Source: a virus. Taken from it: a stretch of DNA of 64,000 nt. Where the stretch lies: positions 49,645 through 113,644 of the IMG/VR virus record IMGVR_UViG_3300005826_000037. One strand, 5' to 3'. This document shows, piece after piece, positions 1 through 64,000 of the stretch (its first letter is position 1; every line of letters starts with the position of its first letter). The notes below the pieces were generated by a model. The model saw nothing but the letters and a program-made list of their open reading frames with translations. It ran no database searches and was not told where the DNA came from. The position numbers and the translations under genes were made by a program.

Positions 1-840
1 CTTATTTATAAGAGACTGGAAACTATCGAATAATACAGGATCATTTAAGTTAGTAGTTGGAATATATGAAGCAGTCAATGTATCATTAGATACAAGAACA
101 CCACTATCAACTATGATTGTAAAACCATCACCCTCTCTAAATGGAGTTACTGACGAACCGCCGCTCTTTGTTTCATAAATTGCAAAACTCAATACACCAT
201 TAGAAACTGCAGTTCCATTTGCGGTCCAAATTATTGGATTTCCATTTGAATCAACCTTTGCCCCAGAAATCGATCCAAAAGCGATGAATTTTGCAGTATT
301 TTCTATTGGCAATCCTAACGCACTCCTCTGAACAGAAACACATCTAATTGTCCATGTTTCTGGAGGAGCATTAGTATCAACAAGGGATAAAGAAGCTAAA
401 TAACCATCACCAACATTTGTAGAAACTGGAGTATAATAAGCGCCACCTTGATCTCTCAAATGACCCCTTTGCAACTCTATTCTACCAGTAGTAATATCAA
501 CTCTGTAATCATATCTACTACTGAATGCGTTGCTATCTATGGTTGCTTCCAATCCTGTAAGCAAAACTCCATTTTTATACAATGAGGTTCTAGCAGAAAC
601 AACTGGATATGAGGACAATTGGAAATGTCTTCCATCTGCCCCTGTAGTTGAAGTGTATGCAGAGTTAAATCCATCAACCCCTCCTCCAACTGCTTGGGCA
701 ACAATGGTTTCGTCTGCCGAACCCTCACCCATAATTGCTGCTATACGAGTACCACCAGGAATTGATACTCCCCTGGATTGTGTTACTATATCTGTAAAAA
801 CTCCTGGTAGGACATTTGTTGCGCCTGGGATGTTTGCCAT
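1..840 (-). CDS. Tail sheath protein, N-terminal part (runs off left edge)
   Basis: Open from an ATG at 840 to the window edge, 280 codons with no stop, so the gene is partial. The N-terminus reads MANIPGATNVLPGVFTDIV followed by SRGVSIPGGTRIAAIMGEG, the usual opening of phage contractile tail sheath proteins. An AAGGA ribosome site lies about 7 nt upstream. Residues about 130-250 form a beta-rich module (GDGYLASLSL, ETWTIRCVSVQ, TAKFIAFGSISG, IIWTANG) that is clearly homologous to the middle of the 669-aa protein at 9589-11598. It carries one DGY tripeptide. The sheath would polymerise around the tail tube and contract during DNA delivery. The family call comes from motif recognition; the C-terminal half cannot be seen. 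Confidence 0.75.
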   Translation of the reverse strand, partial: MANIPGATNVLPGVFTDIVTQSRGVSIPGGTRIAAIMGEGSADETIVAQAVGGGVDGFNSAYTSTTGADGRHFQLSSYPVVSARTSLYKNGVLLTGLEATIDSNAFSSRYDYRVDITTGRIELQRGHLRDQGGAYYTPVSTNVGDGYLASLSLVDTNAPPETWTIRCVSVQRSALGLPIENTAKFIAFGSISGAKVDSNGNPIIWTANGTAVSNGVLSFAIYETKSGGSSVTPFREGDGFTIIVDSGVLVSNDTLTASYIPTTNLNDPVLFDSFQSLINK

Positions 841-989
841 ATTAGAATCCTTATCACTCAGTTACATGTAGCTTCTATCACTAAAATGTATTAATATTCG
901 TATTTGGTACGATATATTAACATATTTTGTTTTTGACTTACTATTATTAAGTTGCCATCCATGAAACTAACCTAAAAACCATTATTAAT

Positions 990-1814
990 TTATGAGTTTA
1001 GTAGTATATCTAAAACACTAAGTTCTGTATTTATAGTTAAGTTTTGAGGGGCTGGAACTTCTGGTCTCGATATATCATCAAAAGAAACAGAAAAGAAAAT
1101 AGCATCTATTAAATTACCTATTGGAACTTCTCTTCTCCATTCTGTCCTTATATCTAATGTGATACTTTGCCTAAACAACTTATCATTTCTATCATCAGTT
1201 TCTGATGGTGCACCTATATTAGGTGGTTTAATTAACAAACCTACATCATATAATGAGTCAACTGTTATTTCAGAAAAACACATTCCAACTAATTGTGCTA
1301 AATCATCTCTTGCTCTTAAACTTCTAGAAAAAATATCTATTACTATAGAGCCTTCCCAAGCTCCAGCTGTAACAAAACTAACTGGTCTTGTTATAATTGA
1401 CTCATTACCATAACCATCTTCATATATTATTGTTTCGTTTCTTACTGTTCCCTTTTGTCTATTTATAGAAATTGGTACATATCTACTACCTCCACTTTTA
1501 ACTAAAATAGCGGGATAAAATATTCCATCATATCTATAATTCTCTCCTATATAAACTCTTGTACTCAGAAGATCTGATTCTTCTGCAGTAGAACCAAAAG
1601 CTCCTACTGGAAGGTCTGCTCCAAGAGGTATATCTGTATGATCAGTCGTATTAGGAAATCCCCACTGATCTTTTGAAAAATGATAATAACTGTCTTTTGA
1701 GAAAATATCTCTTAGAGTTGAAATTATAATCTCTTTTGGATACACAAGCATTGATGCTTGAATAATGTTATGTATCTCATATAAATCTGATTTAAAGACG
1801 TTATTTGTTGACAT
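990..1814 (-). CDS. Tail-completion or terminator-like virion protein
   Basis: 274 aa, encoded directly before the sheath gene. The ribosome site AGGTGG lies inside the last codons of the preceding gene. The protein has a helical N-terminus (about 1-40), a Gly/Tyr-rich middle with one DGY, and a C-terminal half with alternating hydrophobic strands (EGSIVIDIFSRSLRARDD, then FRQSITLDIRTEWRREVP). That pattern recalls tail-terminator or neck proteins that produce circularly arranged subunits. Position next to the sheath supports a role in the tail or neck. There is no diagnostic motif, so the specific role is inference; a baseplate component is possible. Confidence 0.4.
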   Translation of the reverse strand: MSTNNVFKSDLYEIHNIIQASMLVYPKEIIISTLRDIFSKDSYYHFSKDQWGFPNTTDHTDIPLGADLPVGAFGSTAEESDLLSTRVYIGENYRYDGIFYPAILVKSGGSRYVPISINRQKGTVRNETIIYEDGYGNESIITRPVSFVTAGAWEGSIVIDIFSRSLRARDDLAQLVGMCFSEITVDSLYDVGLLIKPPNIGAPSETDDRNDKLFRQSITLDIRTEWRREVPIGNLIDAIFFSVSFDDISRPEVPAPQNLTINTELSVLDILLNS

Positions 1815-1817
1815 TTA

Positions 1818-2804
1818 TTACCACCTGAAAGTCACATCAACATAATAAAAATCTGCATGTGCAGTAATAGTTGAAATTTCAGCCGTAAACTCAAGTGACA
1901 ATTTTATAGCTGAAGTTGCGGTGTTATGCTGATTATTAACTACCGTAGATGAAGGAGTTAAAACAGTACTATAATCTGTGTTCGAATTAGGATAATCCAC
2001 CACAACAATTTTATAAGAACCATTAGCATACAAAGCCATTTGCATGAAATATGCGGTTTTTGTTCCTGAATAAGTATTACATCCATGCGATGCAGTTGCA
2101 TTAATTAAACGTGTTCCATATGGCATTATACTTGACAAATTATAAAGTATACCAAAAGTAGTGTTATTAACTGTTGTAAAATCTATCAAAACATTTGAAA
2201 AATATCCATCATTATTATAAGCAATCACATTGGTGGTCGCTCCTGCTTGCGATATATGTATATTATCTCTATTATAGATCATACCATCTTCAATAAGTAG
2301 ACGTATTACTTCTGTCTGATTAATATTTCTATCAACAGTCCATTGAGATGAAACTCCCATAGTACCATTAATATTCAAATCAACTGTTTCAGTACTACTA
2401 CCATTAGTATAATAATTATCAAAATAATTGTTTGTTATAATACCGTTGCAACTATTTTCTAATCCGACTCCGGCAGGATAATTGTCCAAGAATTTAAAAC
2501 CAACATAATTGCCAATACTAACAACATCTCTATAAAGAAAATTATTGGTAACATTAAAATCTTCCCCATTACTTAACAATATTAGTACAATATCTTCTAC
2601 ATCAACTGTTGGTGTCGTTGTAGGGGTTGTTGTTTTGAAAATGTTATTTGTAATAACTGCAGAATTCCTAACCCATATTCCACCGTGCTGATACGCATAA
2701 ACCGTACCTTCAGTCGTACCATCATAAAAATTGCTAGATGTTATCATATTACCAGATATGATACATGAAGCACTTCCACCAATATTTACAGTTCCAGCAG
2801 GCAT
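1818..2804 (-). CDS. Beta-helix spike C-terminal polypeptide
   Basis: 328 aa. It opens abruptly in right-handed beta-helix style sequence with Asn-rich rungs (GNMITSSNFYDG, NSAVITNNIFKT, GIITNNYFDNYY) and has no N-terminal attachment domain. It follows the 1627-aa beta-helix protein by 10 nt. The stop codon of that gene merges with the ribosome site of this one (TAAAGGAG), so translation is coupled. The C-terminal 100 residues are beta-rich and may form a trimerisation or receptor-binding tip. Likely a separate subunit or C-terminal section of the spike. One DGY. It could also be an independent small tailspike. Confidence 0.55.
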   Translation of the reverse strand: MPAGTVNIGGSASCIISGNMITSSNFYDGTTEGTVYAYQHGGIWVRNSAVITNNIFKTTTPTTTPTVDVEDIVLILLSNGEDFNVTNNFLYRDVVSIGNYVGFKFLDNYPAGVGLENSCNGIITNNYFDNYYTNGSSTETVDLNINGTMGVSSQWTVDRNINQTEVIRLLIEDGMIYNRDNIHISQAGATTNVIAYNNDGYFSNVLIDFTTVNNTTFGILYNLSSIMPYGTRLINATASHGCNTYSGTKTAYFMQMALYANGSYKIVVVDYPNSNTDYSTVLTPSSTVVNNQHNTATSAIKLSLEFTAEISTITAHADFYYVDVTFRW

Positions 2805-2814
2805 TTATACTCCT

Positions 2815-5800
2815 TTATGTAGTGAACGTATAATCATCATATACCAATCCATCAACATGAACCGCATAGTAAGTTTTTTCATCAAAACTAGTACCAGTAC
2901 TATATGGGCTAATATATGCCAAAGATGTTGCAGATAATGTGTTGTTAATAATATGTATTGTTCCCTTTTTAGGCTCTTTTCTAACAAACTTAGACCCTAT
3001 ATAATCTGCAACTGATACTATTATCCAGGACGCTCTATTACCATCAATTACTACATATGAAGAAGTATATGCACAAGTATTAATTTGTTTAGCCTGAACA
3101 GATGAATACTCAGCAATTGAATATGCTAAACCTTTATAGTCAAGATTTGTAATTACATTACATGTGTTTCTAGAAATTGTTAACCCAAATTCTTTGTTGT
3201 TATCTCTTGTAATATTTGGAGATTCATTAATTATTCTTCTTCCTTCACCAATCCAATAACCAATTGCACCACAAATATTATCTTTGATTACACAATTTTG
3301 TGCAGCAAGATATGTCGGATACATAGCTTTTACATTGTTAGCAGTAGTATATGTTGTTGATGTCAAAACTATCATCTGATTTCTATCACATACATTTCTT
3401 GAAATCTCAAAATTTCTAATAGTAGGTGGTGTTTGCTCAGATATAGATGTGCTATTATTTATAACAGCTATTGCTGCTCTAAAATCATCAACAGTTCCTG
3501 AAGACTCTATATTATTAAACTTACAATTTGTTATTTTAACATTCTCTACTAAATCACCATTATCTAAATTAAAGTTTATAAATGTCAATCTGTTATCTGT
3601 ACTAATAAATGCATTTCCAAACTTAAACTCAGTATTATTTATTTCTATATTATACGCCTCTGTATTTGTAAAATACATAAATCCATTACCATTATTTATC
3701 AAATCATCAACATCATAGCTTATCTCTAAACCAGGAACATAAGTATTTTCAATATAACAATTTTTAACTAACATATCGTGAAAATAACTATTTTCTACTG
3801 AAATTGCTCTTCTAAAATTGCCACTAATTGAGCTTTCACTAAATACAAGATAGCTACTATTACCATAAAACTCATTAGTTATATAGAAAACATCACCAGG
3901 TCTATATGAACCATTATTAAAATTAACAGTAACATCACTGTTAATAAAACTGAAATTACTAATATCATCAAGATTAAATACTCTGCCACCTTCACTCGTT
4001 GGGCTTCCATAGGTTGCAGTTATACTACAGTTTTTAAAAGTTATATTGTTAGAAGATAATAACTGAGCCAATATATTATCAGTTGGCGTTGTTGATGGAT
4101 AAAAATAAATTGTACAATTTTCAAAAACTACATTGTTACTTAAAAATATTCCAAGTAGCTTCTCAAATGTAATTGTCATATTTCTTATCACAATATCATT
4201 GCCTGAGATAACTAAATTTTCACTAAAAGTTAATGATGATGTATTTCGACCATCAATATTTGCGCTATCTAATGTAATTGGTTTAGTTATTGTTTCTGCA
4301 ACTTCATTTATGATAATATTGTTATTGTGAGAACCACCATACTTTAACCAATTGAAAATTGATTCCACACTGTAAAAATTACCTTGTTTTGAATTATTGT
4401 TCAAAATAATTGTATCATTAGATTCATTATCATTTACAAATTTTCTAACATCATTCAATACAAGAGAAATACTAGAGCCGCTAACAGTAGATGAAACTAT
4501 ATAAAGAGGCGTCAAATCTTTTCTATTATTAACAAGATCAGAAAAAGTTATTGCTTCAATATAATATGAGGAAGTCGTTGCTGGATTATAAGCATTGAAG
4601 TTTCTATTTCCACTTGGAGTACTCAATATCGAATCATAATCAAGTGATGGAATTGCTTGAAAATCTCCCGAATTGCTTACACAAAGAATCCAATTTATAT
4701 TGTATAGTGTTGAGAAATAAATCTCTTTAATGATCGGTATAGATACCGTCTCATTATTCATATAGATTATTTTTCCGCCAACTAATGCAGAACCTCCAGA
4801 AAGATAGATCTGACCACTATTTGGATTAGATATAGGAGTCACATCTTGTGCATCAAATCCTTTAAAAACACCATTCTGATGAAGTAGCTTATCCGGAAGA
4901 GAAATATAATCTAAAGCTGATGTACTAAGTTCATCTTCACTAACATTTCCAAATTGTCTCTTATCAGTTACATAATTAATATAATTAGTTTCAGTATTAT
5001 ACTGACAACTAGCCACCATCATAATTTCTTTATCAGCACTAAGACTTGGAAATAATTGTATATCTACAACTTCTTCTGTTATGTTTGAAAAAGAACCATC
5101 CACAGGGAATAATACATCTATATAATCTACATTCGTCTCATCATAAAACCTTAGAACTTGACCAAGTCTTCCAGTTGTTGTAGGACCAATATGTGTTAAA
5201 TTAGTCCCATCATAAGACGCAAGATAACCATCAATCAAACCACTAGAAGAAACCAAACTATCTATATATAAAGATATCTTTGTTATCGAACTAAATTGAT
5301 ACCCTCTTAATTTGGGAGATATACCAATTAATTCCATTTTGCTTAATTCAACTGTCGTTAATCTTAATGGTATAGAATTTACTGTAATGTCACCAGTTCC
5401 ATTTGTAAATCTTCCACGTTCATGAGCAAATGTCTTTGCTTCCTCATCAACGTAAATTTCCAGATATCTCTTGAATGGGGATGCAGTAGTATAATCAGAC
5501 ATATTTTCAGAATTTACAGGCACTGAACCTGAATTGAAATAAATCCTAAAATGACCGCTACTTGCGCTTGTGTATGGTGAGGAACCTGTTCCATGTACAG
5601 CATCATATACAGTAACATCTGTGTAACAATCAACTCCACATTCTGTAAATACAACACTAGATACTACAAAACGTCCATAGTCTATATAATTAATAGTAGG
5701 AGACATCGGTTGAACCACAACAGTTGAACCTGGTCTAATATTAACTGATGATAATATATTATCTAAAATACGATATGTTGTACTTACTTTACCATTTGGT

Positions 5801-7698
5801 GCGGGAGTTTCAGATCTTGCAACGATATAACCATCCCAATAACCAAATCCATATCCATCTTGTGTCTGTCCTGACTCAAGAGTTAATTTATCTCTTTCAG
5901 TTCCATTAACATAGAAATTATTTCTATCAAGAGGAACATAGAGTTTTGTTGGATATAGTGCTTGAGCTGAAGAAGAATAACTTACAGAGTATGCAGGGCT
6001 AGATATTCCACCATTTAATGGTCCAAGACCAAGAGGATCTACTGGCTCTAATGTTCCACTTCCAAACAAACCAATTACATTATTAGGGTATGCATAATTA
6101 GTTTCTGACTCATCATAATCTCCAGCTGCATCAACTGCACCATCAAGCACTGAAAATGCAGCATTACTATATGGATCAGCAAGGGCGATACCAAATTCAC
6201 CTTGATATGAGAATGCTATAAATCTGTAGTTATATCCTGCTTTTCTAAAAGTATCATTAATTGTCTGCACAACAGTATCTAATGTATACTTTCCGGGAGT
6301 AACACCAAGGTTTCCTGTAACGTCTATTTCAGGCAAAACTACATATCCATCATCAGCATTTCCAGTAGGATATAATGCTAAATACAAAAGATAATGTGAA
6401 GAATCAATTAAATCTGCATTAAATCCGACACCAAGAGCCATTGCACCTGTTGGATTTGTAACTATTAAGCTTGCAGGTAATGATATCTCATCATTGTTTG
6501 CTGATGCTACAGCCAAAACCCCATATTTATTGTTATTATACAATGGTCTTTCAACCTTAGCATATCCATCAGTTGTGTAATATAGATTATTACTACTAAT
6601 TCTTACAAAAAATCTACTAGGAGTTCCTGGAATATACTTCTTCTCTTTGATAAGGAAAGGAATCTCAACTGTACCATAATTGATCCTTATTATATCTCCA
6701 ACCTTTGCTAAAGCAAATTGTGAGTCAAATAAGAAGCTTGATGTAGCAGATGAATTTGGAGTGAATTCTATAATGTCATCACCATATTCGATATTATCAA
6801 CAGGAGAGCTACTAGAACCATTATTTCTAAGATGTGTAGTAACTTGAGTTGATGGAACAATAGTTTGCCCACGTGCATCTGCAGTAAGAACTGCGGATCT
6901 AGAAGCTCTAGAAACACCATTAGAATACAGATTCTGAATTCTTGTTCCGTATAAAAAGATGCTAGCATCATCAAGGTGTTGGGCAAATAATTGCAAATCA
7001 TTTACTGTTTGTGGTATTACAGAAAATCTAGTTGTATCAAGGTAAATACCAGAAGATGTGTGAGCATAATCAGCAGGGTAAGTACCGCCATTATTTGTAG
7101 TTATTGAGATTGAAGACGTACCAGACCCATCAGACCATTGGTGATTGAGAACTTCAGAGTTCAATTCATTCAATGCTGTGTATGAGTCTGTATTATCTCT
7201 GTATGTTCTGTATCTACTAAGGAAATAATCTGTTGCACTTTCACTGACACTAATTCCACTAAGTGGATGCTTATAAGTTATACCAAGAATATGTGGTTCT
7301 AACTTTATTCCTGTTAAAGATATCCATGAAATAGAAGTATTTATATCACCAGCAAGATCTCTAGTATAATTAAATAAATCAGCAGTTTTATAATCAAGAG
7401 ATAATTTAGATTCAGGAATTCCTGCATTGTTCGCTATTTGTGGGTTTGTAATTGGTAGAGTAACTAAACCTAAACTTGTTAATGCAGATGGTTTTATATA
7501 TCCATCTGCTCCAATAGAAATCCCAAGCCTATTGGCAAGAGTACCTGCGCTTCCAGATAAACCCAATCCAAACTCAGCTTGCATATTAAATATGGCTTCG
7601 CGACATCCATTTATAGCTTCATCACCAATTTCAGTTATATTATTGTTAACTGGAGGAAGTGTTGTGTCATCATCATAATCGTTAGGGTAGTTACTCAT
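2815..7698 (-). CDS. Giant tail fibre or tailspike with beta-helix domain
   Basis: 1627 aa, the largest gene in the window. The N-terminus (about 1-130) is polar, with a phage fibre-like attachment sequence ending in ITNPQIANNAGIPESKLSL. The middle (about 200-1050) is a mosaic of beta-rich domains with six DGY tripeptides. Residues about 1120-1600 are right-handed parallel beta-helix rungs of the NNVVFENCTIYF, NNITFKNCSI and NFSFINSDVTV type. Such domains bind or cleave surface polysaccharide in tailspikes, but I cannot assign catalytic residues. The start has a GGTGAG site. The protein probably projects from the baseplate and contacts the host surface. The next gene continues the beta-helix theme and may assemble with it. 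Confidence 0.75.
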   Translation of the reverse strand: MSNYPNDYDDDTTLPPVNNNITEIGDEAINGCREAIFNMQAEFGLGLSGSAGTLANRLGISIGADGYIKPSALTSLGLVTLPITNPQIANNAGIPESKLSLDYKTADLFNYTRDLAGDINTSISWISLTGIKLEPHILGITYKHPLSGISVSESATDYFLSRYRTYRDNTDSYTALNELNSEVLNHQWSDGSGTSSISITTNNGGTYPADYAHTSSGIYLDTTRFSVIPQTVNDLQLFAQHLDDASIFLYGTRIQNLYSNGVSRASRSAVLTADARGQTIVPSTQVTTHLRNNGSSSSPVDNIEYGDDIIEFTPNSSATSSFLFDSQFALAKVGDIIRINYGTVEIPFLIKEKKYIPGTPSRFFVRISSNNLYYTTDGYAKVERPLYNNNKYGVLAVASANNDEISLPASLIVTNPTGAMALGVGFNADLIDSSHYLLYLALYPTGNADDGYVVLPEIDVTGNLGVTPGKYTLDTVVQTINDTFRKAGYNYRFIAFSYQGEFGIALADPYSNAAFSVLDGAVDAAGDYDESETNYAYPNNVIGLFGSGTLEPVDPLGLGPLNGGISSPAYSVSYSSSAQALYPTKLYVPLDRNNFYVNGTERDKLTLESGQTQDGYGFGYWDGYIVARSETPAPNGKVSTTYRILDNILSSVNIRPGSTVVVQPMSPTINYIDYGRFVVSSVVFTECGVDCYTDVTVYDAVHGTGSSPYTSASSGHFRIYFNSGSVPVNSENMSDYTTASPFKRYLEIYVDEEAKTFAHERGRFTNGTGDITVNSIPLRLTTVELSKMELIGISPKLRGYQFSSITKISLYIDSLVSSSGLIDGYLASYDGTNLTHIGPTTTGRLGQVLRFYDETNVDYIDVLFPVDGSFSNITEEVVDIQLFPSLSADKEIMMVASCQYNTETNYINYVTDKRQFGNVSEDELSTSALDYISLPDKLLHQNGVFKGFDAQDVTPISNPNSGQIYLSGGSALVGGKIIYMNNETVSIPIIKEIYFSTLYNINWILCVSNSGDFQAIPSLDYDSILSTPSGNRNFNAYNPATTSSYYIEAITFSDLVNNRKDLTPLYIVSSTVSGSSISLVLNDVRKFVNDNESNDTIILNNNSKQGNFYSVESIFNWLKYGGSHNNNIIINEVAETITKPITLDSANIDGRNTSSLTFSENLVISGNDIVIRNMTITFEKLLGIFLSNNVVFENCTIYFYPSTTPTDNILAQLLSSNNITFKNCSITATYGSPTSEGGRVFNLDDISNFSFINSDVTVNFNNGSYRPGDVFYITNEFYGNSSYLVFSESSISGNFRRAISVENSYFHDMLVKNCYIENTYVPGLEISYDVDDLINNGNGFMYFTNTEAYNIEINNTEFKFGNAFISTDNRLTFINFNLDNGDLVENVKITNCKFNNIESSGTVDDFRAAIAVINNSTSISEQTPPTIRNFEISRNVCDRNQMIVLTSTTYTTANNVKAMYPTYLAAQNCVIKDNICGAIGYWIGEGRRIINESPNITRDNNKEFGLTISRNTCNVITNLDYKGLAYSIAEYSSVQAKQINTCAYTSSYVVIDGNRASWIIVSVADYIGSKFVRKEPKKGTIHIINNTLSATSLAYISPYSTGTSFDEKTYYAVHVDGLVYDDYTFTT

Positions 7699-7735
7699 AT
7701 CTCACCATTTCTCTTTTCAATTATATATAACTGAA

Positions 7736-8098
7736 TTATTCTTCGCTTATTTTGCCTTTTGTGAGTGATGCAATTTTATCTCCAATTGCTGCTTTAACCC
7801 ATCTCCATACAAATCCAGCCAAAAGACCTGCACATAAACCAAAAGCCAATCTACCACTAGCAGATGAAATCTCTAATGGATAAGGATATTGTTTAGCAAA
7901 AAACGCTCCTAATAGACCTAATACTACTGGTAAAATAGGTAGAATTAAATTTGCCCATAAGTGATTTTCTTTTGGTGACATATTATACTTTTGTAATACA
8001 TAATCTACAACATTTCTTACTACAAAAGTTACTGCTGACACAGCGATACAAAACAAAACAAACTGCCAACTAAAAAGGGCTTCCAATGCACTGTCCAT
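7736..8098 (-). CDS. Small membrane protein, candidate holin
   Basis: 120 aa with three hydrophobic segments: about 10-32 (FVLFCIAVSAVTFVVRNVV), 48-67 (LILPILPVVLGLLGAFFA) and 84-101 (AFGLCAGLLAGFVW). It ends in a charged cytoplasmic-type tail (KAAIGDKIASLTKGKISEE). The ribosome site AAGGAG is perfect. Three membrane segments and about 120 residues fit a class I holin, but no endolysin is adjacent and the gene sits between two fibre genes. A membrane-associated entry or tail protein is equally possible. It carries no DGY, unlike both neighbours. Confidence 0.4.
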   Translation of the reverse strand: MDSALEALFSWQFVLFCIAVSAVTFVVRNVVDYVLQKYNMSPKENHLWANLILPILPVVLGLLGAFFAKQYPYPLEISSASGRLAFGLCAGLLAGFVWRWVKAAIGDKIASLTKGKISEE

Positions 8099-8134
8099 GA
8101 TTTTCTCCTTACGAGTTATGCAAAAGAATTGATA

Positions 8135-9577
8135 TTAAGCTACTTTAACTAAATCCATTTTAACATGAATGTTCCAGTATGAGGTAATACCACCAGTGGT
8201 ATTATATGAGGTCCTAATAACAATATCATTACCTGTAAGATTATATATAGGAGCGGCACTCCAAGTACCACCAGTAGATGAATGAACTGTAGTTATACCA
8301 GTTTGAGTTACAGAGCCTGTTATCCTATTTGTAGCAAGAATTTGTTTTTTCTGATAACAATTTCCATTACTACCAACACCAACTGCAGTAATTTCAATCA
8401 ATGCAGCAGAATATTGAGGCATTGTTATTGTCAAAACATCTACCGTCGCCGTAGTTGCTGTAGCATTTACCTGATATCCATCTCCAGGATTATCAAGATT
8501 GTCTCCTACTTTATAAGAATCGGCAAGTGCCTCTGATACTCCTAATGAATAATCATTATTATCAGTTTGTACTACACGAAGTTTTCCAGCAGTTGAATAT
8601 AATATAGAACCTGTATAATTTGGACCCCTTGTAGGTGTTGGTGATGAATTGCCAATATAAATAATTTTACTACCAGTATTTTCAGGTAATCTACTAGTAA
8701 GTGTCGTTGTGTCTGAACAAAATGCAACTACTTTTCTACTACCAATTTCTCCAATTGACTGAATTTCTTCTACAAATAATAAAATATCACTACTATTATT
8801 TGCCTGTGTACCAATCCAAACTCCTCCATGCAATTCAGAAGAAGAATACCCTCCTCCCAAATATAACCTTCCTCCTTTATCAACCGTAGAACCTTGAGCC
8901 CTAAGTTTTAAACCATTTCCAACTCCTGTTGTTCTAGAACTATAAAATCCAATATTATAACTATCTAAAATACTACCTTCAAATAATATATTTGAACAAT
9001 TTACAGTCAACACTGAATCTCCATCACCAGTTACACTGACAATTTCTATATTATTTGATGTTCCGCTTACATCTCCACCAACTACTAAATTTCCAGGAAC
9101 CCATTGACTTCCACTCCAATATAAAACATTATTTGTCGATGGAGAAGAACTACTAATAGCATTTCCTCTAAGTTTAATTACAGATACAGAATTATAAGAT
9201 CCACTAATATCACCCCCCAAAGAAACAGGTCCCCAACCAGAACCGTTATATCCTAATATCTGACCAGATGTAGGAGATGAAGATAATACCGGTGTTGCCT
9301 GTAATCTTGAGACTAATGGAGAAGAATAAGTTCCTCCCAAATCTCCTGTCAATTTTATTCCACCAGTTACTGATGCTGTTGCATTAGGGAATACTCCAGG
9401 AATATAACCAGAAATAGCTGTAAGTGCCGATTGTATATCTGTATATGGAGTTCCATCAATTGTTACAGAACAAGCAATTGCTCCGCCCAAATGTTGATAT
9501 GCGTATCCATCAACATGATTTTGAAAATCATATCGACTAGTTGCTAATTGCCCAATTCCCGGTCTATAATTTCCCAT
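8135..9577 (-). CDS. Repeat-containing tail fibre protein
   Basis: 480 aa. Residues about 72-175 contain three imperfect repeats of about 42 residues starting LTGDLGGTYSSP, LGGDISGSYNSV and VGGDVSGTSNNI, each followed by a Ser-rich turn and, in two of them, a Trp-containing strand (GYNGSGWGP, YWSGSQWVP). These match the GGDLSGTYPNPTV-type repeats common in phage tail fibres and adhesins. The C-terminal 130 residues (after PGDGYQVNATATTATV) look like a compact beta-sandwich tip suited to receptor binding. Two DGY copies. Strong AAGGAA ribosome site. It probably acts at the baseplate alongside the adjacent 669-aa and 1627-aa proteins. Confidence 0.75.
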   Translation of the reverse strand: MGNYRPGIGQLATSRYDFQNHVDGYAYQHLGGAIACSVTIDGTPYTDIQSALTAISGYIPGVFPNATASVTGGIKLTGDLGGTYSSPLVSRLQATPVLSSSPTSGQILGYNGSGWGPVSLGGDISGSYNSVSVIKLRGNAISSSSPSTNNVLYWSGSQWVPGNLVVGGDVSGTSNNIEIVSVTGDGDSVLTVNCSNILFEGSILDSYNIGFYSSRTTGVGNGLKLRAQGSTVDKGGRLYLGGGYSSSELHGGVWIGTQANNSSDILLFVEEIQSIGEIGSRKVVAFCSDTTTLTSRLPENTGSKIIYIGNSSPTPTRGPNYTGSILYSTAGKLRVVQTDNNDYSLGVSEALADSYKVGDNLDNPGDGYQVNATATTATVDVLTITMPQYSAALIEITAVGVGSNGNCYQKKQILATNRITGSVTQTGITTVHSSTGGTWSAAPIYNLTGNDIVIRTSYNTTGGITSYWNIHVKMDLVKVA

Positions 9578-9588
9578 TATTTTATTCC

Positions 9589-11598
9589 TTAAGGTAACAC
9601 AATAGTGTGCGTATGACCCAATACAATCGATACAACACCTGCAATAATTTGATGATTATGTCCTTGTGAAACATTTGTAGTTTGATTTATTTGAGAAATT
9701 GATGTAATACCTTCGTTTACAACAATCTCATGAGTATGTGGCAGGATATTTGAAGCAACACCAATACTTGTATTCAACTTTGAAGGAAACATACTAGTAT
9801 CGCTAAATATTCTTATTTGATAAGCTGGATCAAACTTTCTAATTCTTTGCGCCCTAAATTTTTGACCGCCTTGCTGCCCAATCATAGTATTATTTCTAGT
9901 TACAGATAATACTTCATACCTATACTCTTCATTTCCATTAAGGTCATATAATACTATAATATCCCTATCTTTTATAGTAGGAACTGTAAGTGTCCAAAAT
10001 TCTGTCTGAAACTCAGACTCCAAACCAGCTTCTGTCATTTTTACATCTTCTTCGGTTGGTCCAGGTCTTACCAAAATTCTACCATCAGATCTTCTTGGAT
10101 TAAAATATTGTTCATATCCAATGACAAATTTAGTACCATGACATAATGGGCATCTATCATCTGGATACTCACTAGACTCAAGATAACAAGAGCAAGTTAT
10201 TCCTGTTCTAGTTCTCTTAATAAGAACTGCTTGTTTACCAGTATTATCTAAAAGAACCTCTTGACGTTGATTATTATGATCTTGAACAGAGAATCCTCTA
10301 AGTACATTATAATTTCCATACTTATCAATACATCCCATTTCTCCACCAATATAACTTCCAACACATGTTCCATTTAATAATTGAACTGGATCTGTTCTAT
10401 GATATCCGGCATAATCATACCTTGGAAAATCTATATTTTCTTCATCACTCACACTTAAATCAGATGTTAATAAATCTTTTGTTACTTGATGATATCCGTC
10501 CGTCGCTGTGTATGGATAATTGGGATATTCAAATCTTGACTCACACAAAAATATATTGTCATATTTTGTATCCTCTCCCGATACAAAATAAATAACAGCA
10601 GGATTCCAATATAAATCACCATCATAGCCATCTGTATTATGTAATGTAGCAGTAGTTCCGCTATACCCTCTACCTCCAGCAATTGTTTCAGATCCATCAA
10701 CACCAATGATAAATGAATCCCCTTCAACAAATGGATATCCATCATATTCAACTATTGAAAAACTAAATATTCCATTGGATATGTTATAACCATCAGCTGT
10801 CCAAATATATGGGTCTGAATATCCATCCCTTACAGCGCCAACATAAGGGTTTGTATAACCATCTTTAACATATCCATCAGTAGGATAAACAACTCCAGAA
10901 TATGACCCAACAGATATAAACTTTGCAGTTGATTCTATTGGATTTCCATATCCATCTTTTTGAACAGAAATACATTGTATTTTCCATGTTTCTGTTATTG
11001 CGCTAAGATCTTCCAGAGTTAAATTAGCTAGATATCCATCACCAACATTTCCATATGAAGGAAGATAATTAGATCCTCCTTGATCTATAAAATGAGCGCT
11101 GATAAACGTATCACCAGGAACACCTAATGTATTAGCTATAGAATTTGTAGTTGTATAATGAATTAATTCTGCACCAATTCTTACAACTCCTTCATCAGGA
11201 AAATCAGTAACATCCATTAGTGGGATTATTAAATCAGTACTTGTTATATTGTTCGCTAATAAACTACTAGGAACAATTCTTAAATTATCGTAAGCAACCA
11301 ATAAATTTGTTAAATCGGTCACTGACTCATCATATTCCACAGCTCTAACGGAAAAGAAATACAATTGTCCTGGAGTTAAATCAATGATGTTTGCTTCTGT
11401 AGCACCATCAATAGATACATACTTAACACCCTCAGAAAATACATCTTCCTTAATTGTAGAATAATAAATATAATAGGCGATACTATTTGTAGATATTGTT
11501 GGGTACGCTTGGTGCCACTTCAAATTAATGGTATAGCCATCGCCCAAGCTGGTTAAAGCATCTAAACCGCCAATTATAGGTGATGGATAAAAAACCAT
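9589..11598 (-). CDS. FN3/zinc-ribbon baseplate or fibre protein with HxH tip
   Basis: 669 aa mosaic. Residues about 14-100 look like a fibronectin type III domain (INLKWHQAYP, ending LTPGQLYFFSVRAVEYD). Residues about 150-330 are homologous to the module in the tail sheath at the left edge, but carry most of this protein's ten DGY tripeptides. Around 469-487 is a cysteine cluster CSCYLES...CPLCHG suggesting a zinc ribbon. The C-terminus has three His-x-His motifs near residues 622, 648 and 662 (LPHTHEI, QGHNHQI, LGHTHTI), like the metal-binding HxH tips of T4-type fibres. The start codon overlaps the upstream stop as TAATG. Likely a baseplate-attached adhesin; the exact role is inferred. Confidence 0.6.
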   Translation of the reverse strand: MVFYPSPIIGGLDALTSLGDGYTINLKWHQAYPTISTNSIAYYIYYSTIKEDVFSEGVKYVSIDGATEANIIDLTPGQLYFFSVRAVEYDESVTDLTNLLVAYDNLRIVPSSLLANNITSTDLIIPLMDVTDFPDEGVVRIGAELIHYTTTNSIANTLGVPGDTFISAHFIDQGGSNYLPSYGNVGDGYLANLTLEDLSAITETWKIQCISVQKDGYGNPIESTAKFISVGSYSGVVYPTDGYVKDGYTNPYVGAVRDGYSDPYIWTADGYNISNGIFSFSIVEYDGYPFVEGDSFIIGVDGSETIAGGRGYSGTTATLHNTDGYDGDLYWNPAVIYFVSGEDTKYDNIFLCESRFEYPNYPYTATDGYHQVTKDLLTSDLSVSDEENIDFPRYDYAGYHRTDPVQLLNGTCVGSYIGGEMGCIDKYGNYNVLRGFSVQDHNNQRQEVLLDNTGKQAVLIKRTRTGITCSCYLESSEYPDDRCPLCHGTKFVIGYEQYFNPRRSDGRILVRPGPTEEDVKMTEAGLESEFQTEFWTLTVPTIKDRDIIVLYDLNGNEEYRYEVLSVTRNNTMIGQQGGQKFRAQRIRKFDPAYQIRIFSDTSMFPSKLNTSIGVASNILPHTHEIVVNEGITSISQINQTTNVSQGHNHQIIAGVVSIVLGHTHTIVLP
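10735..10878 (-). repeat. Cluster of five in-frame DGY codon triplets
   Basis: Five 9-bp units reading ATAWCCATC on the plus strand (GAT-GGW-TAT in the gene) lie at 10735-10743, 10786-10794, 10819-10827, 10855-10863 and 10870-10878, all in the frame of the 669-aa protein. The middle Gly codon alternates GGA/GGT, so amino-acid sequence rather than an exact DNA word is kept. Together with the cluster at 15610-15717 it is the densest example of the dispersed DGY repeat. Confidence 0.85.
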
Positions 11599-12122
11599 TA
11601 GATCTTCTCCAACAAAATATTCTCAAGCTTGTCTTTCTCATTATCATCGTCAATATCATGATGATTTAACAAATGATCAACATATTTTTCTGCTTCATCT
11701 TCTCCAAAATGTTCAGATATATAGCTTATTTGATTCTGAAAGCCCTCTTGCTCAAAAGGGTTATCAAGATATTTTCCATAGTCTGAGCTTTGCGTTGGCT
11801 TGTCTCCAGATGTTTGTTGCAAATAATGAGTGATCTCATGTATTAAATATGAAGCATCTTTTAAATCCAAACCATCTTCAAGCAACTTATAATTAATATA
11901 TATAATTCCGTGGTCACATTTTGCACTAACATCCAAATCTTTAAAATACATCGGAATAAAATCAATCTCATTGAGATCTATATTATATTCTGAAAATATC
12001 TTTTGCATAACAGGATCTTTTTTTACAATCCCTTTTAACTTATTAATCAAAATAAGAAGTGCTTCTGGCGGCAAAGATTTAACATCTTCTATAGATATTT
12101 TTTTAGACATGATATTATGCAT
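11598..12122 (-). CDS. Zinc metallopeptidase-like protein
   Basis: 174 aa. The central motif SYLIHEITHYLQQ is an HExxH zinc-binding site. It is followed by NPFEQEGFQNQISYI, where a Glu could be the third ligand as in gluzincin-like and toxin-type metallopeptidases. The ends are charged helices. The frame starts at 12122; a second ATG at 12110 (MSKKISIEDV) is equally plausible because neither has a clear ribosome site, perhaps because an endonuclease gene was inserted just upstream. The stop overlaps the next start as TAATG. It may process a virion or host protein. No signal peptide, so an intracellular or virion location is inferred. Confidence 0.55.
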   Translation of the reverse strand: MHNIMSKKISIEDVKSLPPEALLILINKLKGIVKKDPVMQKIFSEYNIDLNEIDFIPMYFKDLDVSAKCDHGIIYINYKLLEDGLDLKDASYLIHEITHYLQQTSGDKPTQSSDYGKYLDNPFEQEGFQNQISYISEHFGEDEAEKYVDHLLNHHDIDDDNEKDKLENILLEKI

Positions 12123-12169
12123 ATCTTGTTATTAGATGTATCGGCTAAAACATTGCATGGAGTTAATAT

Positions 12170-13009
12170 ATGGGAATAAAATTTGAAAAAAAGATATATG
12201 ATGAATCATTCGAAAAAGAAGTGGTAAAAAAATATATAGAGGTACAATCAATCAAAAAAACATCATATGAATTCGAAATATCAACAAGGCAAATAACTAA
12301 TATTTTAGATAAACATAGTATTGCACACAATATAACCAGAAAAATACAAATGAATGAAGAATATTTTGATAAAAATGATGATGAGATTATTGGAAATGAT
12401 GTTATGTACTGGGCAGGATTCATTGCTGCTGATGGAAATGTTATGAATAATTCAAATACACGAAGTTATTTTTTAACAATAAAATTATCTAAAAAAGATA
12501 AAAACCATCTTGAACAGTTCAGAAAATGTATTCAAACAAATGCTACAATAAAAGACAAAACGCATCCTTCTAAATACTATTTAGACAGATATTGGAAAAA
12601 AACTTATTCTAGCACTATTGTTCTTAATTCAAAATACCTAGTTAACTCACTAACAAAATATAACATCATCCCTAATAAAACTAAAATATATGAATTCCCA
12701 CAAATACTAAAAGAACATAAATTTGTAAATTCTTTCATAAGAGGATATTTAGATGGTGATGGCAGTATTTCTTTTAAAAACGAATCATTAAGAATCAATT
12801 TTTATGGAACACAAAATTGCCTAACAAATATATCTGAAGTTATAACAAATGAATGTGGTATATCAATACACTCTCCTTTTAAAAATAGAACCATTTATAG
12901 TTTAGAATATAATAGTCAAGATGCTGTTTTATTAGCAAAATGGTTGTACAAAAAACAAAATATATATTTGGAAAGAAAATTCAAACTTATTGAAAACCTA
13001 ATAAAATAG
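12170..13009 (+). CDS. LAGLIDADG homing endonuclease, free-standing (HE1)
   Basis: 279 aa, antisense to the structural genes. Two LAGLIDADG helices are visible: WAGFIAADG (about 81-89) and FIRGYLDGDGS (about 189-199), each ending in the acidic residue that binds catalytic metal. Residues 10-50 form a helix-turn-helix-like DNA-binding segment. The spacing gives a single-chain, two-motif enzyme of normal size. It starts 47 nt from the divergent metallopeptidase gene and has a GGAG ribosome site. It would cut intron-less or insertion-less alleles of neighbouring sequence and spread by repair. It is a relative of the genes at 14612 and 40616. Confidence 0.85.
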   Translation: MGIKFEKKIYDESFEKEVVKKYIEVQSIKKTSYEFEISTRQITNILDKHSIAHNITRKIQMNEEYFDKNDDEIIGNDVMYWAGFIAADGNVMNNSNTRSYFLTIKLSKKDKNHLEQFRKCIQTNATIKDKTHPSKYYLDRYWKKTYSSTIVLNSKYLVNSLTKYNIIPNKTKIYEFPQILKEHKFVNSFIRGYLDGDGSISFKNESLRINFYGTQNCLTNISEVITNECGISIHSPFKNRTIYSLEYNSQDAVLLAKWLYKKQNIYLERKFKLIENLIK

Positions 13010-13049
13010 TCATATTTGCACATACAATAGCAAGTCAAGGAGAATAACT

Positions 13050-13622
13050 ATGGCTCTTTTAGGTATAAAAGTTCCTCAATCAATAGCTAGAACATTAAGA
13101 CAAATAGATGCCCCTGGTAAAAAAGAGGACTCTTCCGATTTTCATATCACATTATTAATATTCAATGAAGATATTAGTATATCTGAGGTTGCGAAATCAG
13201 TAGAAGCTATTGGTAATGCAATAAAAGATGTAAATCCTTTCAAATTGAAACTAAACAAAGTTTCATGTTTTCCAAAGCGTGGAGATAATCCTGTTCCTAT
13301 AATTATGCCTATTGAGTCCGAAGATCTTCAAGAATTACGATCTAAAGTAAAAAAAGCTCTTAAAAAACATAAAGTTGAGTTTAATGATACATTCAAAGAA
13401 TACAGACCTCACATTACATTATCATATGATGAAAATGAAGTAAAAGACTTTAAAGTCGATAAAGAGGAATTTATGGTGGATGAAATTGTGTTGTGGTCAG
13501 GAAATGAAGGTTTAAATGAAAAGGAATTATTTGTGACTTTCCCTCTTAGTAGCAAAAAGAAAAAGAATTCTGCATTACTAAGACGTATTGAATATTTCTA
13601 TAAAATGGCTGTGCATTTATAA
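13050..13622 (+). CDS. 2H phosphoesterase (2'-5' RNA ligase-like)
   Basis: 190 aa. Two HxT signatures, FHITLLIF (His32, Thr34) and PHITLSY (His121, Thr123), define the 2H phosphoesterase superfamily that acts on 2'-5' or cyclic phosphodiester bonds in RNA or nucleotides. The lengths before and between the motifs fit LigT/ThpR-type enzymes. It has an excellent AAGGAG ribosome site and is on the plus strand, 40 nt after the endonuclease, within a tail module to which it does not belong functionally. A lysine-rich tail follows the fold. Possible roles are RNA repair or degradation of cyclic-nucleotide immune signals as for Acb1; the sequence alone does not decide. Confidence 0.75.
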   Translation: MALLGIKVPQSIARTLRQIDAPGKKEDSSDFHITLLIFNEDISISEVAKSVEAIGNAIKDVNPFKLKLNKVSCFPKRGDNPVPIIMPIESEDLQELRSKVKKALKKHKVEFNDTFKEYRPHITLSYDENEVKDFKVDKEEFMVDEIVLWSGNEGLNEKELFVTFPLSSKKKKNSALLRRIEYFYKMAVHL

Positions 13623-13649
13623 AAGACCCAACTGCGTCAACTATTAAGA

Positions 13650-13671
13650 ACACTCGTAAGTGCTTGTTTTC
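13650..13671 (+). terminator. Weak hairpin with U-rich tail after 2H gene
   Basis: CACT-CGTA-AGTG with an imperfectly extended stem is followed by TTGTTTTC, 28 nt after the stop of the 2H gene. It could be a weak intrinsic terminator separating the plus-strand cargo from the converging minus-strand gene. Only four uninterrupted base pairs are present, so support is limited. Confidence 0.25.
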
Positions 13672-14571
13672 TCATATCAAACGCCTAGCGCGAAGGTGGC
13701 GAAGGCGTTTGAAGGCTGGATTTATTGCTGAATTCATTGAGAAAACGCCTAGTCCTCTTGGAGTAGGTCTAAGAGAATTCTTGATATACTTTAATTTTTC
13801 CCAATAGTGTGTTAACAATGCAGAATATTGAGTCATCATTAACTCAGAAACAGTTGGAGGATTAAAATTCAATCCATTATCTGTGAACTGAAATTCACGA
13901 CCACGTTCAATAAGTGCTTTTGATGCTAATGCATAAAGAGTTGCGCCTTCAACAAGAATTTCACCAAATTGTTCAACAAAGTTATTATCATCAAATTCAA
14001 AAAATGTGAAGTAAGGAACCTGATTAAAATCCCATAAAGCTGTTGCAATAAAAGTAACAAGTATATCATAAGAGAAAATATCACAATCTACATATACAAC
14101 ATTTCCATAAGCATCTGCTGATTTGGCTTTACCAGAGCTATTAAGTCTCGCTCTCAATGATTTTACAAGCTTATTTATATTAGTTGTTGCTTCTTGAGAG
14201 TATTGAAATCCTGGATCATCACCAAGAGCCGTATATCCGTCCGTATTGGGATGTGGGATTTGCGTATAATTTATAATAAATTCAAATTGTGTTTCAACAC
14301 GGAACCCATTGATATACGCGATCCAAATATCATGCCAAACACCATATGAGGCATTAATTGGGGCAGTAAAAATATAACTATATAATCCAACTCCGGATCT
14401 AGATACTCCAACACTTGTTGGAGACATAAATACAGAACCACTTGGCTGAACTATAGATATTTGTGGATATGAGTCTGCATCTACTAGATTACCAGAATGG
14501 TCTTTAAACTGAACAATTAAATTAACTTGATCAGTGGCTTCAATAAGCTCACCGCGTGCTTTTATAACCAT
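13672..14571 (-). CDS. Ig-like baseplate/neck virion protein
   Basis: 299 aa. Residues about 8-100 form an Ig/macroglobulin-like beta-sandwich (VNLIVQFKDHSGNLVDAD, then ISIVQPSGSV) related in style to the 130-aa protein at 15421. A linker with one DGY (residue about 112) leads into a helical C-terminal half (120-270) that contains DILVTFIATALWDF and a membrane-neutral amphipathic segment. The C-terminus is strongly basic (FKRLRHLRARRLI). AGGAG ribosome site 7 nt upstream. Recognisable as a recurrent structural protein of large myophages, but its assembly position is not certain. Confidence 0.5.
   Translation of the reverse strand: MVIKARGELIEATDQVNLIVQFKDHSGNLVDADSYPQISIVQPSGSVFMSPTSVGVSRSGVGLYSYIFTAPINASYGVWHDIWIAYINGFRVETQFEFIINYTQIPHPNTDGYTALGDDPGFQYSQEATTNINKLVKSLRARLNSSGKAKSADAYGNVVYVDCDIFSYDILVTFIATALWDFNQVPYFTFFEFDDNNFVEQFGEILVEGATLYALASKALIERGREFQFTDNGLNFNPPTVSELMMTQYSALLTHYWEKLKYIKNSLRPTPRGLGVFSMNSAINPAFKRLRHLRARRLI
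13678..13711. repeat. Inverted repeat inside a gene end
   Basis: CAAACGCCT at 13678-13686 pairs perfectly with AGGCGTTTG at 13703-13711 around a 16-nt GC-rich loop. It lies in the last codons of the 299-aa gene and encodes part of its Arg-rich tail. There is no T-run on either strand, so a simple terminator is unlikely; it may be an mRNA 3' stability hairpin or chance from Arg codons. Confidence 0.4.
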
Positions 14572-14611
14572 GGATCATCTCCTAATATACCAATAGTCAG
14601 GCATATTAAAT

Positions 14612-15442
14612 ATGAAAAACAGACTTGAAACAAAACTAACTAAAACAATACTAGAATATGAATATAATAGATTAGGAAGTATGCAGAAGGTTGCTGACTA
14701 TCTTCAAGTATCAATAGACAGTATTTATAAATATATGAAATTATATGAAATACCATATAATAAACATTACCAAGGAATATATGTTTGTAATGAAAATTAT
14801 TTTAAAAATGATACTGAGGGATCTTTTTATTGGGCTGGATTTATAGCTGCAGATGGTTCGGTACAAAAAAGAAAATACTCTAAAATATTAAAAATAGCGT
14901 TATCACAAAATGACCATCAACACATTGAATTGTTTAAAAAATCAATCGAAAGTACACATCCTATAAAAACACATGAAGTAAAACCAAGTAAATTAGTAAA
15001 AACAAAAAACATGTGTTCTGAAATACAAATTGCAAATAATAATATCTATAATGATCTAAATCGATTTAATATAATTCCTAATAAGACAAAAGTATATACA
15101 TTTCCAGAATGGTTAATAGATCATGAATTAGTAAATCATTTTATGAGAGGATATTTTGATGGTGATGGTACTATAACTAACTGCGGTTTAGGAAAAAATA
15201 GATCTGTTATACAAAAATCATTTTCAATATTAGGGACAAAACAATTTATAGAGCAGTATATGAATACACTTATTTCCAAAACATTACTAAATGAAGTAAA
15301 AATATCACCACATTATTCTGTATTTAAATTATCTTATTCTGGAAATAACAACATCAAAACTATATATAATTTTTTATATAAAAACGCAACAATATATTTA
15401 TATAGGAAACATAATAAATTTCAAGATGATATTACTGAGTAA
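14612..15442 (+). CDS. LAGLIDADG homing endonuclease, free-standing (HE2)
   Basis: 276 aa. Motifs WAGFIAADG (about 74-82) and FMRGYFDGDGT (about 185-195) are the two catalytic LAGLIDADG helices. An N-terminal helix-turn-helix (about 8-48, MQKVADYLQVSIDSIYKYM) resembles that of the 40616 gene. It starts 40 nt from the divergent 299-aa gene without a good ribosome site, and its last 22 nt overlap the convergent 130-aa gene. Codon use is very AT-rich. The function would be selfish spread into this intergenic position. Confidence 0.85.
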   Translation: MKNRLETKLTKTILEYEYNRLGSMQKVADYLQVSIDSIYKYMKLYEIPYNKHYQGIYVCNENYFKNDTEGSFYWAGFIAADGSVQKRKYSKILKIALSQNDHQHIELFKKSIESTHPIKTHEVKPSKLVKTKNMCSEIQIANNNIYNDLNRFNIIPNKTKVYTFPEWLIDHELVNHFMRGYFDGDGTITNCGLGKNRSVIQKSFSILGTKQFIEQYMNTLISKTLLNEVKISPHYSVFKLSYSGNNNIKTIYNFLYKNATIYLYRKHNKFQDDITE

Positions 15443-15813
15443 ATACCATATGGTGCAGTTACTTGTAATATCACCGATTCTATTTTAAGCCTTCCAAAAT
15501 CGTCTCTATATCGAATATCAACATAATAAGATCCAACAGCAGACGCTCCAGTAGGAATACTTACATCTCCATAGAATATTCCAAGATCAAATTTTGTCAT
15601 TGGAGATGGATAACCATCCATCAATGTAAGATTTGGCTTAATCACTCTATGAATAACCGGGACAGAATACCCGTCTATAGGATATCCATCATAATAACCA
15701 TCAGTATAATATCCATCCGTATCTAACACAGAAAGATAGATAGTTGCGACTTGACCTGGAGAATATGTTAGAAGCTGTGACATTGCAAAAAATATATCAT
15801 TATATGCATTCAT
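15421..15813 (-). CDS. Small beta-sandwich virion protein rich in DGY
   Basis: 130 aa from ATG 15813 (MNAYNDIFFAMSQLL); an internal ATG at 15783 (MSQLLTYSPGQ) is a possible alternative, and an upstream in-frame extension would overlap the divergent gene. The protein looks like one Ig-like or macroglobulin-like domain (TYSPGQVATIYLSVLD, then VGSYYVDIRYRDDFG). It contains five DGY copies, four of them within 20 residues, the highest density in the window. Together with the 299-aa protein it probably forms part of the baseplate or neck. Neither candidate start has a clear ribosome site. Confidence 0.55.
   Translation of the reverse strand: MNAYNDIFFAMSQLLTYSPGQVATIYLSVLDTDGYYTDGYYDGYPIDGYSVPVIHRVIKPNLTLMDGYPSPMTKFDLGIFYGDVSIPTGASAVGSYYVDIRYRDDFGRLKIESVILQVTAPYGIYSVISS
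15610..15717 (-). repeat. Cluster of five in-frame DGY codon triplets
   Basis: Units at 15610-15618, 15668-15676, 15682-15690, 15694-15702 and 15709-15717. Four are GAT-GGW-TAT and one is GAC-GGG-TAT, so synonymous change has occurred while the tripeptide was kept. Spacing between the last four units is 3-5 nt, giving DGYYTDGYYDGYPIDGY in part of the protein. Confidence 0.85.
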
Positions 15814-15848
15814 ACTAAATATGAAACATGATAAATAGGGAGAGTAAT

Positions 15849-16268
15849 ATGAAACCTTGCAGAGAAAAACCAAAAGAGCCAGAATTTTGGATAACTAATA
15901 TATCCACTAACAATATCAGTCTTTCAGATTTAAACATTACACTTAATTCTTATACATCAGTTAATTTGTTGGATAAACGGCATCAATATCTAACAATCGA
16001 AGAGATAAGAAATTCTCTTAATCGTGGAGCTTTATCAAAATACATAAAGATGAGAAAGATTGTAATAAGACACAATGCCCCAGTTATCTTTAAAAACGAG
16101 ATAAAGGTAGATAAAAATGCAATAATTCCTAATCGCCATACTTCAATATTTGAAATCGAGTATAGGAATTATGAAGAGTTAGATATAACTGACGAGGAAT
16201 TTGCTGCAGAAAATGCAGAAACGGCTGAGATAGATACTCTGCCATTGTTTAAGAAGGAAGAAGACTAA
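15849..16268 (+). CDS. Small phage protein of unknown function
   Basis: 139 aa from ATG 15849, which has a GGGAGAG ribosome site; an in-frame ATG at 15828 lacks one. The N-terminal half (FWITNISTNNISLSDLNITL, SVNLLDKRHQYLTIEEI) looks like a small beta-sandwich followed by a helix and is of a type I associate with phage structural clusters. The C-terminus is acidic (ITDEEFAAENAETAEIDT). It is the only apparently structural-type gene on the plus strand here and is divergent from the 130-aa gene at 15813. No catalytic motif. Confidence 0.5.
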   Translation: MKPCREKPKEPEFWITNISTNNISLSDLNITLNSYTSVNLLDKRHQYLTIEEIRNSLNRGALSKYIKMRKIVIRHNAPVIFKNEIKVDKNAIIPNRHTSIFEIEYRNYEELDITDEEFAAENAETAEIDTLPLFKKEED

Positions 16269-16270
16269 TT

Positions 16271-16504
16271 TCAGTTACTTAATACAACAACCTCAACAGC
16301 CTTTGGATCGCCATGTTTATTCACACCAAGGGAGAAGGAAACCTTTTGCCCTTTATATAGCGTTTTAAATCCTTCACATGAGATATCAGAAAAATGAACA
16401 AATAAATCTTTTTGCTTCACACCATCCTTTATCCAATCAATAAAGCCATAACCCCTCTTAGGGTCAAACCAAATAACTTCACCATGCAATGTTTTAGTTG
16501 TCAT
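16271..16504 (-). CDS. Cold-shock domain nucleic-acid-binding protein
   Basis: 77 aa from ATG 16504, chosen because AAGGAA lies 7 nt upstream; six extra in-frame residues exist before it. The fold is a single cold-shock domain: GEVIWFDPKRGYGFID contains the RNP1-like KRGYGFI (about 16-22) and KDLFVHFSDI is the RNP2-like strand. Such proteins bind single-stranded RNA or DNA and melt mRNA structure. The phage copy has a slightly long loop (IKDGVKQK). It is translated just after the 91-aa gene and may assist late mRNA translation; not expected in the virion. Confidence 0.85.
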   Translation of the reverse strand: MTTKTLHGEVIWFDPKRGYGFIDWIKDGVKQKDLFVHFSDISCEGFKTLYKGQKVSFSLGVNKHGDPKAVEVVVLSN

Positions 16505-16514
16505 ATTTAATTCC

Positions 16515-16790
16515 TTAATCATCTTTCGCTACGAGCTGATTATCAACGTATAATTCTCCCCCGCCACCTAAAAGTCTATACATTTCATAACAGCCTAATT
16601 TGGCGATATCAGCTCGCTCTTTCTCGTTTGTACAATTACGAAGCAATTTATCATATTTTTCTAATAAAAGCCTCATCTCCATCTCACACCCTACCAATCT
16701 GGCGTGTCTCAGAAGTCTTTTACGCGTCTCATTCTCATCCAATACCTTATTGCTTAAATTTGCCGGATTGGTTAAATCTATTTTATCCAT
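16515..16790 (-). CDS. Hypothetical helical protein
   Basis: 91 aa, mostly alpha-helical and charged (ETRKRLLRHARLVGCEMEM, LLEKYDKLLRNCTNEKERAD), with a Gly cluster near the C-terminus. Its GGAG ribosome site is made by the last codons of the upstream HNH gene (ATG-GAG-TAA), so the two are coupled. No recognised domain. It lies in a short run of small cargo genes and overlaps no structural gene. Confidence 0.55.
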   Translation of the reverse strand: MDKIDLTNPANLSNKVLDENETRKRLLRHARLVGCEMEMRLLLEKYDKLLRNCTNEKERADIAKLGCYEMYRLLGGGGELYVDNQLVAKDD

Positions 16791-16794
16791 ATTC

Positions 16795-17169
16795 TTACTC
16801 CATTGAAATCTTATATGATTTTGGTTTTGTCTGAACTAACGGCTCATCAATGCCTTCAATATTTCTTACTCCATCCAATTCATATACTAATGTTCTTCCA
16901 TTCGGCAATTTAGTAGAAGGGAAAATACCAATAATTTTAAGCCTTCCACTATGCACTAAAGCATGACAATTTGCACATAGAATTGCTAAATTGTCAGAGT
17001 GATTTGACGTGTTTAATTCCGTTCTCTCTATAATATGATGGAAGTGTAGTAGATTGGGGTCTGTAATCAGACAACTTTCTATCTCACATTTATTTTTGAT
17101 TAACTTCTTCTTCATATTCACATATATATCCGCCTGTTTAAACGACGCATACAGTGCGTAATTATCCAT
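16795..17169 (-). CDS. HNH endonuclease-like protein
   Basis: 124 aa from ATG 17169 (MDNYALYASFK), or 127 aa from 17178; neither has a clear ribosome site. The motif HFHHIIERTELNTSNHSDNLAILCANCHALVH is present in pieces: a Cys pair before it (CEIESC), HHII as the catalytic His, DNLAILC and CANCHALVH completing the HNH zinc fold. This arrangement is that of a bona fide HNH nuclease domain. The C-terminal 40 residues are basic and beta-rich. It could be a homing endonuclease or a packaging-type nuclease; distance from the terminase genes favours a mobile element. Confidence 0.7.
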   Translation of the reverse strand: MDNYALYASFKQADIYVNMKKKLIKNKCEIESCLITDPNLLHFHHIIERTELNTSNHSDNLAILCANCHALVHSGRLKIIGIFPSTKLPNGRTLVYELDGVRNIEGIDEPLVQTKPKSYKISME

Positions 17170-17184
17170 GATCATCAAAAATAA

Positions 17185-17472
17185 TTATTTCTTTAAGACA
17201 TAAATGTCACAAAAATTTGTTTGTTTTTTAGAATCAAACCTGCCACTTATATCAAAAACAACCTTAAAAGTAATCATGACATAATTTGTTCCTGTAGAAA
17301 TAGACCATCTTTCAAAGATATCTCTTATATTACTTATAGAGTCTCTATCAAACCTATTGTCTACACATATAGTTTTATATATTTGAGCGTTATACGGACT
17401 ATTAAGATCAAATAATTGATTGCACCCACTCATAATAAATACAATCAAAAAATATACATAAAAACTTCTCAT
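17185..17472 (-). CDS. Small putative lipoprotein
   Basis: 95 aa from ATG 17472, 5 nt after the stop of the upstream gene. The N-terminus MRSFYVYFLIVFIMSGC is a short signal peptide with a lipobox (I-M-S-G-C), so Cys17 would be lipidated after signal peptidase II cleavage. The mature part is about 79 residues with two more Cys that could form a disulphide. A longer in-frame start at 17499 exists but spoils the signal peptide. Phage lipoproteins often block superinfection or modify the envelope; that is inference here. Confidence 0.55.
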   Translation of the reverse strand: MRSFYVYFLIVFIMSGCNQLFDLNSPYNAQIYKTICVDNRFDRDSISNIRDIFERWSISTGTNYVMITFKVVFDISGRFDSKKQTNFCDIYVLKK

Positions 17473-17476
17473 ACGC

Positions 17477-17785
17477 TTAGCGTATTGCCCATGCCTCAAT
17501 TCTTACAACACCAGACCCTCTAAACCATATTTTTGATATAACCCTATTCTCAAATACTAAACTTTGACTAGCTTGACCAGAAGTCATATCTCCATGAAGA
17601 GTAATACCGTTAAATGAATATTCTAATGGTCCTCCACTCTCAAGATCAAATGTAATAGTATATGTCATAAATGGAATTAATACCTGACATTCAGATGGGA
17701 AATAACCATCAGTAACATTTACTGTTAATTTATTGAAGTAATTGAAGTCTCTACCGTAATCTATTGGTCCGTATGGTGTGCCCAT
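17477..17785 (-). CDS. Small virion protein, paralogue of 18840 gene
   Basis: 102 aa, a compact beta-rich protein. It aligns over its full length with the 110-aa product at 18840-19172: PLEYSFNGITLHGDM matches VVEYSFTGYGVHGEL, and SLVFENRVISKIWFR matches GLVFDNRVVSLIWFR. One DGY (VTDGYF). AGGAG ribosome site. The pair flank the fibre gene at 17849-18838, suggesting both attach to or cap that fibre. No known family name comes to mind. Confidence 0.6.
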   Translation of the reverse strand: MGTPYGPIDYGRDFNYFNKLTVNVTDGYFPSECQVLIPFMTYTITFDLESGGPLEYSFNGITLHGDMTSGQASQSLVFENRVISKIWFRGSGVVRIEAWAIR

Positions 17786-17848
17786 GATTTTTCTCCTATT
17801 TTTATATCATAATATTATCATTGCTATTATATTGCACACCGCATTAAA

Positions 17849-18838
17849 TTAAGGTATTTCTTTTTCACTACCTAATTGAATTTTTTGATAATGAAGATCT
17901 GTAGTCAGTATAGCTACATTTGCGGCAGGTGTTCCATATGTTTTACTTGTATTAAATGTATCCGATGGACTTGTGCCATATCTTCTAAAATATATAATAA
18001 TTGAAGTTGATTCCCTTGCCCAAGAAGGAGGGGTAATACTACCTAATGAAAGTATTTTTTGAGTATTTATATCACCGGGATTAACTGCAAAAGAACCACT
18101 AAAATATGTCCAACCAGACATTGCAGGAAGTGCATTTACATTATTAGGGCGAGTCCACGCATAATACCCTTCAATATAAATATATTCAGTTGAAACAGGA
18201 TCTGCTCCGATCATTACATGTATATGAGGTCTAACTGCAGTATCATATTTCCATTGATGAGATGTTTGATAAACAAAATTAAGCTCATCATTTTGATCAT
18301 GACGCAACCAATACATCTGAAAAGGAGTGTCTCTCCATACTTCTTTTGTTAATGCCGACACCCCAGTTCCTTGTTCTACTGGTCCTTGAATATCATCCCA
18401 ACGACCAGCTTGCTTTGCCACCCAATAACCATCTGTAGCTGCAACAACACATAATCCATCAATAGTATGAGTATTTGCTTTTTCTAAAATATAAAAATCT
18501 TCTAACTCATTAACATAAATAGATGTTCCATCAGGAAGCCCAGTAGTATTAATTCCGCCTAAATCTGATAATAATGTGACCGGAGCTAATGAACTTAAAT
18601 AACCATCAATTCCATCCAATTTCGCTTTATCACTACCAGAAATAAATCCGGCACTAACATTAGAAATTGCTAATGAATGAAGATCTCCTCCAGATAAATT
18701 ACCATGCTCATGGATATGGTCTGCCCTGCTAGCAGCATTATCTGTGCCAGCATGAACAGTTCCTAAAGGTTCCGGTGGATCATTACTTAGAGGTCCATAA
18801 CCATCACCACCAGATATTTGATAAATAAATCCACTCAT
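17849..18838 (-). CDS. Tail fibre protein
   Basis: 329 aa. Residues about 25-80 read GTVHAGTDNAASRADHIHEH, NLSGGDLHSLAISNVSAGF and SGSDKAKLDGID, a signature of tail fibre stalks seen in many phages (SDKxKLDGI). The C-terminal two-thirds is beta-rich with many aromatic residues (GYYAWTRPNN, MSGWTYFSGSF) and is likely the receptor-contacting domain. Three DGY copies. The start is coupled to the upstream stop, with TGGGGT as ribosome site. It is sandwiched between two paralogous small proteins. Confidence 0.75.
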   Translation of the reverse strand: MSGFIYQISGGDGYGPLSNDPPEPLGTVHAGTDNAASRADHIHEHGNLSGGDLHSLAISNVSAGFISGSDKAKLDGIDGYLSSLAPVTLLSDLGGINTTGLPDGTSIYVNELEDFYILEKANTHTIDGLCVVAATDGYWVAKQAGRWDDIQGPVEQGTGVSALTKEVWRDTPFQMYWLRHDQNDELNFVYQTSHQWKYDTAVRPHIHVMIGADPVSTEYIYIEGYYAWTRPNNVNALPAMSGWTYFSGSFAVNPGDINTQKILSLGSITPPSWARESTSIIIYFRRYGTSPSDTFNTSKTYGTPAANVAILTTDLHYQKIQLGSEKEIP

Positions 18839-18839
18839 T

Positions 18840-19172
18840 TTAACCCCAAGCTTGAATTGAAACTCTTATTGGTCCAGTACTTCCAGTTTTAACTCTAAAC
18901 CAAATCAATGAAACAACTCTATTATCAAAAACAAGACCCTTTGTAACAGTGCTGGAGTCTAACTCGCCGTGAACTCCATATCCAGTAAAAGAATATTCTA
19001 CTACACCAGTTCCTTCATTAATAAACATTATACCACGAGTTGTAAAAGGAATTACTATATCAGGTCCATATCCATCTGATGCTCCTCCACCAAATGTACT
19101 CCAATTAACTTCTACTTTCTCAAAAAAATCATATTCTTTGCCAGTCTTTTTTCTAATACCCGGATAACCCAT
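18840..19172 (-). CDS. Small virion protein, paralogue of 17477 gene
   Basis: 110 aa, homologous over its length to the 102-aa product at 17477-17785 (see the conserved EYSFxG, HGE/D and LVF-NRV-S-IWFR strings). It has a short Gly/Ser insertion with one DGY (GASDGYG). Strong AGAGG ribosome site. Probably a beta-sandwich attachment or collar protein for the intervening fibre. Confidence 0.6.
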   Translation of the reverse strand: MGYPGIRKKTGKEYDFFEKVEVNWSTFGGGASDGYGPDIVIPFTTRGIMFINEGTGVVEYSFTGYGVHGELDSSTVTKGLVFDNRVVSLIWFRVKTGSTGPIRVSIQAWG

Positions 19173-19193
19173 TTTTTTTACCTCTCACACCAA

Positions 19194-20045
19194 TCAGGCA
19201 CCATCATTAAAACCAATATCCATCATCCTTCTAATCTCTTTTGGATCAAAATTCAAAGAATTCTTAATTAGTAATTCTTTTGGTCTAACTATTCTAAATG
19301 AAATCTGTTTTTTGCCCGGCATATCCGCACCAGAATCAAGAGCTTTATTTATCATAAGAGCCATCTTTACATCATTAGCAATAATCTCATCAGACATTAA
19401 ATCAATAACTCTCATTGCTACATGAAGTGCATTTGGCTTTTCACTATTATCAATAACAGATGAATCAGGAGATGTCATAACAATATCAATCTCTGTTGCC
19501 CCAGCATCAATAGCTGCAGCTATAGGCGTTACAGTCTTTACTCCACCATCTGTCCATAATTCTCCATAAATTTCAATTGGAGTTAAAAATACAGGAAATG
19601 CTGACGAAGCAATTACACCTTCTGCAATCTCTGGGTGCTCTTCTGTAAATAAATGATATTTACCAGTATTTAATGATACTGCTCCAACTCTAAGCTTTCT
19701 TCCACTTGCTACTATTTTCTTGCAATCAAGCGTATTACGAACCATGTCCATCAAAGGTTTACTATTATACAAACTTGGTTTCCACAAACCAGCCAATTCT
19801 CTTACAATACACCAATGCTTATAAATCTTTGAATCATCTATTGTCCCCCATAAATTAAGAAGATCTGTATATGCCCTAATCTCTTCTCCAATTTTATATT
19901 GGGACAAAAAAGAAGTATTCAACGCTCCAACAGAAACTCCACAAAGAATATCATATTTAATTTGCTGCGCATATAACCAATTATAAAGCACTCCAACCTG
20001 ATATGCCCCTTTTACGCCGCCTCCGCTAAGTACAAGCGCTCTCAT
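19194..20045 (-). CDS. Patatin-like phospholipase
   Basis: 283 aa from ATG 20045, chosen because GGAGGG lies 5 nt upstream and the start overlaps the preceding stop as ATGA; a longer start at 20057 is possible. The N-terminus MRALVLSGGGVKGAYQVGVL holds the oxyanion-hole motif GGGxKG (8-13), GVSVG has the nucleophile Ser38, and TDGG near residue 166 supplies the catalytic Asp. All parts of the patatin Ser-Asp dyad are therefore present. The enzyme should hydrolyse acyl esters of membrane lipids. There is no signal peptide, so it acts in the cytoplasm or is carried in the virion. Such a gene inside a tail operon is unusual. Confidence 0.85.
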   Translation of the reverse strand: MRALVLSGGGVKGAYQVGVLYNWLYAQQIKYDILCGVSVGALNTSFLSQYKIGEEIRAYTDLLNLWGTIDDSKIYKHWCIVRELAGLWKPSLYNSKPLMDMVRNTLDCKKIVASGRKLRVGAVSLNTGKYHLFTEEHPEIAEGVIASSAFPVFLTPIEIYGELWTDGGVKTVTPIAAAIDAGATEIDIVMTSPDSSVIDNSEKPNALHVAMRVIDLMSDEIIANDVKMALMINKALDSGADMPGKKQISFRIVRPKELLIKNSLNFDPKEIRRMMDIGFNDGA

Positions 20046-20809
20046 ACGTCCCTCCATGTTCTACCCGATAAAATATTATTAATAATAAGCGCTGTAACAT
20101 TAAATTTTTCAGCAAGCTCTTTTCTTGATAAATTATCAGGGTTTTCTTTTATATATTTGACTTCATCCAATTTTAATTTTGATAATTTTTCCTTATGTTC
20201 TAATGATAGTTTTCTGCCTTTTGTATATTGATTTCCTAAATTAGCTTTTTTAATTCCTTCTCTAGTATTAGTATGCATTTTTGTGCCACGAAAACACTCC
20301 GATAATTTCTTTTTAGTTTCTTCTGTATGATTTTTGCCATAAAAAGGATTACCTTCTCCAGAAAATTGTCTACTCAATTCTTCTTTCATTTTATTAATTG
20401 ATTCTTCCGTATGAGTTCTACCATAAAAAGGATTATTTTCTCCTTTGGTTGCATTAGATATTTTTTTTCTAGTTTCTTCGTTCATAACTGGGTGTTCACC
20501 ACCAGTAGTACAATTATAACCATTTGGAGATATACAATTAGCAGTTTTAATCCAATTACATTCTGCTTGATTTAAATCATCAATAGAAAAACATTCTTCA
20601 ACAACAGTAATTTCAAAATTTTCTATTCCATACTTTCTAATTGCTCTATGGAATGGCAATTTAGATCCGTTATTTGCCATATAAATATGGTCATTAATTC
20701 TATATTTTAATTTTTGTGTTGTTTGACCTATATAAATTTTATTAGAAATTTTACACTTAGCACAATAAATAACTCCATTTATCATTAATTCATTTTGAAT
20801 TTTCATCAT
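20042..20809 (-). CDS. GIY-YIG homing endonuclease with NUMOD repeats
   Basis: 255 aa. GVIYCAKC (12-19) and KIYIGQT (24-30) are the GIY and YIG strands, with Arg37 and Glu83 placed as in the active site. Residues about 115-175 contain two NUMOD3-type DNA-binding repeats (GENNPFYGRTHTEES, GEGNPFYGKNHTEET), and the C-terminus is a helix-turn-helix (LSRKELAEKFNVTALIINNI). It overlaps the upstream stop by ATGA and the downstream patatin start by ATGA, and its last codons provide that gene's ribosome site. This is a seamless insertion into an operon junction. Confidence 0.88.
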   Translation of the reverse strand: MMKIQNELMINGVIYCAKCKISNKIYIGQTTQKLKYRINDHIYMANNGSKLPFHRAIRKYGIENFEITVVEECFSIDDLNQAECNWIKTANCISPNGYNCTTGGEHPVMNEETRKKISNATKGENNPFYGRTHTEESINKMKEELSRQFSGEGNPFYGKNHTEETKKKLSECFRGTKMHTNTREGIKKANLGNQYTKGRKLSLEHKEKLSKLKLDEVKYIKENPDNLSRKELAEKFNVTALIINNILSGRTWRDV

Positions 20810-21993
20810 AAACTCTCATCAACACTAGTACAATAAAATGTAATTGTTAACATCTCACCATCAACACAAATATGATCGCCAGTTGTGACCCATAATTCCA
20901 TTCCATAAGTTGAATACAACTCTCTTGCTGTTGCATAATTAAATGGAATAGCCTGAACATTACTCTTCATTCCTCTGCATTTTCTTCTAAATTCTTTTAA
21001 CGGCAAAGATTTATCAGCCTCACTTGCACCAATTGCATTTACAGTTGGCAAAGCTCCACGAGCCTCTGTAATAATCTGAGAAACTCTGTGGTAATAATCT
21101 TCTTGTAACGGAATCTTTGTTAATGAAGGATATGGAGTAACATTCCATGTAGAATTTCTAAAAGTTAAATACATGCCAATATCAATAACAGTAGCCCAAT
21201 CTTCTTCACTTGGAACAGTTAATCCCCATGTATATCCATCCCATTGAACAACAGCACCATCATATCCCGTCCAATCACCAGTTGCAGAAGCTCCTACAAT
21301 ATATGCATCTCCCACATCAGGAGACACAGGAGGATCTGAATATGATGCAGAAAGAACATAACCTAAATCATTTGATCCTCTCATATACTGAGGAGCAAAT
21401 ACATCAACATAACCAACAACTATATATCCGAATCTAGTATTTAAAATACAATCCTGAGAAAAGTCAGACTCTGCATCTTCTATTCTTAAAGTCTTTCCAG
21501 GAGTTGGAACTAAATAAAATGTTGAATCTGTTGCATAATTAAAAGTTGCAGTGATTGTATTTCCTCTCATATCTGAGAAGAAATTAATCTCACCATTATC
21601 ATAGTCTATCCAATAATAACCATCAGTTGATTCAAATTTAAATGGAGGACAAACTGTCTGCTCAACACCATTTACTTTAACAATTACAGAATATCCATGA
21701 TCAGATTCATCAACCCATTTTTCTTGGTTGTGCATTCTTCCTGTAACCATATCAATCCAATCAATATGAGCAGAGTTAGTACTTTTCCATACATAACCAT
21801 CATAACCATCTTTAGCTTCTAATGCTTGGTCTTCTATTCTGGTAGAGCCTCCAAACCAAGTTGTTTTATCACAGAAATTATGACTACCAACAACTACTTC
21901 AGATCCAACACGAGGAAAATGTGCCATTTTAGGCACTCCATCTTCTTGGGTTACCTGTAAATTAATTACTGTTGGGGGAGAAATAAATCCCAT
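20806..21993 (-). CDS. Baseplate/tail virion protein with DUF2793-like insert
   Basis: 395 aa, beta-rich. The N-terminal half carries strands such as HGYSVIVKVNGVEQTV and GEINFFSDMRGNTI. Residues about 224-268 (PDVGDAYIVGASATGDWTGY, VVQWDGYTWGLTVPSE) match the short module found in phage DUF2793 fibre proteins. The C-terminal part is rich in Arg, Lys and Cys (EFRRKCRGMKSN). Four DGY copies. TAATG coupling to the 210-aa gene and an AGAGG ribosome site. It sits in the run of beta-sandwich proteins that likely build the baseplate or side fibres. Confidence 0.5.
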   Translation of the reverse strand: MGFISPPTVINLQVTQEDGVPKMAHFPRVGSEVVVGSHNFCDKTTWFGGSTRIEDQALEAKDGYDGYVWKSTNSAHIDWIDMVTGRMHNQEKWVDESDHGYSVIVKVNGVEQTVCPPFKFESTDGYYWIDYDNGEINFFSDMRGNTITATFNYATDSTFYLVPTPGKTLRIEDAESDFSQDCILNTRFGYIVVGYVDVFAPQYMRGSNDLGYVLSASYSDPPVSPDVGDAYIVGASATGDWTGYDGAVVQWDGYTWGLTVPSEEDWATVIDIGMYLTFRNSTWNVTPYPSLTKIPLQEDYYHRVSQIITEARGALPTVNAIGASEADKSLPLKEFRRKCRGMKSNVQAIPFNYATARELYSTYGMELWVTTGDHICVDGEMLTITFYCTSVDESL

Positions 21994-22625
21994 TATGCTA
22001 CCTCTTGCCAGCCCCTAACTGCTACTTGAAAAAGATCAATTGATGATAAATCATCATTTACTGTCATTATTAATCTATCATCAACTGATTCCGGTAAAAC
22101 TATTGCTTGTTCGAATGAAAAATCAAAACTTAGAAAATCTTCTTGTGCACCTACAGCATTATATAAGTTAACATAATCATCAGAATAATTGAAAAAATCT
22201 CCAGTTCTAGTAATTGGTTCTGCAAATAAATTAGTAATAACACCACTTTGAATGGCTTGAAGAGTGATACCATTTGTCAATGCAGCACCACCAACTGTTG
22301 CTGTTCCAAACCTACGAAAATCTTGTGTTCCCATTTCAAAATAAGTGCCATTAAGAAGAACACGTATCATAACTATATATAAGACCTTTCCAGGCTCAGA
22401 TGATACAGAAAACTCGACTGGAGTAACAGATCCATTTACATTCATATCATGAGACCCACCACTGTCTTCAAGAAACCCTCTGAACAATTTATATCTGGTC
22501 AAGAATTCATCAGGAGTCTGAAATCCATTTCTATTCTGTTCAGTGACTAATAGAGCATGGTCTTCAGTTACCTGAGCTGAATAACCAGAACCAGTTCCAT
22601 CTTTTATGTGTACTTTGCCAGCCAT
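21993..22625 (-). CDS. Virion protein of the KDGxGxG family (copy 1)
   Basis: 210 aa. The N-terminus VHIKDGTGSGYSAQVTEDHAL shares a signature with the next two genes: a (V/I)xDGxGxGxxAxV strand-turn-strand followed by a Leu-rich strand. I know this N-terminal motif from phage tail or capsid-fibre proteins, where it serves as an attachment unit. The remainder is a beta-sandwich with acidic loops. No DGY. It has only a weak GGTAA ribosome site. Function beyond being structural is not visible. Confidence 0.55.
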   Translation of the reverse strand: MAGKVHIKDGTGSGYSAQVTEDHALLVTEQNRNGFQTPDEFLTRYKLFRGFLEDSGGSHDMNVNGSVTPVEFSVSSEPGKVLYIVMIRVLLNGTYFEMGTQDFRRFGTATVGGAALTNGITLQAIQSGVITNLFAEPITRTGDFFNYSDDYVNLYNAVGAQEDFLSFDFSFEQAIVLPESVDDRLIMTVNDDLSSIDLFQVAVRGWQEVA

Positions 22626-22638
22626 ATTATATTACCAA

Positions 22639-23229
22639 TTAATAGTTATCAGGGTTAATTGAATAAAACTTATCGTGCAAATATACTTTCATTGAAGTAT
22701 TCCCTGTCGGCGGAGTAATAGCAACAACATAAGAAGATCCATTTGGTACAACCCAATCAATATTTGATACTACTAATATTGATCCAGAATTAGCACCAAC
22801 ATCAATCATATCTAACCCTCCAGTTACAGTTGAGCCTTCCGCACCCTTTTTCCATGTTCCATTTGCAGTTAATGATGAGGCAAAGTTATTATTTACAGGA
22901 GTGATCGCTGTGCCCGCTGAAATTAATGTTCCACCTGTTGGGTTTCTTACAATTCTTATTCTCACTTGACCAGAACCACCAGTGCTTGGACCAAATGAAA
23001 AAACTTGCCTTGATAAAATCATATACTCTGCAGGATCAGCCCAATAGGCATATAATAATGCTGATTCATTTGCTGATGTAAGTGTAATTGCTGTTGTATT
23101 AATACCAAACTGATTATATAGTAATGCACCATCTAATTCTGCTGAAACAGCAATTGCTCTTGTATGAAGTTTATTATAAGTATCAACTTTAGCCTCATAA
23201 CCATTTCCTTTACCATCTTGAATTCTCAT
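22639..23229 (-). CDS. Virion protein of the KDGxGxG family (copy 2)
   Basis: 196 aa. Starts MRIQDGKGNGYEAKVDTYNKL, the shared attachment motif, followed by a C-terminal beta-sandwich (VRIRIVRNPTGGTLISAG, SSYVVAITPPTGN) of the jelly-roll type. GAGGG ribosome site immediately after the upstream stop. The N-terminal 20 residues are conserved with both neighbours while the rest is divergent, indicating duplication followed by exchange of the distal domain. Confidence 0.55.
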   Translation of the reverse strand: MRIQDGKGNGYEAKVDTYNKLHTRAIAVSAELDGALLYNQFGINTTAITLTSANESALLYAYWADPAEYMILSRQVFSFGPSTGGSGQVRIRIVRNPTGGTLISAGTAITPVNNNFASSLTANGTWKKGAEGSTVTGGLDMIDVGANSGSILVVSNIDWVVPNGSSYVVAITPPTGNTSMKVYLHDKFYSINPDNY

Positions 23230-23235
23230 GCGCCC

Positions 23236-23832
23236 TCAGCTTTCTGGATGGTCAAACCAACCAGACATTAAAAATGAAAAATCCCCAACTTCTACTGATT
23301 TTACTGTAATCCCAATACTTTGTCCAAATGGAATAATAATCGTGCCATCTAAAATAACATCATTAAGACCCATACAAAAAAATTGAGAAAAGGCAAATAA
23401 CCCATTTGTGGCTACAGTAATCCCATTACCAACCCCATCCCAAATTTGGCATTCAGATGGAGATGTCAAAGATTTACCAAAATTAGTACTACTCGGAGTA
23501 ATATCAGTATAATTTGCCGTTGGAGGATATGTGCCAACATAAAAAGCACCTCTAATAGGCTTATTATAATTTGTAGAACCACCATTAAAAGATAACATTA
23601 ATCTGTGCACATGAAACTCTCTGCTGCTATCTGTATTTTTAAATCTAAATATCAGATATTCATTAGTTCCTGGCAATGTTTTATCATAAACACCGTAAGT
23701 AAAGGAATACCCAGTTGTATTAGCAACGTTTGCCAATGTACTAGAGTTAATACCTTTGGTCCATAACCTTTGATCTTCCACCCTGGCAACAGAACCAGTT
23801 CCTGCGCCGTCTTTTACTCTAAAATCACTCAT
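23236..23832 (-). CDS. Virion protein of the KDGxGxG family (copy 3)
   Basis: 198 aa. Starts MSDFRVKDGAGTGSVARVEDQ, the shared motif. The distal part resembles copy 2 in order: a strand with EYLIFRFKN, a Gly/Thr-rich loop, then SFLMSGWFDHPE. GGAG ribosome site, overlapping the end of the lectin-like gene. Copies 1-3 probably assemble as a set or are alternatives of one baseplate element. Confidence 0.55.
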   Translation of the reverse strand: MSDFRVKDGAGTGSVARVEDQRLWTKGINSSTLANVANTTGYSFTYGVYDKTLPGTNEYLIFRFKNTDSSREFHVHRLMLSFNGGSTNYNKPIRGAFYVGTYPPTANYTDITPSSTNFGKSLTSPSECQIWDGVGNGITVATNGLFAFSQFFCMGLNDVILDGTIIIPFGQSIGITVKSVEVGDFSFLMSGWFDHPES

Positions 23833-24874
23833 CTATATCTCCAGTATCAACATCAAATTCATTCATCTCAGCAAGATGCTTCTCAATTCGTTTTAAAACC
23901 AAAGTAATCTCATTTAATGTATTAACAGCCTCCGCATCACTAGTAAATAATCTAATATTATCAGTGCCTTCACGCTCTACATTAATACTCGCATCATCTG
24001 CTTTAGGTCCTTTGAGAACAATGTTAGTGTTATCCTCAATATTAACATTGATTGGAAGAGAAGTATAATTACCAGCAATCTGAACAACATTATGATTTAA
24101 TAATCTTATACTATCCATATACAAATAAGTGTTTGATGTTTGATTATCAAGATTCCTAATATCTATATATATATTAAGTGTATTATATACTTCTGGCATA
24201 TGTCTTTCATGAAGAGCAACTTTTTTACCATCAACAACGCAAGCAGCATACCCAAAACCCATCTCAATTCTTACTTTCAAATTTGATGATGTTCTCAATT
24301 TATTTGGTATTGAAAAATCAGTTGATTGCACAGTTCCAACAGCCCCAGTACAACTGGTTGAAAATGTTGCCAAATCAGTTGCTGGTGATGTGTACTCTAA
24401 ATAGGCAAAACCACCGTGCATATTGGTAAAGCCAACTCTTGTTGTTTGACTTGATTTTCTTCCAAAAATACGAAGCTCAAACTCCATTATTGTTGGTAAA
24501 GTATGTCCTGGATGAGTAAGTGTTGCATAACCATCTGAGCCGGTTCCAAGTATTATAATCAGATTTGATGCTGAAACTAATACTGAAGAACCATTTGTAT
24601 CAGTTGTCCAATCAGAACTTAACGCGCTATTAAAATCAAAATAATAAGAACCCTCGTCAGTAAATACTTGACTCCTTGTTGCAATACCACCATGTTCATC
24701 TATAAGAAAGGGAGATTTCTCTCCTGCAGAAACAATTGGATAATCTAGAGAAGGATCTGGAAAATGCCCTCCAATACCAATTCCCTTTGGATATACAGAT
24801 ATATGATAACCATCAATTAAAACTGGATTACCATATCCATCATATAATATCACAGCAGGGCTATCATAACTCAT
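23825..24874 (-). CDS. Lectin-like virion protein
   Basis: 349 aa. The N-terminus has ILYDGYGNPVLIDGYHISVY with two of its three DGY copies. Residues about 90-260 look like a concanavalin-type jelly roll (SDWTTDTNGSSVLVSASN, EFELRIFGRKSSQTTRV, LKVRIEMGFGYAACVVDG), a fold that binds sugars. The C-terminus is a coiled coil with acidic end (LNEITLVLKRIEKHLAEMNE). It overlaps the upstream gene by ATGA. A side-fibre or baseplate carbohydrate-binding role is inferred. Confidence 0.55.
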   Translation of the reverse strand: MSYDSPAVILYDGYGNPVLIDGYHISVYPKGIGIGGHFPDPSLDYPIVSAGEKSPFLIDEHGGIATRSQVFTDEGSYYFDFNSALSSDWTTDTNGSSVLVSASNLIIILGTGSDGYATLTHPGHTLPTIMEFELRIFGRKSSQTTRVGFTNMHGGFAYLEYTSPATDLATFSTSCTGAVGTVQSTDFSIPNKLRTSSNLKVRIEMGFGYAACVVDGKKVALHERHMPEVYNTLNIYIDIRNLDNQTSNTYLYMDSIRLLNHNVVQIAGNYTSLPINVNIEDNTNIVLKGPKADDASINVEREGTDNIRLFTSDAEAVNTLNEITLVLKRIEKHLAEMNEFDVDTGDIDE

Positions 24875-25617
24875 GCAATCGTCCTCGTTCTATTCACTTC
24901 AAAAACTCCATTATATGCAATAGTATCCGTTACAGTAGCCAATAAAACATCAGAGGCATCATATATCTTCCATGTTACTGTAGCAGGTGTTTTATTACTA
25001 TTATATGTATAAGTCTTCTCAACAATTTTATTTGTCTTTGCAATGCTTGTATACCAAATAACTGAAGTGGGAAATGGATCTGCTTCTGGTAAAACTTCTT
25101 TATAAGCTCCAGATGCAAACCCACTTGCAGGACCTTCATTGATAAAATGAATAAGTTGCCTTAAAGCAGTATGCTGATTTTCAGAAATAGAATTTATAGA
25201 TATTTCTACAATTGCATCTTGTACATTATGAGAAGATATTTTTGATAAACCTGTTGGATCAAATCCTATTTTACTAGAACCAACAGGATGCATAAAATAT
25301 ATGTAACCATCTGTTGAGTCATTAATATATCCATCAATAGATAATGTAAGATTAGTTAATATTTCATCTACAATATAATAACCATCAGCACTTCCACCGC
25401 TAGTTCCAGTAAGATAAATTCTATCTCCAGACTCTACTGCATTATCTCTACCATATAAAATGCCCTCATTATCTGGGGGCATATTTATTTCAACAACTGA
25501 AGTAGAACTAGTGGTGGATACCAAAGTAGAAGATAAATATACGTAATACCCGTCAGAAGCAAGTTCTTCGGAGTCAATAATGTCTAAATCACGTATATCC
25601 TCTTTTCTAATTGTCAT
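24871..25617 (-). CDS. Virion protein with DGY-rich beta module
   Basis: 248 aa. Residues about 50-115 follow the pattern of small phage modules that read GDRIYLTGTSGG, then a turn and a strand. Here the turn is ADGYYIVDE, and two more DGY lie in SIDGYINDSTDGYIYF; there are four DGY overall. A motif SSHNVQDAIVEIS follows. The C-terminal part (KIVEKTYTYNSNKTPATVT, YDASDVLLATVTDTIAYNG) is another beta domain. Coupled both sides by 4-nt overlaps. A neck or baseplate role is likely. Confidence 0.5.
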   Translation of the reverse strand: MTIRKEDIRDLDIIDSEELASDGYYVYLSSTLVSTTSSTSVVEINMPPDNEGILYGRDNAVESGDRIYLTGTSGGSADGYYIVDEILTNLTLSIDGYINDSTDGYIYFMHPVGSSKIGFDPTGLSKISSHNVQDAIVEISINSISENQHTALRQLIHFINEGPASGFASGAYKEVLPEADPFPTSVIWYTSIAKTNKIVEKTYTYNSNKTPATVTWKIYDASDVLLATVTDTIAYNGVFEVNRTRTIA

Positions 25618-26093
25618 GTCGCTTTTTTGCCTCTTCTATTTCTTCTCGTTTTTGGCTCTGGCTCTGGTTCTACCTCAGATTCAGACTCTTCCTCTTCTAG
25701 CTCTTCTGGTTCTTCAACATCACCATTTTCTTTATCAATTTGTTCTTGCTTCTTTCTTAAAGCCTCAGCATATTCTTCCTTATTCTTTTGTTCTTCAGCT
25801 CTAAGCATTTCTTCTCTTTTTGCTCTTTCCTCTTGTAGAATATATGAATTTAGTACATTATATACTATACTACCCATGGCTGAATATGCTGATGCTTGAC
25901 CATCAGCAACTGCAGCCTGCTTTCTAAAAGATTCTGCTTGCGCTGCACAAACTTGTCTTTGTCTCTCAGACTCATTCAAGATTTGTAGCAATGTGGCTTC
26001 GTAGAAAGATTTTAAATTAACATCTACTACTCCTGCAGTAACTGCATCTAATACTCTTTTTCTTAACTTAATAATATCATCAGCGTGACTCAT
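25614..26093 (-). CDS. Coiled-coil virion-cluster protein with acidic tail
   Basis: 159 aa. A helical N-terminal region (LRKRVLDAVTAGVVDVNLKS) leads to a long Glu/Arg/Lys helix (ERAKREEMLRAEEQKNKEEY), then a Glu-rich stretch and a basic terminus (KTRRNRRGKKAT). AAGGAA ribosome site; ATGA overlaps on both sides. No DGY. It may be a linker or assembly chaperone for the surrounding tail genes. Confidence 0.5.
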   Translation of the reverse strand: MSHADDIIKLRKRVLDAVTAGVVDVNLKSFYEATLLQILNESERQRQVCAAQAESFRKQAAVADGQASAYSAMGSIVYNVLNSYILQEERAKREEMLRAEEQKNKEEYAEALRKKQEQIDKENGDVEEPEELEEEESESEVEPEPEPKTRRNRRGKKAT

Positions 26094-26317
26094 AATTGTT
26101 CCTTTTTCTTATTCTGTCTTGCAACATACCCAGCTATACATAGGCAAATTTCACAATAAATTCCATTTATCCCATTACCGGAAACCAAAAAAAACCTAGT
26201 AGGTTCTTCTGGTCCTTCCTCCTGAATTTTAAATGTTTCAGGAGGAATGTGACCAGATGCGCAGATCCTACTAGGATTTTCTACTTGCTTAACTGTTAAA
26301 TCAGGTTTATCTATCAT
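26090..26317 (-). CDS. Small zinc-finger-like protein
   Basis: 75 aa with CASGH near residue 19 and CEICLC near residue 55, a C-x3-H plus C-x2-C pattern suggesting a small zinc knuckle. Lysine-rich end (RQNKKKEQL). No clear ribosome site; overlaps the next gene as ATGA. Function unknown. Confidence 0.45.
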   Translation of the reverse strand: MIDKPDLTVKQVENPSRICASGHIPPETFKIQEEGPEEPTRFFLVSGNGINGIYCEICLCIAGYVARQNKKKEQL

Positions 26318-26334
26318 ACATTATCATATATCAA

Positions 26335-27822
26335 TCATGCATAAATCATGTAATTGATATGATCACCTGCCTTGACTTTATAATAGAAAGTTACCTGAGT
26401 TGTTGAGGTTTCTGCATAATCATTTCCATCAACAATTGGTCCTGGGTCTCTCAAAACACCTCTTGTAAACAAAACAAGATATTGACCGTTATTAGTTCCG
26501 TCAAGTGTGTATGTATTTGCTCCTGGAAGAGTGTGAGCTACGCCTGCATCAATATCAACAGTTACTCTTTCAATAACTCTTGTCATAGAAGCTGTTCCCA
26601 ATGCATCAGCCAACTCTTGCAAAGATTGTGTAATGGTGTATCCATCAGTCAAGATAGAGCCGGTGTAGTTTCTATCACCAATCTGCTCATTCAAGGTATT
26701 AAGAGCTTCAACAACACTTGGGGTTGCATCTGGAAGATTATTAAATGGATAATAAATACCAGTATTAGTCAAAAGACCTGCAAGACTAGTATCTCCATCG
26801 GATGTTCCAATTGTATCCAAGATATCACTAATATCTTGTTTCATTCCAGAATCACCAATGATACCATTGGTTAATGTAGTTCTGAAGTCAGTTTCATTGA
26901 TTTGGTCTACTCTTGTACGATAACCGTAATACAAATCAACTGTTGTTGGTTGGTATCCATCCCATGTATATGCTACGGAAGAGCTTAATGCATCGCCAAA
27001 TGGAACTGCTCTAAACTCAATTTCAACAGAGTTTGGTGATACACCTGTTGTTCCTGCACGAGTAAGACCGAAGATTCTGTAACCATCAGTAGAGCCACCA
27101 ACAGCAACTAATGCAGCCTCAGTTAATGGGTTGATGATTTCAACATAACATGCATCATAATTTCCAGCGTCTGCACCATCAGTGATTGGAACACCAGTTG
27201 TGTCTGTCGCATCAGCATGCTTCAAATTACCTGTATCAGTAATTGTTGTATAGCCATCGCCTTGACTGACTGCATCATCAGTGAACAATCTATTCATAAC
27301 CCATGCGTGGGCATCCATTGTCTTACTTGCAATGTTAGAAAGATTTGCAGGGACGTTTGTTCCAACAGCAGTTGGTCTTTGATAAGTTGGGATTGCTGCA
27401 GAATAAGCAACACCCTTGATTGCAGCACGGTCTGTACGCTCAAAATTAAGGTCGTCTTCCAAACTATATGGATATCTCTCTATCCAAGTTACATATCCAT
27501 CATTTGCAACAGCAGAAGCATTAGAGATATCAACAGATGTTGCTGAATTGTAAGTGATAATTAGGAAGGTTCCGTTATTTCCACCCTGAGAAGCTCCGGA
27601 AATGGAAAGGAAATTTCCAATAGAACTGACAGTCATTCCTGTCAATCCAGTAAGTGTTGCTACACCAGCAACAACAGAACCAATGTAACCATCAGTTCCA
27701 GTTTGACCACTAAGCGCAGAACCTAGACTATTAGGCTCGTCCGCTAAAGTCATTGAAGCATTCTTAGTTAGTGAACCAGCAATATCAAGAGCTTGGTCCA
27801 ACGCATTTTCTCTAGATGTCAT
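26335..27822 (-). CDS. Large neck or fibre virion protein with six DGY
   Basis: 495 aa. After a helical start (ENALDQALDIAGSLTKN) there is a small beta module (VVAGVATLTGLTGM, FLSISGASQGGNNGTFLIIT) bounded by DGY on both sides, which resembles inserts in phage decoration and fibre proteins. A helical neck (DISDILDTIGTSDGDT) and a C-terminal beta-sandwich (TRVIERVTVDIDAGVAH, FTRGVLRDPGPIVDG) follow. Six DGY copies. AGGAG ribosome site. It is the first large gene downstream of the capsid and connector region, compatible with a neck fibre, but no specific family was recognised. Confidence 0.5.
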   Translation of the reverse strand: MTSRENALDQALDIAGSLTKNASMTLADEPNSLGSALSGQTGTDGYIGSVVAGVATLTGLTGMTVSSIGNFLSISGASQGGNNGTFLIITYNSATSVDISNASAVANDGYVTWIERYPYSLEDDLNFERTDRAAIKGVAYSAAIPTYQRPTAVGTNVPANLSNIASKTMDAHAWVMNRLFTDDAVSQGDGYTTITDTGNLKHADATDTTGVPITDGADAGNYDACYVEIINPLTEAALVAVGGSTDGYRIFGLTRAGTTGVSPNSVEIEFRAVPFGDALSSSVAYTWDGYQPTTVDLYYGYRTRVDQINETDFRTTLTNGIIGDSGMKQDISDILDTIGTSDGDTSLAGLLTNTGIYYPFNNLPDATPSVVEALNTLNEQIGDRNYTGSILTDGYTITQSLQELADALGTASMTRVIERVTVDIDAGVAHTLPGANTYTLDGTNNGQYLVLFTRGVLRDPGPIVDGNDYAETSTTQVTFYYKVKAGDHINYMIYA

Positions 27823-27926
27823 TTTTACTCCTATGTAAATAAGCCAGTAATAAATTACCAGATTTCTCTTGCGCCCTTATAGTTACTGGTTATAGTTTGT
27901 TTAAACTTAATTGGCTCTGTTCTGTA

Positions 27927-27936
27927 TATCTAAATA
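27927..27936 (-). promoter_or_regulatory. Recurrent TATTTAGATA element
   Basis: TATTTAGATA on the minus strand, about 105 nt upstream of the 495-aa gene in a 130-nt intergenic gap. The same word or its TTTAGATA core occurs at 29339 and twice near 47.3 kb, each time ahead of a minus-strand gene. It may be a phage late-promoter core, a role that in T4 is filled by TATAAATA; that function is inferred from recurrence only. Confidence 0.3.
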
Positions 27937-27952
27937 TTACATATTTAAGTTC

Positions 27953-28576
27953 TTATATTGACGGATTTTCTACAACATAATTAGAATACATTTTGCTTTT
28001 ATGTCTTGGAGCAAATGAAACAAGAATAATTGTATCATAACCAGTACCTACACCACCAGACTCAGATACTATATAATCATCAGTTTCTATTAATTCTCTT
28101 CCATTATGGAATACTTGTATCTTAAAAGTATTACCATGAAATACTCCATTTATAAACTTATCAGGTGATGGTATTTTAAATATCCTATTAGAACCATTTA
28201 TAGCCCCAATAAGCTTAACATTCTGTTTCAAAAGAAATGGTATCTCTGATACCACCCCAGTCACTTCAAGACCCTTTATAATTCCAGCATCTTGAAGGAA
28301 TTTCTTTTGATCATCATTAAATTGTAAAAGATCAATATCACTACATTCTACAACAATATCTCCTGCTAAAATCTTATGCCTTAATTCTCCCTTTAGGAGA
28401 GAAGCCCTGATATCCTGTTCTGCAACTCCAGGTATCTGCAAAATATCTCTTGTCCGATTAAACGGTATTGGATAATTAAATATCTTTATCGTTTTTCTAC
28501 GATCATTAGTTATATTACGTACAATAAAACACCCATATTTCTTCAGATAAGGGGCAAATTCGTCCATTGTAGACAT
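27953..28576 (-). CDS. Conserved head/neck virion protein
   Basis: 207 aa. The N-terminal half (KTIKIFNYPIPFNRTRDILQ, DIRASLLKGELRHKILAGDI) is a sequence type I associate with structural clusters of large phages. The C-terminal half is a beta domain (NRIFKIPSPDKFINGVFHG, FKIQVFHNGRELIETDDY), close to the receptor-side modules that follow NGxxL patterns. Ribosome site AAGGAG inside the upstream gene's last codons. No DGY. Between capsid and tail genes, so a connector or head-completion role is likely. Confidence 0.5.
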   Translation of the reverse strand: MSTMDEFAPYLKKYGCFIVRNITNDRRKTIKIFNYPIPFNRTRDILQIPGVAEQDIRASLLKGELRHKILAGDIVVECSDIDLLQFNDDQKKFLQDAGIIKGLEVTGVVSEIPFLLKQNVKLIGAINGSNRIFKIPSPDKFINGVFHGNTFKIQVFHNGRELIETDDYIVSESGGVGTGYDTIILVSFAPRHKSKMYSNYVVENPSI

Positions 28577-28579
28577 GGC

Positions 28580-29290
28580 TTACTCCTTTCTGTCTTTAAT
28601 ACTATCTCTAATGGTTATTGTTATCGTCCTTTCAACTTCTGGATTGTCTTGAGTTGCTTTAACACCACCAAATAATTTTTCCATCAATGTATCATATGAT
28701 TGATTTGCAATATCACTCTTAGAGATCTCAATGGCTTTATTTACATCTTTTCTAGTAAGATCTTCGTCCTTACCCAAAATAATATTGGTAAGATTAGATT
28801 CTGCCATTTTTGAAAGTTCACCTAGACTCAATCTATATCTCATATGCAATAGTTCTTCAATATAATCAAGGCTTCCAACTCCTGGTTGGGCATTGGTATA
28901 ATCTCCATCATTAATTCCAGTTCTTAATCCACTGTTTAATGTATTCAACAAAACTCTAGCATAACTATCTTGCCATTCTGGCTCTTTACCATATTTGGCT
29001 TTAAGGTTATCTAAAACATCTTTTAGTTTGGCTAGGTTTTTTAGTTTTTCAGATATAGCCTCGGAAATAAAAGCCTCACTACGGCTATAATTTTGCAAAC
29101 CTCTTCTTGGATTATACTCAGTTTCTTGATCAATCCTACGAGTATCAAATGCAATTTTTGTTAAGCCATTATCAGATAATAATGAATCGAGACCCTGCTT
29201 TCTTAATGACAACGCCTTCCTTCTAGCACTTCTATCTTTGGTGCCTTCGGTTATTAATTTAAACAGTTCTGTAGCAGTTTCTATTTTCAT
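28580..29290 (-). CDS. Hypothetical helical virion-cluster protein
   Basis: 236 aa, predominantly alpha-helical and charged (KIETATELFKLITEGTKDRS, KLKNLAKLKDVLDNLKAKYG). No recognised motif. Its start lacks a good ribosome site. Transcription may begin in the gap before it, which contains a TATTTAGATA element at 29339. It is coupled to the 207-aa gene. Possibly a head-tail connector or assembly protein; function unknown. Confidence 0.45.
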   Translation of the reverse strand: MKIETATELFKLITEGTKDRSARRKALSLRKQGLDSLLSDNGLTKIAFDTRRIDQETEYNPRRGLQNYSRSEAFISEAISEKLKNLAKLKDVLDNLKAKYGKEPEWQDSYARVLLNTLNSGLRTGINDGDYTNAQPGVGSLDYIEELLHMRYRLSLGELSKMAESNLTNIILGKDEDLTRKDVNKAIEISKSDIANQSYDTLMEKLFGGVKATQDNPEVERTITITIRDSIKDRKE

Positions 29291-29338
29291 ATGGACGCTT
29301 TCAGGAGATTAACACATTATTATGCCTCATTATTATCT

Positions 29339-29348
29339 TATCTAAATA
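29339..29348 (-). promoter_or_regulatory. Recurrent TATTTAGATA element
   Basis: TATTTAGATA on the minus strand, 48 nt upstream of the 236-aa gene start. See the identical element at 27927. It lies between divergent genes, opposite a sigma70-like plus-strand promoter. Confidence 0.3.
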
Positions 29349-29360
29349 TTGATACGACAC

Positions 29361-29390
29361 TTGACACCCTTTTTTAAAGATTTACGCTAT
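29361..29390 (+). promoter_or_regulatory. Possible sigma70-type promoter for CCA enzyme
   Basis: TTGACA at 29361-29366 is a perfect -35 hexamer. A -10 candidate is TACGCT (29383, spacer 16) or CGCTAT (29385, spacer 18). It sits 22-29 nt ahead of the chosen start. The -10 match is poor, so this is tentative. Confidence 0.35.
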
Positions 29391-29411
29391 GCGCAAAGGC
29401 GAGGTATTTCT

Positions 29412-30608
29412 ATGAACAAAAATGCAGCTGAAGTGTGCAACATAATTCAACAACGGGGATATAAATCATACCTCGTTGGTGGTTGTGTTAGAGATTTACA
29501 ATTAAAACAAGTCCCTAAAGACTGGGATATTGCCACAAATGCATCCCCTGATGTAATTCAAGAAACATTCGATAAAACATATCCAACAGGTCTAAAACAT
29601 GGAACTGTCACTGTTTCCCTTAATGGAGAACACTTTGAGGTAACTACTTTTAGAACCGAAGGCAAATATTCAGACGGAAGAAGACCGGACTCGGTTGAAT
29701 TTGTGAACAATATAGAAGAAGACTTGGCAAGAAGAGACTTCACTATCAATGCCATGGCTTTTGACCCAATCAAAAATGAATTAGTTGATCCATTCGGTGG
29801 AGAAAAAGATCTTAAGAATGAATATCTAAAATGCGTTGGTAACCCAAATGAACGCTTTCAAGAAGACGGTCTTAGAATCATGAGGGCAGCAAGATTTGCT
29901 GCCAGATTTGGTTTTGTAATAGAATCACAAACATTCAAAGCGATGTCTAATCCTGATAATCTAAAAGTTCTCAGTAAAGTCTCAAAAGAAAGAATGAATG
30001 ATGAATTATCAAAGATTCTTATGGGATCAAACATGAGTTATGGTATCAAGATTCTATTTGACACTGGCGCTATGAGTATGGTATCTTCCCTATTAGTGCC
30101 GCACGAAGTGCGATTGTGTAAGGGAGATCTTGAGACTAGACTTGCACATCTATACCGCGATTACGATCCGAAATATGTTCTTGAAGAACTTAAAATGTTA
30201 AAATTCTCAAACAAAGAGATTAAAAGAGTTGAATTCATCCTTAATTCAAAATTTAGATATTTCAATTTATTAAAAAATAAAACAAATCTCGATTATAAAG
30301 AATTTATTGCCCATTTAAAAAACAAATCACCAGATGAATATAATTATACACTTGAACAATTTAATCATTGGGTTTGTGCAGATTATAATCTATTAAAACA
30401 TCATTATGAAGTTTTTGATAAATTTAAAGATATTGTTGTTTTTTCTAGAAAAGATTTAGCAATAAACGGAAATGATCTGATAGCTATAGGAATTACTGAT
30501 GGTAAACAAATTGGTTCAACATTGGATTATTGTTATCAATTAGTTATTAAAAATTCAAAACTAAATAATAAAAATGTTCTTCTAAACATAATAAATAATT
30601 CTGATTAA
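29412..30608 (+). CDS. cca: CCA-adding tRNA nucleotidyltransferase
   Basis: 398 aa from ATG 29412, chosen because GAGG lies 8 nt upstream; an open extension to 29349 has no site. Motif A reads LVGGCVRDLQ (GG-VRD 23-28) and DWDIAT with carboxylates Asp37 and Asp39; motif B is RRDFTINAMAFDP (107 on); motif D is EDGLRIMRAARFAARFGF (151 on). These are the class II CCA-adding or poly(A) polymerase hallmarks. The C-terminal half is a more divergent helical body. The enzyme would mature phage or host tRNAs by adding 3' CCA. It is alone on the plus strand and its stop overlaps that of the convergent HNH gene. Confidence 0.85.
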   Translation: MNKNAAEVCNIIQQRGYKSYLVGGCVRDLQLKQVPKDWDIATNASPDVIQETFDKTYPTGLKHGTVTVSLNGEHFEVTTFRTEGKYSDGRRPDSVEFVNNIEEDLARRDFTINAMAFDPIKNELVDPFGGEKDLKNEYLKCVGNPNERFQEDGLRIMRAARFAARFGFVIESQTFKAMSNPDNLKVLSKVSKERMNDELSKILMGSNMSYGIKILFDTGAMSMVSSLLVPHEVRLCKGDLETRLAHLYRDYDPKYVLEELKMLKFSNKEIKRVEFILNSKFRYFNLLKNKTNLDYKEFIAHLKNKSPDEYNYTLEQFNHWVCADYNLLKHHYEVFDKFKDIVVFSRKDLAINGNDLIAIGITDGKQIGSTLDYCYQLVIKNSKLNNKNVLLNIINNSD

Positions 30609-31165
30609 GACATAAAAAATGTATAAACTTTAATTATCCATTCTTTAAATTCTTCAATAGATCTTTCTCTTTTAGCATAATTACAATACTTGCAACAAGC
30701 TACGCAATTTTCTTTAGAATGTGGTTTAGAATTATCCAATCGATCCAATCCATTATATATAAAATATCCATTTTTCTTCATATCATCTGAAGATTTTTTA
30801 TCAGCACCATTTTGAATATTTGACGGAGGATTTCCACAATAATAACAATATTTCTGTGATATAAAATAAAAATCCTCAAATTGCATTTCATTATAATTAG
30901 CACGCCAAACTCGTCTAGCAGAAGCTTCTATAGGCGTATATTTTATACATTTAGAATACATATTTTTTGCCCTCAAAGAACGCTGTTTTTTATTCCAACA
31001 ACCACATGATTTAGTACCTCCACTTCGTAATTCTTCTGTTTTAATATCTTTAATAATACCACAATCACATTGACACTTCCAGGCAGAACGACCATTAATT
31101 GGTTGAGCTTGCTCTATAACTGTTAACATACTATATTTTTGACCAATAAGATTTAATTTTTTCAT
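30605..31165 (-). CDS. HNH homing endonuclease
   Basis: 186 aa. The N-terminus has a zinc-binding unit (WKCQCDCG ... SGGTKSCGC) often seen ahead of phage HNH domains. The C-terminal domain begins CYYCGNPPSN, contains NGLDRLDNSKPHSKENCV with the catalytic Asp-Asn region, and closes CCKYCNYAKRERSIEEF. No clear ribosome site. It lies downstream of the capsid terminator and convergent with the CCA enzyme. Very AT-rich, typical of a mobile insertion. Confidence 0.85.
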   Translation of the reverse strand: MKKLNLIGQKYSMLTVIEQAQPINGRSAWKCQCDCGIIKDIKTEELRSGGTKSCGCWNKKQRSLRAKNMYSKCIKYTPIEASARRVWRANYNEMQFEDFYFISQKYCYYCGNPPSNIQNGADKKSSDDMKKNGYFIYNGLDRLDNSKPHSKENCVACCKYCNYAKRERSIEEFKEWIIKVYTFFMS

Positions 31166-31218
31166 ATTAATCTATATATCAAGTGAAACATAGTTTGTGC
31201 CAGGTATGTATTATAAAA

Positions 31219-31244
31219 ATAAAGCCGAGATTACTCGGCTTTAT
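31219..31244 (-). terminator. Strong intrinsic terminator after capsid gene
   Basis: An 11-bp perfect stem ATAAAGCCGAG/CTCGGCTTTAT with an ATTA loop lies 45 nt past the capsid stop codon. The minus strand continues ATTTTTAT, a U-run, so it terminates capsid transcripts. The plus strand also continues ATTTTAAA, so it may work in both directions. Confidence 0.85.
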
Positions 31245-31288
31245 TTTAAATTAAGTTGGTGTCTAAGTATTTGATTTTATTCAAAACC

Positions 31289-32299
31289 TTATTCGACAAC
31301 TACGCTTTTACGCCCGGCTGCGACGCCTCTTGGGTTTACAATGGCGAGACCAATAATCTCACTTACGACCCAACCCAGCTTAAGTTGCTTTGGTTCATCT
31401 GCTGGAAGTACTTCAATATCCTGACGAATTGGCATGACTCCAACGAATTCGGGGTCTGCCGCACCGTAGATCGTTCCGGGAGGGACAATCTTGCTCACCA
31501 TAATGTCTGAGCCCCAAATGTGAGCATAAAGACCAGTTTGAAGAACTTCACGCATGGTGACAGGATCGAAATCGCCGCCAGATACGCCTTGTCCACCACC
31601 AGATCCCCACTTAAGGATATCGGTGAACTCATTGATGTTCATGAAATACTTGGTTGTGACAAGGTCCCAGCGATCGATCTGTTGTTTAATTTCAACTAGG
31701 TCTCTCTTAAGCAATCCAGCATCAGCGATATCGGTAAGGGTGTTTTCAACGGAAGCAGCTGCATCCAATGCTGCGAAGACGTTTGCATCTTCTTGTGCCA
31801 TCATTTCTTGACGTGCCTTTTGGACAGCTCTGTCGATGACGTTGAATCTACGCCTTTTGACTTCTGCAATACGTACAGTTGGATTTGCGTAAAGTTCGAA
31901 CTCAGGAACTACAACACGGTCACCAAAAACTCTGGACTCTGGTCCAGTACCGTTGCTAGAAATAACAACAGCTGCAACATCGATGTCACGGTCATAAGTT
32001 GGCATTGCACCTTGTGGAAGAGGATCAACAACCAATGCTCTACGAGCAATTCCATGGTAGTCAAGGTTTCTACGGATTGGGTTTGCCATTGCTTGTGCAA
32101 GAGCAATCTTTCCATCTTGAGTCATGATAGCACGGGAGATAAGCTCATCACGCTTCTCATCGCTCAATTGTGGTTGTCCAGCGAGACCCATATTGGAAGG
32201 TTGGTTCTCTTCGAGAATTGCGGCATACTTTACAAGAGTTTGTAAAGCATCCTTTAAAGATCCGGCGTTCATTTCGCCATGGTTATTAAACATATTCAT
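31289..32299 (-). CDS. Major capsid protein
   Basis: 336 aa. Start chosen at 32299, with AGGAG 8 nt upstream. The N-terminal 45 residues are helical and charged and may be the removable delta domain. The central part (RRALVVDPLPQGAMPTYDRD, VVVPEFELYANPTVRIAEVK, VIDRAVQKARQEMMAQEDAN) and the C-terminal half (FTDILKWGSG, VMPIRQDIEVLPAD, LAIVNPRGVAAGRKSV) follow HK97-fold major capsid proteins: N-arm, E-loop-like strand, spine helix and P-domain. Its higher GC and the terminator right behind it indicate very strong expression. No DGY. Confidence 0.85.
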   Translation of the reverse strand: MNMFNNHGEMNAGSLKDALQTLVKYAAILEENQPSNMGLAGQPQLSDEKRDELISRAIMTQDGKIALAQAMANPIRRNLDYHGIARRALVVDPLPQGAMPTYDRDIDVAAVVISSNGTGPESRVFGDRVVVPEFELYANPTVRIAEVKRRRFNVIDRAVQKARQEMMAQEDANVFAALDAAASVENTLTDIADAGLLKRDLVEIKQQIDRWDLVTTKYFMNINEFTDILKWGSGGGQGVSGGDFDPVTMREVLQTGLYAHIWGSDIMVSKIVPPGTIYGAADPEFVGVMPIRQDIEVLPADEPKQLKLGWVVSEIIGLAIVNPRGVAAGRKSVVVE

Positions 32300-32427
32300 T
32301 ATTTATTCTCCTAGAATTTTTTGCCAGTCTTACCAGCTTTATTTATTTAAACTTAAAGGATAGGGGATCCCCGAATTAACAGGGTTTAATTTAGCCCACT
32401 CCCCTGGGCAGACTTAAGTCTTATTTA
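32300..32427 (-). promoter_or_regulatory. Leader region of capsid gene with palindromes
   Basis: 128 nt between the decoration and capsid genes. It contains GCCCA-CTCCCC-TGGGC (a 5-bp hairpin), the palindromes GGGGATCCCC and AGACTTAAGTCT, and the AT-rich word TTTAAATAAATAAAG about 45 nt ahead of the capsid ribosome site. It could attenuate read-through and carry a separate capsid promoter. Evidence is structural resemblance only. Confidence 0.35.
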
Positions 32428-33093
32428 TCAGAATTGTGGGTTAAAGTGGAACACTGCGAAAGCATATGTTCTAGCACTTGACAATGCTGATGCTAGGTAG
32501 TTTGGAGTGGTTACCAAAGAACCGTTTGTTACGAATTCAACAAAGTGTCCAACAACAACTGTATTGGAATTTGCTAACGTTGATCCAACAGGAGTTAATT
32601 GTCCGCCCTTAAGAGTTGCTGGAGCAAATGTTAAGGAAGCACCAACTGCCAAAGTTGTATTGGTTGGTGTCAAACCATCAGCTGCTGCTGTGTCACATGC
32701 GTCCAAAGAGACTGCATAGAGACCTGGTTTATCCCAGCAAGTTACCTTGCCAGAGCCGGTTGCAGTGTGAGGTCCGAGGACAGCGCCACCTGTGGAAACT
32801 AATCCAACAGTTCCGCCAACAACAGATCCAAACAAAGTTCCATATCCAGATGTTCCTTCATCAGCCAACATCAAAGGACGAGAAGAAGTTGCGACTGTAG
32901 CAGTGACAACAGTTCTCTTATTTGGGGTTACATACCCATCAAAAACATCCCAAGATGCTTTATCTGTGGAAACACCTGTTACAACAGATGAAAAGGTTAC
33001 GATTTCTCCACCCTTGAGATATGTTGCTTCTGTATCAAGACCATCGAACTGACCCAATGGTTGAATTCCTGGTTGCAAAAGTTTTAAAGCCAT
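32428..33093 (-). CDS. Capsid decoration/stabilising protein
   Basis: 221 aa, immediately upstream of the capsid gene. It starts MALKLLQPGIQPLGQFDGLD and is a Thr/Val/Ala/Gly-rich beta protein (TVVTATVATSSRPLMLADEG, VVVGHFVEFVTNGSLVT), typical of head decoration proteins that trimerise over capsid joints. One DGY (VFDGYV), the only such copy in the head module, agreeing with an outside location. AGGTAA ribosome site. Confidence 0.6.
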   Translation of the reverse strand: MALKLLQPGIQPLGQFDGLDTEATYLKGGEIVTFSSVVTGVSTDKASWDVFDGYVTPNKRTVVTATVATSSRPLMLADEGTSGYGTLFGSVVGGTVGLVSTGGAVLGPHTATGSGKVTCWDKPGLYAVSLDACDTAAADGLTPTNTTLAVGASLTFAPATLKGGQLTPVGSTLANSNTVVVGHFVEFVTNGSLVTTPNYLASALSSARTYAFAVFHFNPQF

Positions 33094-33201
33094 TTTAGTT
33101 ACCTATTTAATCTTTTAATGCCGTAATTTTTGATTAATCGGCACACTTACTTACACCTTGTACTTACTAAATCTAAAGGAGATATTTAGATATTGATATA
33201 T

Positions 33202-34479
33202 TTATTGCAAAATTGAGAACCTATCTAGTTCTTTTTCTAGATCTCTAATTTCATCATCGATAGATCTAGGTGTTTTTTCGCCACTTTCTGATTTTGGTTC
33301 TCTTGTATATTCTTTGCCTTTAGACTCTTCAGCATTCTCTTTTTCTTCTGGTTTACTCTTGCTCATAGCATTTTCAACCTTTTCTCTTGCCTTATTTTTA
33401 AATGAGCCAGCCTCTCCTAGAACATCTAGAAATCCTTTAACACTATCTTCATAAGGACCTAATGCTCTGACAACATCATCGAAATCATCAGCAAATAATC
33501 CATAACCACCAGAAAGACCTTTGGTCCAATCAACCATTCTAGTTAAGACTCCTTTATCTTGTGTCTGTCTTAATTTGTAAGACTCATCTTTAAAATTATC
33601 TTTTATCTGATCTAAATAAGCAGAGAATTCACGAACTTTTTTATCAAGAGTTTCATATGCTTTAAGCGCACTACTTGAATCAAAACCCTTGCTCATCTCT
33701 ATTAATTCTTGAGCTGATCTTGGTTTATCCATAGTTTCAATAATTGGCATAATCCTATCAATTTCTAATTTAAAATCCAAAACTTTGTTTTTGAAATTGC
33801 GCATTTCTTGCTTGAAGTTTTGAGTATATTCAGTACCAAAACCCCAATCAGAATTACTACTTATTAGATCATCAATTTCAGCAATTAAAGCTTCACTATT
33901 CTTTTGGAAGCCTTTATTAGCAAATGGTAAATGTTGTTGTGCATATAATACACCAAGAGCTGTAACAACACCAATAGCAACCGGAACCCAAGCAGTCTTT
34001 ACAATTTCATCTTTTTTTTTTAGATCAGCCATTTGCTCCAAGCATTTATCAGCCAATACACGAAGCTCTTCAAAATTCTTATTATCTAAATCATTACCTA
34101 CTCTAACCAAATTGAGAATAAATTCTTGTTCAGCATATTTCTTTTGCCTCAACATACCATCTGGTGTTTTATCTAAGATGTTAAGAAGAATTGTTTGCCT
34201 CTCATTAATATTTTCTACCAGCCCATTAATCTTATCATAAGATGGAGATACAACAACAGAATTTGGATGGGCAAGCTCAGCAATATTATGCTCATATTCC
34301 ATGCCCTTAGTAGTCTCTGGTTTCACACCATATAATGCTTCAATAGCAGATATGTCTAATGAATCCATTCTAGGATTTTCTTCGAGCTTTCTTTTAGCTT
34401 CTTCAGAAGTAACTCCAGATAGCATTCCCTTCTCTTCAGCTATTTTTACAAACTCATCAAAAATATCACTTTTTCTCAT
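33202..34479 (-). CDS. Probable internal virion or scaffold-associated protein
   Basis: 425 aa from ATG 34479; an upstream in-frame stretch would overlap the preceding gene. The protein is mainly coiled helices. Residues about 68-110 (AHPNSVVVSPSYDK then LLNILDKTPDG) form a small motif shared with the 427-aa gene at 38438. A hydrophobic helix (WVPVAIGVVTALGVLYA) is near residue 165. The C-terminus is charged low-complexity (SKPEEKENAEESKGKEY). It is part of a run of large proteins between scaffold and capsid that may be ejected with DNA. Confidence 0.45.
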   Translation of the reverse strand: MRKSDIFDEFVKIAEEKGMLSGVTSEEAKRKLEENPRMDSLDISAIEALYGVKPETTKGMEYEHNIAELAHPNSVVVSPSYDKINGLVENINERQTILLNILDKTPDGMLRQKKYAEQEFILNLVRVGNDLDNKNFEELRVLADKCLEQMADLKKKDEIVKTAWVPVAIGVVTALGVLYAQQHLPFANKGFQKNSEALIAEIDDLISSNSDWGFGTEYTQNFKQEMRNFKNKVLDFKLEIDRIMPIIETMDKPRSAQELIEMSKGFDSSSALKAYETLDKKVREFSAYLDQIKDNFKDESYKLRQTQDKGVLTRMVDWTKGLSGGYGLFADDFDDVVRALGPYEDSVKGFLDVLGEAGSFKNKAREKVENAMSKSKPEEKENAEESKGKEYTREPKSESGEKTPRSIDDEIRDLEKELDRFSILQ

Positions 34480-34528
34480 TATGGCATCTCTCTGTGGTAA
34501 ATTATATTTAATATGCTGGCATATGCGT

Positions 34529-35608
34529 TTATTTAGGTGCTTTTTGGGCAACATCATCTATAAAGAGATCAACTATTTGTTTCATTGACTTAAAAGCCCT
34601 TGGTATAAATACGTACTTAGCACCTGGTGAAGAATAATTATACCAATAGATTTTATCCATAGCTACCATAAATCCAGGTTGAGCAGCTATAATATTTTCA
34701 AGTCCATCAAGCCCGTCATAAACTTGCTTGGCGAAATCAATTAACATTTGCTTAATTCCTGATTTTGTATTAGGATATGGAACCGACCAAGTAATACTAT
34801 CATCATCATTATACTGAACATTAGTATATGATTTATTAGTAGGAAATCTTGTTTGACTTGAGCTTCTTATACTTACTGTTGGTTCCTTGCTTGATTTATT
34901 TGTTTCAGTAGTTTTAGAACTGTCTCCTATTCCTAAGAATTTACTAACTACATCTCCAGCAACCATAAATCCAGCAGATGCAAGTATAGTTTTGAATACC
35001 CAAGAAAATACTTTCTTTAAAACACCAGCTATCTTGAATTTAAGAGCCCCAAAACCAATACCCCAATAAGCTTCCTTTTTCATACCCTCTGAATAGCTTT
35101 CCATTGCCATTTTTACAATTCTGGCATTAATAAGCTCAACATCAATTGAAGATTGACTTTCTAATTTCTTTTTTGCTTCAGCCTCTTCCTCTGGTGTTGC
35201 TGGAGTATAATTACTATTTACAGCGCTATTAACAATTTCATCAACTTCAGATGATGATATGGGTTTCCCACTGCTTATAAGAGATCTGATGCCAGACTCA
35301 ATTGTTTTAAGGATATCTTCTACCTTAATACCAAAAACTGATACCGCCAAACCAATAAGGGCACCAACCCAACCAAAACCAAGAGCGCCAAACATCCTAA
35401 AAATCAAAGTAGGAGCTAAGAGATTTAATACACTACCAACTTTATCATTTGGATCTATTTTTGAGACAACATAATCTTTAACTGCTTTCATTAAAGAAAC
35501 TATTGCTCCAGTTGTATCTCCTTCTGCATTTTTAATAATGGAAGGGTTTTCAGCAATAGCTTCCACAATCATGCAATCAACATAGAAGCTTATCTCATAA
35601 TTATTCAT
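34529..35608 (-). CDS. Hydrophobic virion-cluster protein
   Basis: 359 aa with hydrophobic stretches at about 64-96 (LLAPTLIFRMFGALGFGWVG, ALIGLAVSVFGI) and 195-220 (FSWVFKTILASAGFMVAG), separated by acidic helices. Membrane-active segments in a head-operon protein suggest an ejected pilot protein, but this is inference. Coupled TAATG start with strong AAGGAG. A Ser/Thr-rich linker precedes the C-terminal domain. Confidence 0.45.
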   Translation of the reverse strand: MNNYEISFYVDCMIVEAIAENPSIIKNAEGDTTGAIVSLMKAVKDYVVSKIDPNDKVGSVLNLLAPTLIFRMFGALGFGWVGALIGLAVSVFGIKVEDILKTIESGIRSLISSGKPISSSEVDEIVNSAVNSNYTPATPEEEAEAKKKLESQSSIDVELINARIVKMAMESYSEGMKKEAYWGIGFGALKFKIAGVLKKVFSWVFKTILASAGFMVAGDVVSKFLGIGDSSKTTETNKSSKEPTVSIRSSSQTRFPTNKSYTNVQYNDDDSITWSVPYPNTKSGIKQMLIDFAKQVYDGLDGLENIIAAQPGFMVAMDKIYWYNYSSPGAKYVFIPRAFKSMKQIVDLFIDDVAQKAPK

Positions 35609-37134
35609 TACCTTCTCCTTGTTGGAGTAGCATAATTTTTTATAAAATTCTGCAACATATCCATATTATCTCTTACAATAACATAATGTTGCGATCTTAA
35701 ACGAGTTAAATTATTTTTTGGAATATTTCTTCCAAAATTATGCTCCATATGCATTGTAACTTCGGATGTATATTGAACCAAATTCTTTAAAGCATTCAAG
35801 AATGAAGCTAAAGTTTTTATTCCACCATTCAAATTAGTAGAGAATGCAACTGGTGGAGATTTAAGATTAAAAATAAGATTATTGGCGCCGCCCCCAGACA
35901 TCATATTATTCAGAGATCCAATAACTTGTTGTATTTGTGTTAATTTAGAACTAACTTGAGACTGAACTGAAGTTCCATATTTTGATAAAAACTTATTATA
36001 ATCAGTAATGAAATGCATTATCCTTGGAACATTAACAGAGTCCATAGATAGAGGTAATCTCTCTACAGATGACAAGTCACCCAGCCAACTTTGCAATTCT
36101 TGTTGAGAGCCACCCCCTCCTTCTCCCTCTTCCTTTTTACCTTCGCCTTCTTGACCTGGAGCAGTAACCTGACAATTAGATTGAGACATCAAACTCTTAA
36201 CTTGGCTATTGTAATACTTAGCGAAATGCTTCTTATCTTCTGTTGCTGCGGCTAGATAATAATTAGACCTATCAAGTAAAACATTAAGTATCATACACTT
36301 AAGTTTTTCCATCTCAGCAGGTCTCTTGATTATAGATTTACCAACTCCCTCATCAAAAACTGTGAAAGAATTTAACATTGTATTAAAATCTTTCAAATCT
36401 CTAACTGTAATTGGATATGTTATACCTGATACTTGTTGTGGCAAACCAAGAGCTAAAAGATTTACATCTTTACGAGGATTATCTGGATAAACATAGTAAT
36501 TAGGTATATTATCCAAAATAGTGTTATCACTTATTTCTGTACCAGTTGTAGCATCATATTTCTTTGCCCTATCGATAGCTAAATCTCTGAAGTATCTATT
36601 GAAATTAAGTATTAATGTATTAACATATGGAAGAACAACTTCTGGGGCATCTGTACCTTCAGCCATTTGTTTAAGTGACTCTAAGTATGATCTTAGTGCT
36701 TTTGCATCAACATAAAAGCTATGCGAATCATATTTTCTATTTTCTTTATCTCTTTCACCATAAGGAGATGTAGTTACTATTCCCAAACCCTTTTCTGTAG
36801 CTTGTTCTTTTGTTAATCCACCATTTTCTGCGCCCATAGGATAAACTAGTCTTACACCATCAACCATTACTTCATGGTCAGACAGGTTCTGCATAAATGT
36901 TCCGAAATTCTTAATTGTCTTTACATTTAATTCTAGAGTCCCTTTTCCAGTTGAAATTGTTGGTTGTGGTTTTTCAAACTTTAATTCTGAATATAATTGA
37001 TCGGCAAAAGCTTTTGCAACGACAAAATCAGCATTATTTGCAACATTGGGATCAGCTGCATTCTTGATAATCGTTTCATTTTTTAATGAACTAATCAAGC
37101 TTTTGAATACATTAGGATTATATAAGAATGACAT
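35608..37134 (-). CDS. Large internal virion-cluster protein
   Basis: 508 aa, unrecognised. A mixed alpha/beta N-terminal half (LELNVKTIKNFGTFMQNLSD, HEVMVDGVRLVYPMG), a Glu/Gly-rich low-complexity linker near residue 330-345 (GQEGEGKKEEGEGGGGS) and a helical C-terminus ending in TPTRRR. AGAGG ribosome site. It sits between two other large proteins that share short motifs, so all likely act together inside the head. Confidence 0.45.
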   Translation of the reverse strand: MSFLYNPNVFKSLISSLKNETIIKNAADPNVANNADFVVAKAFADQLYSELKFEKPQPTISTGKGTLELNVKTIKNFGTFMQNLSDHEVMVDGVRLVYPMGAENGGLTKEQATEKGLGIVTTSPYGERDKENRKYDSHSFYVDAKALRSYLESLKQMAEGTDAPEVVLPYVNTLILNFNRYFRDLAIDRAKKYDATTGTEISDNTILDNIPNYYVYPDNPRKDVNLLALGLPQQVSGITYPITVRDLKDFNTMLNSFTVFDEGVGKSIIKRPAEMEKLKCMILNVLLDRSNYYLAAATEDKKHFAKYYNSQVKSLMSQSNCQVTAPGQEGEGKKEEGEGGGGSQQELQSWLGDLSSVERLPLSMDSVNVPRIMHFITDYNKFLSKYGTSVQSQVSSKLTQIQQVIGSLNNMMSGGGANNLIFNLKSPPVAFSTNLNGGIKTLASFLNALKNLVQYTSEVTMHMEHNFGRNIPKNNLTRLRSQHYVIVRDNMDMLQNFIKNYATPTRRR

Positions 37135-37145
37135 TATTTACCCTC

Positions 37146-38438
37146 TTATTTTACTGGCGCTGGATTTGCAGGAGCAGCTGGTTGTTCTGTAGTAGGAGCA
37201 GTTTCTGGAGCAGGTTGTTTTTGTTCTACTTGTTGTGATTGAAATTGATTATAACGTTTTTCTATCTCTGGCTTTATAAAACCTGTAAAAACATTAACTG
37301 CTTGTTCTTTTGGAAATCCCATTCTCTCTGCCCAAGATAAATAATTTGCAACACTTGTTAAAGCAGAAAGAGGGACTGCTGCTGGGCTTCCCTTTCCAAT
37401 AGAAACATATATTACCTTTTCCCCCATTGGAGAGTTTGGCTTATATTGATCAGAGTTTCTATTTTTAATTATTTCTTTCTTTTGCTTATCAAATGCAGAC
37501 TCTTCGGTTACTTTTCCAAATGCTCTATCTTCTTCAAGATATGGTCTAAACTTTGGATTACCAACAACTCTTTCTCTTATATCCTTATATAATGACAATA
37601 TTCCATAGATATCTTTTGTGAAAAGATTTGCATAATCTGTCTCTTGTTTAGGAGTCAATTTAACATCTTTTCCGTCTACCTCAATTTTATCAAGATTTGT
37701 TTTGAAAGATAGTAATCTTCTTGGACTAAAAGAATTTGATGGAACTTTCATTTCACCTGCTAATTGTAGTAATGCAAAACCAAAACCCATAATATTCTTT
37801 AGTGCATTATGAGTTCTCCATTCCCACCTACCATCAGGTCTAAATTCTTTTGAACTAGTTCCTATTCTACTTATTGTATCCATAACAACTTTCATTTGAT
37901 AGACACTTGTTTCGCCTTGCTTTTTTTCTTCATAAGATTTGGCATTAGGATCATCTGACCACTCAACACCTCTTCGGTCCTCTGGAAGTTCTCCAACAAA
38001 ATTTTGAGCGAAGAAATCCATAAAACTTCCTCTATTGCGCTGATCTGTACTTTGCTTTCTCTTAATATCAGGAGCGTTTACTATAGGCAAATCAGAATAC
38101 TTAACATCATCCATAATATAATTTGCAAACTGCTGCATCGCTTGTTGCATTTTTATTACTGCTTTATTTCCTGGACGATATGTACCTTTTCCTGTACCAC
38201 CAGCTGGTCTTGCTGGTCCTTTACCACCCGGACCAATAACATCATTATCAGCTCCCCCTCCAGCAGGACTAACAACATCAGCGCCAGTTGAAGGAGTATC
38301 TGCAGAAATAGAAACTTCATCTAGATTAATTGGAGATACTGCTGTAGGAGGATTACCACTCAGAGCATTTGATGTAGCATTCCTAAGATCATCCTCAACT
38401 CCTGCAATCTTTTTTATTAATTTAACTATATCCTTCAT
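37146..38438 (-). CDS. Internal virion-cluster protein, Pro/Gly-rich start
   Basis: 430 aa. Residues about 25-95 are Pro/Gly/Ala-rich, include the string PINLDEVSISADTPS and end in a basic patch (GTYRPGNKAVIKMQQAMQQF). The short motif PIxLxEVSI also occurs in the 427-aa product (PITLEEVSIT), hinting at a common partner. The middle is helical and the C-terminus is a Pro/Ala/Gln tail (APTTEQPAAPANPAPVK). TAATG coupled start. Function unknown. Confidence 0.45.
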   Translation of the reverse strand: MKDIVKLIKKIAGVEDDLRNATSNALSGNPPTAVSPINLDEVSISADTPSTGADVVSPAGGGADNDVIGPGGKGPARPAGGTGKGTYRPGNKAVIKMQQAMQQFANYIMDDVKYSDLPIVNAPDIKRKQSTDQRNRGSFMDFFAQNFVGELPEDRRGVEWSDDPNAKSYEEKKQGETSVYQMKVVMDTISRIGTSSKEFRPDGRWEWRTHNALKNIMGFGFALLQLAGEMKVPSNSFSPRRLLSFKTNLDKIEVDGKDVKLTPKQETDYANLFTKDIYGILSLYKDIRERVVGNPKFRPYLEEDRAFGKVTEESAFDKQKKEIIKNRNSDQYKPNSPMGEKVIYVSIGKGSPAAVPLSALTSVANYLSWAERMGFPKEQAVNVFTGFIKPEIEKRYNQFQSQQVEQKQPAPETAPTTEQPAAPANPAPVK

Positions 38439-39721
38439 TATTTCATCCAGGCATTATACAAAGCATTTGTTTTTCTAACATATGGTGATGCAATACCAAT
38501 AAATTTATTGGCGACTTGTTCTGTCATTAAATCAGGACTTATAGCATTGCTTTGATTTTTAATTTCTGTAAGCTTACTTATAATAGAACTTATTTGTGAT
38601 ATAGCTTTTTGAGAATTAACATCACCACTAGAATTTATAACAGGAGTCAATACTCTTAATTTACTAAGAGCGTTACCAATATAAGAATTTACTTTACCTA
38701 ATTGAATCTCTCCCTCACTAGATGTAATAGATACTTCTTCCAAAGTTATAGGAGAACCTGGTTTTCTTTCTTCCTTTTCTGGTGATCCATAATATTTCTT
38801 TATATTATCATCAAATTGCCCCATATATAAACCTAATGCAGTATTCGCTATACTTAAACAACTATTTATCTTTGATAATATTTCATCTCTCTTATCAGAT
38901 AAATAATCACCAGTAAATAAATCAGTAATATCACCTACATGTCTTGCTGCTGAAAATGGTGCGGTCACTGGATTTAATAAACCTAAATCCTTCCAATCAA
39001 AAAATTCTGTGGAATTAACCATGTCTTCCAAATCCCCAATTACTTCTTTGATACCAGATCTAATATCTCCATCTTCAGTAATTTTACCTAATCCCACTCT
39101 TACTTGACTAATATTAGTTGATATTCTTGATTTATATGTTGTACTATTTCCAAAATATCTATTTATAATTGTTTCAATAGAATTAAGTAATGGATTTATT
39201 TTTTGCACCTGATTTATTGCAGCTTTTCTTCTAAGATTTTCCATATCATCTGAAACCTGACCAATAGATAATTTAACTGCATTAATAATATCAAAAGCAT
39301 TAGTTAATTTTCCAGTAGGTTTCTTATCAAGAATTTTTAATGTCTTTAATTGTTGATCTACAATTGTCTCAACAATTCCATATTCGCCATCGCTAACCTG
39401 AACACTTCCCTTTGGATGAGCCTGATCAACTAAATCTTCGCCAGTTTCTTTGCTGGTCGAATATTCGGTTTGTGCTTGTTTATATCTAAGATAATTATTC
39501 TCTAATTCATCTGCATATTTGCTTAAACCAACATCTCTTAATCCAGAGCATAACTTGGTTAAATTAGAAAAGAAATCTTCGGTTGGAGTAAAGTCTGGCT
39601 TATTATTTTCACTAGCCGTTTTCTCAATTATAGATTGCTTTTCTTGTTCTTTTGAAATAGCCATTCTTTCAAGAGATCTCATTACTGGGGAATCGTCAAA
39701 ATTTATGTGCTTAAAAGTCAT
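38438..39721 (-). CDS. Internal virion-cluster protein with AHP-DKKPTG motif
   Basis: 427 aa from ATG 39721 (GGAG 6 nt upstream). Residues about 95-140 (DQAHPKGSVQVSD, TLKILDKKPTGKL) correspond to the motif in the 425-aa product (AHPNSVVVSP, LLNILDKTPDG), indicating paralogy. The rest is long helices plus a PITLEEVSIT patch that matches the 430-aa protein. It may be a scaffold-associated or ejected protein. The 145-nt gap upstream holds a hairpin AAGTATG-loop-CATACTT and AT-rich words that could be a promoter. Confidence 0.45.
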   Translation of the reverse strand: MTFKHINFDDSPVMRSLERMAISKEQEKQSIIEKTASENNKPDFTPTEDFFSNLTKLCSGLRDVGLSKYADELENNYLRYKQAQTEYSTSKETGEDLVDQAHPKGSVQVSDGEYGIVETIVDQQLKTLKILDKKPTGKLTNAFDIINAVKLSIGQVSDDMENLRRKAAINQVQKINPLLNSIETIINRYFGNSTTYKSRISTNISQVRVGLGKITEDGDIRSGIKEVIGDLEDMVNSTEFFDWKDLGLLNPVTAPFSAARHVGDITDLFTGDYLSDKRDEILSKINSCLSIANTALGLYMGQFDDNIKKYYGSPEKEERKPGSPITLEEVSITSSEGEIQLGKVNSYIGNALSKLRVLTPVINSSGDVNSQKAISQISSIISKLTEIKNQSNAISPDLMTEQVANKFIGIASPYVRKTNALYNAWMK

Positions 39722-39866
39722 GATAGCTCCAAACAAATCGGTATCTTTATTTAAGTATGCAGTTTTATAACATACTTATACTAAATAAATAGATATGCAC
39801 AAAACCTATTTAACCAATTATTCTCTTGCATCTTAATCTTTTTCTAATTACAATGTGGACGGATTT

Positions 39867-40559
39867 TCAGTACCATAGAAATTCGATCATACTATTCATA
39901 GGTGTTGGTGGAGCAGTAACCATAGCAACAGCTGGATGATAATCACTTGGTTTTCTTGTAGTAAGATATCCTGACTCACTCACATATAGATTAGCTCTTA
40001 CCGGATATTGTTGATTACTTTCAAATTGATCAGTTTGCGCAAACATCCTTTGGAACCAAACAGTCATTCTGCCTGTTCCAGCGGTACTATCATCACCAGG
40101 AATATTCGCAATTTGATAAGTATAATTTACAATTGTCCTGATAGCATCTGGAGTCCCAGATCCTGTCATATCAAAATTAAGTTGAGTTCCCGCAACAAAA
40201 GTAATAACTCCATTAACGGGATTAAGCGCGACATCAATTGTGGAGTTAAAACTATCAGGAATAATATTTGGTTTCCTAAGCTCAGCTTTAATATCAATTG
40301 GGGTAACTAATATTCCTCCAGGACCAGGAATACCTGTTGCTGGAACAATTATAACTTCATTCCAAGAAACACTAGTAAATGCTTTTGTTCTAATCTCATC
40401 AATAATACCAATTGGCGCTGTACCAGTGCTAACTGTCGCCATAACTTGATTTCCTATGACTGTAAGTTCTCCACACATGCCGGGCTGAAATTCCACACTA
40501 GGGTCACAAATAAAAGAAGCTGGTAAACTGTTGCCAACTTGTATCAATCTCAAAGTCAT
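39867..40559 (-). CDS. Capsid-associated virion protein
   Basis: 230 aa. It starts MTLRLIQVGNSLPASFICDP, has FQPGMCGELTVIGNQVMATV and is a beta-sandwich protein of the type encoded near scaffold genes in large phages, with a C-terminal strand (MIEFLWY). A Pro/Gly turn-rich loop is at about 73-82. Probably head-associated; the specific role is unknown. Its 5' side was invaded by the endonuclease gene at 40616. Confidence 0.5.
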   Translation of the reverse strand: MTLRLIQVGNSLPASFICDPSVEFQPGMCGELTVIGNQVMATVSTGTAPIGIIDEIRTKAFTSVSWNEVIIVPATGIPGPGGILVTPIDIKAELRKPNIIPDSFNSTIDVALNPVNGVITFVAGTQLNFDMTGSGTPDAIRTIVNYTYQIANIPGDDSTAGTGRMTVWFQRMFAQTDQFESNQQYPVRANLYVSESGYLTTRKPSDYHPAVAMVTAPPTPMNSMIEFLWY

Positions 40560-40615
40560 ATTATTATCCTATTTTATGCATTAAACTTTAACCAGGTCAT
40601 GATATATAACTTTAT

Positions 40616-41575
40616 ATGAAAAGGACAAAATTAACACCAGAATTAACTCAAAAAATAATTTATGAATATTTATCTGGACTAGATACATATCAAACTGCAA
40701 AAAAATGCACCTGTTCTCAAACATTAGTTATGAATGTACTAAAGAGAAATAATATACCTCGTCGTACAACTCAAGACTATACAAGAAAATATATAACCAA
40801 TAACAAATTTTTTGAAAATATAAATAACGAAAATAATGCGTATTTTCTAGGTCTACTATATGCTGATGGTAATAACTATGTAAGAATACCACATTCATAT
40901 GAAATTTCAATTAAACTACAAGAATGCGATAAATCTATTTTAGAAAAATTACGAGATCTACTGTGTCCAAATATGGAATTAAAACTTAAAATAGATAAAA
41001 ATACTTCAAATAAACATTATTTATTTAAAATAAATAGTAAAAAAATAAGCGAACAATTATCTTCATTAGGATGTGTTCCAAATAAAAGTTTAATTTTAAC
41101 TTTTCCTAAATTTTTAGATGATAATTTACTAAATCACTTTATAAGAGGTTATTTTGATGGAGACGGATCATTATATTGTAAACCTCAAAAAAAATCTGGA
41201 CAAATTGATTATAATTTACAACTAACTTCTTCTGATAAATTTTGTTTATCTGCTAAAAATAAAATTGAAAATATATTAAATATTCATTTTTCAACTAAAT
41301 TAGCTCATACGAAAACAAATCAAATAACAACAACATTATCTGTTGGTGGTAATAATCAAGTAGAAAAAATTCTTGATTGGATATATAAAGATGCAACTAT
41401 ATATTTACCAAGAAAATATGATAAATATATAGAATTCAAAAATTATAGAAATCAAACTTCATCTTCAAATGAAGGAAGAAAATCTTCTTCTGACACTTCT
41501 AAATCAATATCAGCACTTAATAAATCATCAGAGTCATTAATCTCTAAAACTCCATCATCAGACATATTAAATTGA
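40616..41575 (+). CDS. LAGLIDADG homing endonuclease, free-standing (HE3)
   Basis: 319 aa. Motifs FLGLLYADG (77-85) and FIRGYFDGDGS (about 177-187) with an N-terminal helix-turn-helix. The recognisable enzyme ends at about residue 281 (ATIYLPRKYDKYIEFKN); the last 40 or so residues are Ser/Lys-rich and are simply the antisense of the acidic end of the 134-aa gene, with which it overlaps by 124 nt. It is 56 nt from the divergent 230-aa gene. No good ribosome site. Confidence 0.85.
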   Translation: MKRTKLTPELTQKIIYEYLSGLDTYQTAKKCTCSQTLVMNVLKRNNIPRRTTQDYTRKYITNNKFFENINNENNAYFLGLLYADGNNYVRIPHSYEISIKLQECDKSILEKLRDLLCPNMELKLKIDKNTSNKHYLFKINSKKISEQLSSLGCVPNKSLILTFPKFLDDNLLNHFIRGYFDGDGSLYCKPQKKSGQIDYNLQLTSSDKFCLSAKNKIENILNIHFSTKLAHTKTNQITTTLSVGGNNQVEKILDWIYKDATIYLPRKYDKYIEFKNYRNQTSSSNEGRKSSSDTSKSISALNKSSESLISKTPSSDILN

Positions 41576-41856
41576 GTACCGTGATGTAATAGATTTTTAA
41601 CTTGTTTCTCTGGTGATAGATTTTTCAAATGACGATCTGGTGTTTTTGCGGGATCACTTTCAGCAATCTTCTTAAGAACTGCTATAACTTTATCAGCAGC
41701 TATTATAAGACCCTCTTCTTCAAAAATCTCTGCTGCAGAATGTAATAGATTTACTGCTTCAAAAAGATTATCGGTATTTTGACCAGATTGTACCTCTGCA
41801 AGTTTAACTTGCATACCTGAAATTAATTCATCTTCGAATACTGATTTTTTGATCAT
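41452..41856 (-). CDS. Small helical virion-cluster protein (AA-hairpin family)
   Basis: 134 aa. The core AVNLLHSAAEIFEEEGLIIA, DKVIAVLKKIA is a helical hairpin of the pattern found also in the next two genes. The C-terminal half (KNLSPEKQVKNLLHHGTQFN then an Asp/Glu tail) is recognisable from large-phage head clusters. ATGA overlap with the DUF5661-like gene. The 3' end overlaps the antisense endonuclease gene. Role unknown; a small internal or scaffolding protein is likely. Confidence 0.5.
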   Translation of the reverse strand: MIKKSVFEDELISGMQVKLAEVQSGQNTDNLFEAVNLLHSAAEIFEEEGLIIAADKVIAVLKKIAESDPAKTPDRHLKNLSPEKQVKNLLHHGTQFNMSDDGVLEINDSDDLLSADIDLEVSEEDFLPSFEDEV

Positions 41857-42299
41857 TTTTCCAACTTTTTCTCAAGTTTTGCAAGTTCTTTATAATAATC
41901 AGACTCAATTGGACTACCTTCATTTTTTGTAGTTTCAACCATGTGATCCATAGCAATTTCTTTTGCTATTTCAGGATCATTAGTATGTTCCATTTCTACT
42001 TTTCTTCCGCGTTCCAATGTGTCTTCATCAAAATCATCTGGTTCATAATCATCAGCTTTTCCGCCATGAATATGATCTTCCCAAGATTTACTGTTTTTAA
42101 CAACAGAACTTAAAACTTCCATGATACCATCAGAGATATCATTCATACCAGCTTTATCAAAGAGGCACGCGGCAGCACTGAGATTGTCAATTGCTCTCGC
42201 TATTTTATTAAATCCATATTGCGATTCAAGTCTATTACTAACTAGCTCTTTTTCCATAGAGCGCATCAACTCATCTTCAATGCTGCCGCGTTTAAACAT
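41853..42299 (-). CDS. DUF5661-like small virion-cluster protein
   Basis: 148 aa. N-terminal helices contain NLSAAACLFDKAGMNDI, like its neighbours. The C-terminal part (HGGKADDYEPDDFDEDTL, KVEMEHTNDPEIAKEIAMDH, SDYYKELAKLEKKL) matches the DUF5661 signature as I know it. AGAGG ribosome site. The paralogous N-terminal hairpin plus a DUF5661 tail looks like a fusion. Function of DUF5661 is not known. Confidence 0.55.
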   Translation of the reverse strand: MFKRGSIEDELMRSMEKELVSNRLESQYGFNKIARAIDNLSAAACLFDKAGMNDISDGIMEVLSSVVKNSKSWEDHIHGGKADDYEPDDFDEDTLERGRKVEMEHTNDPEIAKEIAMDHMVETTKNEGSPIESDYYKELAKLEKKLEK

Positions 42300-42316
42300 T
42301 TGTTTACCTCTAAAAA

Positions 42317-42823
42317 TTACTTGGAAGTTTTCTTGCCCTTCTTGTCGTCTGTTGACTTCTTAGACTCTTTAGACTCCTTGGACTCTTTCTTATCATCCTT
42401 CTTTGCAAAGAAAGGTGGTTTTTTACTTGCCTTTTCTTCCTTCTTGTCTTCGGTGTCCTTTTTCTTTGCGGCAAGAACCAACTCAGCAAGCTTTAGACTT
42501 AGAATTGCATTCTTTTCCATATTAAGTGCGTCAAGTGCTGCAGATGCTGTAAGAAGACTGTCGATTGCAACGGCATATACTGGAGAAACTTCCATATCAT
42601 CAGCTTCTGCTGAATCCTTTTTCTCTTCTTTGCTCTCTTTACTTTCCTTCTCTTCGCTCTTCTTTTCTTTCTCTTCGCTATCCTTATCGCTCTTCTTTTC
42701 TTTTGCATCATTTTCATCAGATGCAGTTTTTACCTGTGTACCAAATAGAGACTTATATTCGTCGCTGTTTAGGGCAGCATTCATACTATTTGCTACAAAA
42801 TCTGAAATGCTTTTGTTATTCAT
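42317..42823 (-). CDS. Lysine/glutamate-rich head-cluster protein
   Basis: 168 aa. The N-terminal 30 residues are helical, then a Lys/Glu/Ser tract (about 40-80), a helical hairpin (LLTASAALDALNMEKNAILS) related to the previous two genes, and a second Lys-rich tail of KESKES repeats. The extreme charge resembles internal head proteins that bind DNA or core proteins. Strong AGGGG ribosome site. It is coupled to the protease-scaffold gene upstream. Confidence 0.5.
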   Translation of the reverse strand: MNNKSISDFVANSMNAALNSDEYKSLFGTQVKTASDENDAKEKKSDKDSEEKEKKSEEKESKESKEEKKDSAEADDMEVSPVYAVAIDSLLTASAALDALNMEKNAILSLKLAELVLAAKKKDTEDKKEEKASKKPPFFAKKDDKKESKESKESKKSTDDKKGKKTSK

Positions 42824-42864
42824 TTTAGTACCCCTATTAAAAGTTTATTGTCTTTTGTTTTCTC

Positions 42865-45800
42865 TCAGAAAACACCTTTTTTGGTTTGTGAAAGAGCAGA
42901 AGACAATTGGGAAACTAAATTGTCATCCTGTGCTGGCTGAGAAACCTCTCCTGAACCAAACATTCCAACTTGTGGCATAACACCAGCTTCTTTACGCATC
43001 TTTGGCTCATGCTTTGAAACAACTCTCTTCAAAGACTCAAAGTTTCCGTCACTAAATGTCATCAATTCATCAACTTGAGATGCAATGGCATCTGTAGAAT
43101 TTTGGCAAAGTCCACGACTAACCATTTCATAAGTAAGCTCATATGCTCTTGCCATCTTAACTTTGAAGTTAGCAAGCTCACTCTCAATTTGAGCCTTTAC
43201 ATGTTCTTTAACAAGTTCTGATGCAAATTCAGATCCACCATCAGTTTGTCCGAAATATTTCTTGTAATAAGATACAGCGGCACTATCAAGACCTTCAGCA
43301 ATCATTGCTGCAAAGTTTTCATCTGTTGGTTCCAATCTACCGGTGCTAACGAGCATATGAATTGCTTCAGCTTCTTTACGAACCTTTGGTGGAGCCTTTG
43401 CAAGATCCATCATAGCCTTTTGTGTCTCTTCAAGAGTTTCAACCTTTGCAAGATCGCCAGTTGGCTTTACATCAAGTTGAGTTGTTACTCCGCCACCTGG
43501 ATGTGCCTCGGAAGGCATCTTGCAGGTTACCAATGTATCAGCAGCAAGTTTTGCACGAAGGGCTGCACGACCTTCTTTTGTATTCATGGATGCCATTACC
43601 TCAACCTCCGCATCTGGTGGTAATTGACCTGCAATTTGACCAACCTTATCTGCAGGGACTTCTACCTTAACTTCATTCTCATCAAGTTCTTCAGCTTCTG
43701 GCATAACAACTGGCATTTCTGCATCATCTTCTGCACTCAAAGCTTCTTCAACCATACACAAATCTTCATCTGTAGCAGTCATCAAGTCTTGTAATTCATC
43801 ATCAACAGCTACACCATCACTAACTGCATCCATATCGTACACATCTCCCTCTTCTTGATCCAAACTGTAAAGTTCCTTTTCAATTTCGGCACGCTTTACG
43901 ATTGCTTCAGTTCCACGAGCATACTTGATAAAGGCTGTTAGTAGTTTCATTCCATCAGCAGTGCAAGCCTTTGCTTCTGTAAGAGCATCTTCAACAATAC
44001 TTCCAACAAGTTCTTTGTTTGCTTTCTTGACGCCCTTGGCATACATTCCAGCAATCATTTCCAATTCTTGTTCATGTTGATCTAGTTCAGCAATAGCTTC
44101 CTTCATTGCATGAGTCAATGCACCATTCAATTCTTTTCTTAAAGTATTAAGTGTTCTGGTTTCAGATGCTGCTGTGCCCATTTCTGGTACAGGAGCCTCT
44201 TCAAGATCACCCATTTCAGATTGCTCACCAGTAAGTGCCTTAACTGCTTCTGCAAGATCAGAACTCAAATCTCTAACCTTATCTGCCAATTCAACAGCTG
44301 TATCAGCTGGGTTACCGGATTTACCAGTATCTTCACCTTCTGGCATTGGCTCTTCTGGTGCAGGTAGAGCTGCTTCTGGTGCAGGGGCTTCTGGTGCAGG
44401 AGCTTCTGGTGCAGGTGCGCCTTGAGCACTCTTAACGAGGTCTCTAACCTTATCAGCACCCAAAACCTTTACCTTCTCAAGAAGTTTTCCACCAAATTCT
44501 CTTGTTGCAATTGTATCATAAAGCATTCCAGCACGTCCACCAGAAAGTTCATTTACACTTGCAGTAAGGAGTAATTTATCTCCCAAGTAAACATTCCAAG
44601 AACTAGCTCCCAAATTTTGGGTTCCATCTTGATTTGATACCTTCTTGAAACGAGCAGCAAGAGATGCTCTAGAAAGCTTATCTTTTACTTCTTTGTCACC
44701 TGGATACATTCCATCGACAGGTCCGACTTCTGGGAATGGCTTTACTCCTACCATATGCTTATCTTCTTTGTCACGAAGATTTGTGTTAGTAGGATCTACT
44801 GGGTATTTTGGTTTGCCTGGAGTTGGTTCCTCTGGGTTCTTTTCACCCTGTTGGAAATATGCATTCTTCTTGTTTTCTAATGCTCTCTTAGCTGCTTCAA
44901 CAACTGCATTCCTTTTGAGGGCACGTTCTTCAGCTTCTGCACGAGCGAGCATCTTTTTGCGCTCTAAATCTCCGGGATATAATCCCTCAACTGGACCAGT
45001 GTCATCTGTATCCATATGTTTATCACCATCAGTTCTCAACTTATCATTTGTTGGGTCAACAGGGTACTTTGGCTTACCTGGAGTAGGTTCGTCGCCTTCT
45101 GCCCCCTGAAAATAACCTTCCTTATTAATTCTTTGTCCAGACATATTTTCCTCTTGTATTTTTGTGGAAGTTTTTTCTATCTTATCCAAGCTATCTTTCA
45201 TTTGGCTCAATTTTGCCTCTACCGATGACATAACCGCCCTAAGCTCAGATGTTAGGTTAGCTTCCACATCATTCGTAGAAGCAAATCTGACATGAGGGGG
45301 TGCCAATCCAGAATCGGTATTTGGTGTATCCGTTTCACCCATTGCAACAGATCCACTTGATTGATTAAATGCTGCGTTATTAGTATCTTTTTTTAATTCT
45401 TCAAGACTTGCTACAGCCTTTTCAAAACTATCTTTCAATTCCTCAATAGTTTTTCCTTCAATTTTGACAGAATGAGATTCTTTCATTTCTCCAGCTTCAG
45501 TAAAACCATCAGTAATAACAAAAATGTCTCCAGTAAAATGTTCGGCAACTTTATTAAGTTCCTTATTTTTCTTTTCTACATAATCATTGAGGTTATTTGC
45601 CGCAGCAATAATATGTTTAATGTGCGCTTTAGGATCGGCGCCATTTACAACAATCGATAATTCGATTGGATTTAAGTCAATATTAATTTCGCCATAACCA
45701 GTCTTATTGCGCATGTGATCACAAAAATCAGACTCAATTCTTGCAACTCTTCCGCAATCAGTACAAATTGCTCTACCAACTGCAGTACCCATAGACACAG

Positions 45801-46341
45801 AAGTCGAATACCCGGTAGCAACTTTTCTTGCTAAATCCGGGTAGTTTTCTTTATCTAAAGCACATAACGCTATAACCCTTTTTAAGCTGCGATCATAATA
45901 AGTATCAACTATAAAGCCTCTAACGTGGTCGACTGAATTTGATTTATGGTCTATACATAGAGGCTTGTGTACCCATTTTTTATATGCCTTAACTAGCTCT
46001 TCTTCCGGAAATATATCTCCATTAGAATTTCTATAAGGTCTAATATTAGGGTCATTTGACTCCCAACGCCAAGTGCCACCATCTTTACGCCACCCTACCT
46101 CTACAGGTTTTCCAGATGACAATAATTTAGGCGCACCATCTGACTCAAGAGCCGATGCCTCAGCAGCATGCATCATTACTGCTGAGAAGTATAGAAAATT
46201 CTCTGCTTTTGGAGCAATCTTCTTTAAGTTTATTGCAAACTTTCTGAAGTTTTCTAAAACCTCTTCGCTCACAGCAGGCACGCAGGATTGAGTGTTCTCA
46301 ATCCTTAAGATCTCCATAGACTCTCCAAGTTTAATAAGCAT
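42865..46341 (-). CDS. Prohead protease-scaffold fusion
   Basis: 1158 aa. The N-terminal 250 residues match phage prohead proteases: NSNGDIFPEEELVKAYKKW, then KPLCIDHKS with the likely catalytic His, and TGYSTSVSMG with the likely nucleophile Ser. A CTDCGRVARIESDFCDHM zinc-like insert follows. The remaining 900 residues are helical, acidic, and contain two copies of a YFQG-EPTPGKPKYPVDP unit (about 409 and 494) plus an APAPE repeat. The expected role is assembly core and maturation protease, self-processed. The start is TAATG coupled to the 58-aa gene. The scaffold portion may be proteolysed before DNA packaging. Confidence 0.65.
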   Translation of the reverse strand: MLIKLGESMEILRIENTQSCVPAVSEEVLENFRKFAINLKKIAPKAENFLYFSAVMMHAAEASALESDGAPKLLSSGKPVEVGWRKDGGTWRWESNDPNIRPYRNSNGDIFPEEELVKAYKKWVHKPLCIDHKSNSVDHVRGFIVDTYYDRSLKRVIALCALDKENYPDLARKVATGYSTSVSMGTAVGRAICTDCGRVARIESDFCDHMRNKTGYGEINIDLNPIELSIVVNGADPKAHIKHIIAAANNLNDYVEKKNKELNKVAEHFTGDIFVITDGFTEAGEMKESHSVKIEGKTIEELKDSFEKAVASLEELKKDTNNAAFNQSSGSVAMGETDTPNTDSGLAPPHVRFASTNDVEANLTSELRAVMSSVEAKLSQMKDSLDKIEKTSTKIQEENMSGQRINKEGYFQGAEGDEPTPGKPKYPVDPTNDKLRTDGDKHMDTDDTGPVEGLYPGDLERKKMLARAEAEERALKRNAVVEAAKRALENKKNAYFQQGEKNPEEPTPGKPKYPVDPTNTNLRDKEDKHMVGVKPFPEVGPVDGMYPGDKEVKDKLSRASLAARFKKVSNQDGTQNLGASSWNVYLGDKLLLTASVNELSGGRAGMLYDTIATREFGGKLLEKVKVLGADKVRDLVKSAQGAPAPEAPAPEAPAPEAALPAPEEPMPEGEDTGKSGNPADTAVELADKVRDLSSDLAEAVKALTGEQSEMGDLEEAPVPEMGTAASETRTLNTLRKELNGALTHAMKEAIAELDQHEQELEMIAGMYAKGVKKANKELVGSIVEDALTEAKACTADGMKLLTAFIKYARGTEAIVKRAEIEKELYSLDQEEGDVYDMDAVSDGVAVDDELQDLMTATDEDLCMVEEALSAEDDAEMPVVMPEAEELDENEVKVEVPADKVGQIAGQLPPDAEVEVMASMNTKEGRAALRAKLAADTLVTCKMPSEAHPGGGVTTQLDVKPTGDLAKVETLEETQKAMMDLAKAPPKVRKEAEAIHMLVSTGRLEPTDENFAAMIAEGLDSAAVSYYKKYFGQTDGGSEFASELVKEHVKAQIESELANFKVKMARAYELTYEMVSRGLCQNSTDAIASQVDELMTFSDGNFESLKRVVSKHEPKMRKEAGVMPQVGMFGSGEVSQPAQDDNLVSQLSSALSQTKKGVF
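44351..44415 (-). repeat. 14-bp tandem repeats encoding APAPE
   Basis: GCTTCTGGTGCAGG (plus-strand view) occurs at 44372-44385, 44387-44400 and 44402-44415, with a one-mismatch copy at 44351-44364. The units encode the Ala-Pro-Glu linker of the protease-scaffold protein; the 15-nt period keeps the frame. It is probably a flexible linker subject to slippage. Confidence 0.8.
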
Positions 46342-46517
46342 TATTCTTCCTCTCCTTGGTCTTCATCTTCGGGGATAAGTAATTCATCGAGAGTATCCTC
46401 ATCGTTAAAATCGATACCCTTCTTAATTCTATTCTTCTGCTTCTTTGGATCAATATTTACGAATTTATCACCATCAAAAACAGAAACTATTTGTCCATCG
46501 CCACGCTTTATAAACAT
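46341..46517 (-). CDS. Small prohead core-like protein
   Basis: 58 aa from ATG 46517, with GGAGAG 6 nt upstream. The N-terminus MFIKRGDGQIVSVFDGDKF is followed by a Lys-rich segment and an acidic end (LLIPEDEDQGEEE). This size and charge pattern, and TAATG coupling to the protease, suggest a small prohead core protein. It is too short for a firm family assignment. Confidence 0.5.
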   Translation of the reverse strand: MFIKRGDGQIVSVFDGDKFVNIDPKKQKNRIKKGIDFNDEDTLDELLIPEDEDQGEEE

Positions 46518-46656
46518 TATCACTCTCCAAACTGAGAGAATTCAGAAATAAGATACTATAACTTATAGATTATTATTGCTACAATTTTACCGAACTTTCG
46601 GAAACTTTAACCTATATATTATTTTATTACCTCTATAGACCATATTTTGTCGTATA

Positions 46657-47298
46657 TTATTTTGTATTCTCTTTAGCTTTGTTGCCAAGAATTTCCTGTC
46701 GTTTATCAAAAAGCTCCATAATTATTGGAGTTTTTTCTTCAACTTCCATTTGAAGTTCATTGCTTACAGAATCTACCCAGCTCCTTGCAAGAATATTAGA
46801 TTGGATATGATCTTTTATTCTTTCTTCTATAATTTCATCGATCTCTTCACATTGTTTCTGTATACTATCTATAGAACTTATTACATTTTTCACAAAATCT
46901 TTAGATTCTAACTCATCAAATAAAGCAACAAAATCATTGACTTTAATTTCTAAGGAATCAACAGAGAAAATAAAAGATCTCATTAACTTAATTGTTTGTG
47001 TATCTGACGCAAAATTTTTCATTACGTTGACACATTTAAAAGACTCAACTTTGAAATCATTAAATCCATCAACAGCCTGATCTCTAAATCTTCTAATCGC
47101 TGCCCTAGCTTTCATAACATCGTCAGTTGATATCTCAGGATTATTCTTAAATGGAATTTTCATAATATTAAGATGATTATCAGCCAATAACAATAACTTT
47201 AAAGCGTGATTAAAGTGTATTAATGCCTTTTCAGCACGCTGCTTCTCAGCATCAGTTACCTCATATGACATTTGTATTGCATAAGCATGTTTAATCAT
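46657..47298 (-). CDS. Helical virion-cluster protein
   Basis: 213 aa, nearly all alpha-helical (AEKALIHFNHALKLLLLADN, EQCEEIDEII-type segments), with an acidic tail. No motif recognised. AGAGAG ribosome site, with a TTTAGATA element ahead of it. A 139-nt AT-rich gap follows before the small core gene, containing CCGAA-CT-TTCGG, a weak hairpin. Function unknown. Confidence 0.4.
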   Translation of the reverse strand: MIKHAYAIQMSYEVTDAEKQRAEKALIHFNHALKLLLLADNHLNIMKIPFKNNPEISTDDVMKARAAIRRFRDQAVDGFNDFKVESFKCVNVMKNFASDTQTIKLMRSFIFSVDSLEIKVNDFVALFDELESKDFVKNVISSIDSIQKQCEEIDEIIEERIKDHIQSNILARSWVDSVSNELQMEVEEKTPIIMELFDKRQEILGNKAKENTK

Positions 47299-47308
47299 TA
47301 TTGCTCTC

Positions 47309-47350
47309 TATCTAAAAATTTTCTATATATTTGATATTTTCTATCTAAAT
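47309..47350 (-). promoter_or_regulatory. Two TTTAGATA elements
   Basis: TTTAGATA occurs on the minus strand at 47309-47316 and ATTTAGATA at 47342-47350, 11 and 44 nt upstream of the 213-aa gene. They match elements at 27927 and 29339. A promoter role is suggested only by recurrence in short intergenic gaps. Confidence 0.3.
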
Positions 47351-47361
47351 GAAATGTTGAG

Positions 47362-48411
47362 TTATTCGTATATAAATCCAGTCATATTGATTGTAGGTCC
47401 CGTAAATTGTCCACCAGCATCATTATTAAATAAACCTACCTGTGGAACAACATTCTCACTATTAATAACTTCTTCATATGGAACATTTAATGGGATAAGT
47501 TTTATTAGTTCCATCTTATCATAACTCTGTAACTCTGCTTTTTGATTAAAAGTAAGTTCATTTAAAAATGGATGCTCACTTAAATCTCCCAATTTTTCAA
47601 TATCAATTATTTTTAGTAATCCAAATGGAGATTTTACAACCTCATCCCTATTCCATAAACCCATTTCAGATGAAACACGAGTTGTAAAAATAGGCTTATT
47701 ATTATCAACCCTTTCCTTTAATAAAAGGTATTCTTCCTTTGGAAAAGACATTGTTTTTAAATCAGGGACTTCCTTATAATTTTGATAATTTTCACGAGTA
47801 GGAGATTGATCATTGATAGGATTGTAAACAGAATCCATAGGCATTTGCCTCGTTTTACTAAGATATGGGGCAAATGATCCTTGTTGAGCCTGATCTAAAT
47901 AACTATCACGATTGTCGCCAATAGGCTCTCTACTTATACTAACTATATCAGCATCATTTATGTCTTTATTAGATTTACAAGAACGAATTATCTTCTCATA
48001 AAATCTAGTTACCTTAGGGTTTAATCCAAGTCCCATTCCTAATTCTTTGGCATTTTCTATAGCTCTTTCAGGGTCTTCATTAAGATATTTGCATTCAAAA
48101 AGAGCACAAACCAAACCTGTCCTATCCTTGCCATGATAACAATGAACAAAGGTTGGACCATCATTTATTAATAAATCTTTAAGATCATAATCAAGTAATT
48201 TAAGAAGACCAGCACTATTAAATGTGAGAGGTATAATTATCTGTTTAATACCTAATTTTTCAGCGGCATCTTTTATCTTATCTCCAGATTGCTGATCAAG
48301 ACTAACAATCTTATTTATTCCATATTTAGTTTTTAATGTAATAACATCAAGATATGTTGGGGCGCTCCCTCTAAATAATCCCTTTGTTACTGGTAAAAAC
48401 CTATTTATCAT
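47362..48411 (-). CDS. Dual-specificity phosphatase with ASCH-like C-terminus
   Basis: 349 aa. Residues 5-155 are a cysteine-dependent phosphatase: GLFRGSAPTYLDVITLKTKY is the dual-specificity opening and VHCYHGKDRTGLVCA (about 88-102) is the HC-x5-R-T P-loop. Residues about 225-305 (FPKEEYLLLKERVDN, TTRVSSEMG, SEHPFLNELTFNQKAEL) look like an ASCH/PUA-type module. The C-terminus has VPQVGLFNND, similar to a string near the end of the protease-scaffold. ATGA overlap with the 224-aa gene and AGGAA ribosome site. A phosphatase in a head operon may be virion-borne; substrate unknown. Confidence 0.7.
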   Translation of the reverse strand: MINRFLPVTKGLFRGSAPTYLDVITLKTKYGINKIVSLDQQSGDKIKDAAEKLGIKQIIIPLTFNSAGLLKLLDYDLKDLLINDGPTFVHCYHGKDRTGLVCALFECKYLNEDPERAIENAKELGMGLGLNPKVTRFYEKIIRSCKSNKDINDADIVSISREPIGDNRDSYLDQAQQGSFAPYLSKTRQMPMDSVYNPINDQSPTRENYQNYKEVPDLKTMSFPKEEYLLLKERVDNNKPIFTTRVSSEMGLWNRDEVVKSPFGLLKIIDIEKLGDLSEHPFLNELTFNQKAELQSYDKMELIKLIPLNVPYEEVINSENVVPQVGLFNNDAGGQFTGPTINMTGFIYE

Positions 48412-49082
48412 TGCAAGTTCCTAACAATATTATTTAAAACTTCTCTAATATATCTTGCATCATGATTAAAAAGAACATGTTTTACGAATGTTAATGACTG
48501 TCCCATAGAAGATGATGCAGGCAAGTCTTTAGCAGAAATTTCATTTTCATTCATATCATAAATCTTCTGCCTAACACTCTCTATAGCTCCCTGCCTTCTC
48601 TCTGGACTAATCCTAGTTAGAGTAAATTTTATGATATCAGATAAATACTTTCCTACCAAAATAGGATTACCAAGCTCTGACACCATTGCTTCCTTAAATA
48701 TTGACCTACTTAATTTGATATCATAAATCTTTGAGAATGCAACCAAAGAATTTTGTAAAGCAACAACATCTGGCTTTTGTAAATCTTTTTGCATAGCCTT
48801 ATCAAATTCTTTCTTATATATCTCTAAGAATTCCCTTACTTGTTCTTCAGAACATTGCAATCTTAGCTTTCTTAAAGTGGCAGAAAATGAGAAGTCATCA
48901 ATATCAGTTAAGTCAATAGAGTCTTTTACATCATTATTATCTCTATGTTTAAAATACTCTACATCACGAAGTCTTTTTTCAGCGCCTTTTCTTGAATTAT
49001 AAGTCCCTAAATTTCTTCCATTTTCAGAAAGAACTCTATACTTACCATTAGGGAGTTTAACAATTCTAGCTATTTTTATCAT
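48408..49082 (-). CDS. Head-cluster protein with basic N-terminus
   Basis: 224 aa. The N-terminus ARIVKLPNGKYRVLSENGRN, then LGTYNSRKGAEKRLRDVEYF, is a short beta-beta-alpha element like those that bind nucleic acid in phage proteins. The rest is helical. Coupled by ATGA on both sides. Function unknown; it might tether the phosphatase or the genome. Confidence 0.45.
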   Translation of the reverse strand: MIKIARIVKLPNGKYRVLSENGRNLGTYNSRKGAEKRLRDVEYFKHRDNNDVKDSIDLTDIDDFSFSATLRKLRLQCSEEQVREFLEIYKKEFDKAMQKDLQKPDVVALQNSLVAFSKIYDIKLSRSIFKEAMVSELGNPILVGKYLSDIIKFTLTRISPERRQGAIESVRQKIYDMNENEISAKDLPASSSMGQSLTFVKHVLFNHDARYIREVLNNIVRNLQ

Positions 49083-49516
49083 AGTTTACTCATTGTTCTT
49101 AATGCTGTCATAGTATCTCTACTACGAAGAAGCATATGTTCCATTGAACTAATACCATTAACTTCATTGATAGTAACAATAGAATAATCATTTATGAATA
49201 AATGGTGACCAAATTTGATTTTTGATCCACTCTTTTCCTCATCTATATAAGCACAATTAATAACCAAACAGTTATGATAGGCGCCTTCTACTACACCACA
49301 AAATACTGCTGGGTAATCTGTCGAAATTTGATCTGTTGACACATTCTCGTAAGCGTCAGATAAATAAACTTCTACAAGTTTACCATGCAACATATAATTT
49401 ATAAATTCAGCAAAACTTCTTTCATTTCCAGTTTTAGAGAAATCTTCTATAGCTTCATGTATAGTATTATGTTCTGTTGCTGCTTTTATTTGACTAATTA
49501 ATTTTTTACTAGGCAT
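49079..49516 (-). CDS. Hypothetical alpha/beta protein
   Basis: 145 aa from ATG 49516, chosen because GGAG lies 5 nt upstream; the earlier ATG at 49528 overlaps the upstream stop. A short helical start leads into a small beta domain (AVFCGVVEGAYHNCLVINC, FGHHLFINDYSIVTINEVNG). No known motif. It sits between the transglycosylase and the 224-aa gene. Confidence 0.4.
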   Translation of the reverse strand: MPSKKLISQIKAATEHNTIHEAIEDFSKTGNERSFAEFINYMLHGKLVEVYLSDAYENVSTDQISTDYPAVFCGVVEGAYHNCLVINCAYIDEEKSGSKIKFGHHLFINDYSIVTINEVNGISSMEHMLLRSRDTMTALRTMSKL

Positions 49517-49527
49517 AAGAATCTCCA

Positions 49528-50721
49528 TTACGCTATCTTAAGCATAAACTTTCTATAATTAGATTCGGCTGCTGTTATTGTAATTCTCTTTAATGATGAT
49601 TTTTTGTTAAAAATCACATTTGTATGAATATCTACACCGCCAATCTTTTTAGTAGCTTTTTTAAAGGCTTTTTCAATTGCTTCAGAAAGCGCTCCAACTG
49701 CTGCAATACATTCTTTTTCTGGTCCAGCAATAGCTCCATCTATCTCTACAAAAGATTCATCTGTATGTGTAAATGATGTGGCAGTTAATACCTCTTCTAA
49801 TGCAGAACACATTACTCTAGAAAACTCTATTGCATCAACTGGATCATCAGCGAAAACTTCTATAACAAAATTATTGCTCTTTAAACCATTCTTACATAAC
49901 TTTCTATGGGTATTATTTTCTGACATAATACTCTTTAGAAGATTATTAAGAACATTCATAACACCTCCACCCGACTCTCCAGTCGTAGTATCTGGCTTTG
50001 AACCGAAAAACTCTGAAAAATCTCTGTCCTTAAATTTCTGAATATATTTAGAAAATAAGCCTTTTGCCTCATAATCATCTTCTTTTGAATCAACCTTTGG
50101 CTTAGGCTCTTCGCTCTCTACGTTTCCAGAATAATTAGTATATTTTCTTAAATCATCAATAGCTGCTCTGTATGTACTATCGCTTGATTTTTTTCTCATC
50201 ATCTCCTGAAGATCGCCATAAGTAATAACTCCATCTTTATCCGCATCTAATCCAGAATTACTATCATAGTATGTTTTCTCTAATGCGATATGTTTAGGAG
50301 TATTATCCCATGGTAAATCAACAGATGTAGGATTTTTTCTAACAATAGGTGTGTTAGGTTCCTCATTTTGGACACCAGGCAATTTTAATGCTAAAGGTAA
50401 GAAATTAGAAACATAATATTGAGCTGCAGATTTAAATGGTCCACCATTATACTTCATATTAGAAAGTATTAACTTCTTTATATATTCTAATTGACCATAT
50501 GCTGGTTGATCTTTGAATTCTTGTGCAGTTCCCTCCCAACCAAGATTTTTAAGAAATCTTGGAAGTATTTGTACTAAACCAACAGCCTGCTCAGTCTTAC
50601 CTGCACGTGGGTTTAATCCTGTCTCCATATTCATAACTGTAAGAATATACTCAGGAGGCATTTGAACCTCTCTGGAAACTTCTAACAGTTTCTTATAAAA
50701 TTGCTCACCGAGACCAGCCAT
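49528..50721 (-). CDS. Lytic transglycosylase with EF-hand-like loop
   Basis: 397 aa. Residues about 10-115 are an SLT-type muramidase: MNMETGLNPRAG carries the catalytic Glu33 and AVGLVQILPRFL is the second signature. Around residues 155-170 is LDADKDGVITYGDLQEMM, a canonical calcium-binding EF-hand loop. The C-terminal 150 residues are a separate alpha/beta domain of unknown family. It would cleave peptidoglycan during entry or release. Being embedded in the head operon rather than next to a holin suggests a virion-associated enzyme. AGAGG ribosome site. Confidence 0.75.
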   Translation of the reverse strand: MAGLGEQFYKKLLEVSREVQMPPEYILTVMNMETGLNPRAGKTEQAVGLVQILPRFLKNLGWEGTAQEFKDQPAYGQLEYIKKLILSNMKYNGGPFKSAAQYYVSNFLPLALKLPGVQNEEPNTPIVRKNPTSVDLPWDNTPKHIALEKTYYDSNSGLDADKDGVITYGDLQEMMRKKSSDSTYRAAIDDLRKYTNYSGNVESEEPKPKVDSKEDDYEAKGLFSKYIQKFKDRDFSEFFGSKPDTTTGESGGGVMNVLNNLLKSIMSENNTHRKLCKNGLKSNNFVIEVFADDPVDAIEFSRVMCSALEEVLTATSFTHTDESFVEIDGAIAGPEKECIAAVGALSEAIEKAFKKATKKIGGVDIHTNVIFNKKSSLKRITITAAESNYRKFMLKIA

Positions 50722-50722
50722 A

Positions 50723-52228
50723 TCATACCTCTATAGAAGAAACAATATCCATTAACTTACGATATGTCTCTGGTTCTTTTTCTCTTATTACTTCTGCGTA
50801 TTTTCTAATATATTTAGCCAATACTGATGGGCTTTCAAAAGACAAAGCCTCTAATGATTGTATAAATTGTTCAGATGCGGGTCTAGCTTTTGCAACACCT
50901 CTTCTATGTTCAATTATAGTTGGTTTTGGTGGCTCAAAAGAAATTGGACCTGGCTTAGTTTGTTGCATCAATTCTCTTAATTGTTGCTCTTCTGGTGACA
51001 ATGCACGTCTTGTTTCTGCTGGAGGAGTTCCAAATTGAATTGAAGGATTTTTAGGTGCTGGAGGCATTCTAGTAAGAGGACTGACTGGTTGTCTACGAAG
51101 TGAGTATTCTTCTTGAGACATAGGTATAGTACCTGTAGGACCAACTGCCGCAGGTGTAGCTTCTGGTGCCATAGGCGTTCTCTGTGTTTCTGGAGCTAAC
51201 TCTTCAACTTCTAGAGATCTACTTCCGATTTGCTCTCCACCAAATGGTAATCCTAGTTGATTAGAACTAAAGCCTTCTGGTTCTGTTGGAGGAATTAATG
51301 TGTCTTGAGTAGTAGATGGTACTAATGTATCTGGAACTTCCCTCTTTTCCTCATCAACTTCTTCATTAGCAAGCTCTTTAGAATCTTCTGTTTCTTTAGT
51401 TGGAGCAAAAAGTTCTTGTTTTTCAAGAAACTTTCTAATATGCTCATTATAATAACTCTTAAACTTACTATCAAAAGAGTCAAAAATATTAACTAGATTA
51501 TTAGCTTGAATAACATAATCATCAACATTACGTGTTGCACGATCAGTAGCCATTGTCTTAAGAATTTTTAGTATATTAGTTTCTAGAGCTTTTGCGGCAG
51601 AAATCATAGATTTAGTAGCAGCTTTTAATGCCTTTACTCTTTTAGGGTATCTTTTCTCCCAAATTTCTAATGCCCTAGATCTTTTACTACTAAAGAAATC
51701 AAAAATTCCAGCTTGAATTACTAAGTTGTATTGTGAACTCGCTTCTTTTTCCTTCTTCATGAATTTCTTTTTTAATTCATCAAGATATTTAGCATACTCT
51801 TCACTTCCTTCTTCATATCTTTCAGGAACTAAATCACTAAACAAAAATCTTTCATGAACTGTATCAAGAACAACCTCAAATTCATTAATTAGTTTAGAGA
51901 CCCTCTCTATTACAGTATGTAATTTACCCAAATCAGCAAATGCTTTCATATATTCTTTTTTATCAAGATGCTTCTCTGCATCCTTGATATACTCTTTAAA
52001 ATTAGGAACATCATCAACATCTGCAGCTGGTTTTCCATCTGGTCCAGTAGGAAATTCATCCCCTATCTGTTTTCCTGTTAACTCCGCTCTAATTTGATCA
52101 TCAACCTTACGAAGTTTTTCCATTATACTCTTAAATTCTGGATCAAAAAACTCCTCAAGCTTGCCAGTTGGGCTGACTTTCTCACGAACTCTATTTAAAA
52201 TTCCTCTTTGCTGTGCTGTTTTTTGCAT
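50723..52228 (-). CDS. Large head-cluster protein, helical
   Basis: 501 aa. A helical N-terminal half (EFKSIMEKLRKVDDQIRAEL, SRALEIWEKRYPKRVKALKA) and a Pro/Glu/Arg-rich disordered C-terminal part (about 290-450). Good GAGGAA ribosome site. It follows the portal gene by 72 nt and may be scaffold-associated or portal-associated. No recognised motif. Confidence 0.45.
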   Translation of the reverse strand: MQKTAQQRGILNRVREKVSPTGKLEEFFDPEFKSIMEKLRKVDDQIRAELTGKQIGDEFPTGPDGKPAADVDDVPNFKEYIKDAEKHLDKKEYMKAFADLGKLHTVIERVSKLINEFEVVLDTVHERFLFSDLVPERYEEGSEEYAKYLDELKKKFMKKEKEASSQYNLVIQAGIFDFFSSKRSRALEIWEKRYPKRVKALKAATKSMISAAKALETNILKILKTMATDRATRNVDDYVIQANNLVNIFDSFDSKFKSYYNEHIRKFLEKQELFAPTKETEDSKELANEEVDEEKREVPDTLVPSTTQDTLIPPTEPEGFSSNQLGLPFGGEQIGSRSLEVEELAPETQRTPMAPEATPAAVGPTGTIPMSQEEYSLRRQPVSPLTRMPPAPKNPSIQFGTPPAETRRALSPEEQQLRELMQQTKPGPISFEPPKPTIIEHRRGVAKARPASEQFIQSLEALSFESPSVLAKYIRKYAEVIREKEPETYRKLMDIVSSIEV

Positions 52229-52300
52229 AGTAATTCCTCAACCTTGTGCGATTGTAAACAATACAAGATTATACATAAATAGCACTATATGATAATTATA

Positions 52301-54193
52301 TTATGCTGGAGGCGCTGCTGGAGGAGCTGGAGCTTCTGGTGGCGCACCACCACCTTCTCCACCTGGTGCTGGCATGCCTCCTAATTCACCACCTCCTCCG
52401 CCTGGCATTGGAGGTAATCCACCACCTAATCCGCCACCTAAACCACCCATATCACCCATTGGTGCTTCTCCTGGGAGTGGAGGTGCTCCACCTGGACCAC
52501 CTGCGCCACCGGCAACTTCTGATGGCTCTGGGATTTCGTCATCATCATCAAGTGCTCTAAGTTCATTAAGACTCATTGTTGCAAGAGATGCTGCCTCTTG
52601 TTTTGCAATAGCATCATTAATTGCTTCGACTCTCATCATTCTGGTTTCTTCCTCATACTCTAATCCCATTGAGCGATATAATGTGTGCAATGATGCTCTC
52701 TTCTGTTCTGGTCCACCACCTGTCAAAGTAATCAAATTCTGAATATAATCGCCAGCATCAAAAATTGACATATGGTTCCAATCAATTTCAGGAACAATAA
52801 GTTTCTTTTCTCCACCATCATAATCATAAAATCCTTGGATCTTTGAAATAGGAGCAAAAATTTTTCTCTTTAACCATGCAGATAACATATTACGGAATTG
52901 CATATAGCGCTGTCTCAGAACATCAAGAGCCACACCACCATTTGCATACGTAGTATCAGCACCACCATCCATCAATACAGATGGTACCTGTAGACCAACA
53001 TAGATTTCTTTCATTAACTGAGTGATATCACCAGAGATATCATAAATCCCCTGACCATAACCAATTCTCTCAATTGCTACACCCTCATGTGTAAAAATCT
53101 TAAAATCTTTATCATATTGAGCTTCTTCAAAAACATTTCTCCAAGCTTCAATATCAGCAAATGTTGGTTTGTATTGTTCAGATCCAATCTTAACTAATGT
53201 TAATGGATTAATCATATTATCTGCTTGGGCGTATTTTGACTCACGAAGTTTGTCAAAAAGCATAAGCTGTCTAAAAATACAAACAGGAAGACCAGTTCCC
53301 CTAATTTCGTAAGGGCTTATTCTTCTAGCCAAATGAGATACATTAAAATTATCAAGTGGAATATTCTCCCCACGTTTAACAGAATCGATAATCAATTGAT
53401 TTAATTGTTTTCTTTGTTCAATATCAGTAGGTCTATTAGAGAAGATAATCTTTTTTAGATTTTCATCGGGAATAAGCATGATAAGAGGCTCATCTGCAAC
53501 AACAGTTCTCTTAACAACCATATAATCAGGATTTTGGATAAGCAACCTACTCCATTTACCACTGCTCTCATCCAATTCTGCATATACAAAAGACTCGCCC
53601 AAAAGCCAATATTCTTGAGCTATTTGAACGCAGATATTCATAAGATCTGTTTCTTCAATCATATCATTAAAGAAGCGTTCAATTTCTTTATTCTTGCACT
53701 TGATATTTAATTTACTTATTGGATAAGTACTATGCAAATTGATTGCATTATGAACAAATGGATTTAATGCATAAAAACTGCGGCACCAAGCATTAATCGT
53801 AGCCCTATCACGTGGCAAATTAAGATTACTATTAAGCCATAATGGAGAATATACTTCAGGAGTTTGTTTTACAACATCTCCCTCTCCACCACGATGCCCC
53901 CAATTAGATGTTACAACCTGAGCAAATTTATTTACACCTACAGAACAACTAACAATAGAATTTGTTGTTTGTCTATTCTCATTATAAGTTGGTCCAGATC
54001 CATCTTTAAATAGACCTTGCGCAACTTCTTGTGTTAACGTATCTCTTCTTTGTTCTGAGACGCTTTTTGCCATTAATGCGCTGACTTGCGGAACACCCTG
54101 GGCTTTTTGATAACTATTTCTTGAGATCCCGTTTGCAACTATAGAGCTTGCAATTTCAGGAATACCACCATTTAATTTTCTAAATCCGGACAT
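52301..54193 (-). CDS. Portal protein
   Basis: 630 aa. The gene directly follows the large terminase. Residues about 130-470 match phage portals: INAWCRSFYALNPFVHNAIN, EYWLLGESFVYAELD, NPLTLVKIG, KEIYVGLQVPSVLMDGGADT and ANGGVALDVLRQRYMQFRNM. The dodecameric portal forms the DNA entry channel and the tail docking site. The last 80 residues are a Gly/Pro/Met low-complexity tail (GGLGGGLGGGLPPMPGGGGG) that is unusual for portals and could line the inside. GAGG ribosome site. Confidence 0.85.
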   Translation of the reverse strand: MSGFRKLNGGIPEIASSIVANGISRNSYQKAQGVPQVSALMAKSVSEQRRDTLTQEVAQGLFKDGSGPTYNENRQTTNSIVSCSVGVNKFAQVVTSNWGHRGGEGDVVKQTPEVYSPLWLNSNLNLPRDRATINAWCRSFYALNPFVHNAINLHSTYPISKLNIKCKNKEIERFFNDMIEETDLMNICVQIAQEYWLLGESFVYAELDESSGKWSRLLIQNPDYMVVKRTVVADEPLIMLIPDENLKKIIFSNRPTDIEQRKQLNQLIIDSVKRGENIPLDNFNVSHLARRISPYEIRGTGLPVCIFRQLMLFDKLRESKYAQADNMINPLTLVKIGSEQYKPTFADIEAWRNVFEEAQYDKDFKIFTHEGVAIERIGYGQGIYDISGDITQLMKEIYVGLQVPSVLMDGGADTTYANGGVALDVLRQRYMQFRNMLSAWLKRKIFAPISKIQGFYDYDGGEKKLIVPEIDWNHMSIFDAGDYIQNLITLTGGGPEQKRASLHTLYRSMGLEYEEETRMMRVEAINDAIAKQEAASLATMSLNELRALDDDDEIPEPSEVAGGAGGPGGAPPLPGEAPMGDMGGLGGGLGGGLPPMPGGGGGELGGMPAPGGEGGGAPPEAPAPPAAPPA

Positions 54194-54258
54194 ACTGCCT
54201 CTTTTCCATCATGCATACTCTACTATACTCATTTAATAATATATCAAGAGCTTACAAA

Positions 54259-57192
54259 TTAAAAACGTCTCTGTATAAATCCTGTCATTACTCTTGGTTT
54301 ATTTACATCATCAAAACTTCCTTCTTGAAGAAGTGGATTATTATTTGTAAATCCTTGTGTAATTAAGAACTTATATGCAAGATAAGCATTTAATAAAGCC
54401 ATAAATCCATCATTAGGTGTACTTCCTTTAACATAATGTGCAACAGGATCTGCTCCAGTTTTAGATATTGATGGTTTTATCTCCATACTTGCACAATGTT
54501 CAACAAGCCATGCTATTTTTTCATAATCACCAAATGGAAATCTTATTTGTCCCTTCTTCATTTGTTCATATAACTCTCTAATATAATAATCTCTTTCAAA
54601 AACTATTTCCTTAGGAAATGCTTCTGCATTATATTTTACAAACTTATTAACTTTTGGATGTGCACGAGATACAATATAGCGGTCACCATATGATTTATGA
54701 AGCGTTTCGGAAAAGTCTTGAGAATATCCAATGTCTCCTACTGCCAAATCAACACTATATTGTCTAAGAATTTGATCTATTATACCTTTCTTGCTTTCAA
54801 AATCATTTCTTTTAAACTTTGTAGCAAATTCAATAGACAATAATCCAGGACCTTTTGCAGCCAATACAACAGCAGTACTATATGATTGCCCTCTAACTAC
54901 TGCTTTTTCTGGATTAGCTAGTTGCTCAAGATCTCCTCTCTTACCATAGTCAATTCCAAGAAGAACCATATGTTCATCTTTTGGTGAAATTCTAGATTTA
55001 AACTTTCTACCAATATCACCACAAGCTTCTGCAATCTCATCAGGAGTAATTGGGCTGCTGTCACCTTGATAAAATTCTCCCAATACTTCTGTATTATATA
55101 TTCTATCAGTATTAATTGGGTGCTTACCAGGCATTTCATTATCGATGTCAAGTCTCGTAAACTTAGGCATATATAATTGATTAATGTGAAAACCAATCAT
55201 CTTGCATTCAGGATCATTATGATCTTTAAGAGCTACCCATTTACCTCTATCAGCAGCTGCTAGTTTATCTTGTTCTTTTCCACAATGAGGGCATCTAACT
55301 ATCTTATCGTAAATCCAAATATCTTTCCAATCGTCAGATCCTGGAGTATATAGTGGGAAAAGTTTATCACAACCTTCACATCCCAAATAATAATATTGTT
55401 GTGAAGATGTCATCCACATCTTATAGAAGTCAGAACCTTTACTACGTGGTGTTCCAAAATAAACTTGCACACCCTTTGTTGGTCTTCCATATTTTGCGTT
55501 GGTAAGAATCTTTAATGCATTTCCCATTGCGAGCCCGGTTGTTCTCTGTACCTCATCAAAAAATATGATGTCCGCAGTATTATGTGTTGGAATATATGAT
55601 TTAGTTACAATAAATAAACCATTGTGACTATCTACAGTTATACAACGCATAGGTACAGAATTAATAGGTTTGATGTCAACAATAAATCTATGTGTACTTT
55701 TAGTTGTAAGTATCTGCTTAAGATTTTTTAATTTTCTTTTAAGTCTAAATACCGGTAAATTAGTAATAAACCTAACTCGATACTTATCTTTATATTTTAT
55801 ACCATATCTCCAACTTTCTCGTTTATATATCTTTGCTTTAATACCTAAACTTCTTACTAAATCAAAAACCTGATAAGCTAAATTTTTATCAACTTGAACA
55901 AACTCTACGTTACCATTTTTATCACAATGACCATCACTATCGAGTAGCCCCTGTAATAATGCAAGTCTTTGTTTGATAGAAGATTGCATATATAAATCAG
56001 GGATATGTTTATTATATAATTCATTAAACTTTTTATGACTATTTTTAAGTAAACCAAGTTTACGCAAATCGGACGTTAACCCTTTTACACGATAAGAATT
56101 TGATTTAGATACCCCAAACTTACCACAATGATTAATAGAAGATGGTATAACTCGACTATCAAAACCTTCCAATATTTCTGGATCAGCAGACTCTATTCTT
56201 CCAGAACCATCTCCATCACCAAGCCATAACCCTAATAAATAAGGATCTATAATTAATTTTTTTTCATCATATTGTAATGGTTTACAATTTGGTATGGAAT
56301 GATTTGTCTCCCCAAGATGATGTAGTGTATTTAGTATCTCTTCTGTTGTTTTTATTGATGGATTTGGTGGATTTTGTATTTTTCCTCTTTCAAATTTACT
56401 TAAAGACACGCGATCATTTCTAGTATATGTTAACCATAAATGATCTTTACAAGCATCAACTGTAGTTCCATCATCAAAAAATACCCTATATGAAACAGGG
56501 TTTAAATCAATTGGATGCACTTTAGTAATTTTGCATACCTCTCCATTTTCATCAAATAATTCACTGCCCACTTTAAGATCAATTAATTTTACAAATCCAT
56601 TTGGTGTTGGAATATCTGTATCTAAAGCTAGCATTCTTCCCATCAACCTATCAGCATCAATTCCCGTGGACTCAATCCATAAATGATTTCCTCCAATGAA
56701 TTGTTTAAAATGTAAAGAGTCATTTGTTGGACTTGTTGTGTCCAACAAAGATTGCATATATGACTTTATCTTACCTCCCTTTTTAGCATTAGCATCTTCT
56801 TCTTTAATCAATGATGTGGACATCATTTGATTTAATTTTGTCTTAGAATATGCAGCAGCTAACTCTAACAAAGGAAAAGCATGAATAATTCTTATTGGAG
56901 GTTTTTCTGAAGTACCAAATAATCCTGAACCCATAAAATACATTTCAAGAGCACAAGCCATAGTTGTACCTCCAACCTGGCGTCCCTTAACCATGATTAC
57001 TGGTTTTGATTCTGGCTCTAATGCCTTAAGTCCAATATAACGGTATATATCTGCAAATGGTTTATAACCATTGCCACTTAAACGAAAAGGCTCCCCCTCA
57101 AGAGTGAGATACTTTTCGCAAAACATAACAGGATCAATCCTCATGAGCTGATCCTTAAGCGTATTAAATACGTCTAATCTTGTATCCTTCAT
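54259..57192 (-). CDS. Large terminase subunit (GpA-like) interrupted by intein
   Basis: 977 aa precursor; 625 aa after removal of a 352-aa intein (residues 187-538). The ATPase shows a P-loop-like VKGRQVGGTT (69-77) and Walker B ADIIFFDEVQR right after the intein. A zinc ribbon (CEGCDKLF ... CPHCGKEQD) and nuclease-like acidic strands (LLGIDYGKRGD, AVGDIGYSQDF, GSTPNDGFMALL) follow, as in GpA-type terminases. It packages DNA into the prohead through the portal encoded next. The start lacks a strong ribosome site. Confidence 0.88.
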   Translation of the reverse strand: MKDTRLDVFNTLKDQLMRIDPVMFCEKYLTLEGEPFRLSGNGYKPFADIYRYIGLKALEPESKPVIMVKGRQVGGTTMACALEMYFMGSGLFGTSEKPPIRIIHAFPLLELAAAYSKTKLNQMMSTSLIKEEDANAKKGGKIKSYMQSLLDTTSPTNDSLHFKQFIGGNHLWIESTGIDADRLMGRMLALDTDIPTPNGFVKLIDLKVGSELFDENGEVCKITKVHPIDLNPVSYRVFFDDGTTVDACKDHLWLTYTRNDRVSLSKFERGKIQNPPNPSIKTTEEILNTLHHLGETNHSIPNCKPLQYDEKKLIIDPYLLGLWLGDGDGSGRIESADPEILEGFDSRVIPSSINHCGKFGVSKSNSYRVKGLTSDLRKLGLLKNSHKKFNELYNKHIPDLYMQSSIKQRLALLQGLLDSDGHCDKNGNVEFVQVDKNLAYQVFDLVRSLGIKAKIYKRESWRYGIKYKDKYRVRFITNLPVFRLKRKLKNLKQILTTKSTHRFIVDIKPINSVPMRCITVDSHNGLFIVTKSYIPTHNTADIIFFDEVQRTTGLAMGNALKILTNAKYGRPTKGVQVYFGTPRSKGSDFYKMWMTSSQQYYYLGCEGCDKLFPLYTPGSDDWKDIWIYDKIVRCPHCGKEQDKLAAADRGKWVALKDHNDPECKMIGFHINQLYMPKFTRLDIDNEMPGKHPINTDRIYNTEVLGEFYQGDSSPITPDEIAEACGDIGRKFKSRISPKDEHMVLLGIDYGKRGDLEQLANPEKAVVRGQSYSTAVVLAAKGPGLLSIEFATKFKRNDFESKKGIIDQILRQYSVDLAVGDIGYSQDFSETLHKSYGDRYIVSRAHPKVNKFVKYNAEAFPKEIVFERDYYIRELYEQMKKGQIRFPFGDYEKIAWLVEHCASMEIKPSISKTGADPVAHYVKGSTPNDGFMALLNAYLAYKFLITQGFTNNNPLLQEGSFDDVNKPRVMTGFIQRRF
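55579..56634 (-). mobile_element. Terminase intein with LAGLIDADG domain, class-3-like
   Basis: 352 residues between extein sequences DADRLMGR and TADIIFFDE, so it splits the ATPase just before Walker B. Block A is MLALDTDIPTPNGF, with Met and no Cys or Ser nucleophile. Block B includes KDHLWLT (Trp at B:12), block F has MRCITVDS (Cys at F:4), and block G is IPTHN with Thr at G:5; this is the WCT triplet of class 3 inteins. The homing domain shows LLGLWLGDGDG and LLQGLLDSDG. Both splice-junction and endonuclease motifs look intact. Confidence 0.85.
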
Positions 57193-57241
57193 ATATTAAA
57201 TTACCATATATTACCATATGGATACAAAATTATTATTAAAA

Positions 57242-57886
57242 TCAGTGTTTTGCAGGCATCAAAATATGAAATGCATCCATATTTGAAGGGTCTATCTCAT
57301 CATAAGCTGCATCTTCTCTGCGACCAAGATTAGAAAAGTTATCTACAATTGGATTATTTTTCTTTTCTTCAAGATTAACTTTACTAACAAATATTATCAA
57401 ACCATCATCTTCCCAATCTTTTCCATCAGAAATATCACTATGATGAATAGATTTTAGCCTATCAATAATTGCAGGAATAGATAAATTTCCTTTTGTTTCA
57501 GTTACAATATTCTGTAATGTATCTTTTATTGAAGGGAATTTTTTAATGACTACAGGGAGGGACTCAGCTGGCATTTCCTTTTCAATTACATCATTATCAT
57601 CTGATGCTGTCTTTTTTACAGAAGAGTCATCTACTTCTTCTGATTTTTTGATATTATCTAAATATTCAGTTAAACCACTTCTGTCTTGCATATCCTTTAC
57701 CGCAGCTTCAACAGATGGATATTTTGATTTTCCACTTATTATAGAATTCATATATTCATCAACTGATTTTGGTTGAACAGCACCTTTTTCCAATTTCTTT
57801 TGAAATTGTCTTAACCAATGGTCCTCTTCAATACCATTGTCGGCATTTCTAGAAATAATTGGTTGATGTCTAACATATTTTGACAT
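57242..57886 (-). CDS. Virion-cluster protein next to terminase
   Basis: 214 aa from ATG 57886, with AGGAG 5 nt upstream. It begins MSKYVRHQPIISRNADNG, continues EEDHWLRQFQKKLEKGAVQ, and has a helical middle and alpha/beta C-terminal domain. I associate such an N-terminus with large-phage packaging clusters. Function unknown. It shares the C-terminal theme of Asp-rich segments with the following gene. Confidence 0.45.
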   Translation of the reverse strand: MSKYVRHQPIISRNADNGIEEDHWLRQFQKKLEKGAVQPKSVDEYMNSIISGKSKYPSVEAAVKDMQDRSGLTEYLDNIKKSEEVDDSSVKKTASDDNDVIEKEMPAESLPVVIKKFPSIKDTLQNIVTETKGNLSIPAIIDRLKSIHHSDISDGKDWEDDGLIIFVSKVNLEEKKNNPIVDNFSNLGRREDAAYDEIDPSNMDAFHILMPAKH

Positions 57887-57887
57887 A

Positions 57888-58817
57888 TTAGCTCCTATAG
57901 TTTGCTGCCCAATCAAAATTATTGCTACTTGAAGGGTCAATCTCTTCACCTGCTAAGAAACCTCTATCTTGACGTAATTTATAACCCATATTATCAAGAA
58001 GTTCTAGTGTCTCAAATTGTTCTCTCTCATTTAGATTGAATTTTTTAACCAATCTATTATAAGTATCTTCAATATCATGACCGCCAGATACCATTCCATT
58101 TATACAAATCTTTGCAATCCTTAGAATAAAAAGAGGAGCTACTGCAACAACACCTTGAACTCCAGTAATTTTCTGTGCCTCTTTACGTAGTGTTGATTCA
58201 CTCTCTGCACTCTTCCTTCTTTTCTTTCCTTTTCTTGACCTTATCTTTTCAAGACGAGCCTCAAGTCTTTCTAAACCATCTTCAATAGTTGATCTAATAT
58301 CTTCAACATTATTAGCATCTAACTCACCACCAAGATCCATCCTCATAGCTTTTGATATTTCATTATCTAATCTATCAAGATAAGATATTGCTCTTTCTAG
58401 CCCTGCAGAATCATAACCTGAATGCTTTGGAACGCTATCAAAACGTTCTTTAACCCAAATTACAAACCCTTCTGGTCCTCTAGATTCCCAATCCCATTTT
58501 GGATCTTTGCTCTTTTTCTTATCCTTTGCATCTAAGTCGTCACCATCAACAACCTCAAGCTCTGGCTCTGGTTCTTCTTGTTCTGGGCTTTCAGGCGCTC
58601 CAGGCAAATCACCAGGAAAGTCAAGAGTGACTTCTAGTGGTTCTTCGCGGTCTTCCACCTCAATTTCATCGGGAACTTCTAGTTTAAATTCTTGTGGTTC
58701 TTCCACAACTTCAAGTTCCTCTTCAGGAAGGTCTAAACCAAGGAAAAAATCCCCCGCCAAATTTTGATCTGGCATTGGATCAAACAAAAAATTCTGTGCT
58801 TTAGATTCTAGTGACAT
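57888..58817 (-). CDS. Acidic virion-cluster protein with helical body
   Basis: 309 aa from ATG 58817 (AGAGGT upstream). Residues 20-110 are highly acidic (Glu/Pro/Asp, e.g. EEELEVVEEPQEFKLEVP). Around 150-230 is a charged coiled segment with a basic cluster (RSRKGKKRRKSAESES), possibly a protease or nucleic-acid interaction region, followed by a helical domain. No recognised family. Confidence 0.45.
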   Translation of the reverse strand: MSLESKAQNFLFDPMPDQNLAGDFFLGLDLPEEELEVVEEPQEFKLEVPDEIEVEDREEPLEVTLDFPGDLPGAPESPEQEEPEPELEVVDGDDLDAKDKKKSKDPKWDWESRGPEGFVIWVKERFDSVPKHSGYDSAGLERAISYLDRLDNEISKAMRMDLGGELDANNVEDIRSTIEDGLERLEARLEKIRSRKGKKRRKSAESESTLRKEAQKITGVQGVVAVAPLFILRIAKICINGMVSGGHDIEDTYNRLVKKFNLNEREQFETLELLDNMGYKLRQDRGFLAGEEIDPSSSNNFDWAANYRS

Positions 58818-58879
58818 CAAGATACCTCTGATATTAGCTTTATCTACCTTATGCATTTATATGTAATAATTACCCGTTG

Positions 58880-59635
58880 TTAAATCCACATCTTATCATA
58901 AAAAGTATTTCCTGAATCTGTGGTTCCATATCTTGGGTCCTGCTCATACAAATTATCTAAATCTGAAGCAGGCTCTATTCCTTGTGGCAAACCTAAAACA
59001 GGTGGTTCTTTAGGGTTAAGAGTTTGAAGTTTTTTATCCATAATCTCTTGTAACTTAGCAATATAGTCATGGATATTATCACTGTCATAATTTGTTCCAA
59101 AATCTAAATCAGTAGGTGGTTTTCCTTCGAAATCATATTCGGGCATATATTTATCTAATAACCCACCAATTGGAACAGAATTACTAACAGTTCCACTATC
59201 TCCTAAAACTGGAGATGATTTAATTTGTTCATCTACAAGAAAATCTATATCATTTTCATCGCAGCCTAGCGCAATAAGTAGAGCAACTCTTCTAACAGCT
59301 CTCTTATGTTTTTTCTCTTTTGCCTTTGATATACTACCATCGTCATATTTGTATAAATCTTCCGCCTTGTATTTTTCTTTATTCTTCTTTTTCTTTTCTC
59401 TGAAATCAGATACACTTTTGTATTCATCCATATGCTGATACAATCCGGTACCAGGACCATGCTTTGCTGGTCCATCGACACCTTCTGTTTCATATAGATC
59501 ATAATTTTTAAACAAAGGTTCTTTAAATCTTGGCTGCATAACTAAAGCAGGCTCAGACTTATATTTTTTCTTCTTAGGTGTTGGTTCATTTTCTTTTCCA
59601 CCACCTTGAAAATAAGCAGATTTACTTTGAGGCAT
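58880..59635 (-). CDS. YFQG/EPTP-motif head protein
   Basis: 251 aa. The N-terminus MPQSKSAYFQGGGKENEPTP, then KKKKYKSEP, repeats the unit found twice in the protease-scaffold protein (YFQGAEGDEPTPGKPKY and YFQQGEKNPEEPTPGKPKY). The rest is Lys/Glu-rich helices with acidic loops and a region GVDGPAKHGPGTGLY also reminiscent of GPVEGLYPGD in the scaffold. Strong AGGTGG ribosome site. Probably a head core or portal-associated protein; the shared motif may be a maturation or docking site. Confidence 0.5.
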   Translation of the reverse strand: MPQSKSAYFQGGGKENEPTPKKKKYKSEPALVMQPRFKEPLFKNYDLYETEGVDGPAKHGPGTGLYQHMDEYKSVSDFREKKKKNKEKYKAEDLYKYDDGSISKAKEKKHKRAVRRVALLIALGCDENDIDFLVDEQIKSSPVLGDSGTVSNSVPIGGLLDKYMPEYDFEGKPPTDLDFGTNYDSDNIHDYIAKLQEIMDKKLQTLNPKEPPVLGLPQGIEPASDLDNLYEQDPRYGTTDSGNTFYDKMWI

Positions 59636-60395
59636 TTATACCACCTCTGATATGTTTTATATAATAAGGATAAACTTCTTTAGTAATAGGAATGTAATTC
59701 CACAAATTCATCTTTGTTAAATTGTGCTCAGCACGGTCAGCATCCCAAGTGAAAGCCTCATTTAGCTTCTTAGACAAGGAACTCTGAGATGAATCCTGAA
59801 CTGATTGTGGATTTTTCTTAACAAATTCAATTATTGAATTATCTATATCAAAATTTAGCTTTGATGATAGGTATACCGATCTAATTACTCTATTCTTATT
59901 AGAAGTTAATGTTATTTCTGGAGCCAAACATGTTTTAATCTTCTTTTCTTTTATATCTTTGAACCCTCTATTAGTAGGGTCAATAATATTCTTTAGATCT
60001 AAAGATAATAAAAGAGCGTTGCAGGTAAAATCCCTACTAAACATCTCTCTTTGGAAATTAGTGGGCTCCTTAATTCCAAGTTTTTGTAAGTATAAATCTA
60101 TATTTGGTATTACAAAATTTGATGAAAAATCTAATTTTAGATCTCCAATAAAAACAGTACTATGACCATCTGGCATTGTCTTTCTACTTACCTTATATTG
60201 CTTCCCAAGTTTATCAGCAAAAGCTTCAGATAAGTAATCTATTGTCTTATCACCAGTAGTAATATCAATATCTGAAACCTTCTCTAATTGATCCAGATAC
60301 TTATCCCTCGGCGTACCTCCACATATCATAGGATATGAAGCTTTTATATCTATAGCTGTTTTGCCTAATAAATATAATAATTCTTTTAGTTTCAT
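59622..60395 (-). CDS. Divergent CCA-adding-like nucleotidyltransferase
   Basis: 257 aa from ATG 60395, which overlaps the preceding stop as ATGA with AGGTGG upstream. It keeps polymerase-beta motifs: CGGTPRD (25-31), SDIDITTGD with Asp42 and Asp44, LKLDF with a third acidic residue near 89, RDFTCNALLLSLD (121 on), and NRVIRSVYLSSKLNF (168 on). These correspond to class II CCA-adding/poly(A) polymerase motifs, but the protein is shorter than a complete CCA enzyme (257 vs about 400 aa). It is embedded in the head operon. Target RNA or protein unknown. Confidence 0.7.
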   Translation of the reverse strand: MKLKELLYLLGKTAIDIKASYPMICGGTPRDKYLDQLEKVSDIDITTGDKTIDYLSEAFADKLGKQYKVSRKTMPDGHSTVFIGDLKLDFSSNFVIPNIDLYLQKLGIKEPTNFQREMFSRDFTCNALLLSLDLKNIIDPTNRGFKDIKEKKIKTCLAPEITLTSNKNRVIRSVYLSSKLNFDIDNSIIEFVKKNPQSVQDSSQSSLSKKLNEAFTWDADRAEHNLTKMNLWNYIPITKEVYPYYIKHIRGGINASK

Positions 60396-61102
60396 ATATG
60401 TGTCCACCTTTTTCTATTTACTATTTGATTAATAGTATTAGGTTTAACATTATATAATTTAGCTAATTCAGTTTGAGAATATTTACCACTATTCCACTTA
60501 TCTCGTATATCTAATACATCTTTTTCAGTTAATTTAGCACTAGATTGATTGCTCCCCCTACATTTGCAACTTATTACTTTTTTTAATTCTTCTGAAATTT
60601 CTCTATTTTTAAGAAAATTAACAACCTCTTCTGAATGTGTTTTGCCATAAAATCCATTATTTTCACCACTAACAGATTTAGATATTTTAGATTTTATATC
60701 ATCAGATATTTTTTTTCCATAATTGTGGTTATTTTCTCCTCGTATTTTATCACGAGACTCTTCAGACCATTTCACCCCAGATGTACCTTCACCACCATCT
60801 GTTAAATTCATACCAAAATTATAATCATTGGAGTTAAACTTTTCAATCCATTTTTTTTCTTTTTCAAAAGCTTCAATTTCTGTTAAGCAATTCTCCAAAA
60901 CTTCAATATTAAAATTATAAACACCATATTTATTTATTGATTTATGTAAATATTGATATGCTTTTCTTTCTTTATTTTTAGCCACACTAATATGACGCTT
61001 CCATCTTTTTTCTATATTAGATGTTTTTCCAATATATACTTTACCATTCATTAAATTGGTAATCTTATATATACAAAAATTATTAAGGTCTCGTAGCTTC
61101 AT
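60392..61102 (-). CDS. GIY-YIG homing endonuclease
   Basis: 236 aa. FCIYKITN and KVYIGKT are the GIY and YIG strands, followed by Arg33 and TEIEAFEKEKKWI with the catalytic Glu. NUMOD3-like repeats (GENNHNYGKKIS, GENNGFYGKTHSEE) and a C-terminal helix-turn-helix (YSQTELAKLYNVKPNTINQI) give DNA specificity. As with the gene at 20042, the stop overlaps the next start as ATGA and its final codons carry the next ribosome site. Likely a mobile insertion in the 604-aa/nucleotidyltransferase junction. Confidence 0.88.
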   Translation of the reverse strand: MKLRDLNNFCIYKITNLMNGKVYIGKTSNIEKRWKRHISVAKNKERKAYQYLHKSINKYGVYNFNIEVLENCLTEIEAFEKEKKWIEKFNSNDYNFGMNLTDGGEGTSGVKWSEESRDKIRGENNHNYGKKISDDIKSKISKSVSGENNGFYGKTHSEEVVNFLKNREISEELKKVISCKCRGSNQSSAKLTEKDVLDIRDKWNSGKYSQTELAKLYNVKPNTINQIVNRKRWTHI

Positions 61103-61116
61103 ACATTTATATCACA

Positions 61117-62931
61117 TTATGCTGGTTTTGGTGCTGGAGGTGCTGGAGGAGGTATTGGTGCAGGCTCCTTCAAATCCATTTCTACTTCTGGAACTTCCTT
61201 TTCTGCCTCTTCTTGTCTCTTAGCTTTCCTTGCCTCTTCTTTTCTTTCTTTCTCCTCAAGAAGATCTTTAACTTTTTCTATTTCAGGAGTTCCCTCTTTC
61301 TCTTCCCCTGTCATATCAATATCTCTAGTTTTTAATGTTCCACGAAGTTTAGAAATAATATCTTCAATACGAGTAAGAATATAGTTGTTTGCTTCCAAAG
61401 CTTTATTAGTTGCCTCAGATAATGAAGGGAAGAATGGCGATAGTCCTTTACTATCCAACATCATGTCAGCCAGAGATAATTGACGAGCCATTTCTCTTGT
61501 CTTATAAAACTTTGCAATATCTTCAAATTTAGCAACAATATCATTCATTGTTAAATTAGAAAACAAAGTTTCTACCATTTTATCTAAATCTTTGTCAGAT
61601 TTAGATCCTATTTCCTCTTCTTTTATTTCCAAATTTTCATCTTTCAGATCCTTATTTGGTGGAGGAATTGGTCTTGGAGCAGGAGATTCAACTTGCGCCT
61701 CAACATATAAATCATCATCATTATCATTTACTTCAAGTTCTTCATCAGTCTTTAATGATGTTGATAATCCTTGCATAAATTCTGCAATACCTGGTGATAC
61801 TGGCTTTGGAGGATTATTCTGAGGTGGCACCATTCCTGGTCCTACTGATGGTAACCCTCCCACTTCACCACTTCCTTGATCCACAGACATATTTGTTGGT
61901 TCTGCAGGTGATTTTGCAGCAGGAATAGCATCTTTCTTTTCTTCTTTTGCAGAGGCAGGTGCTGGTACCTTTTCTTTAGCATTATCTTTTGGTGGAGCAG
62001 ATTTTTCTTGTTTAGCTCCTTCACCACTCACCGGTTCCATTGCAGATACCTTATGCAAAGAATATAATAACAGTCCAGCGGCTTTTCCATGACCATTATG
62101 AGTCAACCTATTTGCTTCTCTTACAATCATATCCTCATATAATTTTGAAGAGGTGCTTTTCTTGTTGACCATATAAATCTTTTGCTTTAATTCATGAAGA
62201 GTTTTTAAAAGACTTTCAAATTGATCTTCTGCTAAATCTTGACCTTCAAGAGATCTAATAAGTTTTTCAGCAGAATCTAATCTCCCAATAATCTTTTTTC
62301 TTTGGTTCTCTATCTCTTCTCTTTTCTTTTTTGACATGCCCTTAGTTGGATCAGAACTGCTTTCCTCTTTTGCTGGTTGTTTGTCATTTTTAATTGGCAA
62401 AAGATATCCGATATCAGCGTCACCATACCACTTCTGTGCCTTCTTATATTTTAACTGATTTCCACCTTCATAATATTTAAGCCAATTAAGAAAATCATAA
62501 ACTTCCATAGTCTTCCATCCAGCAGTAGCTTCACGAATAGCTACATTTCTTTCCTCTCCCTTTTTGACGTCATAATAAATACGATTAACCGCAGTGAGCC
62601 ATTTATCAAGATTATGAGAACCAGGAATATTCATAAACTGATTATTTGGATATGCCAACTTAAAACCTTCAGAAGACTTAAAATTTTCCATAATTTCTTT
62701 ATATCTTTTATCAAGTTCTTCTTTATCAGGGAAATTGATTTTAAATCTAGGATCATCTAAATCATAAACTTTTTCAGAATCTTCTCCAAGATCATAATCT
62801 GAACTTAACCCCAGATTAGACAAAATCTCATGTAGATTAGACAATTCTTTTTCTGATGGTTCAGCTGGAACAGGATCAGGAAGTCCTTTAATTAAATCTG
62901 TCCAAGTTATATCTTTAGATTCATTTGCCAT
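61117..62931 (-). CDS. Large head-cluster protein
   Basis: 604 aa. Acidic N-terminus, a helical centre (ENQRKKIIGRLDSAEKLIRS; EDMIVREANRLTHNGHGKAA), a disordered Pro/Glu/Lys/Ala stretch (about 300-420), and a second helical region ending in a Pro/Ala tail (EPAPIPPPAPPAPKPA). Overlap-coupled to the candidate small terminase. No family recognised; it may be scaffold-like or act between terminase and portal. Confidence 0.45.
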   Translation of the reverse strand: MANESKDITWTDLIKGLPDPVPAEPSEKELSNLHEILSNLGLSSDYDLGEDSEKVYDLDDPRFKINFPDKEELDKRYKEIMENFKSSEGFKLAYPNNQFMNIPGSHNLDKWLTAVNRIYYDVKKGEERNVAIREATAGWKTMEVYDFLNWLKYYEGGNQLKYKKAQKWYGDADIGYLLPIKNDKQPAKEESSSDPTKGMSKKKREEIENQRKKIIGRLDSAEKLIRSLEGQDLAEDQFESLLKTLHELKQKIYMVNKKSTSSKLYEDMIVREANRLTHNGHGKAAGLLLYSLHKVSAMEPVSGEGAKQEKSAPPKDNAKEKVPAPASAKEEKKDAIPAAKSPAEPTNMSVDQGSGEVGGLPSVGPGMVPPQNNPPKPVSPGIAEFMQGLSTSLKTDEELEVNDNDDDLYVEAQVESPAPRPIPPPNKDLKDENLEIKEEEIGSKSDKDLDKMVETLFSNLTMNDIVAKFEDIAKFYKTREMARQLSLADMMLDSKGLSPFFPSLSEATNKALEANNYILTRIEDIISKLRGTLKTRDIDMTGEEKEGTPEIEKVKDLLEEKERKEEARKAKRQEEAEKEVPEVEMDLKEPAPIPPPAPPAPKPA

Positions 62932-62934
62932 GGT

Positions 62935-63690
62935 TCATCCATTTATCTTCTTGTCAATTGTTTCGCTTAAAACTTTGGCTTCTGTTAGTCTAGTATCTGT
63001 ATTTGATATGACATTTGCTGGAGGGAGTTTCAGTTTAGAAAATCTCTCATTAAATAGTTCCATAAAATACATAGAAGCTTCCAGATCCATATGTGATAAA
63101 ACATCCTTGATTATATCATGAAATACCGAAATATGCTGATCCATAACATTCAAAGTCACATTATGCTGAATAACATTTTGAGCGGGCTCTTCAGTAAACT
63201 TATAATATTTCTCAAGAATTATGCCTAATGTTTCTGCATAATCAATTAATAAGCGATCAATTCTAGTATTAATATTTCTGGGGTCTTCCTGAATTTCATC
63301 AAATACTTGACCAATTCTTATTTCTATAGCTACACATAAGTTTGCAACCATCTTGCGAATATCTAATTCTTTACCTGCTAGCTCTAACATCTTACTTTTA
63401 TAAGTAGGATTATTCTGAACAGATAAAGCTAATTCTTCTTCAGTGTTTGTGGCAAGAGCTGACTTTGACTTTACCACATCTTCCTGAATCATATTATAAA
63501 TATCCAGATAATTATTCTGAAATGAACTTATAGACTTCTCCGCAACCACAAACTTCTTTTCACTAGCGTTTATGTATTTAGCGGATAGCCAGTCATGTAT
63601 GTCTTTTGGTGTAATACCAATAACCAACTTAGATATTATTTCATCTTTGTCGGGATGTTGTAATATTTTCTGTAAGGCATTTTTGTTCAT
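62935..63690 (-). CDS. Candidate small terminase subunit
   Basis: 251 aa. The N-terminal 40 residues (LQKILQHPDKDEIISKLVIG, TPKDIHDWLSAKY) form a helix-turn-helix, as in small terminases and related DNA-binding phage proteins. The middle is coiled coil, and the C-terminus is helical with a possible oligomerisation segment. It is upstream of the large terminase in transcription order, with five genes between. GGTAA ribosome site. Assigned as terminase-like by architecture; a DNA-binding structural protein is the alternative. Confidence 0.45.
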   Translation of the reverse strand: MNKNALQKILQHPDKDEIISKLVIGITPKDIHDWLSAKYINASEKKFVVAEKSISSFQNNYLDIYNMIQEDVVKSKSALATNTEEELALSVQNNPTYKSKMLELAGKELDIRKMVANLCVAIEIRIGQVFDEIQEDPRNINTRIDRLLIDYAETLGIILEKYYKFTEEPAQNVIQHNVTLNVMDQHISVFHDIIKDVLSHMDLEASMYFMELFNERFSKLKLPPANVISNTDTRLTEAKVLSETIDKKING

Positions 63691-63705
63691 TATCTATTAC
63701 CATAA

Positions 63706-63948
63706 TTATCTACCCGAATTAAGCCTTCCTTCGCGGGTATCAAACATGGTATATCCAGGTAAATTCATACCTTGGGTCTGCTCTGAAACATCACCACCAG
63801 GCACTTTTGTACCATCCTCCATGGTGAACCCTGTCTCAAAATTGTAAACTTTCTTATCTAATTCACATTGCCAAACATGCTCTCCAATACGAGCTATTTG
63901 AGCACCAGGATGATCAGGACAATATCTTGTGCTTAAAGGAGCTTCCAT
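63706..63948 (-). CDS. Small zinc-ribbon-like protein
   Basis: 80 aa from ATG 63948, with AAGGAG 9 nt upstream; an in-frame ATG at 63966 also exists and the frame stays open to the right edge. YCPDHPGAQIARIGEHVWQC has a C-x2-H...C pattern suggesting a zinc ribbon. VPGGDVSEQTQGMNLPGY follows. It may act in DNA packaging with the following gene. A short alternative frame at 63964-64000 may be the end of another gene that lies outside the window. Confidence 0.45.
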   Translation of the reverse strand: MEAPLSTRYCPDHPGAQIARIGEHVWQCELDKKVYNFETGFTMEDGTKVPGGDVSEQTQGMNLPGYTMFDTREGRLNSGR

Positions 63949-64000
63949 AACTCTCTTCTCCTTCATAACACTACTTTGTTCGATAGTCTTCTCAGAATCA

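Follow-up and report, generated by a model that had tools for sequence, protein, structure and literature searches.

Class 3 inteins, one of the less common chemical types of intein, are defined by a first residue (A:1) that is not a nucleophile, combined with Trp at B:12, Cys at F:4 and Thr at G:5 (PMC3196547, PMC5050341, PMC7891396), and 1701 of them have been reported, 82.5% with LAGLIDADG motifs (PMC7891396). In the DnaBi1 intein of Mycobacterium smegmatis, the corresponding triplet is Trp67-Cys118-Thr137, and the DnaB protein of this organism is known to hold inteins of both class 3 and class 1 (PMC6195587). For mycobacteriophages, PMC5050341 lists terminase inteins in no families other than terminase_1 and terminase_6, apart from one terminase-like protein. 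Competition between neighbouring inteins is known from the haloarchaeal MCM protein (PMC10643990).

The interrupted terminase gene and its setting

The DNA analysed here, referred to as the window, is a stretch of 64,000 nt taken from a virus record of 113,644 bp. The minus-strand ORF at 54259–57192 (977 aa, 977 codons without a stop) encodes a terminase large subunit with a GpA-type ATPase, as recognised by Pfam (GpA_ATPase, PF05876; E = 3.4e-9, 37.2 bits against a cut-off of 25.6) and by PHROG, whose terminase family phrog_675 was matched by both the C-extein (3e-42) and the N-extein (8.9e-9). The next gene downstream of the terminase matches portal families, and so the context is that of a phage head-packaging module. 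The N-extein of 186 aa (56635–57192, minus strand), delimited by tblastn to 80 relatives, contains the Walker A-like motif VKGRQVGGTT (56965–56988), which lacks the usual Lys before Thr; a related terminase (L096) reads GRQVGKT, and the Walker A of lambda gpA is likewise deviant, with an early Lys. The C-extein (54259–55578, minus strand), delimited by alignment to relatives, begins with TADIIFFDE and carries Walker B.

The 352-aa intein between them (55579–56634, minus strand; terminase residues 187–538) was delimited by means of empty alleles. When viral_contigs was searched with the C-extein alone, the best 80 of 143 relatives (L005–L084) had 69–79% identity. In 72 of the 80, nothing separated the N-extein match from the C-extein match (a gap of 0 nt), and the join fell at one and the same codon boundary, as in GIDADRLMGR/TADIIFFDEVQ; the N-extein ended in DADRLMGR or a variant and was followed by TAD or a variant. 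Because the empty alleles join at exactly that codon, Met1 and Asn352 are fixed as the intein ends independently of any motif. The intein boundaries of the initial annotation were thus exact, and the inspection of intein-free relatives at the DRLMGR/TADII junction that it had suggested gave a direct join. Its placement of the element just before Walker B also held, since IIFFDE starts at residue 4 of the C-extein and the intein directly precedes this motif. An intein at this position, hereafter site a, was present in three of the best 80 of 143 relatives (L010, L035 and L084). Additionally, tblastn with the intein as query (E ≤ 1e-3) matched 749 phage records, so the intein is no chance pattern. 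A further intein of the same family was not found in the 113.6-kb record, which is possibly itself a fragment, and the search for cellular terminase relatives in genome_contigs gave 10 pattern matches and no true relative, with patterns that catch close relatives only. We consider it very probable that the element is bifunctional, a class 3 intein that also carries a LAGLIDADG homing endonuclease and interrupts a GpA-type terminase between Arg(−1) and Thr(+1), just upstream of Walker B.

Several other features of the window were recorded. In 15 virion-like ORFs (6096 aa; 2815–28000 on the minus strand, and also 32428–33093), the tripeptide Asp-Gly-Tyr was counted 45 times, against 2.1 occurrences expected from composition, and 14 other ORFs (7342 aa) have none; the ORFs were grouped by eye after the repeats had been seen. 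Its codons are mixed (GATGGATAT 16 times, GATGGTTAT 15 times), and so selection seems to act at the protein level. On the plus strand, opposite to the virion genes, a single endonuclease family (phrog_4645) is represented by three free-standing members at 12170–13009, 14612–15442 and 40616–41575, and two ORFs at 20042–20809 and 60392–61102 (minus strand) look GIY-YIG endonuclease-like by eye. Nucleotidyltransferase genes resembling poly(A) polymerase or CCA-adding enzymes were noted at 29349–30608 (plus strand, by eye) and at 59622–60407 (minus strand; Pfam PolyA_pol, 6.6e-11), and tRNA genes were not found within the 64-kb window.

The homing endonuclease domain and mobility

Motif 1 of the LAGLIDADG endonuclease (block C, LLGLWLGDG, 56212–56238, minus strand) was read from the sequence, and motif 2 (block E, LLQGLLDSDG, 55930–55959, minus strand) from the sequence and Pfam. 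The Asp is kept in each, so both are intact, as had been annotated. Two Pfam endonuclease profiles matched the terminase ORF, LAGLIDADG_3 with an E-value of 1.3e-10 and Hom_end with one of 2e-6. An AlphaFold model built from a 28-row alignment (mean pLDDT 92.8, pTM 0.91) showed the LAGLIDADG fold, matching I-DmoI in Foldseek and PI-SceI in VIA-align; the whole model was aligned to the PI-SceI entries with Z of 24.6–27.3 and 16–19% identity over the match. In the proposed homing step, this domain would cut intein-free terminase alleles at the junction, and repair would copy the intein in.

The distribution of site-a inteins bears on this step. On a 98-row extein tree, site-a occupancy needs at least eight changes, and the window lies in an eight-row clade (SH-aLRT 100) that otherwise consists of six empty alleles and one double allele. 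Among 12 site-a inteins, intein identity exceeded extein identity in 50 of the 66 pairs; for the window and L090, the values were 61% and 49%, respectively. At the same time, the two identities are correlated across the site-a pairs (Spearman 0.57), and so part of the intein history may be vertical. The patchy occupancy and the identity excess are consistent with horizontal homing mixed with inheritance, on an extein tree that is blind to gain versus loss.

That the intein still splices but no longer moves, either because its endonuclease is inactive or because no empty target is left, is quite possible, if somewhat doubtful. Decay at the same site is a fact: L010 lacks both LAGLIDADG Asp residues, L084 lacks one of them, and L002, L128 and L130 carry mini-inteins of 139–153 aa without an endonuclease. 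However, both Asp residues are kept in 11 of the 13 full-length site-a inteins (the window counted), the model fits PI-SceI, and empty targets are plentiful, as the 72 of the best 80 of 143 relatives attest. Continued mobility of the window intein, which the initial annotation had raised, is a reasonable inference, and we hold with moderate confidence that it may still home.

Signature residues and the predicted splicing pathway

All residues that define class 3 are present in the window intein, each encoded on the minus strand. Met1 (56632–56634) leaves A:1 without a nucleophile; Trp67 (B:12, 56434–56436), the W of the WCT triplet, lies in HLW and is invariant in the 28-row alignment, as is His65 (B:10, 56440–56442); Cys331 (F:4, 55642–55644), the C of the triplet and the predicted first nucleophile, lies in RCI; Thr350-His351-Asn352 (G:5–G:7, 55579–55587) supply the T and the terminal Asn; and Thr+1 (55576–55578), placed by the junction alignment to relatives, is the predicted second nucleophile. 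The Trp, Cys and Thr named in the initial annotation thus occupy the published class 3 positions. Reading the Thr of the triplet as Thr+1 was rejected, the published placement being G:5, just before the penultimate His (PMC3196547, PMC5050341, PMC7891396).

Fifteen columns are invariant in the 28-row alignment, and His65, Trp67, Cys331, Thr350, His351 and Asn352 are among them. In a tally of 61 distinct relatives, Trp was found in 59/61, Cys in 61/61 and the THN ending in 60/61, the Trp count being favoured because most of these relatives were retrieved by block B patterns; the +1 residue was Thr in 47 of the 61 and Ser in the other 14. Among 15 phage-record inteins obtained by pattern-free tblastn, one (L144) lacks the Trp.

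The alignment with class 3 inteins that had been proposed as a check agrees with this reading: signature positions match, and a sequence comparison with solved structures ranks three class 3 inteins first, namely 6bs8 (1.5e-10), 6rix (3.9e-25 with a profile) and 6riy. Trp67 aligns with W67 of 6bs8 free of gaps, and the numbering up to this residue is identical to that of M. smegmatis DnaBi1. Judged from these residues, assignment to class 3 is supported by the complete published signature.

Two positions that might look irregular were considered and set aside. Met1 is no oddity: the same-site inteins L010, L084 and L130 have it, as do many class 3 inteins located in P-loops, and Gln1 is also common among class 3 relatives. 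The block F His (F:13) is Gly in the window (SHNGL) and His in L084, L035 and L002 (SPSHL); its absence is not decisive as a defect, the position being variable across class 3 relatives, and the AceL NrdHF intein splices well despite lacking this His (PMC7891396).

By likeness to proven class 3 inteins, we assign the class 3 splicing mechanism with high confidence. In the predicted pathway, Cys331 would attack the Arg-Met1 peptide bond, leaving the N-extein held as a thioester, while His65, held by Thr350, would activate the N-junction. The N-extein would then pass to Thr+1 by transesterification, and cyclisation of Asn352 would release the intein. The exteins would thereby be joined as DADRLMGR-TADIIFFDE, like the sequence that intein-free relatives encode directly. 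Since splicing would rebuild the segment leading into Walker B, the terminase would probably be inactive as a packaging ATPase if left unspliced, and the claim of the initial annotation that packaging depends on splicing is a reasonable one.

The residue at position 1 is also what would suggest a broken class 1 intein, in which Cys1 had mutated to Met and splicing had been lost, and a non-splicing class 3-like pseudogene is indeed known (Arsp-FB24 Arth_1007; PMC3196547). This reading is very improbable: the Arth_1007 pseudogene lacks the Cys at F:4 that the window intein has, Met1 recurs in the same-site L010 and L084 and in many class 3 relatives that interrupt other proteins, and the terminase is otherwise intact, with an open reading frame. 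The annotated claim that Met1 excludes class 1 chemistry stands insofar as class 1 has Cys, Ser or Thr at this position; Met1 alone does not separate class 3 from class 2, which has class 1-like motifs and no WCT, and it is the block F Cys, here as part of a complete WCT triplet, that does so. Class 2-like chemistry, in which Thr+1 would itself attack the N-junction and the block F Cys would be incidental, is scarcely credible, for although class 2 inteins also lack a position-1 nucleophile (PMC3196547), they have been found only in KlbA according to the same source, and Cys331 is invariant in 28/28 rows and in 61/61 distinct relatives.

Predicted structure and phylogeny agree with the class 3 assignment. 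In VIA-align, the model matched 6riy with Z 21.6 (130/130 residues, 1.6 Å) and 6bs8 with Z 21.2 (125/125 residues, 1.2 Å), compared with 19.1 for the engineered WCT gp41-1 (6riz), 18.7 for class 1 gp41-1 (6qaz), 17.4 for Ssp DnaB (1mi8) and 15.8 for the unusual class 3 intein AceL NrdHF. The class 3 structures 6bs8, 6rix and 6riy are closest to the predicted fold among the chains that consist of a splicing domain only, and the Z differences are supportive of class 3, being no proof of mechanism. In a splicing-domain tree, the window groups within the class 3 set of 27 starred rows (SH-aLRT 99), on the side of 6bs8 and 6rix, and class 3 is split from the site-b class 1 inteins described below (SH-aLRT 100); the tree has 116 columns, most of its other forks are weak, and its outgroup is one class 1 family, which places monophyly of the whole of class 3 outside its reach.

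A second thiol is predicted in the active-site region. Cys62 (B:7; 56449–56451, minus strand, from the alignment), beside the N-junction, takes the place of the Asp, Gly or Ser found at B:7 in characterised class 3 inteins. According to PMC7891396, class 3 inteins with functional characterisation had Gly or Asp here, and in AceL NrdHF the residue is close enough to the scissile bond to form a hydrogen bond with it. Cys62 is invariant in the 28 rows, which include L010, L084 and L035, retrieved without using the intein. Cys was found at B:7 in 3/15 phage-record inteins obtained by tblastn and in 41/46 viral_contigs inteins, the latter fraction being inflated because the search pattern included that Cys. 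Position 48, the redox Cys in DnaBi1, is Ser in the window intein. A possible role for Cys62 is that of a redox partner of Cys331 (in a disulfide) or an auxiliary thiol, a testable idea only; its conservation suggests a possible redox switch unlike the Cys48-Cys118 one of mycobacterial DnaBi1.

Inteins around Walker B in relatives and comparison with known systems

Some relatives carry a second intein at site b, nine residues (27 bp) downstream of site a. Of 113 terminase loci, a total that counts copies as well as the window, 73 have neither site occupied, 16 are occupied at a only, 17 at b only and 7 at both, and these counts come partly from searches with the inteins themselves and are unusable for comparing double occupancy with chance. 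Among the best 80 of 143 C-extein relatives, near-copies counted, site a is occupied in three, site b in six and both in one. The seven double loci represent five distinct contigs (L010, L086, L093, L102 and L130), which occupy separate places on the extein tree. Each has a class 3 intein at site a (GR/TAD) and an unrelated class 1 intein at site b (FDE/C...HN/C); in L010, the two lie at 1856–2911 and 2939–4000. The site-b intein is class 1 by its residues, namely Cys1, a YD(I/L)E block F, HN and Cys+1. The nine extein residues left between the two inteins are TADVIFFDE, TVDCIFFDE, TADVLFFDE or TVDCALFDE. In this small sample, at least one endonuclease is lost or mutated in 4/5 doubles, and L093 has both motif pairs intact. 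The window terminase carries one intein only.

Walker B of this terminase family could be a two-intein hot spot, with the window allele as the one-intein stage of a cycle; we put this forward tentatively, as a nearly even call. If it is true, the target of each endonuclease would overlap the insertion point of the other, so that one invasion should destroy the other target; double alleles would have to arise stepwise, and a nine-residue peptide would have to be freed by two splicing chemistries to rebuild Walker B. A search of the accessible open-licence literature found no report of an intein pair this close.

Related inteins were also seen at other positions. In L096 (316–1389), a terminase of the same family is interrupted at Walker A (GRQVGK/T) by a class 3 intein about 52% identical to that of the window. 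The 353-kb phage contig IMGVR_UViG_3300028735_000003 (L085, L155, L104 and L164) holds at least four related inteins, with two terminase inteins, a class 3 intein after a P-loop (GVGK/M) and a site-b-like class 1 intein at the Walker B-like LLDE/CQ of another protein.

Among known systems, the DnaB1 inteins of M. smegmatis (6bs8/6own) and M. chimaera (6rix/6riy) share with the window intein the lack of a position-1 nucleophile, His65, Trp67, RC(I/V) and THN, and their splicing domains superpose on the window model at 1.2–1.6 Å over the whole chain. Like PI-SceI, the yeast VMA intein, the window intein unites a splicing domain with a LAGLIDADG endonuclease, whereas PI-SceI is a class 1 intein. 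The M. smegmatis mini-intein DnaBi1 interrupts the P-loop of DnaB and has Ala1, Cys48, Asp62 and Ser+1 (PMC6195587); the window intein differs from it in Met1, Ser48, Cys62, Thr+1 and the presence of an endonuclease domain. The mycobacteriophage inteins TerL1-c and TerL1-e are, like that of the window, class 3 inteins in the ATPase domain of a terminase, TerL1-e being located in Walker B; their host proteins belong to the Terminase_1 family (PMC5050341), whereas the window terminase is GpA-type and is interrupted three residues before the Walker B strand. So, class 3 inteins in terminases were already known, and the GpA-type host extends their range modestly.

The haloarchaeal MCM-a and MCM-d inteins, in which one ATPase gene has two inteins and empty, single and double alleles occur (PMC10643990), parallel L010, L086, L093, L102 and L130. 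They reside in an archaeal helicase, whereas the phage doubles pair class 3 with class 1 only nine residues apart. At a single codon boundary, related phages offer a natural series of alleles that are empty, full, decayed in the endonuclease, reduced to a mini-intein or double, and with it the homing cycle and the competition of neighbouring inteins can be tested in a gene for phage DNA packaging.
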